Positions 1 through 42,822 of a stretch of DNA of 42,822 nucleotides are shown here, one piece after another. Both the position numbers and the translations under genes were made by a program. The notes beneath the pieces are model-generated. The model did not search any database. It saw only the letters and a program-made list of their open reading frames with translations, and was not told the origin of the DNA. Origin of the DNA: Anaerolineales bacterium (GTDB lineage: Bacteria; Chloroflexota; Anaerolineae; Anaerolineales; Villigracilaceae); the NCBI GenBank assembly GCA_030680795.1, contig JAUXUL010000022.1, forward strand, positions 1 through 42,822. The letters run 5' to 3'. How positions within the stretch are numbered: the stretch's first letter is position 1; every line of letters begins with the position of its first letter.

Positions 1-108
1 ATGAACCGCTTTACTTTATGCACCAAATTGAAGGTAGATGTACAATGGAGGTTGTTCGCTCTGGTACACAATATCGGCAAAATCCACGCCTTTGGGACGT
101 TGACCTAA
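1..108 (+). mobile_element. IS1182-like transposase, C-terminal end (cut by window edge)
   Basis: An open frame runs from the first base to a TAA at 106-108 and encodes 35 residues. The pattern RFTL-K-KVDVQW-LFALVHNIGKI is the usual C-terminal end of DDE transposases of the IS1182/IS5-like group, where a helix ending in a HN-(I/L)-x-K motif closes the catalytic domain. Everything upstream, including the DDE residues, is outside the window, so activity cannot be judged. The element appears to end near position 210 in a CGACAGTCTC terminus. Family assignment is from pattern memory only. Confidence 0.7.
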
Positions 109-134
109 GCCCGCACAGTCCTGTTCAGCCGCAT

Positions 135-794
135 TCATAGCGAATAATCAGGCGATTGACCCACCATCGGACTTGCGTTCTGTCTGAAAACATGGTTTTT
201 CGACAGTCTCGTTGGCCGCGTATCCATCGTCGCATGATACAGCCGCTCGATCTGTTCATCCAGCGCGGCGTCAATCGTCGGCTCCAGCGAGGTCACGCCA
301 TCGAAGTTGATCGTCAACCAAGCCAAACTTTTCGTGAGCGCAAGCAGCCTCGGCATACTTTCAGGTTTCGGCAATAAATCCAAAAAAGCGTGCGCGATCA
401 ACAAGTCCGCGGGCGCAGGTTTCTTTTGGATGAAATCGAAAACTTCCGCGCACTCAAAGCGGATGCGGACATCCCGTGCCTGATCGAACACCCGCAATAG
501 ATCCTGCTCGATTCTTTCCACGCCCAAGCCTGCTTCAACAGCCCAAAGCGGAATCCACTCCCGGGCAGTTTGAATATTCTCCGTCATCTCGTCCACGAGA
601 ATGTAATCGGCTTTTGTGACCAACTCCCAGCGCAGCAGGCGCGTCAGCATTGTTCCGATCCCCGCGCCGACTTCGATAATGCGAATCGGCGTGGCGGGCA
701 AGTTGGCTTTCAAAGAATCGAGGACGGTTCTGTTAAGCGCGCGGTCATCCACGCTTTGTTTCGAGAGTAAATAACGAGGGAAAGAGTATTCCAT
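135..794 (-). CDS. Class I SAM-dependent methyltransferase, 3' end replaced by IS
   Basis: This is a 219-residue frame with a Rossmann-type SAM-binding motif EVGAGIGT at residues 41-48 and an acidic strand end (VDEM) about 20 residues later, as in class I methyltransferases. The substrate is unknown. The frame is intact to about residue 194 (MDTRPT). The last 25 residues are encoded inside the IS end, so the native C-terminus has been lost and the gene is probably a pseudogene or makes a truncated protein. It starts 7 nt after the stop of the upstream membrane-protein gene and looks like the last gene of the clpS-acyltransferase-flippase operon. The ribosome binding site is weak (GGGGA). Confidence 0.75.
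   Translation of the reverse strand: MEYSFPRYLLSKQSVDDRALNRTVLDSLKANLPATPIRIIEVGAGIGTMLTRLLRWELVTKADYILVDEMTENIQTAREWIPLWAVEAGLGVERIEQDLLRVFDQARDVRIRFECAEVFDFIQKKPAPADLLIAHAFLDLLPKPESMPRLLALTKSLAWLTINFDGVTSLEPTIDAALDEQIERLYHATMDTRPTRLSKNHVFRQNASPMVGQSPDYSL
196..210. repeat. Probable terminal inverted repeat of the left IS
   Basis: The segment reads TTTTTCGACAGTCTC, which on the other strand is GAGACTGTCGAAAAA, the kind of terminus seen on IS1182-like elements. It lies about 90 nt after the transposase stop, as expected for an IS end. From position 211 outward (minus strand) the methyltransferase frame looks conserved, so 210/211 is the likely junction. The partner repeat is outside the window. 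Confidence 0.55.
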
Positions 795-800
795 TTTTTT

Positions 801-1880
801 TCAATCCCCATGAGAATTGGTTTTATTATTGAAGCCTCGCCCCGCAAGGAGCAAGCCAATTCCCCCGTTCAAAATATCGCGCGCCCGCATTAACAAGGTC
901 AGGCTGATAGCGGCGGACGCGGGCTGCCCGAATGCACCCAACGCAAACACCTGGCTGGCTTCGAGTGCGCCCAATCCGCCGGGCAGTGGCATGAGAAACG
1001 CCACCTGCATGGTGGTCAGCGCGGCAAAGACCTGGATCGCATTGATCTTCATCCCCAAAAAACTCACCATCAAATAGTATTCGGCGACGATCCCCAAAAC
1101 CGCAAACAGGGATGCCCCGATGGCGAGAAACATCGCGCGCACATGCTTTCGGCAAAATATGGCAGCCATTCGTTCCGCAACAATGATCAGCCGAATACTT
1201 TTTTTATCCGGCTGGATGAATGGCTGGCGGAGCAAGATTCTGGATATGGGCATGATCCCATTATATAGAAGGATGATGTGGACGACGGGCCATATCAACA
1301 AAACCACCAGCCCGATCAGACTCAGGTTGAGCCTGATCCCGTTTTCTGGAATCAATCCTACCCTGACAATTGCCCACGCGCCAATGCCGATCAAAATAAA
1401 ATTGATGAGAAATTCCAGCAATTTATCCATGATCACGGCGGAGGTCGCTCGCGCAAAAGACAGTCCATGATTGCGCTGGAGATACAGTACCTGCAATGGC
1501 TCGCCCCCCACCTGTGGACCCGGCGTGAAGTAACTCAACCCAAATACTGAGAGACGATATCCCACCAGGGGTAAAAACGGCATGGACGGATTCTCCGCGC
1601 GTAGAATGATCCACCAGCGTGCCGTCATCAACGCGATGACGAGCGCATTGATGAGCAGGATGATTGCGAATTGTGAAATTCGCAGTACTTTGAGCGTATT
1701 CCAAATCTCGATCAGAGGTGTGTTGCGCAGTGCAAAATAGAGCAATGCTGCAAGGATGGATAACCATAGTAAGCGAACAGTAGTGCGTTTTGCTCTTGCC
1801 TGAAGGGAGGGAGCGCCTAATACCGCTGAGTTCCCCTCCCCAGCTGGGAGAGGGGCTAGGGATGAGTGAGAGTTTTTCAC
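801..1880 (-). CDS. Lysylphosphatidylglycerol synthase TM-domain (flippase-like) membrane protein
   Basis: This 359-residue protein has about eight hydrophobic segments and matches the UPF0104/LPG_synthase_TM family (YbhN/AglD/MprF-type integral membrane domain). Recognisable features are the early SYFTPGPQVGGEP loop, which corresponds to the family's TPGRxGE-like motif, and the MPLPGGLGALEAS motif near residue 300. Such proteins are linked to lipid or lipid-linked-sugar flipping; no catalytic synthase domain is attached. The start overlaps the acyltransferase stop by 4 nt (ATGA), suggesting translational coupling and a lipid-related role. The first ~30 residues are encoded by a dispersed palindromic repeat (1831-1872) and are probably not native. 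I see no better in-frame start before the first membrane helix. Confidence 0.8.
   Translation of the reverse strand: MKNSHSSLAPLPAGEGNSAVLGAPSLQARAKRTTVRLLWLSILAALLYFALRNTPLIEIWNTLKVLRISQFAIILLINALVIALMTARWWIILRAENPSMPFLPLVGYRLSVFGLSYFTPGPQVGGEPLQVLYLQRNHGLSFARATSAVIMDKLLEFLINFILIGIGAWAIVRVGLIPENGIRLNLSLIGLVVLLIWPVVHIILLYNGIMPISRILLRQPFIQPDKKSIRLIIVAERMAAIFCRKHVRAMFLAIGASLFAVLGIVAEYYLMVSFLGMKINAIQVFAALTTMQVAFLMPLPGGLGALEASQVFALGAFGQPASAAISLTLLMRARDILNGGIGLLLAGRGFNNKTNSHGD
1831..1872. repeat. Short palindromic repeat, GGGAGAGGGC family, copy 1
   Basis: A CCCTCCCCAGCTGGGAGAGG palindrome is followed by GGCTAGGGATGAG. Related copies lie at 13894-13930 and 14534-14569, and a similar hairpin lies in the RNase P RNA gene at 21579-21603. 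This copy is inside the 5' end of the flippase-like gene and is translated. Confidence 0.7.
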
Positions 1881-2761
1881 AGCACGCTGATCCCTTCGCC
1901 TTCGGGTGGATTTTCGATAAGATATTTCATCTCGGTCAATACGGCTTGATGGATAACCTGTGTATCCGTTGTGCCAAGTTCTTTGTGGTCAATCGGTTTG
2001 CCGATTTGCACAATAACAGTCACAGGCTTGACGTTCCACATCACCATCGTCAGCAATTGCAGGGCGGCGGCTAATTTCTCCCTCTCCTCCCTGGTCTTTT
2101 TTATTTTGAGCAGTGGATGTATGGCAGTTTTGTCCCAGATCACATTTCTTACCAGCACAGGCAGAATCACCGTGTCAGGCGACATGCGGACGAAGAGGCC
2201 CACGCTATCCGTCCATGTTTGCAGGGATTCCACTGCGCCGGGATAGACAGACGGGTCTGGTTCGATTTCGCCTGCGGGGAAGGACAGCGCTGCGCCGCCG
2301 TTGCGTAAATGGGAGGTGACTTGGCGGACAAGCGCCATGCGTAAAGCGGGATCATCTTTTAAATAAAAGAGTTGTTTGCTTGTGTTGGGAAGCGCCATGA
2401 GAAAGGGACGGTCAAGCGCGATGATCTTTAAGCCTGGGCGGTTGAGCGCGCAAAAAAGAGAGACGGTGTCGGTCATGCCTGGGTGATTGGATAATGCCAG
2501 GAAAGCGGAATCAGGCACATAGTCCAAACCAAAGACGCGCACATCACGCACGAAGTGTTTTAGTGTCAGGCGCGAAGCTTCCACTAATCCACGTTGTCCC
2601 ACAGCGTTGTCAAATTCAACCACAAATTTTGCTAGGGTCCGCGCAGGCGTGAGGAAGACACTGCGTAAGAGGCGCGCGGGAATTGGGTGATCCTGCCAGC
2701 CAAAGGACGAGACGAGGTCATCGAGATTGATCTGCGTCAGGGCTTCAAGGCTGGAGGTCAT
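1877..2761 (-). CDS. 1-acyl-glycerol-3-phosphate acyltransferase-like protein (PlsC domain)
   Basis: A 294-residue protein with the PlsC/LPLAT signature. The catalytic HX4D motif is NHPGMTD at residues 92-98 (His93, Asp98), and the substrate-binding FPAGEIEPD at 161-169 corresponds to the usual FPEGTRS block. A long N-terminal region of ~80 residues precedes the fold, and no obvious membrane helix is present. It probably transfers an acyl chain to a glycerol-phosphate or related lipid acceptor at the membrane; the exact acceptor cannot be read. It overlaps clpS upstream by 4 nt and the flippase-like gene downstream by 4 nt, so the three are almost certainly one transcript. Confidence 0.8.
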   Translation of the reverse strand: MTSSLEALTQINLDDLVSSFGWQDHPIPARLLRSVFLTPARTLAKFVVEFDNAVGQRGLVEASRLTLKHFVRDVRVFGLDYVPDSAFLALSNHPGMTDTVSLFCALNRPGLKIIALDRPFLMALPNTSKQLFYLKDDPALRMALVRQVTSHLRNGGAALSFPAGEIEPDPSVYPGAVESLQTWTDSVGLFVRMSPDTVILPVLVRNVIWDKTAIHPLLKIKKTREEREKLAAALQLLTMVMWNVKPVTVIVQIGKPIDHKELGTTDTQVIHQAVLTEMKYLIENPPEGEGISVL

Positions 2762-3063
2762 TCTGGTTCCATTGAAAAATGCAAGGGATAACCTGCCGCC
2801 CCCGCGGCAAAATGCGCTTTGTTGCTTCGATGCTCCGCCTCGGATTTCAGAACCGTTTGCACATAGGCATTGCCGTATATGTGCGCGCTGAGCATGATCT
2901 CCGCCGCTTTTGGGTTAGATAAGTAAAAGATGGTTTTAAGAACATACACAACAAAATCCATCGGCGTGACATTGTCGTTGTGGATGATGACGCGATAGAG
3001 CGGCTCGAGGTCCGTTTCGGTTTCTTCGATGATCTCGATTTCAGGGATGATTTGGATGTTCAT
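2758..3063 (-). CDS. clpS: ATP-dependent Clp protease adaptor ClpS
   Basis: The core YRVIIHNDNVTPMDFVVYVL and the later HIYGNAYV block are those of ClpS, which docks on the ClpA/ClpC N-domain and delivers N-degron substrates. ClpS normally has the form LLxNDDxTxMxFVV. The frame is open 17 codons further upstream, but that part encodes repeat-derived sequence (a GACTTGTCCTGAGCTTGGCGAA remnant), so the Met at 3063 is the better start, giving 101 residues, a usual length. The C-terminal ~20 residues are less typical. It leads the acyltransferase and flippase genes, overlapping the next start by 4 nt. No clpA or clpC is in the window. Confidence 0.85.
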   Translation of the reverse strand: MNIQIIPEIEIIEETETDLEPLYRVIIHNDNVTPMDFVVYVLKTIFYLSNPKAAEIMLSAHIYGNAYVQTVLKSEAEHRSNKAHFAAGAAGYPLHFSMEPE

Positions 3064-3125
3064 TTTTAAACTCGAAGACTTGTCCTGAGCTTGGCGAAAT
3101 GACACAGAGGGCACAAAGGATTATT

Positions 3126-3989
3126 TTAGCCATTTGTCAGTTGCTCGATCTCGTTCTGCGTCAATTCAATCTCTGCCGCTTCAAAATTTTCCTTGATATG
3201 CTTTGGGTTGCCAGACCTTGGAATGGTAATGACGCGCGGCTGTGAAATCACCCACGCCAGCGCGATCTGATACGTTGTTGCTGCATGTGCTCTGGCAATG
3301 GCTTCAAGTGTTTTGTTTGAATCCAGTCTGCCTTCATCAAGGGGGGAGTAAGCGGTCAGGATAATATCATTATTCTGGCAGTATTCCAACACGCCATTTT
3401 TTATGTTAGAACGGTCGGATAAACTATAAGATACCTGGTTTGTGATGATGGGGGTTTCGGAAAGTTCCTGCGATTGTTTGAGAAGTTTCAAATTAAAATT
3501 GCTCACACCGAGATGCTTTACTTTTCCATCGCGCACAAGTTTGTTCAATGCGCGAAACGTATCTTCAAGTTTCATTCCAGCCGAAGGCCAATGGATGAGA
3601 TACAGGTCAAGGTATTCCATTTGCAGGCGGCGCAGACTGTTTTCACAGGATTGGAGTACCTGATCATATTGAAGGTGAGACGGCGTGACTTTGGATGTAA
3701 TGAACAACGCCTCTCTCTTAACCTGTGAACTGCGGATGGCTTTCCCAAGCAGTTCCTCCGCGTGACCATTGGCATACATCTCTGCGGTATCGAAATGAGT
3801 GTAACCAGTCTCTAACGCAGAGTGGAGGGCCGCCAGAGAAACAGGATCAGTTTTCGGGTCGGCAAAAGAGCCGCCGCCAATCTTCCATGTGCCAAAGCCG
3901 ATCTTGGGGAGGGTCAGGCTTGCCCTCCCGAAAGAGCGTCGGGACGATGTGAGATTGATCGAAGGGTTGGGGATGGAATCAAATTTCAT
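3126..3989 (-). CDS. Aldo/keto reductase
   Basis: This 287-residue AKR-superfamily enzyme is an NAD(P)H-dependent carbonyl reductase with a TIM-barrel fold. The catalytic tetrad is visible: Asp67 in THFDTAEMY, Tyr72, Lys100 in ITSKV and His133 in LIHWP. The NADP-binding end reads ITIPRSGNPKHIKEN, close to the family's IPKS-x-xxxRxxEN signature. The substrate is unknown. The first ~27 residues include a Ser/Arg-rich stretch encoded by a GC-rich inverted segment (about 3905-3950) that looks like an inserted repeat. A -10 box at 3998-4003 lies only 8 nt before the ATG, no Shine-Dalgarno is present, and a terminator sits just upstream. It is therefore probably a single-gene, near-leaderless transcript. 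Confidence 0.88.
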   Translation of the reverse strand: MKFDSIPNPSINLTSSRRSFGRASLTLPKIGFGTWKIGGGSFADPKTDPVSLAALHSALETGYTHFDTAEMYANGHAEELLGKAIRSSQVKREALFITSKVTPSHLQYDQVLQSCENSLRRLQMEYLDLYLIHWPSAGMKLEDTFRALNKLVRDGKVKHLGVSNFNLKLLKQSQELSETPIITNQVSYSLSDRSNIKNGVLEYCQNNDIILTAYSPLDEGRLDSNKTLEAIARAHAATTYQIALAWVISQPRVITIPRSGNPKHIKENFEAAEIELTQNEIEQLTNG

Positions 3990-3997
3990 GGATTTAG

Positions 3998-4003
3998 ATT
4001 ATA
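3998..4003 (-). promoter_or_regulatory. -10 box of the aldo/keto reductase gene
   Basis: TATAAT on the minus strand, preceded by TG, lies 8 nt before the ATG. The transcript would start within 1-2 nt of the start codon. No convincing -35 is visible, because the upstream terminator occupies that space. Confidence 0.45.
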
Positions 4004-4013
4004 CACTTGGCAG

Positions 4014-4046
4014 GTAAAAACCCGCCTCAGGGAATGAGGCGGGTTA
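4014..4046 (-). terminator. Rho-independent terminator of the oxidoreductase operon
   Basis: On the minus strand an 11-bp stem (arms 4035-4045 and 4019-4029, AACCCGCCTCA paired with TGAGGCGGGTT) is followed by a T-run. It lies 27 nt after the gamma-subunit stop and just before the aldo/keto reductase promoter, separating the two units. Confidence 0.85.
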
Positions 4047-4072
4047 CTTTTCACTGTACGCTGAAAACTGAA

Positions 4073-4633
4073 TTACACCGGCGCTTTATCCCACTCCTTT
4101 TGCGCGTGTTCGTAACCGCGTTTTAGGGCTTCATAATTCTTCGGCAAGAGATGTTTATGCCTCGCTGGCAAGTGACTCTCCAGTGCTTTTTCCACATCCT
4201 TCAATGAGACTTCGGGCAAGGCGGTGAGCAGTGCGCCGACCGCCACCATGTTCATCAATTTCTTGTCGCCTATTTCTTCGGCGATCTCATTGCATGGTAC
4301 AAAGATCACGTGAATGTCATCGCGCTGCGCCTCATGATCCACCATGGACTGATTGACGATCAACGTTCCGCCTGCTTGTATCATGGATTCATACTTATCA
4401 AATGATGGCAGGTTCAGCGCGATCACCAGCGGCGGATTTTTCACCAATGGCGAACCGATCTCATGATCTGCAATGACAACGGTACAGTTGGCTGTGCCGC
4501 CACGCATTTCAGGACCGTAGGATGGAATCCACGTGACCTCTTTGCCAGAGTCCATGGCTGCGTAGGCGAGCACCTGTCCGCCAAACAAAACGCCCTGCCC
4601 GCCAAAACCTGAAATGATGATTTCTTTTTGCAT
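4073..4633 (-). CDS. korC: 2-oxoacid:ferredoxin oxidoreductase, gamma subunit
   Basis: A 186-residue protein of the pyruvate/ketoisovalerate oxidoreductase catalytic-domain (gamma) family. It opens with IIISGFGGQGVLFGGQVLA and carries PSYGPEMRGGTANCTVV, both family hallmarks. In the four-subunit enzymes this chain completes the CoA-dependent oxidative decarboxylase. GGAG lies 6 nt before the ATG. It is the last gene of the ferredoxin-alpha-beta-gamma operon, 96 nt after the beta subunit, and is followed by a strong terminator. The spacer contains imperfect inverted AGAGAGTAGA/TCTACTCTCT tracts. Confidence 0.9.
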   Translation of the reverse strand: MQKEIIISGFGGQGVLFGGQVLAYAAMDSGKEVTWIPSYGPEMRGGTANCTVVIADHEIGSPLVKNPPLVIALNLPSFDKYESMIQAGGTLIVNQSMVDHEAQRDDIHVIFVPCNEIAEEIGDKKLMNMVAVGALLTALPEVSLKDVEKALESHLPARHKHLLPKNYEALKRGYEHAQKEWDKAPV

Positions 4634-4729
4634 AGTTCACTCCGTGAACAGAGAGTAGAAGATAGAGAATAGAGACTGGTCACTGATGACTGTTTACTTT
4701 CTACTCACTAATCATCTTCTCTCTACTCT

Positions 4730-5497
4730 CTATATTTTGATCTGCTTGATCGCATCGCTGATCTTGTAATCGCCCAGCGGGTACGCGGGGATCATGTGCT
4801 CTTCCACGAACTTCAAGGAATTCACGGGGGTTATGCCCCAATTGGTTGGGCAGGTGGAGAGCAGTTCAACCATCGAGAAGCCAAGTCCGCGCACTTGGGT
4901 TTCAAATGCCATGCGGATGGCTTTCTTTGCCAGTCGAATATTTTTGGGGTCGTGCAGAGAGCGGCGTACACAATAACCAACACCGTCCAAAGTTGAGAGC
5001 ATTTCAGAAACCTTGATCGGATAGCCCTGCGTTTCCACATCGCGCCCGCTTTGAGATGATGTTGTTTTCATGCCGGGCAGGGTGGTCGGAGCCATCTGTC
5101 CGCCTGTCATGCCGTAGTTGGCGTTGTTGATGAAGATGACAGTTAAGTTTTCGCCACGAGCGGCGGCGTGTACAATTTCACCCATGCCAATCGAAGCCAG
5201 GTCGCCGTCGCCCTGGTAGGTGAACACCACGCGCTCAGGCAGCACACGTTTGATACCGGTCGCCATCGCGGGCGCGCGTCCATGCGGGGCTTCCACAAAA
5301 TCCGTGTCGAAATAATTGTAAGCAAACACCGCGCAGCCCACCGGCGCAACGCCGATGGTTTTGTCAACGATATTCATTTCCTGAAGCACTTCCGCAATCA
5401 AACGATGGGCCACGCCATGCGTACAACCCGGGCAATAATGTGTGGGCATTTCTGTAAAGGCTGCGGGTCTTTCATAAACAAGATTATTTATTGTCAT
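4730..5497 (-). CDS. korB: 2-oxoacid:ferredoxin oxidoreductase, beta (thiamine-diphosphate) subunit
   Basis: This is the ThDP-binding subunit. It has the CPGCTHG motif near residue 22, [10 protein letters not shown], a GDGD-x-ASIGMGE ThDP/Mg motif and [17 protein letters not shown], all typical of KorB/VorC-type chains. The Met at 5497 has GAGAG a few bases upstream, so the seven extra upstream codons are unlikely to be used; this gives 255 residues. The gene is separated from the alpha subunit by a ~90-bp inverted repeat (5514-5600) inserted in the operon. Confidence 0.9.
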
Positions 5498-5513
5498 AGA
5501 TTCTCTCAGTCCC

Positions 5514-5600
5514 GTCATTGTGAGCAGGGCGCAATTCCCGACGAAGCAATCAGCAACTTCCTAGGGATTACTTCGGTCGCTATCGCTCCCTCGCAATGAC
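5514..5600. repeat. Dispersed inverted repeat (GTCATTGCGAGG family), inside the oxidoreductase operon
   Basis: It begins GTCATTGTGAGCAGGGC and ends with CTCCCTCGCAATGAC, with GACGAAGCAATC inside. The ends are inverted copies of each other. The same pattern recurs at 9904-10038, 35056-35094 and 40124-40217, with half copies at 23091-23182, 24043-24110 and 30578-30613. Confidence 0.8.
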
Positions 5601-5604
5601 GATA

Positions 5605-6714
5605 TTATGCGGTCATCCTTGTCAGCCAGGCGGCTCTTGGGTCGGAGTGAGCAAGGTTCGGCATGGAGTTGATGCGTTTGATCTCGCTCAGGATCTCATC
5701 CGGGAAGGGAACCACCCCGCCAACCCTCCCATAAAACTCGACCGGGACTTGTCCACGCACTGCCAATTGGACATCATCCAGCATTTGGCCGGTATTCATC
5801 TCTGTGACTAAAAACGCTCGCGCCCGACCTGCAAGCTGATTCAGCGCTTTAAACGGAAACGGGCTGACAGTGATCGGTCTAAATAAACCGACCTTGATGC
5901 CTTGTTCGCGCGCTTCGCGGACAGCCGAAAGTGCAACGCGTCCCGCTGTTCCAAAACCGACGATAACGATCTCAGCATCGTCGAGGAAATATTCCTTATA
6001 TCGGACTTCGTTAGCTTGCACTTCCTTCCAGCGCTTGAGCAAACGGAAATTGGTTTGTTCTTCAACCAGCGGATCAAGATAAATGGATGTAAGAATGCGG
6101 CGATCGCGTTTTCCCATTTTGCCGTCCGTTGCCCAGTCAAAATCCTTGCGTTGCACGGGTTTCATCTTCGGCATTTCGGCAGGTTCCATCATTTGACCGA
6201 CAGAACCATCGAGAATAAGCATGGTGATCATGCGGTATTTTTCGGCGAGATCAAATGAAAGGACTGTCAGGTCAATTGCCTCTTGAACAGAAGCCGGCGC
6301 CAGCACAATGCGCGGATAATCGCCATGTCCGCCGCCGTGTACAGCCTGGTTGTAATCGCCTTGTGCTGGCGCAATGTTGCCGAGACCGGGCCCGCCGCGC
6401 ATCACGTTGACGACCACTGCAGGCACTTCCGTCCCTGCAATGTAGGAGAGACCTTCCATCATCAAACTCACACCCGGCGATGAAGAAGATGACATCACGC
6501 GCACGCCTGCGCATGCCGCGCCATAGACCATGTTGATCGCGCCGAGTTCTGACTCCGCTTGCACGAAGGCGCGTCCGAGTTCAGGCATACGGCGCGAGAG
6601 ATATTCAAGCACTTCCGTTTGCGGGGTGATGGGGTAACCGAAATATGCTTCCAGCCCTGCGCGAACAGCGGCTTCGGCGATGGCTTCGTTGCCTTTCCAT
6701 AATTCTTTTGGCAT
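5605..6714 (-). CDS. vorB: 2-oxoacid:ferredoxin oxidoreductase, alpha subunit (VorB/KorA)
   Basis: A 369-residue alpha chain with [40 protein letters not shown] and the [17 protein letters not shown] block of the pyrimidine-binding domain, followed by a transketolase C-terminal domain from about residue 250. The sequence style ([26 protein letters not shown]) fits the VorB branch, which acts on branched-chain 2-oxoacids such as 3-methyl-2-oxobutanoate, or the related KorA branch on 2-oxoglutarate. Substrate choice is inferred, not proven. GGAG lies 5-6 nt before the ATG. It lies 141 nt after the ferredoxin gene. Confidence 0.9.
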
Positions 6715-6855
6715 TTTATCTCCGTCTAAACTCTTTACTCACTTTATACGCCAAAGGATGCTCCCGCCGCCGGGGGCTGGAAGTGCGTAAAGTGAACTCT
6801 TTAAACACAAAGCATACGAAGGTTTTTTATTTTCATCCTTCATCTTTCATCCTTT

Positions 6856-7101
6856 TTACACAGTAACGGGCACGCTGGCTTTGGTCACTTCGCGATACAC
6901 AGTGATCGCCGCATCGGGACAAACCACAGCACAAATAGCACAGCCTGTGCAGCCGTCCTTGAACGTGTGCGCGGGATGGTAGCCTTTCGGGGTAAGGCGT
7001 GACATATCCAGCTCCATCACACCTTGCGGGCAGGCGCTTAAACATAACTCACAGCCTTTGCAATATATATCGCTGACTTCGATCCAACCTTTTGCGGGCA
7101 T
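6856..7101 (-). CDS. korD: 2-oxoacid:ferredoxin oxidoreductase, 2[4Fe-4S] ferredoxin (delta) subunit
   Basis: An 81-residue polyferredoxin with two complete CxxCxxCxxxCP motifs (Cys14/17/20/24 and Cys51/54/57/61), so it should carry two [4Fe-4S] clusters that take electrons from the ThDP subunit. The start has an excellent AAGGAG 7 nt upstream. It is the first gene of the operon, so the promoter must lie in 7102-7200. Confidence 0.92.
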   Translation of the reverse strand: MPAKGWIEVSDIYCKGCELCLSACPQGVMELDMSRLTPKGYHPAHTFKDGCTGCAICAVVCPDAAITVYREVTKASVPVTV

Positions 7102-7120
7102 TGAGTCTCCTTACAGGTTT

Positions 7121-7182
7121 GTCACTCTGAGCGCAGCGAAGAGTCTCTGTTGTTGGCGCCAAGATGCTTCGCTCAGCATGAC
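7121..7182. repeat. Palindromic repeat with GTCA-CTGAGC...GCTCAG-ATGAC ends
   Basis: The ends GTCACTCTGAGCGCAGCGAA and TTCGCTCAGCATGAC are inverted copies with a ~27-nt centre. It is a REP-type element distinct from the GTCATTGCGAGG family. It lies in the 5' region of the oxidoreductase operon. Confidence 0.6.
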
Positions 7183-7505
7183 ATAATGGGGTGTATGAGA
7201 GAAGTTAGACAAAATTTAGGTGGATTCTTTCACCGCCCTGATTATGTCGTTTTCCATCATGGGCGAGTAGTGCCAAGCGTCATGGATGCAGGTGTCAAAA
7301 ATCATCCCTTTTGAAAGATATAATCGTCGAAAAATTAAGAGAATTAAGAGTACGGAGCACTGCCTTTAGTCCGCATAGAAAAATTGTTTATCGCTCTCAA
7401 GCAAAATGGGTGTATAAACTTCGTAAACAGCGATGGATTTGTGTTCAACGTTGTTTGTTTTATAAATGGTAGAATCAAATCAGTTCAATTCCTGGAGATT
7501 CAATT
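7183..7505. other. Intergenic region between the divergent oxidoreductase operon and thiolase
   Basis: No convincing gene is seen. A 29-codon minus-strand frame (about 7215-7304, starting MIFDTC) has a possible start but no homology I recognise. The thiolase end holds a promoter candidate, TTGTGT (7439-7444), 16 nt, TATAAA (7461-7466). Confidence 0.4.
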
Positions 7506-8717
7506 ATGAATACCCCTGTCATCATAGACGCAATCCGCACACCGCTTGGGGCGCTGGGAGGCATGCTCGCCTCCGTTCGTCCGGACGATATGGCGGCGCA
7601 TGTTATTAAAGCAATTCTTGAACGCAATCCATTTGACCCGGCGTTGATCGAAGAAGTATTTTTGGGCTGCGCGAATCAAGCAGGTGAGGATAACCGTGAT
7701 GTGGCGCGTATGGCTGCACTTCTCGCTGGTCTTCCCATTGAAGTTGGTGGCGTTACTGTGAATCGACTATGCGCTTCGGGCTTGAATGCCATCAACCAAG
7801 CCGCGCGCGCCATCAAAGCAGGGGAAGGGCAGGTATACATCGCGGGCGGAGTCGAATCCATGAGCCGCGCGCCTTATTCATTTCCAAAAGCGGAGGCGGG
7901 TTTTTCGTTCGGAAATTTAACTGCGTATGACACTGCCCTTGGTTGGCGGTATCCGAATCCAAAAATGAAGGAAATGTACGGCACAGACTCAATGGGCGAG
8001 ACCGCCGAAAACATCGCAAAGGAACGCCCGCATATTACACGCGAGAAACAGGATGCGTTTTCATTCCGCTCACATCAACGCGCTGTTGCCGCAATTGACT
8101 CGGGTAGATTCAAACAAGAGATTATTCCCGTTTCCATCCCACAGAAAAAAGGCGACCCAAAGATCGCGGATACGGATGAACGTCCGCGCCGAGATACGAC
8201 GCTGGAATCGTTGGGCAAGCTCAAGCCTGCCTTTGCCAAAGAAGGCGGAACTGTCACTGCTGGTAATTCGTCTGGATTAAATGACGGAGCAGCTGCACTC
8301 TTAATCATGAGTGAAGAAAAAGCCAAAGCGTTGAATCTTAAACCACTTGCGCGGATCATGACTTCTGCATCTGCGGGCGTGCCTCCGCGTGTGATGGGAT
8401 ATGGTCCTGTCCCAGCGACGAAGAAAGCCCTTGAACGCGCTGGTTTGCAAATGAAGGATATTGGTTTGATGGAATTGAATGAAGCCTTCGCTGTTCAATC
8501 TCTCGCGGTCATCGAAGGCCTGGGCATTAATCCGGAACTCGTCAACGTGAATGGCGGCGCGATCGCAATCGGACATCCGCTTGGCTGTTCGGGTGCGCGG
8601 CTTGTTACAACTTTAGTGCATGAAATGAAAAATCGCGGCAATGTGAAATACGGCGTGGCAACTCTTTGCGTTGGCGTCGGTCAGGGCGAAGCGACGGTAT
8701 TTGAGTTTATCGGTTAG
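7506..8717 (+). CDS. Acetyl-CoA C-acyltransferase (thiolase)
   Basis: A 403-residue thiolase, the expected length. The nucleophile is Cys89 in [12 protein letters not shown]; the C-terminal catalytic His357 lies in GHPLGCSG and Cys388 in CVGVGQGEA. It catalyses CoA-dependent cleavage of 3-oxoacyl-CoA or the reverse acetyl-CoA condensation. The opening [14 protein letters not shown] and [11 protein letters not shown] are typical of PcaF/FadA/AtoB types, and chain-length preference cannot be set. GGAG lies 8 nt before the ATG. It is divergent from the ferredoxin-dependent oxidoreductase operon, which also yields acyl-CoA, so a shared role in amino-acid or fatty-acid breakdown is plausible. Confidence 0.92.
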
Positions 8718-8793
8718 AAAGTTAGAATGTTGGAAGGTTCTTGACGTTCTAACTTGGAAACTTCAAAACCATTAAACGCAATATGGAGATCAA

Positions 8794-9849
8794 ATGAAAA
8801 ACCCACTCGCTTTCTTCTTTCTTCTTCCTTTCTTCATTACCGCTTGCGCTGCTCCATCACCTGCCCCAACACAAACTTCTGTCGTTGAAAGCACAGTTTT
8901 GCCCACTGCGCTTGTTCGATTTACTCCGATCCCAACTTTCACCGCAGAAGATCAGGCAAAAGTTCAACCAACCACGGATTTTCCAACTTTCGCACCTCCC
9001 ACTGCGCCACCTGGTCGATCAAATGTAATTAAATTTAAAGCCAACGGAACATACGCCGACATTACAGATACCATTGCAACAGGCTCAAGCAGAATATATT
9101 CCATCAAGGCCATGAAGGGACAGATCATGTCCATATCCATTCTCCCTCAAATTCCTGATGGCGGCTGGGGATACATTCCCATGCAGATCAAAGGTGCAGA
9201 TGGAAGCATTCTTTGTCCGCAGTCGTCAGATTCCGAATGCATATTTTGGCGCGGCGTGCTGCCCTCCTCGCAGGATTATTTTGTAACGCTCACGCCCAAT
9301 GACGATGTGCCTCAATTCGTCATGCGCGTCGCGATCAACCCACTTGGAAAAGCAGCTCAATATTTTCAATACAACAACCCCGCAACCGGTGTGTCATTGA
9401 CTTACCCCGATACGTTTGCTCCTGCAATTCCCGTAGTTGGCAATTACAAAACAGATCCCGAGTTGGCACTTCACTTAATCGATTCGAAAACCTACAACAA
9501 AACGAATCTAAGCGAAGTTTATTTGTTTATTAGTTCCACATCCGACCCGCAAATTATTGCAACCTGTACAAAGCCAAATCAAAGCGGTGGTAGTCCCGAG
9601 CAGATTGTTGGCAATGAAGTCGTCAATGGATTTACATTTGTCCACAGCACATCAGAAGGTGCGGGCGCAGGCAATTACTATCTGCAGGAAATTTATCGCA
9701 TGGCCCATAAGAAGGTGTGCTATGAAGTGATCTACTTTATCCACTCCACAAATATTGGCAATTACCCGCCTGGCGTAGTGACTGAGTTTGATAGAAATGC
9801 CATCATGCAGAAACTGTCTGGTGTTTTTTCCACATTCACAGTTAAGTAA
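8794..9849 (+). CDS. Putative secreted lipoprotein of unknown function
   Basis: A 351-residue protein with a lipoprotein signal peptide: Lys3, a hydrophobic stretch, and lipobox ITAC with Cys18 as the lipidation site. A Pro/Thr/Ala-rich linker (to about residue 75) would place the folded part away from the membrane. The middle (about 80-185) resembles a beta-rich module with GSSRIYSIKAMKGQ, similar in feel to pre-peptidase C-terminal or carbohydrate-side domains. The C-terminal part has GVSLTYPDTF, common in surface lipoproteins of this phylum. No catalytic motif is seen. GGAG lies 6 nt before the start. Confidence 0.75.
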   Translation: MKNPLAFFFLLPFFITACAAPSPAPTQTSVVESTVLPTALVRFTPIPTFTAEDQAKVQPTTDFPTFAPPTAPPGRSNVIKFKANGTYADITDTIATGSSRIYSIKAMKGQIMSISILPQIPDGGWGYIPMQIKGADGSILCPQSSDSECIFWRGVLPSSQDYFVTLTPNDDVPQFVMRVAINPLGKAAQYFQYNNPATGVSLTYPDTFAPAIPVVGNYKTDPELALHLIDSKTYNKTNLSEVYLFISSTSDPQIIATCTKPNQSGGSPEQIVGNEVVNGFTFVHSTSEGAGAGNYYLQEIYRMAHKKVCYEVIYFIHSTNIGNYPPGVVTEFDRNAIMQKLSGVFSTFTVK

Positions 9850-9903
9850 GTTTTGCCCGCATCAACATTGGATGCTGTAAAATTGGTTGTGAAATATTTT
9901 TCC

Positions 9904-10038
9904 GTCATTCCCCATTCGGGGACAATATGCGAGGGCGACACTTGCACCGTGCCCCAGTGCGGAGTGTTTTCGCCAGAAGAAATCTTCCTCAACTATAGGA
10001 GATTGCTTCGTCGGGAAGGACGCCCTCCTCGCAAAGAC
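9904..10038. repeat. Dispersed inverted repeat (GTCATTGCGAGG family), long copy
   Basis: It begins GTCATTCCC and ends CCTCCTCGCAAAGAC, with GGAGATTGCTTCGTCGGGA in the right half. It fills most of the gap between the lipoprotein and CBS genes. Confidence 0.7.
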
Positions 10039-10063
10039 ATTAGAGTTTAAAGGAGAGAAATTC

Positions 10064-10471
10064 ATGCCTCACTTGGTCCGCGATTGGATGTCCAGCCCCG
10101 TTGTTGTTGTTGACCCAGACTCAAGCGTTTCATATGCAATGACGTTGATGCGCCGCCGCCATATTCACAGTGTTATCGTGGATATCAGTGAGAAGAATCC
10201 GTCTTATGGCATTGTTACCTCTACGGATATCAGTGTCAAGATCGTCGCCGCTGACCGCAACCCCGCCGAGACCACTGTGCGTGAGATCATGTCTGGCCCG
10301 ATCGTCACCGGCCGCGCAGATTGGACATTGATGGAATGTTCAAAGGCATTGGAGAAGCACAAGTTCCATCACCTGCCGATTGCAGATGAGCACGGCATCT
10401 TGGTCGGTTTGATCTCTGCGACGGATATTTTTATGTCCGTTGAAGAGCAGGGTTGGGAAGAGAAGAAATAA
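10064..10471 (+). CDS. CBS-domain protein
   Basis: A 135-residue protein made of two CBS motifs (about 5-60 and 68-128), which pair into a Bateman module that binds adenine nucleotides. Signature pieces are VRDWMSSPVVVVDPDSSV, GIVTSTDI, VREIMSGP and GLISATDIF. There is no attached enzyme domain, so it probably acts as a stand-alone sensor. A very strong AAAGGAGAG precedes the ATG by 6 nt. The reading frame continues after the TAA as a coding-like stretch to 10564. Confidence 0.88.
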   Translation: MPHLVRDWMSSPVVVVDPDSSVSYAMTLMRRRHIHSVIVDISEKNPSYGIVTSTDISVKIVAADRNPAETTVREIMSGPIVTGRADWTLMECSKALEKHKFHHLPIADEHGILVGLISATDIFMSVEEQGWEEKK

Positions 10472-10564
10472 AACTCACTTAACACAGAACATCACGCGGA
10501 CTTCCTGCCAAAAGCTGTTGAGATGCTGAAGCCTGCGGGATGGTGTAAGGAGCAACTCTCCTGA
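10472..10564 (+). pseudogene. Coding-like remnant in frame after the CBS stop
   Basis: The 30 codons after the CBS-protein stop stay open to a TGA at 10562-10564 and read like protein (HADFLPKAVEMLKPAGW). The LPKAVEMLKPAGW part resembles the end of a methyltransferase beta-strand region (…LKPGG…). There is no start signal of its own. It may be a decayed gene fragment. Confidence 0.25.
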
Positions 10565-10576
10565 CATGTTTTGAGC

Positions 10577-10607
10577 GGGCACACGAAAAGTTACACTTCG
10601 TGTGCCC
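10577..10607 (+). terminator. Hairpin, possible terminator after the CBS gene
   Basis: A perfect 11-bp stem, GGGCACACGAA with TTCGTGTGCCC, has a 9-nt loop. No clear T-run follows, so it may be a partial terminator or an mRNA 3' end stabiliser. Confidence 0.45.
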
Positions 10608-10618
10608 TCGCTTTGATG

Positions 10619-10624
10619 TAAAAT
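10619..10624 (+). promoter_or_regulatory. -10 box of the RNase H gene
   Basis: TAAAAT lies 6 nt before the ATG at 10631, with no Shine-Dalgarno between. The start of transcription would fall on or next to the start codon. Confidence 0.35.
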
Positions 10625-10630
10625 TGACGC

Positions 10631-11254
10631 ATGCCAAAGCAGAAATATTATGTAGTCTGGAAAGGGCGCAGGACGGGTATCTTCACAACCTGGGCAGCCT
10701 GTGAAAAGCAGGTGAAGGGTTTTGTTGGCGCGCAGTATAAGGCTTTTGAGAGAAAAGTCGAAGCGGAGGCCGCGTACCTGGAAAATTACGATGATTACAA
10801 AGGTAAATCATCCACAAATGGAAGATGGAAAACAGCAAGCATTCAGCCCCGGCTTCCATCCATATGTGTGGATGCAGCTTGTAGCGGCTCGTCCGGTAAA
10901 TTGGAATATCGCGGTGTGAACACTGAAACTGGCGAAGAGATCTTCCATGCAGGTCCTTATGCCAAGGGGACAAATAACGTTGGGGAGTTTCTGGCTATTG
11001 TCCATGCGCTGACGTGGCAGGCGAAGCATAATATGCATGTGCCGATCTACTCTGATTCAGAGAATGCCATCCTGTGGGTGAATACAGGTCAATGCAAGAC
11101 GAACCTGAGACACTCCGCAAAGAATGCAGTCTTATTTGCCATCCTCCAGAGCGCCGAGAACTGGCTTGCCGAAAACGAATTACCGGAAGATAAGCTCATT
11201 AAATGGGATACAGATTTGTGGGGTGAGAATCCTGCAGATTTTGGGCGCAAGTAA
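10631..11254 (+). CDS. Ribonuclease H1-like protein with viroplasmin (Rnh1 N-terminal) domain
   Basis: A 207-residue protein. The first ~50 residues (YYVVWKGRRTGIFTTWAAC…QYKAF) are the caulimovirus viroplasmin/RNase H1 N-terminal domain, which binds RNA:DNA hybrids. The RNase H fold follows, with Asp81 (CVDAAC), Glu119 (NNVGEF), Asp142 (YSDSEN) and Asp203 (PADFGRK) as the catalytic acidic set. It cuts the RNA strand of hybrids. A Lys/Ser-rich linker joins the two parts. The -10 box lies 6 nt before the ATG and no Shine-Dalgarno is present, suggesting a leaderless mRNA. Confidence 0.88.
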   Translation: MPKQKYYVVWKGRRTGIFTTWAACEKQVKGFVGAQYKAFERKVEAEAAYLENYDDYKGKSSTNGRWKTASIQPRLPSICVDAACSGSSGKLEYRGVNTETGEEIFHAGPYAKGTNNVGEFLAIVHALTWQAKHNMHVPIYSDSENAILWVNTGQCKTNLRHSAKNAVLFAILQSAENWLAENELPEDKLIKWDTDLWGENPADFGRK

Positions 11255-11324
11255 AATGTCAAATATGCAAAAACAGGTTCAAGGCTGGCTTTGAGGCGTG
11301 AATATAGAGGATGAAGAGTACAAA

Positions 11325-11900
11325 ATGAAAACGGCATTACTGGTCATTGACATCCAAAAAGACTACTTCCCCGGCGGCAAAATGGAGTTGGTCAACCCGT
11401 TTGAAGCCGCGAAGAACGCCTACATGATTTTACAGTGCTTCCGCGAACACGGCGGACACCACGTCCACATTCAGCATATATCCCTTAAACCTGATGCACC
11501 CTTTTTTGTGAAAGGCACGTCTGGATCAGATATTCACGACTCAACGGCGCATTTCGAAGGTGAACCGATTGTTTATAAGCATTATCCCAACTCATTCCGC
11601 GAAACGAATTTACTTGAGATGTTGAAAAGCTGGGAGATCGAGCGCGTTGTCGTCACAGGCATGATGACCCATATGTGCGTGGATGCCACCGCGCGCGCCG
11701 CAGCAGATTTCGGTTTCAAAGTTATCCTCGCAGAAGACGCCTGTGCCACACGCGACCTGAAATATGGCGACACGACCATCCCAGCGGATCATGTCCACAA
11801 AGCTTTTCTCGCCGCGCTCAAATCCTATGGTGATGTGATGAAATCAGAAGAAATCATTGCCTTGCTCGCCTCTGGAATGAATGCAGCTCATCAATCGTAA
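11325..11900 (+). CDS. Isochorismatase-family cysteine hydrolase
   Basis: A 191-residue hydrolase with the catalytic triad of the family: Asp9 (VIDIQKDYF), Lys85 (VYKHYPNSF) and Cys118 (MTHMCVDAT). The cis-peptide region VTGMMTHMCVDATARAA is classic. Members hydrolyse nicotinamide, isochorismate, carbamates or similar amides; the substrate here is not determined. The ATG at 11325 has AAGAG 7 nt upstream, and starting there places the DIQKDYF strand at the usual position. A GTG nine codons earlier is less likely. Confidence 0.85.
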   Translation: MKTALLVIDIQKDYFPGGKMELVNPFEAAKNAYMILQCFREHGGHHVHIQHISLKPDAPFFVKGTSGSDIHDSTAHFEGEPIVYKHYPNSFRETNLLEMLKSWEIERVVVTGMMTHMCVDATARAAADFGFKVILAEDACATRDLKYGDTTIPADHVHKAFLAALKSYGDVMKSEEIIALLASGMNAAHQS

Positions 11901-11905
11901 ATCGT

Positions 11906-11952
11906 GGTCTCGATACGCCTCGACGAACACGGGGCTACTCGACCACCAGCCG
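11906..11952. repeat. Fragment of a TCTCGATACGCC / GGCTACTCGACCACC type repeat
   Basis: GGTCTCGATACGCCTCGACG is followed by GGGCTACTCGACCACC. This is a half-palindrome of a pattern common in environmental genomes. It fills the short gap between the convergent hydrolase and degV genes. Confidence 0.4.
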
Positions 11953-11988
11953 TAACTCGGATAACCCCTAGACCACATCTACTCCTTT

Positions 11989-12852
11989 TTACCCAACCAA
12001 ATCACCCATCAACTCCATCGGCACAATTGCCGCCCCGACAATGCCTGGGCCAGTGTGCACGCCTAATACAGGTGAGATACGCGCCACTTCCAGTTTTGCG
12101 ATATTTAATTGTTCCTTGAATTCGGCTGCAAGCGCATCCGCTTTTTCAGCAAAGCGGCCGTGTAACACTGTGACCCATACTGGAGTATTCCCATATTTCT
12201 CGCGCATATTATCCACGATCATCGTCATAGACTTGTTCAATGTGCGCCCATTGCCTACCGTGCTGTACTTGCCGTCTGTATCCACACGAATGACAGGCTT
12301 GAGGTTGAGCAATGCGCCCGCGAGGGCTTTTACCCGCCCAATGCGCCCGCCGCGCGCGAGATATTCCAAAGTGTCCAGTGTGTAGATCACCTCGGTATTT
12401 TCGCGGATTTTCTTCAGGCGTTCCTGGATCGCATCCATAGCCCAGCCTGCTTTACTGGCAAGAGCTGCAGCCATTACTTGAAAACGCTCTCCGCCTGAAA
12501 GGGTGAGCGTATCCCAATAATTGACATTTACTTCTGGTTTAACTTGTTCGCCGCCGTCATGCGCTGAGTTGATCGTTCCACTTAAGCCTGATGAAATATG
12601 TATCGAGAGGATCTCTTTATCTTTTTCCGCGAGGTTGCGATACAACTCAGCAAAAATTCCAGCAGATGGTTGGGCAGTGGTGGGAATGGCGGGACGCATG
12701 GCTTCCAAACGATTATAGAAATCATCGGCTGAGATATCGGTAGCGCTTAGCTCACCTTCGGGAAATTGAATGAACAATGGCGCTGAAATTACGCCAAGTT
12801 GTTCCAGTTCTTCGGCAGACATATCCGCCGCGCAATCAGTTACTATTTTCAT
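11989..12852 (-). CDS. DegV-family fatty-acid-binding protein
   Basis: A 287-residue DegV protein: KIVTDCAADMS at the start, PTTAQPSAG (the loop that holds the fatty-acid carboxylate), SIHISSGLSGT, and LEYLARGGRIG in the middle. DegV/FakB proteins bind a fatty acid and present it to the FakA kinase; no FakA is in the window. AAGGAG lies 7 nt before the ATG. It follows the epimerase gene by 59 nt on the same strand and is probably co-transcribed with it and the TetR gene, which would suit fatty-acid-linked control. Confidence 0.88.
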   Translation of the reverse strand: MKIVTDCAADMSAEELEQLGVISAPLFIQFPEGELSATDISADDFYNRLEAMRPAIPTTAQPSAGIFAELYRNLAEKDKEILSIHISSGLSGTINSAHDGGEQVKPEVNVNYWDTLTLSGGERFQVMAAALASKAGWAMDAIQERLKKIRENTEVIYTLDTLEYLARGGRIGRVKALAGALLNLKPVIRVDTDGKYSTVGNGRTLNKSMTMIVDNMREKYGNTPVWVTVLHGRFAEKADALAAEFKEQLNIAKLEVARISPVLGVHTGPGIVGAAIVPMELMGDLVG

Positions 12853-12911
12853 GTTCGTCTCCTTATATTTTTTCTGCTTTGCTGGTTTCGAAACTTGTTC
12901 AACCAGCAGAT

Positions 12912-13883
12912 TTACTCTTTATCCAAAAACCATTTCACAGTATCTTTTATACTTTCATACACCGAACGTGGGGCATAGCCTAATTCTCGTGTTGCTTTTG
13001 CGTGACTAATATTTGAATTACTTTGCAAGACTTCCAATGAATAAGGAGTGAAGCGCGGCGTCGAATGCGCAAGCCTGTAATACAAGGGTGTGAACACAGC
13101 TGCGAATTTAGCAAAATCAAAAGGTATTTTCATTTGGAAGAAATTTTTTCCCGTGATCTCGCGTACTGTCTCAAGTAAATAGCGCACAGTGATTTTTTGC
13201 CCCGATAAAATATAACTTTCGCCGCGTTTTCCGTTTTCCGCGGCAGAGATCAATCCAGCCGCCACATCACGCACATCCACGAAGTCATATGCGCCATCTA
13301 CATATAGAGTTGGTTTCGATACCGCTGCGTCATGAATAACTGCGCCCATCATCGAGCTGCGAAAATCATAAGGGCCGATCACGCCAGTGGGGCAGGTCAC
13401 AACAGCTTCCAGTCCGGAGCGAGCCGCGTTCAATACGTCCAGTGTAGCTTCCGCTTTCGAGCGGTCATACGCGCCGTAGGGATTATCCATGTCATACGGC
13501 ACTGTCTCATCAATCACCCCATTTTCAACTCGTTGTAGCGCATGAATGGAGGATGTGTAAATTAATTTCTTGATCCCGCTTTCCATCGCCGCGTGCAAAA
13601 TATTTCTTGTACCTTCCACGTTAACTTTTCTCACAAACGGATTTGCCCCAGGCATGATCGAGATGACGCCTGCCAGATGAAAGATGCCCTTAATGCCTCG
13701 CATGGACTCAAAGACCGAATCCAAATTGAGGACATCGCCCTCGAACGCGTCAACATTTAATCCCGAAATTGATTCGTGGCATTCGTCAGGCAGGATCAAC
13801 GCCCGAACTTTTTCTCCACGTTCCAAAAGTTTTCGCACAAGGACATTTCCTACATGTCCTGTCGCTCCAGTCACCAACCACAT
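12912..13883 (-). CDS. NAD(P)-dependent epimerase/dehydratase (extended SDR)
   Basis: A 323-residue extended short-chain dehydrogenase with the nucleotide-binding GATGHVG at residues 6-12, an FHLAG strand, Ser111/Ser112 in YTSSIHAL and the YDRSK active site (Tyr139, Lys143). The overall pattern (GVIGPYDFRSS, FVDVRDVA) resembles dihydroflavonol-4-reductase-like and 3-beta-hydroxysteroid dehydrogenase-like proteins found widely in bacteria. The substrate is unknown. A GAGGAAT ribosome site lies directly beside a palindromic repeat (13894-13930) that fills the gap after the TetR gene. Confidence 0.85.
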   Translation of the reverse strand: MWLVTGATGHVGNVLVRKLLERGEKVRALILPDECHESISGLNVDAFEGDVLNLDSVFESMRGIKGIFHLAGVISIMPGANPFVRKVNVEGTRNILHAAMESGIKKLIYTSSIHALQRVENGVIDETVPYDMDNPYGAYDRSKAEATLDVLNAARSGLEAVVTCPTGVIGPYDFRSSMMGAVIHDAAVSKPTLYVDGAYDFVDVRDVAAGLISAAENGKRGESYILSGQKITVRYLLETVREITGKNFFQMKIPFDFAKFAAVFTPLYYRLAHSTPRFTPYSLEVLQSNSNISHAKATRELGYAPRSVYESIKDTVKWFLDKE

Positions 13884-13893
13884 ACTATTCCTC

Positions 13894-13930
13894 TTTCCCC
13901 TCTCCGCTGGGAGAGGGCCAGGGTGAGGGC
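13894..13930. repeat. Short palindromic repeat, GGGAGAGGGC family, copy 2
   Basis: CCCCTCTCCGCTGGGAGAGG is followed by GCCAGGGTGAGGGC. It lies between the tetR stop and the epimerase ribosome binding site. Confidence 0.75.
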
Positions 13931-13937
13931 AAGCCTC

Positions 13938-14522
13938 TCACTTTTTCAACAAACTATTAACCAGCATAGTTGTGCTTTCATGCGCAACCTTATCCCATTT
14001 TGCGCCTTTCGGGTCCAGTAAACTTTGCAGGAGCAATCCCATCGCAGTGGAAATGATCATGCGCGAAGCAAGCTCAGGATTCACCTCCACGAACGAGCCT
14101 TCCTCCACACCCTTTTTAATGAGCGAGGTGAAGTACTTGTGATAGCGGCGATAGGGGGAAATGCTTGCCTGCCATATCTTTTCGTCGCGGCTGGCTTGCA
14201 GCCAGAATTCAAGAAACATCGGCAAGCCCTCGCCTGCGGTTTCAAAAATATAAGGGAAGGCTTCTGTCATTTGCATGAATGTTTCAGGAACCGTTTTATT
14301 TTTGGATGCTTCGATCGCATTATCGATGGTTTGCAGCCAGCCATCGAGCAGGGCGAGGAAAAGCGATTGCTTGCTTTCGAAGTGATGATAGAAAGCACCC
14401 TTGCTAATGCCCGCGTCCGTGCAAATATCATCCACACTTGCGGCGTTGTACCCGCGTGAGGAAAATAACTTTATGGCTGACTCAATGATTCTTGATCGAG
14501 TTTCTTCACTGCGTTGCTGCAT
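13938..14522 (-). CDS. TetR-family transcriptional regulator
   Basis: A 194-residue regulator. The N-terminal helix-turn-helix is clear: RSRIIESAIKLFSSRGYNAASVDDICTDAGISKGAFYHHFESKQSLF, matching the TetR consensus over residues 8-54. The C-terminal ligand domain is divergent as usual. The ATG at 14522 has GGAAGAG 6 nt upstream; a TTG two codons earlier is unlikely. Upstream, at 14575-14592, lies a perfect 18-bp palindrome of the type bound by this family, so it probably represses itself and the following epimerase and degV genes. Confidence 0.88.
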   Translation of the reverse strand: MQQRSEETRSRIIESAIKLFSSRGYNAASVDDICTDAGISKGAFYHHFESKQSLFLALLDGWLQTIDNAIEASKNKTVPETFMQMTEAFPYIFETAGEGLPMFLEFWLQASRDEKIWQASISPYRRYHKYFTSLIKKGVEEGSFVEVNPELASRMIISTAMGLLLQSLLDPKGAKWDKVAHESTTMLVNSLLKK

Positions 14523-14533
14523 TTTCAACTCTT

Positions 14534-14569
14534 CCCCCTCTCCATTTGGGAGAGGGCCGGGGTCAGGGT
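14534..14569. repeat. Short palindromic repeat, GGGAGAGGGC family, copy 3
   Basis: CCCCCTCTCCATTTGGGAGAGG is followed by GCCGGGGTCAGGG. It lies between the tetR start and its operator, so it would be in the 5' leader of the mRNA. Confidence 0.7.
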
Positions 14570-14574
14570 AACAA

Positions 14575-14592
14575 AAACCGACTAGTCGGTTT
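14575..14592. promoter_or_regulatory. TetR-type operator palindrome
   Basis: AAACCGACTAGTCGGTTT is a perfect 18-bp palindrome 53 nt upstream of the tetR ATG. The ACCGACTAGTCGGT core is a known style of TetR/AcrR-family operator. Autoregulation is inferred from position. Confidence 0.75.
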
Positions 14593-14649
14593 GTTTTTAC
14601 CTCTGAAAGATTGCACTGTCAATATGACGGAAATCACAACTTTGTTAAA

Positions 14650-14683
14650 TCAAAACGGGATAGCAACAGCTGTCCCGTTTTGA
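14650..14683 (-). terminator. Hairpin terminator after the arsenite methyltransferase gene
   Basis: TCAAAACGGGA pairs perfectly with TCCCGTTTTGA (11 bp) across a 12-nt loop. It lies 17 nt past the arsM stop. The T-run is weak on the minus strand. Confidence 0.6.
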
Positions 14684-14699
14684 TGAAAAGTTATTTTGT

Positions 14700-15503
14700 T
14701 TATGCAGGTTTGTAGGCTGTGATCTTGGCGCTGTAGACCGCCTTGTATACGTCTTGGCGAGAGAAGGTCTTCAGATCAATTGCATCGCCCATATCGGCCA
14801 AGGCGGCGTCTACGGTTTCTTTGTCGAAGAAAACGGGTGTGACAGATATATCTGTAAAACCAACAGATTTCATCATGCCAATATAATCTTCGGCTTCGAC
14901 TGCGCCAGCCACACAGCCAGCCCATGCGCTCAGGCTTTGCTTGATCGGCTCAGGAAGCGGGCCATCGGTGACGATATCGGAGACTGCGAGTTTGCCGCCG
15001 GGCGCAAGGACACGGAAGGCCTCGGTGAATACTTTGGCTTTATCAGGCGAGAGGTTGATGACGCAGTTGGAGATGATCACATCTACGGTGTTGCTGTCAA
15101 CGGGAAGATTTTCAAGATAGCCATGTCTAAATTCAATATTATTCAAATTAACTTTTTTCGCGTTGGCTTGGGCGCGTTCGATCATTTCGGGAGTCATGTC
15201 TACACCGATGACTTTGCCTGTATCGCCGACTTTTTGCGCGGCGAGGATGCAATCAAGGCCTGCGCCTGAGCCAAGATCTAGCACGGTTTGGCCTGGTCTC
15301 AATGCAGCGAGAGTGATCGGGTCACCGCAGCCGTAGCTGGTGTTGGCTACACCGGATGGGACGGTGGTGAGCAAATCTTCAGGGTAGAGATTGTTTGAGG
15401 TGCCGCAACTGCGGTCAGGTCCGCAACAGGATGCGGATTTTTTGATCCGATCCGCATAATGCTCGCGGACGGTCTCATGGATGGGGGTGGGGGATTGAGT
15501 CAT
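14700..15503 (-). CDS. arsM: Arsenite S-adenosylmethionine methyltransferase
   Basis: A 267-residue methyltransferase that converts arsenite to methylated arsenicals. The SAM motif is VLDLGSGAGLD (74-84). Cysteines expected to bind As(III) are present: Cys26/27/33 near the N-terminus, Cys59 (SYGCGDP), Cys147 (SNCVINL) and Cys197 (AGCVAGA), matching the four conserved positions in characterised ArsM enzymes. AAGGAG lies 6 nt before the ATG. An 18-bp box identical in pattern to the one before arsR lies 13 nt upstream, so ArsR probably controls it directly. No arsB, acr3 or arsC is in the window. Confidence 0.92.
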   Translation of the reverse strand: MTQSPTPIHETVREHYADRIKKSASCCGPDRSCGTSNNLYPEDLLTTVPSGVANTSYGCGDPITLAALRPGQTVLDLGSGAGLDCILAAQKVGDTGKVIGVDMTPEMIERAQANAKKVNLNNIEFRHGYLENLPVDSNTVDVIISNCVINLSPDKAKVFTEAFRVLAPGGKLAVSDIVTDGPLPEPIKQSLSAWAGCVAGAVEAEDYIGMMKSVGFTDISVTPVFFDKETVDAALADMGDAIDLKTFSRQDVYKAVYSAKITAYKPA

Positions 15504-15516
15504 TTTGTTCTCCTTG

Positions 15517-15534
15517 ATATAGATGATTGTCTAT
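15517..15534. promoter_or_regulatory. ArsR operator upstream of arsM
   Basis: ATATAGATGATTGTCTAT is an imperfect dyad (ATAGAT…GTCTAT). It differs only in the central bases from the box at 15923-15940. Confidence 0.7.
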
Positions 15535-15586
15535 GTATTTGAGTAAAAATAATGGGACGCCGCCTAGGATGGCTTCCCATGTTTAA

Positions 15587-15898
15587 CTAACCTTGATTGG
15601 ATTTGATGACGTTTAATGTAGTTATAGATTCAGGCGCGAACTTAATCATTAATTGTCCACAGCAAATGGCAACGTTTTCCTGATTAAGTGAATAAAAAGT
15701 CTGCTTGCCTTCTTCGCGGATAGTGACCAGCTCCGCCTCGCGCAGAATGGCGAGGTGATGCGAGACGGTGGGTTGGGAGACATCCAGTTTCTCGACGATC
15801 TCATTGACCGAAAGAGATGTGCAACAGCAAATATTCATAATCTTCTGACGGGTTTCGTCAGAAATGGCTTTTGCAAAGAGGACGGGGTTAAATTTCAT
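15587..15898 (-). CDS. arsR: ArsR-family metalloregulator
   Basis: A 103-residue winged-helix repressor. The recognition region LSVNEIVEKLDVSQPTVSHHLAILREAELVTIREEGKQTFYSL is classic ArsR/SmtB. It has an unusual Cys24-Cys25-Cys26 triplet just before the DNA-binding helices and a Cys79-Cys80 pair in the dimer helix, either of which could form the As(III) site. The genes arsR and arsM are co-directional and 83 nt apart, each with its own operator copy. Repression released by arsenite is inferred from the family and context. Confidence 0.88.
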   Translation of the reverse strand: MKFNPVLFAKAISDETRQKIMNICCCTSLSVNEIVEKLDVSQPTVSHHLAILREAELVTIREEGKQTFYSLNQENVAICCGQLMIKFAPESITTLNVIKSNQG

Positions 15899-15922
15899 AT
15901 TGATGACTTTCTATTTGATATT

Positions 15923-15940
15923 ATATAGATAAATGTCTAT
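15923..15940. promoter_or_regulatory. ArsR operator upstream of arsR
   Basis: ATATAGATAAATGTCTAT is the second copy of the dyad and lies 24 nt before the arsR ATG. Two near-identical copies before the two genes make it a convincing operator. Confidence 0.72.
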
Positions 15941-15995
15941 TTGTCAAGAGGTCGGTTTTTCTGAAATATATCCGGATTTCAAAGCTGAAGGGACT

Positions 15996-16379
15996 TTATT
16001 TTTTTATATGCTGTGCAATGAGGATATAAACCCATCTCCAAAGCATCATTCCAAGTGCATTACTTCCAACAAGGATCAGAACAAAAAGAGGCGCTACGGA
16101 TGTGTTCAACAAACCAGACCGCAAAACTGCCGCGAACGGTGCGGCGAACAATACGGCCATCGCAACGCGCCAAAGGTTTTTTGGATTGGTGATGACCTGT
16201 TCTTCAAATAACCCGAACCAGGGCGCGATGAGAAACCAAGCCAATAAAACTGGAAAAAATGTTGTCCCCATGCGTGGGAGGTAGGATGCTTCCGCTTCAC
16301 CATGAGTTGCGAAGCCAATGAGAGTCAGGATGGCAATCGCGAGAATATCGCCGATGACGAGCAGTCTCTTGCTGTTCAT
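15996..16379 (-). CDS. DUF3054 membrane protein
   Basis: A 127-residue protein with four hydrophobic segments (about 7-23, 41-55, 69-88 and 97-120). It matches the DUF3054 pattern: DILAIAILTLIGFATHG near the start, then LLAWFLIAPWFGLF and a WR-x-xxA membrane region. The function is unknown. It starts 9 nt after the der stop and probably ends that operon. Confidence 0.8.
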   Translation of the reverse strand: MNSKRLLVIGDILAIAILTLIGFATHGEAEASYLPRMGTTFFPVLLAWFLIAPWFGLFEEQVITNPKNLWRVAMAVLFAAPFAAVLRSGLLNTSVAPLFVLILVGSNALGMMLWRWVYILIAQHIKK

Positions 16380-16388
16380 GTGTTTTGA

Positions 16389-17753
16389 TTATTCCCTGCG
16401 TCCCTTTGTTACAATACGGATGGGCGTGCCCAGGAAATTATATTCCACGCGGATCTGATTCTCAATATAACGCAAATAAGAAAAGTGCATCAACTTCGGT
16501 TCATTGACATAGATCATAAAAGTCGGCGGGTCACTGCGGACTTGCGTACCGTAGAACATTTTGAGCGCACGCCCGGCGTGGGTCGGGTGTGGATGCGCGT
16601 CCTGTGCTTTGTGAATGATCGCGTTGATCGTGGAGGTGGTCAGGCGTGCGAGTCGTTCTTCCTGCACACGCAATGCCATCGGCAATACCTGGTCGACGCG
16701 TTGACCTGTTTTTGCGGAAATGAACAGGATCGGGACATAATCCATAAAGTTTAAATCAAGGCGAATTTTTGCCGTGAATTCTTCCATGCTGTTGTTGTCT
16801 TTTTCCAAGGCGTCCCATTTATTGACCAGCACAACACATGACTTCCATTCATCAAGGATGAAACCGGCAATGTGTGCGTCCTGTGCGGTGATGCCGGTGG
16901 TCGCATCGATCATCAGCAGGGCAACATCTGCGCGCTCGATGGATTTGAACGAGCGCAGGACACTGTATTGCTCCACGCCATGCTCGATCTTTCCGCGCCG
17001 ACGGATGCCGGCTGTATCAATTAACGTGATCGGCAGTCCTTCAATTTCGATTTTTGTGTCAATCGAGTCGCGCGTGGTGCCTGGAATCGGGCTGACGATC
17101 ACACGGTCTTCACCGACCAATTTGTTCAATAGACTGGATTTGCCTGCATTTGGCTTGCCGACCAGTGCAATTTTGATGCTGTCATCCTCCTCTTCCTCCT
17201 TTTGTTCAGGGAAGGAGGCCACGAGCGCATCCAGGATGTCACCTGTGCTGGTGCCGTGAATGGCGGAGATCGCGTAAGGTTCGCCCAGGCCAAGTTCATA
17301 GAATTCAGAGGACTGGTCGCGCCTTTCCCTTGATTCACATTTGTTCACAACCACAAATATTGGCGGCCAGAAGCTTCCATCAGGAAGTTTCTTTTGCGAA
17401 CGGCGCAGGATTTCTGCAACCTCGCGATCAGGTTCTGTCACCCCGCTCTCGCCATCGTTGACAAATAAAACTGCATCTGCTTCCTGAATGGCGACTTCAG
17501 CCTGTCGGCGGATGTCATCAATGAAATCAACAGAGCCAGTGGAGAGTGGAGTTTTGCCCCCGTGTGTCGGGTCAATTCCGCCTGTGTCAACAATGTTGAA
17601 CTTGCGTCCATTCCATTCCGCCTCGCCAAATAAACGGTCCCGCGTGGTGCCGGCGGTTTCATCCACAATGGCTAAACGTTCGCCTGCAAAACGATTGAAG
17701 AGCGTGGATTTGCCGACGTTTGGTCGGCCTACCAAAGCAACAATAGGTTTCAT
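16389..17753 (-). CDS. der: Ribosome biogenesis GTPase Der (EngA)
   Basis: A 454-residue double GTPase needed for 50S subunit assembly. First G domain: GRPNVGKST (8-16), DTGGID and NKCE. Second G domain: GKPNAGKSS, DTAGIRRRGKIEHGVEQYS and NKWD. A C-terminal KH-like domain ends in GTPIRIV. This is the usual length and order. A short acidic EEEEDD linker separates the G domains. It lies 27 nt after cdaR and is probably the fourth gene of the coaE-cdaA-cdaR-der run. Confidence 0.95.
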   Translation of the reverse strand: MKPIVALVGRPNVGKSTLFNRFAGERLAIVDETAGTTRDRLFGEAEWNGRKFNIVDTGGIDPTHGGKTPLSTGSVDFIDDIRRQAEVAIQEADAVLFVNDGESGVTEPDREVAEILRRSQKKLPDGSFWPPIFVVVNKCESRERRDQSSEFYELGLGEPYAISAIHGTSTGDILDALVASFPEQKEEEEDDSIKIALVGKPNAGKSSLLNKLVGEDRVIVSPIPGTTRDSIDTKIEIEGLPITLIDTAGIRRRGKIEHGVEQYSVLRSFKSIERADVALLMIDATTGITAQDAHIAGFILDEWKSCVVLVNKWDALEKDNNSMEEFTAKIRLDLNFMDYVPILFISAKTGQRVDQVLPMALRVQEERLARLTTSTINAIIHKAQDAHPHPTHAGRALKMFYGTQVRSDPPTFMIYVNEPKLMHFSYLRYIENQIRVEYNFLGTPIRIVTKGRRE

Positions 17754-17780
17754 GATAATTATTATTTTCCAACGTCTTTA

Positions 17781-19034
17781 CTATGGTTTGGGCGTGGGCA
17801 ATGCTGCCGGCAGGCGGATGGGTGTGATAACCACTTCGATTTTGTTTGGGAGGATTGATTCGACAATCACATCAGCGATCAGAATTTCCACTTTTGGGGT
17901 GATCTGATATGTGCCAGCCGTTAATCCGGTCAAATCCACGGTGGCGCGCACGTCCTGGCGCGAAAGCGTATCCAACAGGGATAGCGGCCCTGAGATGATC
18001 ACATCAACTGTAGTGGGTAATACCAGGGCTGTTAAGCCATTGCCAAGCCCAATGAACTCAACTTTTTCACCTGCCAGCCTGACACTACTTTCAATAGGAG
18101 ATACTCCGGCCTGGATTAAAACAGTTTGTTCGCCGATGATGGAAACGCCGGCGGGCAAATTAATGGAAAGCCGCGAATTGATATCGTTCTGTACGTTTTG
18201 TAAATCCAATGGCTGTGTCTCTACAATGCCGGGCAGGTCGCTTACAAGCTGTGGGTCCGCAGAAAAAACTGTCACAACAGGCGGAAACACAGATAGGTCA
18301 GTCAGCCGATACCCGCTTGCGACGCGCCCAATGATCGTCACTTTGACCGCCACATCGCGATACCCGCCCTGTTGACTGACCGGCAATAGCACCTGAACTG
18401 CTTCAGGGGATACCGTGACCCCCTCCACTTTTTGACCTTTATCATCCAAAACTTCAACTGCCAGTGATTGATCGAAATTTTCACGGATGCCGCTCAAGTT
18501 GACGGAAACCCGTGCGCGCGTTGCCTGCTCGACCTGTGACTGGGCGCCTGAAACTATAACTTGTACTGGCTCCAGGTTTGCCTCTCCTATCTGATAGCCG
18601 ATGGCGGCCTCCCCGGATAAGGTTAAATCCACATCCAGGGTTTGTGTAACAAGCGCTTCCAGTATAAACGTGATGATATGCGGCGCAACGGATACGATCT
18701 GTACCGGGCGCGCATTAATTTGGATTTGTAATTCAAGTTCGTGTTCACCTGAACTCAAGCCTGAGAGATCTAAAATTGCGTGAACGATTTGCGGGTCTGC
18801 CTCTATTAGATTCCAGACTGTACGCGGAGCGCGCAGGGTTATTTCCACATCCTTTGGTATCTTGCTATTCAAGACAAGGTTGGGAGATTGACCAATGATC
18901 TGCACTGGCACAGCCGCTGGAAGTGTGCGCGTTTCATTGGGGTCCGCCGCTGTGACTGCGGAGATCCAAACAGCCAGTGCCAGTGCGAATGCCCAAAGGA
19001 AGGTGCGGTAATTTTTTGAGATCCAACTAAACAT
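17781..19034 (-). CDS. cdaR: YbbR-domain protein CdaR, regulator of diadenylate cyclase
   Basis: A 417-residue protein with one N-terminal membrane helix (about 9-30) and an extracytoplasmic part made of repeated YbbR modules, seen as recurring VxVxxxG…GxxL…V-x-VxVxGP patterns at about 40-110, 120-210, 220-300 and 315-400. In Firmicutes CdaR binds CdaA and tunes c-di-AMP synthesis. Its ATG overlaps the cdaA stop by one base (TAATG), indicating tight coupling. A short Pro/Ala-rich tail ends the protein. Confidence 0.88.
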   Translation of the reverse strand: MFSWISKNYRTFLWAFALALAVWISAVTAADPNETRTLPAAVPVQIIGQSPNLVLNSKIPKDVEITLRAPRTVWNLIEADPQIVHAILDLSGLSSGEHELELQIQINARPVQIVSVAPHIITFILEALVTQTLDVDLTLSGEAAIGYQIGEANLEPVQVIVSGAQSQVEQATRARVSVNLSGIRENFDQSLAVEVLDDKGQKVEGVTVSPEAVQVLLPVSQQGGYRDVAVKVTIIGRVASGYRLTDLSVFPPVVTVFSADPQLVSDLPGIVETQPLDLQNVQNDINSRLSINLPAGVSIIGEQTVLIQAGVSPIESSVRLAGEKVEFIGLGNGLTALVLPTTVDVIISGPLSLLDTLSRQDVRATVDLTGLTAGTYQITPKVEILIADVIVESILPNKIEVVITPIRLPAALPTPKP

Positions 19035-19906
19035 TATTTATCTTCTTTGCGGTGAAACAAGCCGGGTAAAAGCCTTTCGAACAGGTTTGGTTTATATTCC
19101 CTGCCATTTGGACGGAAGAATGCGATCAAAATATTTTCCAGCCGCTCAGGGTCCAGACGGCGCAGCATCCTGCCTGCGTGCGCAATCGAAATGGCGCCGG
19201 TCTCTTCTGAGACGACCACTGCAATCGCGTCACTGGTTTCGGATATTCCCAATGCGGCGCGATGGCGCAGCCCCATTTGACGTTCCGGTGTGCGGTTCAG
19301 AATTCCGCTTGCAGAAAGCGGCAGCACGCAAGCCGCGGCAGCGATCTGTGAGTTGACGATGACAACCCCGCCATCGTGCAGGGGCGTATTGGGATAAAAG
19401 ACCTGCAATAATAATTCGGGTGTAACGCGCGCATTCATTTGCACGCCGCTTCGAGCAAGCTCATCGAGATGGTCCAATCTTTGCATGACGATCAATGCGC
19501 CATGCTGGCGGGCAGATAGTCTTGCCGTGGCAGTGACCACAGCATGGATGGTCTGCTCAAGGGTGGCATCTGCTGATTTAACGGAAGCAGGCCAAACCGT
19601 CCCGGCCCGCCCGAGGCGCTCAAGTGTCCGCCGAATTTCAGGGGCAAAGATCACCGGCAGGGCAATCAATAAGGCCGGCAGGGAGTTTTTTGCAAACCAT
19701 GAAAAGGCAGGCAGTTCCACCAGGCTGGTTAAGAGGATCAGCGCCACAACCAGCAGGATCATGCCGCGCAGTAATGCCATTGCCTGAGTATCGCGCAGGG
19801 AATATAGCAAGCCAAAGAAGATCAGCGTGACGAGCAATATATCAAGAACGCTCAGCCAGTTGATCCGTTGAAATATAAAGAAGATGTTGTTGAGAAATTC
19901 GGTCAC
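19034..19906 (-). CDS. cdaA: Diadenylate cyclase CdaA (c-di-AMP synthase)
   Basis: A 290-residue membrane enzyme making c-di-AMP from two ATP. Three hydrophobic helices (about 15-100) precede the DAC domain. The catalytic signatures are LHDGGVVIV, where most relatives have DGA, and the RHRAALG motif. The start is GTG with no strong Shine-Dalgarno, 76 nt after coaE, so it may be read from the upstream transcript. Pairing with cdaR is the standard arrangement; glmM, often third, is absent here. Confidence 0.92.
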   Translation of the reverse strand: MTEFLNNIFFIFQRINWLSVLDILLVTLIFFGLLYSLRDTQAMALLRGMILLVVALILLTSLVELPAFSWFAKNSLPALLIALPVIFAPEIRRTLERLGRAGTVWPASVKSADATLEQTIHAVVTATARLSARQHGALIVMQRLDHLDELARSGVQMNARVTPELLLQVFYPNTPLHDGGVVIVNSQIAAAACVLPLSASGILNRTPERQMGLRHRAALGISETSDAIAVVVSEETGAISIAHAGRMLRRLDPERLENILIAFFRPNGREYKPNLFERLLPGLFHRKEDK

Positions 19907-19982
19907 TGTAATAGGTTGGAATGTCAGGGATCGGAAATCAAGGCAGGATGAATCCTAATTACCTTATACCGAATACTATACC

Positions 19983-21131
19983 CTAAATGGGGCGCAGGAC
20001 ACGGTCCTGGCGCAATTGTTTGAAGAAGAGCGTGCTTCCAGCGGACATGGTTTCGGTTGCGGCATCCTGCCAGGCTAGCACGCTGAGGGTTTGAGGGGTG
20101 CGTCGTTCATAGCCCAGTTGTTTCCAGAGTGCCTCCTGTGTGGAGAGTTCATTCACGGCAAAGATCAGAGATGCTTCGCTTTGTAATTCACTGGAGGCGT
20201 TTTCCACCTCCTTGATCAATGTTTCAAGCGCTTTTTGTACATTCACATTTTCTTCAAGGAAGATATCGGTTGTGCGCGCTACAAGATTTTCCACCTGCCA
20301 GCCAGCCATCCCAACAAACCGTCCATCCTGTTCAAGAAGCATGTAGGCTTTATCGCCAAAATCCGACATGACATCGCTTGCCGTCGCTTTGCGTTCGCCT
20401 TTGCTAAGGCGTGTGATCAATTCTGCTATGGCGGAGGAGTGTTTGGGCTTTCCGCGTTTTACAGTGAATTCACCGCTGGATGTAACAGATTTTTTATTCG
20501 CGGTGGTGTCTTCAAGTGCCCTGCTTGCAACGCGGACGATCTCCTTCCAAGCCTCGCTGACCTGCTTCCACAAATCATCATAGGAACCGGTGTTCGTAAT
20601 GACGAGGTTTGCAACGGCAACTTTGGTGCCCTGAGCAGGCTGCATGTGGATGCGCTCCAGGGCCTGTTTACGATTCATGCCGCGCTTACGCATCAACCTT
20701 TCCACCTGTACCTCTTGCGGGGCGTTTGTAACCCAAATGGAATCACATAATTTTCGCAGTTCGCCTTCGAGGAGTTTTATCGCCTCGATCACGACGACAG
20801 GCTGGGATGCGTTTTTAATTAATATTTCCGCCGCCTGACGCACCAGCGGATGGACAATGGCTTCCAGTTGTTTCATTGCATCAGGGTCACTGAAAACGAG
20901 ATTTCCAAGTTTCTCTCGGTCGATCTCCCCATCTTTGTTGACCAGCCATTTTCCGAATTCATCGATTACATCCTGATAGCCCGGAGCACCTTTGGCATAT
21001 GCGCGGTGAGTAAGCGCGTCTGCATCAAGGGTATATGCGCCTAAATGTTCTAACATACGGCGCACCACACTTTTTCCTGTTGCGATGTTGCCAGTCAGGC
21101 CGATCACAAATTTCCCGGGCCAGTTGTTCAA
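19983..21131 (-). CDS. coaE: Dephospho-CoA kinase fused to a GNAT-like C-terminal domain
   Basis: A 382-residue protein, nearly twice the ~200 residues of ordinary CoaE. Residues 1-205 are CoaE: P-loop GLTGNIATGKS (12-22), the LDADALTHRAY substrate region and LMKRxxM-like LMRKRGMNRKQAL lid. This part phosphorylates dephospho-CoA in the last step of CoA synthesis. After a Thr/Ser/Lys linker, residues ~225-365 look like an acetyltransferase fold (VKRGKPKHSSAIAELI, then AYMLLEQDGRFVGMAGWQVE, later LWKQLGYER). The start is TTG with GAGG 6 nt upstream. It heads the cdaA-cdaR-der run. The GNAT call is by pattern and less certain than the kinase. Confidence 0.88.
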   Translation of the reverse strand: MNNWPGKFVIGLTGNIATGKSVVRRMLEHLGAYTLDADALTHRAYAKGAPGYQDVIDEFGKWLVNKDGEIDREKLGNLVFSDPDAMKQLEAIVHPLVRQAAEILIKNASQPVVVIEAIKLLEGELRKLCDSIWVTNAPQEVQVERLMRKRGMNRKQALERIHMQPAQGTKVAVANLVITNTGSYDDLWKQVSEAWKEIVRVASRALEDTTANKKSVTSSGEFTVKRGKPKHSSAIAELITRLSKGERKATASDVMSDFGDKAYMLLEQDGRFVGMAGWQVENLVARTTDIFLEENVNVQKALETLIKEVENASSELQSEASLIFAVNELSTQEALWKQLGYERRTPQTLSVLAWQDAATETMSAGSTLFFKQLRQDRVLRPI

Positions 21132-21224
21132 AGGTTTTCCTCTATTATTGTTTGGGTGTTAAGTGCCTCTCTATTTTAATGTCTTTTCTTGAAATGTCCA
21201 CCTTTGGGCTAACACCTTTTAGCG

Positions 21225-21253
21225 TTGACTGCCTCCTCCCTTGCGTGTATCAT
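21225..21253 (+). promoter_or_regulatory. Sigma-70-type promoter of rnpB
   Basis: TTGACT (21225-21230), a 17-nt spacer and TATCAT (21248-21253) put the start about 8 nt before the first P1 base of the RNase P RNA. Spacing and -35 are near consensus. Confidence 0.8.
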
Positions 21254-21261
21254 AGAATTAT

Positions 21262-21715
21262 CTCAGGCTGGTCGGGCAGTCGCGGTCCTGCGTTGTCGGG
21301 ATCGAGGAAAGTCCGCACTCCATAGAGCACGGCGTCGGATAGCACCCGGGGCGGGGAAGTCGCCGAGAGGCGTCAACCTGCCGGAAAAGGGCCACAGAAA
21401 CAAACAGCCTCCCCCTCCGCCCTTCGAGGGCAGGTGGGGGCGGTCATGGTGAAAAGGTGGTGTAAGAGACCACCGGCGCGCGCAGTAATGCGTGTGGCCA
21501 GGTAACCCCCGCCGGGAGCAAGGCCAAGCAGGGACGAAATCGTCTGTGGACGATGGGAGACAGCTCGTCTTCGCATGTGCCTTTCCCTCTTGTGGGAGAG
21601 GCCAGTCCCGGGTAGGCTGCACCGAGCGATGTGGCGACACGTCGCCCAGAGAGATGACTGCCCAAGCGGAGCTTTCCGCTGGACAGAATGCGGCTTATAG
21701 ACCAGCCTGAGGCCT
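21262..21715 (+). ncRNA. rnpB: RNase P RNA, bacterial type A
   Basis: The catalytic RNA that matures tRNA 5' ends. Helix P1 is formed by 21262-21273 and 21700-21711 (12 perfect pairs). Conserved pieces appear in order: GAGGAAAGTCCGCACTCC (P4 5' side), ACAGAAA, GGTGAAAAGGTGGTGTAAGAG, GGGAGCAAGGCCAAGCAGGGAC, CCCGGGTAGGCTGC, AGAGATGACTGCC and GACAGAATGCGGCTTA. The region enclosed by P15 is enlarged by extra hairpins, one of which (21579-21603) resembles a dispersed repeat of this genome. The GGU that binds tRNA CCA in L15 is not obvious. A T-rich run follows P1 directly, and the next ORF starts 14 nt later. Confidence 0.93.
21579..21603. repeat. Repeat-like hairpin inside the RNase P RNA
   Basis: CTTTCCCTCTTGTGGGAGAGG with flanking GC pairs and a following CCAG matches the GGGAGAGGGCCAG palindrome family (13894-13930) apart from small gaps. 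It lies in the P16/P17 area. Confidence 0.45.
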
Positions 21716-21725
21716 TTTATTTTTT

Positions 21726-22043
21726 ATGCATAAAAACCCGCGTTTATCTTCCATCATCAATCATCTTCTTAAACAGCCAGCGCATAAGGCTTCCATTCAA
21801 ATCGCGGTTGGTGAATTGACTGAATTTAATGAAGAGCAATTCCGTCAGCAATGGAATGGACTTGTTGCTCAAACGCCGCTCGCGCAAACAAAACTTAATA
21901 TTCGTATCGTCCGCGCCGAACAACAATGCATGGTCTGTTTTCTGAAATATCACCCGCAACAAAAAGAAACAGCCTGCCCGCAGTGTGGAAGTGTGGGTGC
22001 GAAGATATTGGCTGGCGAGGAGTTCTATCTTGAATCTATTTAA
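21726..22043 (+). CDS. HypA-like zinc-ribbon protein
   Basis: A 105-residue protein related to HypA/HybF, the nickel-insertion chaperones. It has an N-terminal SSIINHLLKQ helix and VGELTEFNEEQF, as in HypA, then the zinc ribbon Cys68-x2-Cys71…Cys84-x2-Cys87 and the closing GEEFYLESI. HypA normally begins MHE, where His2 and Glu3 bind nickel; here it is MHK, so nickel binding may be changed. No hydrogenase or urease gene is in the window. The ATG lies in the T-run just after rnpB with no Shine-Dalgarno, so its mRNA may come from rnpB read-through. It overlaps the next gene. Confidence 0.7.
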   Translation: MHKNPRLSSIINHLLKQPAHKASIQIAVGELTEFNEEQFRQQWNGLVAQTPLAQTKLNIRIVRAEQQCMVCFLKYHPQQKETACPQCGSVGAKILAGEEFYLESI

Positions 22044-23040
22044 CAAGATAAAAAGATACGGATTGATTTTATTAACTGCAATGGTATTTATACTAGCCTG
22101 CAATACCCTATCCCCCGCTTCCACCCCCACCTCAAACCTGCTCGCCACACTAGCGGCCTCCACCCCGCTTTCAGCGGACTCTACTGCTCAGGTTATCGCT
22201 TCAGCGTCCCCGAATGGCGAACCGAAGGGTCAAATCGCTTTTACCTGTCAGGTGTTCAAAGTCACCGCAATCAATCAAATCTGTATCATCCATGCGGATG
22301 GGACAGGCTTTCGCCGCCTGACAACGGATAATACCAAACAACACTATTATCCATCTGTTGCCCCCGATGGCAAGAGCGTGATCTATGCCGCTTTCCGTGG
22401 ACCGAATATCTATGAAATTTATGAAATAGAGATTGCATCAGGCAGTGTGAAGCAATTGACTGACCGGCTGGGCAACCTCAACGCTCCTGAGATTTCACCC
22501 GATGGAAAATCGATCGTCTTCAAACTTTCAACTCCCAAATCGAATCAAATCTGGTTGATGGATCGTGACGGAAGCAATCAACACAGAATTCCGAACGCCT
22601 TAGGCTGGGATCCGACCTGGTCCCCGGATGGAAAAACCATTTTGTTCGCCTCTGATATGGAAGGCGCCATTGAATTGTTCAGCATCCGAGTGGACGGCAG
22701 TGAATTGAATAAGATCAGCGATCTGCCCGCCATGCGCGGACGAAGCGACTGGTCGCCTGACGGTCAATTTATCGTGACCTATTCAGGTCAGCCGTGGAAT
22801 CGAGATGTCTACATCATGAATGCCGACGGTTCGAACACCTACATGCTTTCTCCAACGGGGGGAAATTCGCAGGGGCCATCCTTCTCACCGGATGGTCAGT
22901 GGGTGGCCTTCACCTCCTATTTTGATATATACGGCGACGATCACGGCTGCGAAATCTACATCATGCGTGTGGATGGCAGCGATGTGCGCCGGTTAACGAA
23001 TAATGATTATTGTGATTACCAACCCCGTTGGGGTCCGTAA
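22030..23040 (+). CDS. TolB-like beta-propeller lipoprotein
   Basis: A 336-residue lipoprotein. The frame is open further upstream, but the TTG at 22030 has AGGAG 8 nt before it and directly precedes a signal peptide with lipobox ILAC (Cys24), so it is the likely start; it overlaps the HypA-like gene by 14 nt. After a Ser/Thr/Ala/Pro linker come six PD40 repeats with the xxxSPDGxxIxF core (for example YPSVAPDGKSVIY, PEISPDGKSIVF, PTWSPDGKTILF, SDWSPDGQFIV, PSFSPDGQWVAF, YQPRWGP), forming a propeller as in TolB. It is probably a cell-surface binding protein. Confidence 0.85.
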   Translation: MNLFNKIKRYGLILLTAMVFILACNTLSPASTPTSNLLATLAASTPLSADSTAQVIASASPNGEPKGQIAFTCQVFKVTAINQICIIHADGTGFRRLTTDNTKQHYYPSVAPDGKSVIYAAFRGPNIYEIYEIEIASGSVKQLTDRLGNLNAPEISPDGKSIVFKLSTPKSNQIWLMDRDGSNQHRIPNALGWDPTWSPDGKTILFASDMEGAIELFSIRVDGSELNKISDLPAMRGRSDWSPDGQFIVTYSGQPWNRDVYIMNADGSNTYMLSPTGGNSQGPSFSPDGQWVAFTSYFDIYGDDHGCEIYIMRVDGSDVRRLTNNDYCDYQPRWGP

Positions 23041-23090
23041 TTGCATGTTGTTGCGGGCGTGATTTTCCCGAAGGAATCTTCAGTTGAGTG

Positions 23091-23182
23091 GGGGATTGCT
23101 CCCCGTACTGGCGTACGGCCCAAGTACGGGGCAAGAACAAGCGTCGCCCTGAACCTGTCGAAAGGAACGCCCTCGCAATGAC
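23091..23182. repeat. Half copy of the GTCATTGCGAGG-family repeat with inserted tracts
   Basis: GGGGATTGCT at the left and GCCCTCGCAATGACGT at the right. The centre holds GTACGGCCCAAGTACGGG and a CCTGAACCTGTCGAAAGG remnant. It fills the gap before the SDR gene. Confidence 0.55.
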
Positions 23183-23203
23183 GTGAACAAAAAGGAGAAC
23201 GCC

Positions 23204-24025
23204 ATGGACATTAAAGGTAAAATCGTCATCGTCACGGGCGCTTCATCTGGGATTGGTGAAGCCGCCGCCCGCGAATTTGGACGCGAGGGCGCAAAGGTCG
23301 TGCTGGCCGCCCGCCGCGTGGACAAATTGCAATCCCTGGCGCAGGAGATCAATCGGATGAGCTTTGGCGCAGAAACTCTTGTTGTACAAGCTGACCTGTC
23401 CAAACTTGAAGATATTCAATCCCTGGTGATGCAAACGCTTGAAAAATTCGGGCGCATTGATGTGTTGGTCAATAACGCCGGCTTTGGTCGTTTGGATTGG
23501 CTGGAGAATCTCGACCCTGTCAAAGATATTCAAGCGCAAATGGATGTGAACGTGATGGGCGTCATCCAAACCACGCGGCAGGTTTTACCGCTCATGATCA
23601 AACAACGCTCAGGCAGTATCATCAATATGTGTTCCATGGCAGGCTTGGTGGGGACACCGACTTATACGATTTATGCCGCCTCCAAACATGCGGTGCATGG
23701 ATTCTCCGAAGCCCTGCGCCGTGAGGTCAAACCCTGGGGTATTGACGTTTCTCTCATCTATCCCGGCGGAGTTGTGACCGAATTTAACCAGCACGCCGGC
23801 ATTAAACGCAAGACCAAGGCCGCAACCCCAAAGTTCATGCTGCTTACGGCGGAACAGGTTGGCAAAGCCGTTGTAAAATTGGTTCGCCGTCCGCGCCGCA
23901 TGTGGATCATGCCCTGGTTGTGGAGCGTGACGGCTTTCATGAATAAATTTATGCCAGGCTTTGTGGATTACACCACCATCAATCGTTTTACCATTCCCGA
24001 GCGTGAAGATGAATTGAATGCATAA
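23204..24025 (+). CDS. Short-chain dehydrogenase/reductase
   Basis: A 273-residue classical SDR: cofactor motif TGASSGIGEA (11-20), Asp64 region, NNAG at 90-93, and catalytic Ser144, Tyr157 and Lys161 in YAASK. It catalyses NAD(P)-linked oxidation or reduction of an unknown alcohol/ketone. The Arg-rich AARRVD after beta-2 suggests NADP. Start chosen at 23204, because AAAGGAGA lies 6 nt upstream; an in-frame ATG seven codons earlier lacks a site. The C-terminal MPWLWSVTAFMNKFMP tail is hydrophobic and may touch the membrane. Confidence 0.88.
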   Translation: MDIKGKIVIVTGASSGIGEAAAREFGREGAKVVLAARRVDKLQSLAQEINRMSFGAETLVVQADLSKLEDIQSLVMQTLEKFGRIDVLVNNAGFGRLDWLENLDPVKDIQAQMDVNVMGVIQTTRQVLPLMIKQRSGSIINMCSMAGLVGTPTYTIYAASKHAVHGFSEALRREVKPWGIDVSLIYPGGVVTEFNQHAGIKRKTKAATPKFMLLTAEQVGKAVVKLVRRPRRMWIMPWLWSVTAFMNKFMPGFVDYTTINRFTIPEREDELNA

Positions 24026-24042
24026 TCAATCTCCTTACTATT

Positions 24043-24110
24043 GGGGATTGCTTCCCTTCGACAAGCTCAGGACACCGTGTCAGAAAGAACAAATGCCCTC
24101 CTGCAATGAG
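24043..24110. repeat. Half copy of the GTCATTGCGAGG-family repeat
   Basis: GGGGATTGCTTCCCTTCGAC with CAAGCTCAGGACAC, then GCCCTCCTGCAATGAG. It lies between the convergent SDR and recJ genes. Confidence 0.5.
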
Positions 24111-24130
24111 GGCAAATTTAGTTTGCCGCC

Positions 24131-25876
24131 CTACGCAGCCCTCATATCTTTCAAATTCAATTGATAGCCAACACGTCCGTTATATTCATTCACTTCATAA
24201 GTGAATAAAATATCCACGTGCGGAGGCATATTTTTATGCCAATCACCGAGCCTGAAACCAATTGCATCGTGCGTGAATTTATTTTCATCCTCAAGCGCTA
24301 GCTTCAAATGTTTGCCATCCGCGCCGACTGTGCGCGAACTTTTGACCTTTACATTGCGCGCCACGAAAGCGGCATCGCGATTTCCATAACCGGTTGGCTC
24401 AAGATAACGCAGACATTTTTCATACAGGTCTGGACGCATATCCACCAGAGAGACTTCCGCATCCGCCGCGACCATGGGCCTGAGATCTTCTTTCGACAGT
24501 TTTTCCGCTGCTATGGCTTTTAACCGCGTTACCAACTCTGACAGATTTTCATTCTTCACAGTAAACCCAGCCGCCGCGGCATGACCTCCATGTCGGACGA
24601 GCAAATCTGAGCATTGGTCGAGCGCATCGGTGATGTGGAATTCTGGGATCGAGCGGCATGAGCCGCGTGTTTCCCCCTCGCCCTTGGATGCAACGATGGC
24701 AGGGCGGTAGTATTTCTCCGTCAGGCGTGAGGCTGCCAGGCCAACGACACCCGCATTAAAGTCCTCATGCGCGGCAAAGAGCAGATAGGCATCGGGGTCT
24801 TCACTCATTACCATCTTTTCGGCACGTTTTTGTATATCGCGTGTAATCCGTTGACGTTCACGATTCTGCATATCCAACATTTGAGCGAGCTCGCCTGCGC
24901 GAAAAACATCGCTGGTGGTTAATAATTCAAATGCCGCCAGCGCTTCCTTTAATCTGCCGGCGGCATTCAAGCGTGGACCGAGGGTGAAACCGATATGCCC
25001 GGCGTTGACCTTTGCCAGCACAATTTCAGAAACAGCCGCGAGCGAGAACAATCCCTGGCGTGTAGTTTGCTGCATTTGCCTGAGACCTTTTCGTACCAGC
25101 GTGCGATTCTCACCGACGAGAGGGGCGAGGTCTGCGACAGTGCCGAGGGCGACGAGATCGAGTAAATTGTTCAGCGATAGACCATTGAGGGTCCCTTCGG
25201 GTGGTGGACGGTCATCGGTCCTTGGCGCATGGTCTGAAACCAATGCTTCCGCTATTTTGTAGGCAATTCCGACTCCGGCCAGGTCTTTATCGGGATAAAT
25301 ATCACCATGTTGTTTGGGGTTGATGACTGCCAGGGCGGGCGGCAGGTTTTCGCCGTCAGGGTGGTGGTGGTCGCTGATAATGAGGTCCAGGCCGATGGTG
25401 CGTGCATGAAGCGCTTCCTTCGGCGAGCGGATGCCGCAATCCACAGTGATGACCAGTTTCACGCCCTCGGCTTTGAGTTCATCCAAGGCGTTGTTATTTA
25501 ATCCATAGCCTTCTTCAAAGCGGTTCGGGATGTAGCCGCGCACATCTGCATCCAAGATTTTCAAACTTTCAACCAGCAGCGCCGTGGCTGTCACCCCGTC
25601 CACATCATAATCGCCGTAGATGGCGATGGGTTCATGATCCTTGATGGCAAATTGGATGCGGTCAATTGCCGCGCGCATGCCTGTCATTTGAAACGGATCG
25701 GTGTTGAAGTCCGGTTTGGCGTTGAGGTAGGCGCGCGCGTCGGCATCGGTGGCGTAGCCGCGGTTGAAGAGGATCTGCCGCAAAACGGGCGGGAATGCCG
25801 ATAGCGCTGAATCCGCTTCGGGCGTGATCAGAGGCGGGACGATCCAGCGTTTGTGATTTGGCTTGTCAGGTGTCAT
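24131..25876 (-). CDS. recJ: Single-stranded-DNA-specific exonuclease RecJ
   Basis: A DHH-family 5'-3' single-strand DNA exonuclease acting in recombination and mismatch repair. The key motifs are IYGDYDVDGVTATALL, VDCGIRS, ISDHHHPDG (DHH), the RLNAAGR strand and RHGGHAAAAGFTV (DHHA1). An OB-fold C-terminal domain follows. The frame is open 22 codons further upstream, but only to a TTG, so the Met at 25876 is preferred, giving 581 residues, the usual length. No Shine-Dalgarno precedes it; a TATACT hexamer lies 10 nt upstream. The promoter region shared with the divergent DUF2721 gene has a CCTTCCATCACATGGAAGG palindrome. Confidence 0.9.
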   Translation of the reverse strand: MTPDKPNHKRWIVPPLITPEADSALSAFPPVLRQILFNRGYATDADARAYLNAKPDFNTDPFQMTGMRAAIDRIQFAIKDHEPIAIYGDYDVDGVTATALLVESLKILDADVRGYIPNRFEEGYGLNNNALDELKAEGVKLVITVDCGIRSPKEALHARTIGLDLIISDHHHPDGENLPPALAVINPKQHGDIYPDKDLAGVGIAYKIAEALVSDHAPRTDDRPPPEGTLNGLSLNNLLDLVALGTVADLAPLVGENRTLVRKGLRQMQQTTRQGLFSLAAVSEIVLAKVNAGHIGFTLGPRLNAAGRLKEALAAFELLTTSDVFRAGELAQMLDMQNRERQRITRDIQKRAEKMVMSEDPDAYLLFAAHEDFNAGVVGLAASRLTEKYYRPAIVASKGEGETRGSCRSIPEFHITDALDQCSDLLVRHGGHAAAAGFTVKNENLSELVTRLKAIAAEKLSKEDLRPMVAADAEVSLVDMRPDLYEKCLRYLEPTGYGNRDAAFVARNVKVKSSRTVGADGKHLKLALEDENKFTHDAIGFRLGDWHKNMPPHVDILFTYEVNEYNGRVGYQLNLKDMRAA

Positions 25877-25894
25877 GTTGGGAAGGAGTATAAA

Positions 25895-25915
25895 CCTTCC
25901 ATCCATCACATGGAA
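25895..25915. promoter_or_regulatory. Palindrome between recJ and the DUF2721 gene
   Basis: CTTCCAT…ATGGAAG around 25896-25915 is an inverted repeat in the divergent promoter region, 9 nt upstream of a plus-strand TATAAT (25924-25929). It could be an operator; no regulator is linked. Confidence 0.3.
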
Positions 25916-25990
25916 GGGTGTTGTATAATTTGATGATTCCAATTCAATTATTTTTTACCCACTGTGAAGGCGTAGAAGTTTATTGCTCAA

Positions 25991-26389
25991 ATGGAAATAA
26001 CCCTTACAACCCCTGCTTTATTATTCCCGACAGTTTCATTATTGATGCTGGCTTATACCAATCGCTTTTTGACCCTCGCCACCATCATCCGCAATTTGCG
26101 TGACAGATACAACAAAGACCACGAAGAGACCTTGGTCCGTCAAATTGCGAACCTGCGTTATCGCGTCCATCTCATTCGCAATATGCAGATCTTTGGCGTG
26201 TTGAGCCTGCTCTTTTGCGTGTTCAGTATGTTCGCACTTTTCGCAGGCTGGATCGCAGGCGGACAGTGGAGCTTCGCCATCGCCTTGATCCTGATGATCG
26301 TTTCACTCGGCATTTCCCTGCGTGAGTTGCAGGTCTCTGTCGGCGCGCTGGATTTGCTCTTGATGGATATGGAGGAGGGGGAGAGGTGA
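25991..26389 (+). CDS. DUF2721 membrane protein
   Basis: A 132-residue protein with three hydrophobic helices (about 8-25, 62-86 and 90-110) and a charged loop TIIRNLRDRYNK between the first two, typical of DUF2721. It ends in a Met/Glu-rich tail after LLLMDMEEG. The function is unknown. A TATAAT at 25924-25929 should start its mRNA, and a perfect hairpin terminator follows 30 nt after the stop. Confidence 0.82.
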   Translation: MEITLTTPALLFPTVSLLMLAYTNRFLTLATIIRNLRDRYNKDHEETLVRQIANLRYRVHLIRNMQIFGVLSLLFCVFSMFALFAGWIAGGQWSFAIALILMIVSLGISLRELQVSVGALDLLLMDMEEGER

Positions 26390-26419
26390 ATACGAGTGTG
26401 GCGCATCGTTGAAGGGTAA

Positions 26420-26456
26420 TCAGAAAACCGCAGGTAACAATCCTGCGGTTTTCTGA
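26420..26456 (+). terminator. Terminator after the DUF2721 gene
   Basis: A perfect 15-bp stem: TCAGAAAACCGCAGG pairs with CCTGCGGTTTTCTGA around a 7-nt loop. The same CCGCAGG core recurs in the terminator at 26998. Confidence 0.75.
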
Positions 26457-26636
26457 TGAAGGAACGCATAGGTGAGCTAGACTGCTGTATCTTGTCATCC
26501 ATGCGGAATTTTTCCCTCCCCCAAGTGGTGGAGACAAATCCTCCCCAGCCGATGGATGTGATGGATGTAGGTTTGCTGTATGATTTGATTGGATTGTAAT
26601 CTCTTAATCAAATTAAATCATTCAGGAGTTAGAGAA

Positions 26637-26987
26637 ATGAAGAAAATACTCGTTTTGGTGTTATCTGGAATCTTGCTTGTCACGCTGGCAGGTTGTGCTT
26701 CCGGCTCGAAGGTAGAACTTGATAAAGTTGATTCAGAAATGCAATTCACACTGCCTGGCCCTAACCCGCAACTCGATAAGCCCATTGAGAATGGAAGTGT
26801 TGCCGGTCTTGGCACGGGACTCTGGCATGGATTTATCTCCCCTGTGACCTTGATCATATCGTTTTTCAATCCCACAATACAGATGTATGAAGTTCACAAC
26901 ACTGGACCTCTTTATAACCTTGGTTTTCAGCTTGGAGTCATATTGTTGTTTGCTATTGTGGTATTTTCAGGAGGCAGGCGGCGATAA
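26637..26987 (+). CDS. Small lipoprotein/membrane protein of a widespread uncharacterised family
   Basis: A 116-residue protein. The signal MKKILVLVLSGILLVTLAGC has lipobox LAGC (Cys20). The rest has WHGFISPVTLIISFFN followed by MYEVHNTGPLYNLGFQLGV and a last helix ending GGRRR. The WHGFIxPxxxIxSxF…YEVHN-x-G-x-xYNxGF pattern recurs in small uncharacterised proteins across bacteria, by memory. AGGAG lies 8 nt before the ATG. The upstream in-frame Met 16 codons earlier is rejected because the signal peptide would be buried. Confidence 0.72.
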   Translation: MKKILVLVLSGILLVTLAGCASGSKVELDKVDSEMQFTLPGPNPQLDKPIENGSVAGLGTGLWHGFISPVTLIISFFNPTIQMYEVHNTGPLYNLGFQLGVILLFAIVVFSGGRRR

Positions 26988-26997
26988 AAAGATAGAT

Positions 26998-27030
26998 AAA
27001 AAACCGCAGGCGATGAGCCTGCGGTTTTTT
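26998..27030. terminator. Bidirectional terminator between the lipoprotein and restriction genes
   Basis: AAAAAACCGCAGG pairs with CCTGCGGTTTTTT (13 bp, 7-nt loop) with A and T tracts on either side, so it can stop transcription from both convergent genes. The restriction-gene stop is 2 nt away. Confidence 0.88.
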
Positions 27031-27032
27031 GT

Positions 27033-27833
27033 TTAACTTTGTCGCACAGAATAACTCTGTAATTCATCAGGTGACAATTCATCGGGTTTCACAAGCCTAT
27101 AGTGCTTTTCAGAAGATATCTTGATTCCATCTTTTGTCTGCTCAAATTCGAAAAGCGCAATAAGGTTATCTTCCATAAATTGCGCGGCAATTGCTCTGGA
27201 AATCAAGCGCGGAAATTTCAACGCACATAATTCAAAATCCTGTTCAATTTGCACAATGCCAATTTTGTCTTTCCCGCCTTTTGCTTGAATAGGTAAAACA
27301 TAATGCGCGCCGCGTTTATCCAGTCCGATATAAATTTCATCGGTTTCGACTTGCGAGCCGTCACTTAAAGTTGTTCGCAAATGGTTTTGCAAAGAATAGC
27401 AAGTTAGGCCAGTGAAAATATCAACCAAACGATTGTAGCGAAGTTTTGCCAACAGGGACTGTTCATCACTCATCGAATACTTTGCAATGACCCCGGGCGT
27501 TGAGTCAGGGATCTTCGTTTCTACCAAAATACTCGAAGGTAGTATGGTAGATTGTGTTACAACGGCAAATTTGTATTTTCCTTTGCCCGCTGGTCTAATA
27601 ATCCATTCATAGCCTTTCGGGGCTTTTGATGTAATGGACTTTGGTAAAAGTGTTCTGTATCTGAATGAGTAAAGAACATCGCCTAAATTCTTCGGCAGAA
27701 TAATTCCCATTTTATCCGCGGCCTGGCTGATTTCTGTTCGCTCAAACTCAATTTCAGTCATGCCTTTCTTGAAGTGCTTTGCAAAAATAGCCTCAAGAAT
27801 TTTGGTATAGCGGTTTGGCTCTTTATTTTCCAT
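27033..27833 (-). CDS. Probable type II restriction endonuclease (PD-(D/E)XK-like)
   Basis: A 266-residue protein not matched to a named enzyme. A likely nuclease core lies at about 163-190: ETDEIYIGLDKRGAHYVLPIQAKGG, where Asp165 or Glu166 and Gln183-x-Lys185 fit a D-x(n)-(D/E/Q)xK active site. It follows the DNA methyltransferase stop by 3 nt on the same strand, so the two form one operon and the pairing supports a restriction role. The N-terminal ~90 residues could bind DNA. The recognition site is unknown. The locus looks more AT-rich than its neighbours, suggesting transfer. Confidence 0.65.
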   Translation of the reverse strand: MENKEPNRYTKILEAIFAKHFKKGMTEIEFERTEISQAADKMGIILPKNLGDVLYSFRYRTLLPKSITSKAPKGYEWIIRPAGKGKYKFAVVTQSTILPSSILVETKIPDSTPGVIAKYSMSDEQSLLAKLRYNRLVDIFTGLTCYSLQNHLRTTLSDGSQVETDEIYIGLDKRGAHYVLPIQAKGGKDKIGIVQIEQDFELCALKFPRLISRAIAAQFMEDNLIALFEFEQTKDGIKISSEKHYRLVKPDELSPDELQSYSVRQS

Positions 27834-27836
27834 CAG

Positions 27837-29189
27837 TTACCCTCTCCATTTCAAAATGACGACTTCTTCGCGCAATTGTTCTTTTGTAGCCGTCGACAGT
27901 CGAGTACGGAATAAATCGATACCTACAAGTTCATAGCCTAATTTTTTGGCAATATCTCCCAAAATCTGACCTGTCCTGATCATCACGCGCAAATAGGATG
28001 CTTGGTCGCCGACCACATACGCGAGTTGTGCGTCTGGGCGCAGGACTTTGCGAAGTTCTGATAAATGTTTTGCCATGCCGCCGAAATATAATTTTGCGGC
28101 TCGCGCATAAAGTTTTTCAAATCCAGAATCTTTTCCAAGCTCGATTCGGCGTTTTTCAATTTCATCTGCAATGCGTTGAATTTCTGGAAAATCAGAAACC
28201 CATTGATCGTCATCATCACCTTTGTAAATTCCGCGCGTATTCGAACGGACGAGCCGTTTTTTTAATTCTCTCAATTCTTCCTTGCTGTTGATAAATCCAA
28301 GCAAAACAGACTCGAGGCGTGTAGTTCGAGTGTAATCTTTTTCGTTGGGATAGGGCGGTGACGTAATAACTGCATCCACAGAATTTGGTTCAATAATGTC
28401 AAAACTGCGTGCATCTGCCAGATGAACTTTTGTGTCGGGATAGGATTTCCCTTCAACTTGACGCAGGTCATTTGCTATTTTCTTTATTTCAAAAAGCCAG
28501 TTGGAGATAACAGGTACATCTACTTTTGGATTCTTAACGCCCACTTCTGGTCCGAAGTGTAGATTGCTGATTTTGAAAACCAAGGCGTTCCCTAAAGCTA
28601 ATAGTGCGTGACGACAAAACGGCTCGCCCTCGAATTGTTTTAGGCATTCAAATAAAACCAAGGTTTTGTGCAATGGAAGTGGACTGATTGAATTTGTCAG
28701 AATGAGTTTTTCAATTTCAGGTGTTAGTGTTTTGAGTTCTAAATTTTTGCTGTGATTAAATGAGAAATTGTCATCAATTCCCTGTGACTTAAGAATCGCA
28801 AGCGCTTTTTCTGAGACTTGCTGTGCTTGCTTGGATAATTTATCTCCATCCAAATCCCAATTTGTTTTGACCGATGAAGCAAAATGTGGAAATGGATTGC
28901 CTTCCAAGCCAATTGCTTTTATCCCTGCTAGTTTGGCTTCAACCAAAGTTGTGCCTGTCCCGCAAAATGGATCAAGAATCACGCTTTTTTGATTTAGTCC
29001 AAATTTTTGGATGTAATCCTGTACCAAATGTGGAGGAAAGGATAACACGAACCGATACCACGCATGAAAAGCTCGATCTTGAGGATCCAGCTTATTGGCG
29101 CGGCCATTTGAAAGTACAGGTTTCTTGGCTTCCTGAATTTCCTCTGACTCGATAAAACCCATTCTTAATTGGTTTGAAGCAACTGTCAT
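27837..29189 (-). CDS. Site-specific DNA methyltransferase (N4-cytosine/N6-adenine class)
   Basis: A 450-residue amino-methyltransferase. Motif I, DPFCGTGTT, is at 73-81 and motif IV, TSPPYPN, at 276-282; TSPPY is frequent in N4-cytosine enzymes but also found in N6-adenine ones. The FHAWYRF…FPPHLVQDYI part before motif I is motif X-like. The ~190 residues between I and IV may hold target recognition. It probably protects the host from the downstream endonuclease. A TAGAAT at 29197-29202 lies 7 nt before the ATG with no Shine-Dalgarno, so the transcript may be leaderless. Confidence 0.85.
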   Translation of the reverse strand: MTVASNQLRMGFIESEEIQEAKKPVLSNGRANKLDPQDRAFHAWYRFVLSFPPHLVQDYIQKFGLNQKSVILDPFCGTGTTLVEAKLAGIKAIGLEGNPFPHFASSVKTNWDLDGDKLSKQAQQVSEKALAILKSQGIDDNFSFNHSKNLELKTLTPEIEKLILTNSISPLPLHKTLVLFECLKQFEGEPFCRHALLALGNALVFKISNLHFGPEVGVKNPKVDVPVISNWLFEIKKIANDLRQVEGKSYPDTKVHLADARSFDIIEPNSVDAVITSPPYPNEKDYTRTTRLESVLLGFINSKEELRELKKRLVRSNTRGIYKGDDDDQWVSDFPEIQRIADEIEKRRIELGKDSGFEKLYARAAKLYFGGMAKHLSELRKVLRPDAQLAYVVGDQASYLRVMIRTGQILGDIAKKLGYELVGIDLFRTRLSTATKEQLREEVVILKWRG

Positions 29190-29196
29190 ATTCTAT

Positions 29197-29202
29197 ATTC
29201 TA
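29197..29202 (-). promoter_or_regulatory. -10 box of the DNA methyltransferase gene
   Basis: TAGAAT on the minus strand, 7 nt before the ATG. It faces the divergent rRNA methyltransferase promoter. No good -35 is seen. Confidence 0.35.
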
Positions 29203-29305
29203 TCATTCAAAGATGCGTATCTTCATTCCAAACAAAATCAACTTCCAGGCTTGTGTTGAGCGAAGTCGAAACAACGCATGAAACGGGGTTTTATCGTCCC
29301 TACTG

Positions 29306-29311
29306 TATAAT
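29306..29311 (+). promoter_or_regulatory. -10 box of the RlmI-like gene
   Basis: A perfect TATAAT lies 6 nt before the ATG at 29318, without a Shine-Dalgarno between. The start point would coincide with the start codon. Confidence 0.45.
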
Positions 29312-29317
29312 CCAACA

Positions 29318-30556
29318 ATGGACTTCAACACATCCCTGTCCCAACTCCCCGGCCCGCCTGCGAAACGAATTGCGTTGCGAATCAACCCGCCCGCAGAACG
29401 CGCCTTGCGGCAGGGGCATCCCTGGGTCTTCGATGGATCCATCACCGAGCAAAGCCACGCGGGCGCGCCCGGCGACCTGGCTGTTATCTTCGATGACGCG
29501 CACGCGCGCCGCTTTCTGGCGATCGGTTTGTATGACCCCACGTCCGCGATCCGCGTGCGTATCCTGCAATCTCGCGAACCCGCCACCATCAACGCGGACT
29601 GGTTTCAAAACAAACTTGCCAGCGCCGCCCGCCTGCGCGCGCCTTTGGAAGAAAAAGATACCACAGGCTATCGGCTCGTCCACGGCGAGAACGATGGCTT
29701 ACCCGGCTTGGTGCTTGACCGTTATGCTGATACCCTCGTTCTAAAACTTTACACCCCCGCCTGGATTCCCCATCTAAAAAATTTCTGCGACGCGCTGGCG
29801 CAGGTCAGCCCGGCGGGTCATTTGATCTTGCGACTCAACCGCTCCCTGCAAAAGCAGACTGAATTTTTGCACGGCCTAAGTGATGGGATGACGCTCTCGC
29901 TTCTGGCGCCCCCGAGCCCGATCTTGTTCAAAGAAAATGGACTCATCTTTGAGTCTGATCCCATCCACGGACAGAAGACTGGCTTCTTTCTCGATCAGCG
30001 TGATAACCGCGCACGGGTTGAAAAACTAGCCAAAGCTAAATCTGTGCTAAATGTATTTGCCTACACTGGCGGATTTTCCGTCTATGCGGCACGCGGCGGC
30101 GCGAGAGAAGTCGTCAGTGTGGATATCAGCACGCCCGCCCTCGCAGCCGCTCTCCGCAACATGGAACATAACAAGTTGACCGTACCTCACGAGACAATCG
30201 CCGAAGACGCGTTTGAAGTCCTTGTCCGCATGGGGTCGCAAAAACAACTCTTTGATCTGGTGATCATTGATCCGCCCATGTTCGCCCAAAGTGAAAAGCA
30301 AATCGCAGCGGCCTTATCTGCCTACCGCCGTCTGACCCGCCTGGGTTTGGGTGTCTTGCGAACGGGCGGCACGCTGGTGCAGTCCTCCTGTTCGAGCCGC
30401 GTGGATGCCGACGCCTTTTTTGAATCCATTCATCAGACAGCCAGAGAAGCGGGTCGCGGCTTAACAGAAATCGAACGTACTGGTCACGCGCTCGATCATC
30501 CAATTGGTTTCAAAGAGGGGGCTTATCTCAAATGCCTGTTTGCCATAGCCTCTTAA
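29318..30556 (+). CDS. RlmI-like 23S rRNA (cytosine-C5) methyltransferase
   Basis: A 412-residue class I rRNA methyltransferase of the RlmI/RlmK group. An N-terminal PUA domain (RQGHPWVFDGSI, about 30-90), a middle EEHEE-type domain with LVHGENDGLPGLVLDRY, and the SAM domain with QKTGFFLDQRDNR, VLNVFAYTGGFSVYAA, VSVDIS and IIDPPMFA. The late SCSS pattern replaces the catalytic Cys region (VQSSCSSRV). The exact target base is not certain. No ribosome site is present; the -10 box is 6 nt before the ATG. Confidence 0.85.
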   Translation: MDFNTSLSQLPGPPAKRIALRINPPAERALRQGHPWVFDGSITEQSHAGAPGDLAVIFDDAHARRFLAIGLYDPTSAIRVRILQSREPATINADWFQNKLASAARLRAPLEEKDTTGYRLVHGENDGLPGLVLDRYADTLVLKLYTPAWIPHLKNFCDALAQVSPAGHLILRLNRSLQKQTEFLHGLSDGMTLSLLAPPSPILFKENGLIFESDPIHGQKTGFFLDQRDNRARVEKLAKAKSVLNVFAYTGGFSVYAARGGAREVVSVDISTPALAAALRNMEHNKLTVPHETIAEDAFEVLVRMGSQKQLFDLVIIDPPMFAQSEKQIAAALSAYRRLTRLGLGVLRTGGTLVQSSCSSRVDADAFFESIHQTAREAGRGLTEIERTGHALDHPIGFKEGAYLKCLFAIAS

Positions 30557-30577
30557 AAGGACACTACCCAATTTGAT

Positions 30578-30613
30578 GAGAGATTGCTTCGCTGAAGTGC
30601 GCTCGCAATGACA
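30578..30613. repeat. Half copy of the GTCATTGCGAGG-family repeat
   Basis: GAGAGATTGCTTCGCTGAAG followed by TGCGCTCGCAATGACA. It lies between the convergent methyltransferase and kinase genes. Confidence 0.6.
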
Positions 30614-30632
30614 TGGCTGAGTTTTTCCAAAT

Positions 30633-31694
30633 CTATCTCAATAAAGTGGTGATCAGCCCAATTAAGAATAATCCCAGGGCGGTGTAGCCTGCGACCTGCT
30701 CCGTTGTGAAGATGGAGAAGTGATGCGCATCAAAACTTGCACGGTCTATGCCCGGCGTGATTGGCGTTTCCATTTTTCCCAACAGGGCATCACGGAAATC
30801 AATCACATTCTTGGGGCGGTTATCCGGGTGCAGTGACATGGCCCACAGGATGGCTTTTTCCACGTGACTGCTCAGGTGAGGATTAAGCTCTCGAGGCGGC
30901 ACCAGGCTGCGGGTATCCAGGAAGCGTTTGCGTGCTTCGGCGGGGGGATCATTGGTCAGCAGGTGATAAAGGGTTGCTCCGAATGAAAAAATATCAGCGC
31001 GCGGATCGGTATGCGTATCGTCTCCGCCATATTGTTCCAAAGGTGTGTAATGCGCCGTGCCTTGTCCATGAATGATGGTGATGGTGACTTCATCCGGCGC
31101 CATGATCTTTACCAGGCCAAAATCCACAAGTTTGATCAATCCACTTGGCGTGATCTTCAGATTGCTTGGTTTAATATCACGGTGAATGATGGGCGGGGAT
31201 TGATGATGGAGGTAACTTAAGGAATCCGCAATTTGCACGGCCCAGCGCAGTACTTCTTTTTCCGAGAGGAAGGTTTTGTTACGGCGGGCTTCCTGCATCC
31301 GTTCGCGCAAGTCCCTGCCCGGCACAAAATCCATCACCAGATAATCACGCGGACCTTCGGAGAAGAAATCAGAAACCTTTGGCAGGTTGGGGTGATCGAG
31401 GCGTGCAAGCACAGATGCCTCGCGAAAGAATTGTTCGCGAGCCTGTTTAAAGACATCAATTGGGAGAGCCTGATTGTGCTCGACTTCCTTTAGCGCACAT
31501 AGACGACCTTGCAGGCGGGTATCCTCTGCAAGATAAATACTTCCCGTGCCGCCCTGTCCGATCTGCTCGCGGATCTTGTAGCGGTCACGCAGGGTCTCCC
31601 CATTTCTTAATGATTGGGGCAAATCTTCTCCTTGGTGACATCGTGCCCGAATGGGTAATTCTGATTTTTCAGTGATGTTTTCGGCGTGTATCAC
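30633..31694 (-). CDS. Serine/threonine protein kinase with C-terminal membrane anchor
   Basis: A 353-residue Hanks-type kinase. Gly-rich loop GQGGTGSIY (46-54), Lys69 in CALKEV, Glu92, HRDIKPSN (171-178) and DFG (191-193), followed by GTAHYTPLEQY and DPRADIFSFGATLYHLL. The last ~18 residues are a hydrophobic helix (GYTALGLFLIGLITTLL) with almost nothing outside, so the kinase is held at the inner membrane without a sensor domain. The start is GTG; no alternative exists before the kinase fold. It is divergent from an FHA-domain transcription regulator, a likely phospho-partner. Confidence 0.9.
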   Translation of the reverse strand: MIHAENITEKSELPIRARCHQGEDLPQSLRNGETLRDRYKIREQIGQGGTGSIYLAEDTRLQGRLCALKEVEHNQALPIDVFKQAREQFFREASVLARLDHPNLPKVSDFFSEGPRDYLVMDFVPGRDLRERMQEARRNKTFLSEKEVLRWAVQIADSLSYLHHQSPPIIHRDIKPSNLKITPSGLIKLVDFGLVKIMAPDEVTITIIHGQGTAHYTPLEQYGGDDTHTDPRADIFSFGATLYHLLTNDPPAEARKRFLDTRSLVPPRELNPHLSSHVEKAILWAMSLHPDNRPKNVIDFRDALLGKMETPITPGIDRASFDAHHFSIFTTEQVAGYTALGLFLIGLITTLLR

Positions 31695-32141
31695 TGTTCA
31701 TATTACGGAGTGCCGCTTAAATAGCTACACAAGAATTACGATAGCCTGCACTGAAAAAAGGTCAAGAGCATAACGCAAAGCCGCCAAGATTCAAAGTCGC
31801 AAGGGGATTCTGGGCTATTTGACGGCAAAATTTTCAAGATTTTCAATCCGTATTTCAGAATTTCTTTGCGTCTTTGCGCCTTCGCGTTAAGTATTTGGTT
31901 TTTGCGGTAGACTCATTCAACAAGCGGTAAGAATATGAAATTTGCAATATTGTTATGCACAGAAATCCACTTTTCTGCTATATTATAAACGTCTTTGTTG
32001 GTACTGGGTGCTGTACAGGGTTACCAATTTAAAACTTTAGGTAACTTAAAATTAAGCTATTGTTCCTGGAATTACTCCTTAAGTTTATAGCATAAGAAAA
32101 TTAAACTCAAATTTATAAGCGAAGTATTGTTTGAGGAAATT
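31695..32141. promoter_or_regulatory. Divergent regulatory region between kinase and FHA regulator
   Basis: This 447-nt gap holds the MITE-like repeat and, closer to the FHA gene, an extended -10 candidate TGCTATATT (31976-31984). The long AT-rich leader after it has two possible hairpins, GTACTGGGTGCTGTAC and GTTACC…GGTAAC (about 32001-32045). No gene is seen. Autoregulation by the FHA/winged-helix protein is plausible but not shown. Confidence 0.35.
31769..31893. repeat. MITE-like repeat with AACGCAAAG...CTTTGCG...CGTTAAG ends
   Basis: The left end AACGCAAAGCCGCCAAGA and the right end TCTTTGCGCCTTCGCGTTAAG are imperfect inverted copies with about 80 nt between. It lies in the divergent gap between kinase and FHA genes and has no coding content. 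Confidence 0.55.
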
Positions 32142-32801
32142 ATGGAAAACGAAGAAGAATATGCCATTCTTGTCGCTCAAGACGGCCCATTAAAAGGGCA
32201 GCGCTGGGCACTAAGCCATACATTGATGGTCGGGCGTGACCCCACCTGTGACATCAATGTTCAAGACAGACAAGTCTCGCGTTTTCATGCGCGAATCACG
32301 CCCACGGCGGAGGGTGTCATCATTGAAGATCTTGGCAGTAAAAATGGCACTAACCATAACGGCACCGAAATAACCGCGCCCGTTATGTTGCAGGATGGCG
32401 ACCTGCTCGGCATCTCACTTGCACAGCAGTTTATCTTTCTCACATCAGATGCCACCATGCCGCTTGCAGTAGGCGGATTACGTCCGGGGCGCCTGGTGAT
32501 GGATCGGAAATCACGCCAGGTTTGGGTGAATCAGCAGCAGGTTATGCCGTCATTATCCGCCCAGCAATTTAAATTAATATGGTTGTTATATGAAAAACAA
32601 GGACAGGTGATCAACCGCAGTGACCTGGTCTCTGTTGTTTGGGGTGAGGAGCAAATGGCAGGTGTCTCTGATCAGGCGCTGGATGCCTTGATCCGCCGCC
32701 TGCGAAATAGACTCGCTGTGATTGACCCAAGCCATCAATATATTGACACCGTGCGCGGTCATGGGGTGCGCTTGGACAACCCTCCGATTGGGGAATCATG
32801 A
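32142..32801 (+). CDS. FHA-domain winged-helix transcriptional regulator
   Basis: A 219-residue protein with an N-terminal FHA domain (about 8-100) holding the phosphothreonine-binding residues: Arg32 (VGRDPTC), Ser46 and His49 (QVSRFHA) and Asn68 (GSKNGT). An OmpR/PhoB-type winged helix follows (about 125-215), with LSAQQFKLIWLLYEKQGQVINRSDLV and YIDTVRGHGVRL. This order is the reverse of EmbR. It would bind a phosphorylated partner and DNA. The ATG at 32142 has GAGG about 6 nt upstream; a TTG five codons earlier is less likely. The stop overlaps the PIG-L start by 4 nt. Confidence 0.88.
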   Translation: MENEEEYAILVAQDGPLKGQRWALSHTLMVGRDPTCDINVQDRQVSRFHARITPTAEGVIIEDLGSKNGTNHNGTEITAPVMLQDGDLLGISLAQQFIFLTSDATMPLAVGGLRPGRLVMDRKSRQVWVNQQQVMPSLSAQQFKLIWLLYEKQGQVINRSDLVSVVWGEEQMAGVSDQALDALIRRLRNRLAVIDPSHQYIDTVRGHGVRLDNPPIGES

Positions 32802-33607
32802 GCTCATTTAACCTTCTAGCGGTCTTCGCTCATCCAGATGACGAATCAATGGGTATGGGCGGCACGCTTACAAAATATTCCGCTGAAGGAGTGGATACTC
32901 ACCTCGTCTGCGCTTCACGCGGGGAGAGAGGCTGGGCTGGTCCCGAGGGGCAGGATCCAGGTCCAGAGAGACTCGCCCAAATCCGCACAAAGGAATTGGA
33001 GAACGCAGTTGCACTGCTCGGCCTGAAGAGCCTGTCATTCCTTGATTACATGGATGGCGACATGGACCAGGCGGATCACGCTGAAGCCATTTGCAAGATC
33101 GTCACTCACATTCGTAGAATCCAGCCGCAAGTGGTGGTGACCTTTCCTCCTGATGGAAATTACGGCCACCCCGATCACATCGCCATTGGACAATTCACCT
33201 CTGCCGCCATCGTCTGCGCCGCGGATTCGGCTTACAAAGACTCAAAAAATCTCCCTCCTCACCGTGTTTCAAAACTATATTACATGGTGGATGGCGAGAA
33301 CTTTGTGAATCTCATCGCCCCTTTCATGGGCGATATGACCTTTCCCGTGGACGATCAACTGCGCGGCGAATCCCCTTGGAAGGAATGGATGATCACGACT
33401 CGTATTGATATGACTGAATATTGCGGTGTTGCGTGGAAAGCAATTCAATGCCATAAGAGTCAACTGCCTACATTGGGCGCATTGGCAGAAATGCAGGAAG
33501 ATGCCGCAGTCGCCGTCCTTGCCATGCAAGGGACGTTCTACCGCGTATTTAGTTTGGTGAATGGGGGCAGGAAAGTGGAGACGGGTTTGTTTGAGGGGTT
33601 GAGATAG
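32798..33607 (+). CDS. PIG-L family (LmbE-like) deacetylase
   Basis: A 269-residue zinc-dependent N-acetylglucosaminyl-type deacetylase. The metal motif AHPDDE is at 11-16 (His12, Asp15) and the third ligand set is in YGHPDHIAI. Members deacetylate GlcNAc-inositol, GlcNAc-malate (bacillithiol BshB), or related sugars. The SRGERGW segment and GPERLAQIRTKEL match the broad family. Its ATG overlaps the FHA-regulator stop, so it is probably a target or partner of that regulator. Confidence 0.9.
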   Translation: MSSFNLLAVFAHPDDESMGMGGTLTKYSAEGVDTHLVCASRGERGWAGPEGQDPGPERLAQIRTKELENAVALLGLKSLSFLDYMDGDMDQADHAEAICKIVTHIRRIQPQVVVTFPPDGNYGHPDHIAIGQFTSAAIVCAADSAYKDSKNLPPHRVSKLYYMVDGENFVNLIAPFMGDMTFPVDDQLRGESPWKEWMITTRIDMTEYCGVAWKAIQCHKSQLPTLGALAEMQEDAAVAVLAMQGTFYRVFSLVNGGRKVETGLFEGLR

Positions 33608-33611
33608 AATA

Positions 33612-33663
33612 AAGTGACAGTCATCTTTATCTGCAGGGTGCTACACAAAGGTGACTGTCACTT
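33612..33663. repeat. AAGTGACAGTCA hairpin, copy 1
   Basis: Arms AAGTGACAGTCATCTTT and AAAGGTGACTGTCACTT pair over 17 bp with one G-T and an 18-nt loop. Copy 2 lies at 38719-38751. It sits between the convergent deacetylase and CpXC genes and may act as a terminator. Confidence 0.8.
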
Positions 33664-33670
33664 GGTTTCT

Positions 33671-35026
33671 CTATCCCATATTCTTCTTCATCGAATACTT
33701 CAAAGCCACTTTATAAATTTCGCTCAATTTCCCTGCCATGGCTTTGGCTTCGGGATTATCTCCCTGGGCCTCCATTTGGGCGACCAATCCGCTTAAGGCT
33801 TCCATAAATTGCTGGTTGATCAGCGCGTCGTTTTCGCTGAGCATCTTTTCGATGCCTGCTTTATCTGGCGCCTGGAGCAGTTGTTCAATGAATGCCACTT
33901 CGGGCGTCGGCGCGCTGGCGGCTTGCAGCACCTGCACCATCTTTTGCAGTTTGCCCATGCGGGTGTAATCGTTCTTGTCGGAAGCCTGTCTCAGCAATTG
34001 ATTGACCACCTCAACTGCATCCTGTGAAAAGCCTTCCAGATTTTCCTGCGTGGCTTTTTCAATATCATCCTGTTCGAGCAAAGACTCAACGAATTTCTGG
34101 GCCTGTTTTAAGCGCGCTTCGAGCTGTTTATCGGCTTCATTGGTGAAGAAAAGCAATTTCTCGCGGATGCCTTCCAGCCTTGTTTTTTCTTCAGCAGAAG
34201 TTTTCTCGATCTTCTCTGTCAAATTTTGGAAGAAGACATAATCTATGCCAGCGCGCGCCAGCGAGACATAAGCGCGAAGGCGCGCATCAGTTTTAGCCTC
34301 TAGGATGAAATCCAATAATTTTTCGCGGGTCAGGCCTTGTCCCGCCTCTTGCAGGACCTTTTGGACTGCTTCGAGTTCTCCGACAGATTCCTTCAACTGA
34401 CGGCCGTACTCGGTCTCTTCCAATAACTGGGTTTGGATCTCGATCATGGCGCGGGCGATCGGTTCCTGTCGGCTCTGCATGGCGTTCTGTGCAATGCGGC
34501 TAAAGAGCGCGAAGAACTGTTCGTCAATGATCTTTGTGTTTTGTTTGATCAATTCAGAACGCACATCCTTCGATGTGATCTGCATCAGCTTCTCCATGAA
34601 CTGGACTCGTTCCTGTTGTCCCTTGATCATTTCGGGCGTGATGCCATCCTTTCCCAAAATGGTCTCCAGCATGGATTCATAAGTGAGGTTGGCTCGCGGA
34701 CTGAGTAAATAACCCTTGCGTTTTTCGGGAGGCAGCCTGTCCATCACCTGCTTGATGAGCGGACCGATCATCTTTTCCTGCTCATTTAATGGCAGGGCTA
34801 ATTCCGGCGGGAAGAAGGTCAGCAGTAATTCTTTGTCGTTATCGTGATAGACAATAGGTGTGGCAAGGCGGCCTTCATATCCGCAAAATTGACAGCGGGC
34901 AAAGTTGGACTGTCCGCTCAACAGGCGTTGTTTGGAAGCAGGCTCATACGTCGTGTCGAATAACTGCTCGACGTTGGCAGGGATCATTTGTCTACAGCGG
35001 GGACATGCGATTGAGGTTTGAGGCAT
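33671..35026 (-). CDS. CpXC-domain protein with long helical region
   Basis: A 451-residue protein of unknown function. The N-terminus is a CpXC zinc ribbon: Cys8-x2-Cys11 (ACPRCR) and Cys45-x2-Cys48 (RCQFCGYEG), followed by about 60 residues ending YHDNDKELLLTFFPPEL. From about 115 on the chain is rich in Glu, Gln, Lys and Leu and predicted helical, with possible coiled coils and many QxxxxE repeats. There is no signal peptide or membrane helix. CpXC domains occur in Firmicutes and Chloroflexota; no biochemical role is known to me. It stands alone between repeats. Confidence 0.7.
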   Translation of the reverse strand: MPQTSIACPRCRQMIPANVEQLFDTTYEPASKQRLLSGQSNFARCQFCGYEGRLATPIVYHDNDKELLLTFFPPELALPLNEQEKMIGPLIKQVMDRLPPEKRKGYLLSPRANLTYESMLETILGKDGITPEMIKGQQERVQFMEKLMQITSKDVRSELIKQNTKIIDEQFFALFSRIAQNAMQSRQEPIARAMIEIQTQLLEETEYGRQLKESVGELEAVQKVLQEAGQGLTREKLLDFILEAKTDARLRAYVSLARAGIDYVFFQNLTEKIEKTSAEEKTRLEGIREKLLFFTNEADKQLEARLKQAQKFVESLLEQDDIEKATQENLEGFSQDAVEVVNQLLRQASDKNDYTRMGKLQKMVQVLQAASAPTPEVAFIEQLLQAPDKAGIEKMLSENDALINQQFMEALSGLVAQMEAQGDNPEAKAMAGKLSEIYKVALKYSMKKNMG

Positions 35027-35055
35027 TTAATGATTTCCGATTTCTGATTTATTAT

Positions 35056-35094
35056 GTCATTGCGAGGGCAGAAGTACACTGCCCTCGCAATGAC
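35056..35094. repeat. Dispersed inverted repeat (GTCATTGCGAGG family), minimal copy
   Basis: GTCATTGCGAGGGCAG and CTGCCCTCGCAATGAC form a perfect 16-bp stem with a 7-nt loop. It lies between CpXC and PepF-type genes. Confidence 0.85.
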
Positions 35095-35105
35095 TGGATA
35101 GCAAA

Positions 35106-36914
35106 TTACCCTACAAGTTCTTCCAGCCGATCAATGTAACTTTCCATCAAGGCGAAGGTCTCTTCGACGGGTTTGGGTGTGGTCAGGTCTACCCCTGCTT
35201 TCTTGAGCACGTCCAGCGGATAGGCAGACGAACCCGCTTTGAGGAAGCCCAGATAATTTTCCACGGCGCTGGGTTCGCCGCGCAGGATCTTGCCTGAAAG
35301 AGCGTGTGCCCCTGAAATACCGGTGGCGTATTGATAAACGTAATAATCCGAAAAGAGATGGCCGAAAGTAGACCAGACCATGCCAACGCGTGGACGATCC
35401 ATTTTCACCTTGGGACCAAATCCCTCGGCGAACAGATCAGCCATCAGATTTTGCATTGAATCGGCTGTCAGAGGTTCGCCACTTTCCACGCGCTGGTGAG
35501 TCTCCAGCTCAAAGCGTGCCAGGGTCGGCATCTGGAAGAAATACCTAAAGAAATTTCCGCCGACGGCTTCTTCGATCAAGGCGATCAGGAAGTTCTTGTC
35601 GGTGATGGTCTTGAGCAAATGACCGCGCAGCATGGCCTGATTGAAATTCGAAGCGACCTCTGCTACGAAGAGCGAATAACTTGAATATGCCAGCGGTTGG
35701 TTTTTCCAGGTGAGATACGAGTGCATGGAATGACCGAGTTCATGCGCCAGTGTGCTCATGCTTCCGACTTCATCTGTGTAGGACATCATGATGAATGGAT
35801 ATGTGCCAGGTGCGCCGTATGAAAATGCGCCATTGGATTTTCCCTTGTTGGGGTATATATCCACCCAACGTTCCTGAAGACAGCCCTTGCGAAGCGCATC
35901 CACATATTCCCTGCCGAGTGGGGCCAGGCTTTCACAGATCAGGTCAACCGCTTTTTCAAAAGAAACCTTTGGCTTTTTCTTCGTGATGGGAGCCCACATA
36001 TCATAGTAGGTGACTTCTTTCAACTTCAAAGCCTTACGACGCATCTCGAAATACCTGTGCCAGACGGGCAGATTCTTTTTGAAGGTGTTGATCAGGTTTT
36101 GGAACACATCCACCGGGATGTTATTGTTGAAAAGAGATGCTTCCAGTGTGGAATTGTGTTCCCTGGCCCGCATCATAAAGACATTGTTCTTGATGGAAGT
36201 TGAAAGATTGGTGGCCAGCGTATTCTTGAACTCAATGTGCTTGTCCATGTAGCTTTCAAACGCGCTTTGCCTTACTTTACGGTCGGTATCTTCCATGAGG
36301 GTGTTGTGGAAATTCCCCTGCGTCACTTCCAGCTTTTTGCCTTTGCTGTCTTTGACGGGCGCAAACTTGAAATCGGCATTGACCAGCATACTGGTGCTGT
36401 TATCTGCGCCGCCCATTGGGTCTGCCAGCCTGCCGAGCAGTTCCTCCACCTCGCTGGAACGGACATGTTCCTGCTGGCGGAAGAGGTCCCGCATGCTTTG
36501 GCGGTAAACACTCAAATTCTCGTTTTTGTTCATCCAGTCATCCAGCACAGCCTTGCCAATTTGAAGCAGTTCAGGGTTGATGAAGGAAACCGCGCCAGCC
36601 ACTTGGCCGTACATGCCCTGCGCTTTTCCGAACATGGCGGTGGCTTTTTGGTCGGTGGTATCCACGTTATATGAAAACGCCGCGTACATAAAAACATGCA
36701 TCACGCGCTTCATCAATGCTTCCATGCTTTGCATGGCCTCGAGCAGGGTCTCCGGCGAAGTTCCCAGATTGCCCTGATATTTTTGTACATTAGGGAGGTC
36801 TTTCAAAATACTTTGTAATTCGACATCCCATTCCTTGGGGGATTTAAAGACACTTTCAGCGTTCCATGTGTATTTTTTTTCTATCTTATTGCGGCGAGGG
36901 ATTGTTTTGCCCAT
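35106..36914 (-). CDS. pepF: M3-family oligoendopeptidase F (PepF)
   Basis: A 602-residue zinc metallopeptidase of family M3. The zinc site is STLAHELGHSMHSYL (HExxH) about two-thirds along, followed some 25 residues later by the third-ligand FVAEVASNFNQ. It cleaves short peptides in the cytosol; no signal peptide is present. Length and order match PepF (about 600 residues). AAGGA lies 8 nt before the ATG. Two hairpins (36958-36978 and 36985-37002) lie upstream, between this gene and the histidine kinase. Confidence 0.93.
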   Translation of the reverse strand: MGKTIPRRNKIEKKYTWNAESVFKSPKEWDVELQSILKDLPNVQKYQGNLGTSPETLLEAMQSMEALMKRVMHVFMYAAFSYNVDTTDQKATAMFGKAQGMYGQVAGAVSFINPELLQIGKAVLDDWMNKNENLSVYRQSMRDLFRQQEHVRSSEVEELLGRLADPMGGADNSTSMLVNADFKFAPVKDSKGKKLEVTQGNFHNTLMEDTDRKVRQSAFESYMDKHIEFKNTLATNLSTSIKNNVFMMRAREHNSTLEASLFNNNIPVDVFQNLINTFKKNLPVWHRYFEMRRKALKLKEVTYYDMWAPITKKKPKVSFEKAVDLICESLAPLGREYVDALRKGCLQERWVDIYPNKGKSNGAFSYGAPGTYPFIMMSYTDEVGSMSTLAHELGHSMHSYLTWKNQPLAYSSYSLFVAEVASNFNQAMLRGHLLKTITDKNFLIALIEEAVGGNFFRYFFQMPTLARFELETHQRVESGEPLTADSMQNLMADLFAEGFGPKVKMDRPRVGMVWSTFGHLFSDYYVYQYATGISGAHALSGKILRGEPSAVENYLGFLKAGSSAYPLDVLKKAGVDLTTPKPVEETFALMESYIDRLEELVG

Positions 36915-36956
36915 GATATAATCCTTGTGTTGGTTTGCGGGTTGATTTTACCATTT

Positions 36957-37002
36957 GGAGTGCGGGAGCTTGCTCCCGCTTTTGCAACGGCTTGCCGTTG
37001 CA
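36957..37002. terminator. Tandem hairpins downstream of the histidine kinase gene
   Basis: AGCGGGAGCAAGCTCCCGC and GCAACGGCAAGCCGTTGC (minus strand) are two perfect short hairpins in a row, 9 nt past the kinase stop. No long T-run is seen, so they may be a weak terminator or a REP pair. Confidence 0.5.
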
Positions 37003-37010
37003 ATCCAGAT

Positions 37011-38570
37011 TTAACGTGGAAGCGAGAAACAGATCCTCGCGCCACGGCGAAGACCGCCGTCAGGCTTCGGATCAGTCCAGATGCGCCCGCCGTGAGCTTC
37101 CACAATGGCGCGCGCTAAGTACAGTCCAAGCCCCGCGCCTTTGGTCTGCTTCGCGGCGTTTGTCGAACGGTAGAAACGATCAAAAATATGCGGGATATCT
37201 TTGGCTTCGATGCCAGGTCCCTCGTCACTGACGCAAACAACCACCTGTTCGGGGTGCAGCGTGCCGCTGATTTTTATCTCGCCTTCAGAGGCGTACTTCA
37301 ACGCATTCGATACCAGGTTTGAAATGACCTGCTCCAAACGATTTTCATCACCGAGGATGAATGGAAAGTTTGATGGGAAATCGGTAACGAGGCGATGCTT
37401 TGGGGATTGCGGCGCAAAACGCTCGGTCACTCTTAACGCCAGGCTGGGCAGGGCGACATCGGCATGGTTCAAGCTCAGACCTCCGGCCTGCAGCCGCGAG
37501 GCATCCAGCAGATCATCGATCATCTTGGACAAGCGATCTGCTTCCTCTTCGATCACCGCCAGGGAATCGCTGATGGTGTGCTTGTCCCATTTTGCATCGT
37601 CGCGCCGAAGTGTGGATGCGTATCCTTTGATCAAGGCAACCGGCGTACGCAGTTCGTGGCTGACAATCGAAATGAAGGTTGCCTTTAGTTGATCTGCGGT
37701 TCTGAAGTGGGTAATATCACGCACACTCACGATCACATTGCGAAGTTTGCCTTCTTCAGAAAGCAGCGGTGCGTAGGTGATGCCCACTGGAAGCGGCGGC
37801 GGAAGCGGGCGTTCAAGATCGCCTTCCACATACAGGCTTGCATTGGGTGTCAGCGGCCAGCCATCTGCAACGGATTCTTCCAGCGTTCGCCCGTGCGGCT
37901 CCTTCTTCCATTGAACGATCTCGTTATGGGATTTGCCTGTGACCTGCTCGTGTGTTTGGCCGAAGAATTTTTCAAAGGCTTCGTTGCATCGTTCAATATT
38001 AAGGTTCGAGTCGAGTATGAGAATGCCGTCTGCGGCGGAATCGAGCAGCGCATCGAGACGTTTCTTTTCGTAGGAGACCTGCCCATAAAGCTGGGCGTTG
38101 AAGACTGCAATGGCGGCCTGATCTGCAAAGGATTGCAGGAGCACACGGTCGTTTGGGGTGAACAGGTCTGCATAATTGCGGAAGATAAAGATCACGCCGA
38201 TGACCTGTCCATGTGCGGCCAGGGGCAGACCGGTACCGTTGAGCAAGCCTGTGCTGGCGGTGTAGGTCAATTCCTTTAACATGCGGTTGAGTTCCCGTAC
38301 ATCCAGTTCGCGCACAACTTCATCTGCAAGTAAAGGGGTGAGATAACTCAAGAAAGCAGGCGCGATATTATGTGCGGCAGATACGCGCCAGCCGTCGGGT
38401 TGTTTGAGCGCGATCAACCCTGCCTGCCCTGCCAGCATTTCAACTGAGACAAGTAATATGCGCGCCAGCAATTTCTCAAGATCTAATTCCTGAGTAAGCA
38501 TGCGCGAGATTTCAAGCAAATAGTCTCGTTGACGGACACGGAAGTCGGGGAGTATGTAGGAAGTGAGCAT
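37011..38570 (-). CDS. Sensor histidine kinase with GAF and PAS domains
   Basis: A 519-residue soluble histidine kinase. Order: GAF-like domain (about 15-165, with LLARILLVSVEMLAGQAGLIAL), PAS (about 175-290, with GILILDSNLNIERCNEAFEKFFG), HisKA with phosphoacceptor His in IVSHELRTPVALIKG, then HATPase with NLVSNALKYA (N), DEGPGIE (G1), FDRFYRS (F) and GAGLGLYLARAIVEAHGG (G2). No membrane helix is present, so it senses a cytosolic signal. No response regulator is adjacent. The start lacks a clear ribosome site. Confidence 0.92.
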   Translation of the reverse strand: MLTSYILPDFRVRQRDYLLEISRMLTQELDLEKLLARILLVSVEMLAGQAGLIALKQPDGWRVSAAHNIAPAFLSYLTPLLADEVVRELDVRELNRMLKELTYTASTGLLNGTGLPLAAHGQVIGVIFIFRNYADLFTPNDRVLLQSFADQAAIAVFNAQLYGQVSYEKKRLDALLDSAADGILILDSNLNIERCNEAFEKFFGQTHEQVTGKSHNEIVQWKKEPHGRTLEESVADGWPLTPNASLYVEGDLERPLPPPLPVGITYAPLLSEEGKLRNVIVSVRDITHFRTADQLKATFISIVSHELRTPVALIKGYASTLRRDDAKWDKHTISDSLAVIEEEADRLSKMIDDLLDASRLQAGGLSLNHADVALPSLALRVTERFAPQSPKHRLVTDFPSNFPFILGDENRLEQVISNLVSNALKYASEGEIKISGTLHPEQVVVCVSDEGPGIEAKDIPHIFDRFYRSTNAAKQTKGAGLGLYLARAIVEAHGGRIWTDPKPDGGLRRGARICFSLPR

Positions 38571-38718
38571 GTTATTTGAAGAACGGTAGGGTTATTTTAT
38601 CACTGGGTATGTAAGATGGAAGTTGGAGCTGTGTTAACGGTGAAATTTCTCCTTTCAGAATGACTCGCGTATAAAACACCGAGATCTTCCAGATTTCAGT
38701 GTCTCCCTGTGAATAATT

Positions 38719-38751
38719 AAGTGACAGTCATCTTCAAGATGACTGTCACTT
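38719..38751. repeat. AAGTGACAGTCA hairpin, copy 2 (perfect)
   Basis: AAGTGACAGTCATCTT, one base, then AAGATGACTGTCACTT: a perfect 16-bp inverted repeat. It lies 30 nt past the aminotransferase stop (minus strand), consistent with a terminator, and matches copy 1 at 33612-33663. Confidence 0.85.
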
Positions 38752-38780
38752 ATTCCTTTCTACTCATCGCTATTCCAGAA

Positions 38781-40103
38781 TCACTTTACTTTTTTCTCCG
38801 CCACCGTCAATGCATCTTCAAACAACCTCAGGCCTTCATCCATTTCACCCTTGCTCATCGAAAGCGCAGGCGCAATACGAATTACACTCTTGCCGCAGGA
38901 AAGCATCAGCAAGCCGCGTTCAAATCCAAGGTCTACAATATGATCTGTTAATTCCTTGGCTGGTTCTTTAGTTTCGCGATCCTTCACAAACTCCACGCCG
39001 ATCATCAATCCCTTGCCGCGCACGTCACCGATGTTTGGATGGCGCGCTTTGATTTCCTCCAACGCATCCATTGCATACTCGCCAACTTCTTTGGCGTTCT
39101 GCATAAATTCTTTTTCAATAAGATCAATCGTCGCAAGCGAAGCCGCACATGAAATGGGGTTCCCGCCATAGGTGTTGCCGTGTGTGCCGACCTCCCAATC
39201 CATGACAGATTTTCGCGCAATGCACGCTCCGAGTGGCATTCCCGAAGCAATACCCTTCGCCGATGTGATCATATCCGGCTCGACGCCAAAATGCTCAATC
39301 GCCCACCATTTGCCGGTGCGACCCATGCCGCATTGCACTTCGTCCAGGATCATTAAGATGCCATGCTGATCGCATAATTTACGCAAGGCGGGATAGAAAC
39401 CGTCAGGTGGGACGATATATCCGCCTTCGCCTTGAATCGTCTCGACCAAAATACCGGCCACATCTTTGGGTGGCAGAATTTGATTGAGAATTTCTTCTTC
39501 GATATAACGAACAGCGGCTTCGCCGTAATCTTCGCCTTTGCGTCGTTCCAATACAGGGCGATATGGATTCGGGAATGGCGCATGGGTTACACCGTTCATC
39601 AGCGGATAAAAGCCGCTGTGATATTTTGCCTTGCTGGCAGTGAAAGTGACTGCGCCCATCGTGCGCCCGTGGAACGCCCCAGTGAAACCGATGAAGTTCG
39701 AGCGTTTGGTGTGATAACGCGCTAGTTTGATCGCGGTCTCGACCGCCTCAGTCCCTGAATTAGTCATGAACGTCAGCGCATCCTCTTTAAACGGCGCGAT
39801 CTCATCCAGCTTCTCACCCAATTTGATCCAGTTCTCGTGATAGAAGTCCGAAGAAATGTGGATGAATTTTTCAGCCTGTTCCTGAATGGCTTTCACCACT
39901 TTCGGGTGTGAATGTCCCGTTGAGACCACCGCAATCCCGCCCATGAAATCTAAAAAGCGATTGCCGTCCACATCCCACACCTCGCTGCCTTTTCCATGAT
40001 CCATCACGAACGGATAGCCTCTCGCATAAGAGGGCGAGATCACTTTATGATCCCGCTCGATCATTGCCCTGGTTTTTGGCCCGGGTAAATTAGATTTTGT
40101 CAT
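38781..40103 (-). CDS. Class III PLP-dependent aminotransferase (acetylornithine/4-aminobutyrate type)
   Basis: A 440-residue aminotransferase of subgroup II. The PLP lysine is in MITSAKGIASGMPLGA, preceded by LILDEVQCGMGRTGKWWA; FMTNSGTEAVETAIKLAR and GFTGAFHGRTMGAVTFT bind the cofactor phosphate and ring. It moves the distal amino group of compounds such as 4-aminobutyrate, ornithine or acetylornithine; the long DGFYPALRKLCD form resembles GABA/broad-range enzymes. No arg genes are nearby, so the substrate is open. GGAG lies 6 nt before the ATG. Confidence 0.9.
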   Translation of the reverse strand: MTKSNLPGPKTRAMIERDHKVISPSYARGYPFVMDHGKGSEVWDVDGNRFLDFMGGIAVVSTGHSHPKVVKAIQEQAEKFIHISSDFYHENWIKLGEKLDEIAPFKEDALTFMTNSGTEAVETAIKLARYHTKRSNFIGFTGAFHGRTMGAVTFTASKAKYHSGFYPLMNGVTHAPFPNPYRPVLERRKGEDYGEAAVRYIEEEILNQILPPKDVAGILVETIQGEGGYIVPPDGFYPALRKLCDQHGILMILDEVQCGMGRTGKWWAIEHFGVEPDMITSAKGIASGMPLGACIARKSVMDWEVGTHGNTYGGNPISCAASLATIDLIEKEFMQNAKEVGEYAMDALEEIKARHPNIGDVRGKGLMIGVEFVKDRETKEPAKELTDHIVDLGFERGLLMLSCGKSVIRIAPALSMSKGEMDEGLRLFEDALTVAEKKVK

Positions 40104-40123
40104 ACATGCTCCTTGTATGTTAC

Positions 40124-40217
40124 GTCATTGCGAGGGTGCTCTTGCTCTTTACCGAAGCAATCTCCTACATTGTAACGGAGATTGCTTCGTCGGGAAGAAC
40201 ACCCTCCTCGCAATGAC
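40124..40217. repeat. Dispersed inverted repeat (GTCATTGCGAGG family), full copy
   Basis: Starts GTCATTGCGAGGGTGCTC and ends ACCCTCCTCGCAATGAC, with GAAGCAATCTCC and GGAGATTGCTTC nested inside around a short loop. This is the most complete copy in the window and defines the family. Confidence 0.88.
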
Positions 40218-40218
40218 G

Positions 40219-41175
40219 TTAAATTTTTAACTTCAACTCAGCCAACGCTCGCGCGCCGAGCAGACCCGCATCGTCACCCAACTCCGCCTTTGTGATCACC
40301 AGCCCTTCCAGGTAACGCGGATGAAATACATGCTTTTTCAAACTTACGTGAAAAGAATCAAATAATAGATTGCCAACCTGCGAAACGCCTCCGCCGAAGA
40401 TGACGATGGACGGGTCAAATGCGTGCAGAAAAGATGCGACACCAATGCCAAGATACTTTCCCGCGCGTGAATATGCTTTGATCGCCAGTGCATCTCCTTT
40501 TTGAGCGGCTTCCGCCACATCTCGCGCTGTAAGATTTACATCTTGCTTCCCCGTATCGGGAGGATGCAAACTGGACTTTGAGCCTGCTTCCAATTCTCCA
40601 AGCACGTACTTCACAATAGCAGGACCCGATGAAAAAGATTCCAAGTGACCCTTGTATCCACAAGAGCAAAGGGGTCCATTTGGATCAATGATGATATGAC
40701 CCAACTCTGCCGCAAGACCATGATAGCCTTGTAATAATCTATCTTCAATAATGACACCCCCCCCAATCCCGGTGCTGACCGTGATGTACAACACATCGTG
40801 GTGTCCCTGGCCGGCGCCGAAGCGATATTCTGCCAACCCCGCAAGGTTGGCGTCATTATCAAGGTACGTTTTTACACCAAAATGCTTGGCAACACTAGGC
40901 CCAAGCGGAAAATTATGCCATTCAGGGTTATTCGGCGGGGCAAGTAAATACCCGGTATGCGGGTCTAGCGGGCCGGGCGAACCCAGCCCAATCGCATCCA
41001 CGCTATCATCATTAGGCCAAACCTCCTCAATTGTACGCACGAGACGTTCGAGACCACCTGGTTCTGAAGCAAGGGTGGAAATTTTGTTTTGTTTGATCGG
41101 TTTAAGTTTGTCGGGCGCATAAGAAGCGGCACGCATATGGGTGCCGCCAATATCAACTGCAATAATTGTACGCAT
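40219..41175 (-). CDS. ROK-family sugar kinase
   Basis: A 318-residue ROK kinase, probably glucokinase-like. The phosphate motif AVDIGGTHMRAA opens the chain; LDNDANLAGLAEYRFGAG and VSTGIGGGVIIE are characteristic, with the catalytic Asp in DNDAN. The zinc signature is GHIIIDPNGPLCSCGYKGHLESF: the usual CxCGxxGCxE is here CSCGYKGHLE, with His in place of the third Cys. No helix-turn-helix is present, so it is an enzyme rather than a repressor. A TATAAT at 41183-41188 lies 7 nt before the ATG, with no Shine-Dalgarno. Confidence 0.9.
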   Translation of the reverse strand: MRTIIAVDIGGTHMRAASYAPDKLKPIKQNKISTLASEPGGLERLVRTIEEVWPNDDSVDAIGLGSPGPLDPHTGYLLAPPNNPEWHNFPLGPSVAKHFGVKTYLDNDANLAGLAEYRFGAGQGHHDVLYITVSTGIGGGVIIEDRLLQGYHGLAAELGHIIIDPNGPLCSCGYKGHLESFSSGPAIVKYVLGELEAGSKSSLHPPDTGKQDVNLTARDVAEAAQKGDALAIKAYSRAGKYLGIGVASFLHAFDPSIVIFGGGVSQVGNLLFDSFHVSLKKHVFHPRYLEGLVITKAELGDDAGLLGARALAELKLKI

Positions 41176-41182
41176 GATTATA

Positions 41183-41188
41183 ATTATA
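41183..41188 (-). promoter_or_regulatory. -10 box of the ROK kinase gene
   Basis: A TATAAT on the minus strand lies 7 nt before the start codon; a second, overlapping TATAAT lies too close to be used. No clear -35. Confidence 0.35.
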
Positions 41189-41219
41189 ACCGTAAGGTCT
41201 TTTTCCGAGTATCTGTGGT

Positions 41220-41248
41220 TTGACGCCGCCTCTCAATCCTGCTATCAT
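41220..41248 (+). promoter_or_regulatory. Promoter of the YvcK/CofD-like gene
   Basis: TTGACG (41220-41225), a 17-nt spacer and TATCAT (41243-41248) with an extended TGC before it. The predicted start is at the ATG (41255), so the mRNA should be leaderless. It closely resembles the rnpB promoter. Confidence 0.75.
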
Positions 41249-41254
41249 CTTTTT

Positions 41255-42577
41255 ATGCAAAACAACCTCTTTTCGCGGATTTGGCAGATTTTACTTAATC
41301 TCTCCCGTTGGTTTCGTCCCGGATTGGGCATCAAACGCTGGTTTGTTTATGTCATGCTTGGGATTACTTTGCTCGGTTTGGGGTTTGCCGTCATTCTTAT
41401 TGACCTGTATCGTACCGACTCAACCGACCCGGCCCTGCTGACATTTCTCTCCTACGCCTCCTTGCGGTTTATTCCTCGTATTTGGCGCGCCATTATCTTC
41501 GGCGGATTAGGGATCGGGCTTGTGATCTACGGGATTTTGCAACTAAACCGCTCCCTGCTTAGACCGTTCATACGCCCTGGATCCGATATATTTGACCAGC
41601 TGACAGGCTTTCGTCGCCGCGAACGCGGACCTCGCATTGTCACTATCGGCGGCGGGCATGGACTTTCGACTCTCCTGCGCGGGTTGAAAGCCTATACAGG
41701 CAATCTCACAGCCGTAGTCACTGTTGCGGACGATGGCGGTTCGTCCGGTCGTTTGCGTGAGAGTCTTGGCATTCTGCCTCCCGGCGATATTCGTAACTGT
41801 CTGGCCGCGCTTTCCAATGACGAAGACATGCTAACGCAATTATTCCAATATCGCTTTAGCGGTTCGCCAGAACTTGAAGGACATTCATTTGGCAATCTTT
41901 TCATTACCGCCCTGGCTGATATTACAGGTAGTTTTGAAGATGCAGTTGTTGAATCAGGGCGGGTGCTTTCGGTAAATGGACGTGTGCTTCCCTCCACTTT
42001 GCACAATGTGAAGCTGGTTGCCAGCATGGAATTACCGCACTCCCTTAATGAAGTGCGCGTAGTGGGGGAGAGCAAGATCCCCGAAATGGCAGGACGCGTG
42101 CGCCGCGTCTGGCTCGAGCCGGATGATGCGCACGCTTTTCCCCCAGTCATAAAAGAACTTTTGAACGCAGATGTCATCGTGGTTGGACCTGGAAGTCTTT
42201 ATACAAGTATCCTGCCAAATCTGCTGGTGCATGACCTGCTGGCTGGTATTCATGCCAGCCGCGCTATTAAAATTTATGTTTGCAATATCGCCACACAAGC
42301 AGGTGAGACGGATACATTTACCTGCTCTGACCATGTCCGCGCTTTGGTAGGACATGTGGGTGAAGACTTGTTCGATATCATTCTGTGCAATGATAATTAC
42401 GAAGGGGACGTCGGTTCTGCTTCCCGCTGGGTGCTTGCAGATGAGAAGACCTTATCTGATTCACGCGCTTATTGCGCCGACCTTATAGATGATAACCATC
42501 CCTGGCGGCATGATGCTGTCAAACTCGCGCAGGTGATCGTGGATATATTCTACGAGAGGACGGGACCACTCTCGTAG
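41255..42577 (+). CDS. YvcK/CofD-like protein with N-terminal membrane helices
   Basis: A 440-residue protein. Two membrane helices (about 29-50 and 73-95) precede a GluconeogenesisFactor/YvcK domain: IVTIGGGHGLSTLLRGLK, VTVADDGGSSGRLRE, PPGDIRNCLAAL, then EGHSFGNLFITAL and VVGPGSLYTSILPNLLV. YvcK-type proteins bind UDP-sugars and influence cell-wall and central carbon metabolism; relation to the CofD lactyl-phospho transferase is structural. The ATG at 41255 is chosen because the promoter ends 6 nt before it; the open frame extends further upstream without signals. It is divergent from the ROK kinase. Confidence 0.88.
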   Translation: MQNNLFSRIWQILLNLSRWFRPGLGIKRWFVYVMLGITLLGLGFAVILIDLYRTDSTDPALLTFLSYASLRFIPRIWRAIIFGGLGIGLVIYGILQLNRSLLRPFIRPGSDIFDQLTGFRRRERGPRIVTIGGGHGLSTLLRGLKAYTGNLTAVVTVADDGGSSGRLRESLGILPPGDIRNCLAALSNDEDMLTQLFQYRFSGSPELEGHSFGNLFITALADITGSFEDAVVESGRVLSVNGRVLPSTLHNVKLVASMELPHSLNEVRVVGESKIPEMAGRVRRVWLEPDDAHAFPPVIKELLNADVIVVGPGSLYTSILPNLLVHDLLAGIHASRAIKIYVCNIATQAGETDTFTCSDHVRALVGHVGEDLFDIILCNDNYEGDVGSASRWVLADEKTLSDSRAYCADLIDDNHPWRHDAVKLAQVIVDIFYERTGPLS

Positions 42578-42579
42578 AT

Positions 42580-42597
42580 CAGGCTTTCAGCCTGACA
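42580..42597 (+). terminator. Small hairpin after the YvcK-like gene
   Basis: TCAGGCT and AGCCTGA form a 7-bp stem with a short loop, just past the stop. No T-run follows, so termination is weak at best. Confidence 0.35.
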
Positions 42598-42614
42598 AAC
42601 CCAAAGGAGAGAAA

Positions 42615-42647
42615 ATGCTTTTCGTAACAGAATCAAGGATCCGTTAA
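42615..42647 (+). pseudogene. Broken gene start: strong ribosome site and 10-codon ORF
   Basis: AAAGGAGAG lies 4 nt before an ATG, a strong start signal, but the frame (MLFVTESRIR) ends after ten codons. The flank continues only to about 42683, where an IS30-type end begins. It may be the start of a gene broken near or by the insertion, or a leader peptide. Confidence 0.3.
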
Positions 42648-42683
42648 GTTTGAAACGTGTTTTTTTATCCTGACATTAATCAT

Positions 42684-42709
42684 TGTGAATTCAACTGGTA
42701 AGTGCAACA
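42684..42709. repeat. Terminal inverted repeat of the right IS (IS30 type)
   Basis: The segment begins TGTGAATTCAACTGGTAAG and continues GTGCAACAG, closely following the known IS30 terminus style (TGTAGATTCAATTGGTC…GCAACAG). It overlaps the transposase stop codon, as in IS30 elements. Confidence 0.7.
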
Positions 42710-42822
42710 GATGAATGACAGAACACCTCAAAGGGTGTTTTGAAACGAAGGGTTTTTCGTGGTCTGAAATTCAGCCTTGCCATAGCCTGTTCAATCTCTT
42801 TCTTGGAAACTGATTGGAAGTC
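42691..42822 (-). mobile_element. IS30-family transposase, C-terminal end (cut by window edge)
   Basis: The minus-strand frame ending at TGA (42691-42693) encodes the last 43 residues: …KKEIEQAMARLNFRPRKTLRFKTPFEVF…. The LNxRPRKxLxxKTPxEVF block is the hallmark C-terminal end of IS30-family transposases. The remainder lies past the window edge. Confidence 0.88.

Follow-up and report, generated by a model that had tools for sequence, protein, structure and literature searches.

A divergent pair of genes in a Chloroflexota genome, one for a Ser/Thr protein kinase (K) and one for an FHA-winged-helix regulator (F), probably forms a cognate pair that acts in the manner of a two-component system but uses Ser/Thr chemistry, in which F would be phosphorylated at Thr105 and controlled by binding of the resulting phosphothreonine (pThr) to an FHA domain. 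We put the probability of this reading at roughly 0.58. The window, that is, the whole stretch of DNA analyzed (42,822 nucleotides), is one contig from a draft genome of 3.45 Mb (Chloroflexota, Anaerolineae, Anaerolineales). Three open reading frames (ORFs) lie at the locus: K (30633–31694, minus strand), F (32127–32801, plus strand, with an ATG at 32142) and a PIG-L gene, P (32798–33607, plus strand). An earlier, sequence-only reading had described a divergent kinase and FHA/winged-helix regulator with a PIG-L gene, and both the ORFs and their Pfam domains bear this out; the overlap that it saw between P and F is likewise real, the ATG of P (32798) overlapping the TGA of F (32799–32801).

We compared the window with several sets of related loci. 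Of the 62 loci mapped for the first set, five (L064 and L066–L069) are paralogue loci and were not used; the rest are 33 loci from the same genus and 24 from other families. The named Anaerolineales set comprises the best 80 of 552 confirmed F matches, from genomes that overlap with those of the first set, and a distant set holds 40 further loci from a phylum sample, 14 in the class and 26 outside it. Alignments of the leader and of the start of K have 33 rows, namely the window and 32 same-genus loci (L072, which lacks the K side, was left out), and counts for K leave out ten rows in which K was fragmentary. Records matching F include those of Anaerolineales bacterium, Chloroflexi bacterium OLB14 and Candidatus Villigracilaceae bacterium.

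F (32142–32801, plus strand, 219 aa) has an FHA domain at residues 30–91 (1.4e-19, Pfam) and, behind it, a winged helix at residues 137–210 whose OmpR type is confirmed by the Trans_reg_C match (4.2e-16). Pfam gave no match to a BTA domain at E 0.01 and none to a receiver domain, in whose place the FHA domain stands. The residues on which a complete phosphothreonine-binding FHA domain had been proposed are all present and nearly invariant: Arg32 is kept in 57/58 F sequences and 79/80 of the named set, and Ser46, His49 and Asn68 in 58/58 and 80/80 (the second count in each case being from the best 80 of 552). In an AlphaFold2 model built from 54 sequences (mean pLDDT 84.6, pTM 0.49), the first strand of F starts at residue 9. 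The 50 matches listed by a fold search were already known FHA-domain structures; among them the FHA fold of F is closest to GarA/OdhI, and in sequence, too, GarA/OdhI is the best match to this domain in the PDB.

Behind the FHA domain lies the candidate phosphosite, an invariant threonine in the linker motif T-M-P-L (residues 105–108; 32454–32465, plus strand). Thr105 is found in 58/58 F sequences, in 80/80 of the named set (best 80 of 552) and in 39 of the 40 distant loci, L273 having Arg instead; Pro107 is kept in 58/58 and 80/80, and Leu108 in 57/58 and 79/80. A Leu or Ile at +3 suits FHA recognition. Because residues 104–113 have pLDDT values below 50 in the AlphaFold2 model, which we read as a flexible linker just after the FHA domain, packing was dismissed as the cause of this invariance. 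PknA-dependent sites of M. tuberculosis are described as enriched in acidic residues before the Thr, with Pro at +2 and Leu or Val at +3 (PMC7164672), and the S-D-A-T-M-P-L of F fits this pattern, its acidic residue being at −2, a position not named in the available text of that source.

The threonine does not track K, since of the 20 distant F-like proteins with no divergent kinase next to them 19 also have it. Outside the class the site reads T-x-K-G in 13 of 26 loci and is mixed in the rest, with L244 keeping T-A-P-I. The genome has seven other FHA proteins, and in three of them T-x-x-[LI] follows the FHA domain; the motif may therefore play a general part in FHA biology, and these similar sites weaken the idea that a post-FHA threonine is specific to F. 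All three paralogue linkers that were readable, from five tried, likewise have a threonine after the FHA domain.

K (30633–31622, minus strand, 329 aa) is a Ser/Thr protein kinase (Pkinase 5.9e-40, 137.8 bits, Pfam) with a TTG start, and its Hanks-type catalytic residues (His147, Arg148, Asp149 and Asn154, and Asp167, Phe168 and Gly169) are invariant over 23 sequences. By hydropathy it has a single C-terminal hydrophobic segment with nothing after it, and in 76 of 77 orthologues this segment lies at most 15 residues from the terminus, the exception (L156) being cut by its contig. The proposal of a membrane-anchored kinase without a sensor domain agrees with this tail. Nor does K score as a PknB/Stk1 PASTA kinase: NCBIfam NF033483 gives 188.5 bits against a cut-off of 450 and covers the kinase domain only. 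Of the 14 kinases found next to F outside the class, 12 are longer and have a large region past the transmembrane segment, while L244 is short and L270 has no visible segment (all by hydropathy).

The activation loop of K reads T-x-T-[IV] in 77/77 sequences and offers a possible pThr with Ile or Val at +3, which favors docking of the EmbR/PknH type, with the FHA domain of F binding the autophosphorylated activation loop of K, F being retained or phosphorylated at the membrane, and Thr105 serving as one substrate site or as a linker feature. Phosphorylation of EmbR by PknH indeed requires the FHA domain of EmbR (PMC4601284). However, docking alone leaves unexplained why Thr105, although the linker around it is modelled with low confidence, varies no more than the binding residues of the FHA domain, and we consider it rather unlikely as an account of the pair.

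Comparison of the aligned starts places the beginning of K most likely at TTG 31622 and not at GTG 31694, because a conserved Shine-Dalgarno sequence is found there and relatives have stop codons upstream. The Shine-Dalgarno sequence AAGGAGA (31627–31633, minus strand) appears as TCTCCT on the plus strand in 32/33 rows (missing in L038) and lies ahead of a start codon that is set 24 codons into the longer K ORF; this codon is TTG in 22 of 24 called rows, ATG in L089 and GTG in L095, nine rows being uncalled. Stop codons occur in the K frame upstream of the TTG, up to the hairpin described below (31623–31694 in the window), in 24/33 rows, and over the 33 rows the hairpin loop is found in all three frames relative to K. 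The longer ORF is thus seen in the window because the stretch upstream of the TTG happens to be open there. With the start of K moved inward, the intergenic region, previously given as 31695–32141, runs from about 31623 to 32141.

Within this region, a conserved block (31956–31984, plus strand) reads as a putative F promoter, with TGCACA at −35, a 17-nt spacer and TATATT at −10. Its A/T core, ATTATAAA, is present in 31/33 rows (not in L084 or L095), and a related block occurs in other genera. On the minus strand the core gives TATAAT, so it may serve K as well. Tracing a regulon through the promoter block led to the K–F locus alone, as the genome has no other copy of it with up to three mismatches.

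An inverted repeat (31670–31696, minus strand) probably lies in the leader of K, since it sits between the A/T core and the Shine-Dalgarno sequence of K. On the K strand, the arms CAGUGAU and AUCACUG would form a 7-bp stem around a loop with ACGCCGA (MFE −6.6 kcal/mol in the window, z −4.06). The arms covary: of 8 modelled pairs, 7 have changed on both sides within the 33 rows (32 distinct), a result that 10 of 500 shuffles also give, and double-change cells number 36 versus 7.5 in shuffles. The covariation score is 0.472 versus 0.155 for shuffled alignments (sd 0.020; reached in 0/500) and at most 0.116 when the model is slid, and relatedness inflates such scores. The innermost pair is unpaired in 14/32 rows. 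When each leader's own arms were compared with arms swapped between species, the energies were −9.51 versus −6.75 kcal/mol for 41 genus-like leaders, −12.63 versus −10.38 kcal/mol for 34 other leaders and −10.92 versus −7.06 kcal/mol for all 75, with 0/500 swaps as low in each comparison.

The hairpin model has a single significant match in each of 33 genomes out of 37 from the same genus; those without are G005, G006, G014 (also without a full F match) and G033 (a divergent version). In 61 genomes, its only extra matches have E values of 0.33 (G003) and 0.51 (G047), and it matches 40/80 named loci (best 80 of 552) at E below 0.01. Leaders from other genera have different arms, which adjoin the F promoter block, and keep the loop. 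ACGCCGA is present in 76 of 77 named leaders, 74 times exactly and twice with one base changed (L210 is without it), where about 1% would be expected from shuffles; it is absent as such from 20 distant leaders. A search of Rfam 15 with 31670–31696 gave no match with E up to 5, and at the Rfam gathering threshold ten related loci yielded none but a tRNA.

Unconstrained folding of the K strand leaves the seven loop bases free and enclosed in 57/76 leaders and pairs part of the loop in 19/76. A z below −1.5 is reached in 33/76 on the K strand and 20/76 on the F strand (mean z −1.48 versus −0.84; duplex energies −10.91 and −10.96), so that the energies indicate the strand of the hairpin only weakly. 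This slight preference for one strand, and the fact that the repeat adjoins the F promoter block, would also suit an operator, bound as DNA by F or by some other protein, instead of an RNA hairpin. Kept arms would be expected of an operator, whereas these arms change compensatingly around a fixed loop, and the position of the repeat, probably inside the K leader, also speaks against this explanation, which we regard as unlikely.

The comparison of loci supports the K–F pair, a dedicated kinase and an FHA regulator, as the entity that is conserved. K is divergent from F in 77/80 named Anaerolineales loci (best 80 of 552 confirmed matches); of the others, L146 and L187 are at the ends of their contigs and no K is seen in L207. 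Within the genus K is divergent in 32/33 loci, the contig of L072 beginning 394 bases before F, and in other families it is immediately divergent in 21/24, the exceptions being L043, where K is some 2.7 kb off, L044, where none was seen, and L057, which lies at a contig end. F itself is matched at E up to 1e-10 in 60/61 genomes, some of these matches being FHA-only, and at E up to 1e-25 in 80/301 genomes of the phylum sample; 37 of 38 same-class genomes have F among the matches listed with their kinship, a list that does not include the 201 genomes without a match.

A divergent kinase is found at 20 of the 40 distant loci (6/14 in the class, 14/26 outside it), and the pairing may not be one orthologous pair phylum-wide, given the greater length and large extra region of 12 of the 14 out-of-class kinases. 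F without K beside it, in L207, in L044 and at 20/40 distant loci, and seven further kinase matches elsewhere in the genome are what would be seen if K and F were neighbors by history, with F constitutive or ligand-driven and its FHA domain binding other phosphoproteins. Divergent pairing spans many genera with varied outer neighbors, however, and makes such a history quite improbable.

P (32798–33607, plus strand) is a PIG-L family deacetylase (1e-36, Pfam; 126.7 bits, above the PF02585 gathering score of 28.2) and mostly a genus-level neighbor. By tblastn at E 1e-6, it follows F in 30/33 same-genus loci (absent in L038, L090 and L096) and in 0/24 other-family loci, or 0/21 readable ones, as L042, L065 and L070 end right behind F. 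In the named set (best 80 of 552), P is downstream of F in 38/80 loci, including the more distant L178. Conservation of the neighborhood, on which the sequence-only reading had partly staked its proposal, therefore stands for K and F and fails for P. Between F and P lies an ORF of 157–172 residues in 27 of 28 measured loci; L075 and the window are without it. This ORF is PNPOx-like in L074 (44.7 bits) and was recognized elsewhere only by its similar start. P scores below the curated NCBIfam cut-offs for MshB (112.6 bits against 224.35), Mca (104.4 against 277.15), BshB1 (85.8 against 182.5) and BshB2 (84.2 against 195.25). BshC was not found, and the MshC model has two matches below cut-off, as 13 of 14 control genomes also match it below cut-off, presumably through cysteinyl-tRNA synthetases; a mycothiol or bacillithiol pathway was rejected on these grounds.

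The suggestion that all three genes form a unit in which K and F control glycan, sugar or thiol-sugar deacetylation by P, attractive in the window for the F–P overlap and in the genus for the frequent P behind F, is thus scarcely credible and is rejected as a conserved unit by the distribution of P, absent from the other-family loci where the pair persists, and by the inserted ORF, with the scores of P pointing the same way. In other-family loci, a convergent CpXC gene lies behind F in 10/24 and a histidine kinase gene like that of the window in 8; because these follow F elsewhere, the neighborhood seems to be the older feature, and P and the oligopeptidase gene seem to have been inserted into it later. 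We take P to be a local passenger or target and no defining part of the K–F system.

Similar to EmbR/PknH of mycobacteria, K–F combines a Ser/Thr kinase with a transcription factor in which an FHA domain is joined to DNA-binding domain of the OmpR type. Unlike PknH, whose sensor region lies outside the cell, K is by its hydropathy a bare tail-anchored kinase. PknH is described as a receptor kinase with a binding cleft, and phosphorylation of EmbR stimulates its binding to promoters (PMC4601284). The domain order of F had been called opposite to that of EmbR, and it is: EmbR has its DNA-binding domain first, then BTA, then FHA (PMC4601284), whereas F has the FHA domain first and no match to BTA. 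EspM of Mycobacterium marinum also has an N-terminal FHA domain followed by HTH domains, but these are two and come with a helical bundle, and the available text mentions no adjacent kinase (PMC11005418). Response regulators of the OmpR/PhoB type share the C-terminal winged helix with F; they differ in that F has FHA in place of the receiver, and K, a Ser/Thr kinase, stands for the histidine kinase. GarA and OdhI, the nearest relatives of the FHA domain as noted above, are not known to carry a DNA-binding domain, and in both the phosphosites lie ahead of FHA; in F the candidate site comes after it, the first strand begins at residue 9, and a winged helix follows. By analogy, K–F would be functionally both EmbR/PknH-like and response-regulator-like with an architecture different from both, and we set it apart as a variant because it has the architecture neither of EmbR nor of response regulators. 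The literature searched, by titles and the starts of abstracts, contained no description of the K–F pair or of the ACGCCGA hairpin.

In the reading that we prefer, a cognate K–F pair working through Thr105, the C-terminal tail would hold K at the membrane, where K would autophosphorylate and then phosphorylate F at Thr105 in the flexible linker behind the FHA domain (D-A-T-x-P-L). Another F molecule would bind this pThr through its FHA domain, binding within one molecule being less likely; FHA domains can bind a pThr elsewhere in their own protein (PMC4601284). Replacing a receiver domain, FHA would in this way control dimerization, the pairing of winged helices on DNA. The DNA bound would probably be the shared K–F promoter region, plus sites elsewhere, and the RNA hairpin in the leader might additionally set the dose of K.

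Tentatively, one may go further and see in K–F an ancient Chloroflexota counterpart of the two-component system in Ser/Thr chemistry, in which FHA is the receiver, the switch is a pThr in the linker that two F molecules exchange, and a new RNA leader element both sets the amount of K and carries the real input signal; we hold this larger picture to be possible but doubtful. Bacterial Ser/Thr kinases are usually pleiotropic in their targets (PMC4601284), and a pair of one kinase and one regulator with a single invariant candidate phosphothreonine could reveal how FHA acts directly on transcription. The leader repeat, whose arms covary and which has no match in Rfam, suggests control at the RNA level of a kinase that has no sensor.

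The A/T core TATATTATA (window 31979-31987), which lies between the Ser/Thr kinase gene K and the divergent FHA/winged-helix regulator gene F, can itself be read as a -10 element on either strand, and it may serve as a single core promoter common to K and F. A perfect 10-nt inverted repeat was also observed in the window, with arms at 31665-31674 and 31749-31758. Because the arm at 31665-31674 overlaps one arm of the K leader hairpin, a covarying inverted repeat, an alternative pairing of this hairpin with 31749-31758 is possible in the window genome.

Flanked by the K leader hairpin on one side and by the promoter block, a conserved block read as the F promoter, on the other, the window carries a MITE-like imperfect inverted repeat (31774-31886). 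Exact copies of CGCAAAGnCGCnAAG within it were found at 31774 (plus strand) and 31864 (minus strand), and a copy with 1 mismatch at 31872 (minus strand). This MITE-like repeat was not seen among the 13 relatives listed, and it was absent from the output of an exact-seed repeat search.

In a single genome, G017 (C2; L041, L202), F reads as two frames, with the break near residue 30, which may be genuine or a sequencing error. Two FHA genes stand side by side (L284 and L285, G000:C1:31602-32323), and one of the pair encodes D-T-A-P-L behind its FHA domain, a T-x-P-L motif as in F.

A low-GC stretch comprises two genes (27033-29189, minus strand), and the second of the two proteins has a TSPPY motif of the DNA methyltransferase type; judged from this motif, the genes are possibly a restriction-modification pair.

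Between P, the PIG-L family deacetylase gene, and the convergent CpXC protein gene lies an inverted repeat (agtgacagtca / tgactgtcact, 33608-33670), which is terminator-like. Compared with Rfam, either strand of this repeat matches miRNA families weakly. Beyond it, genes for the CpXC protein, oligoendopeptidase F and a GAF-PAS histidine kinase occupy 33671-38570 (minus strand); the CpXC and histidine kinase genes were found again next to K-F in other families.
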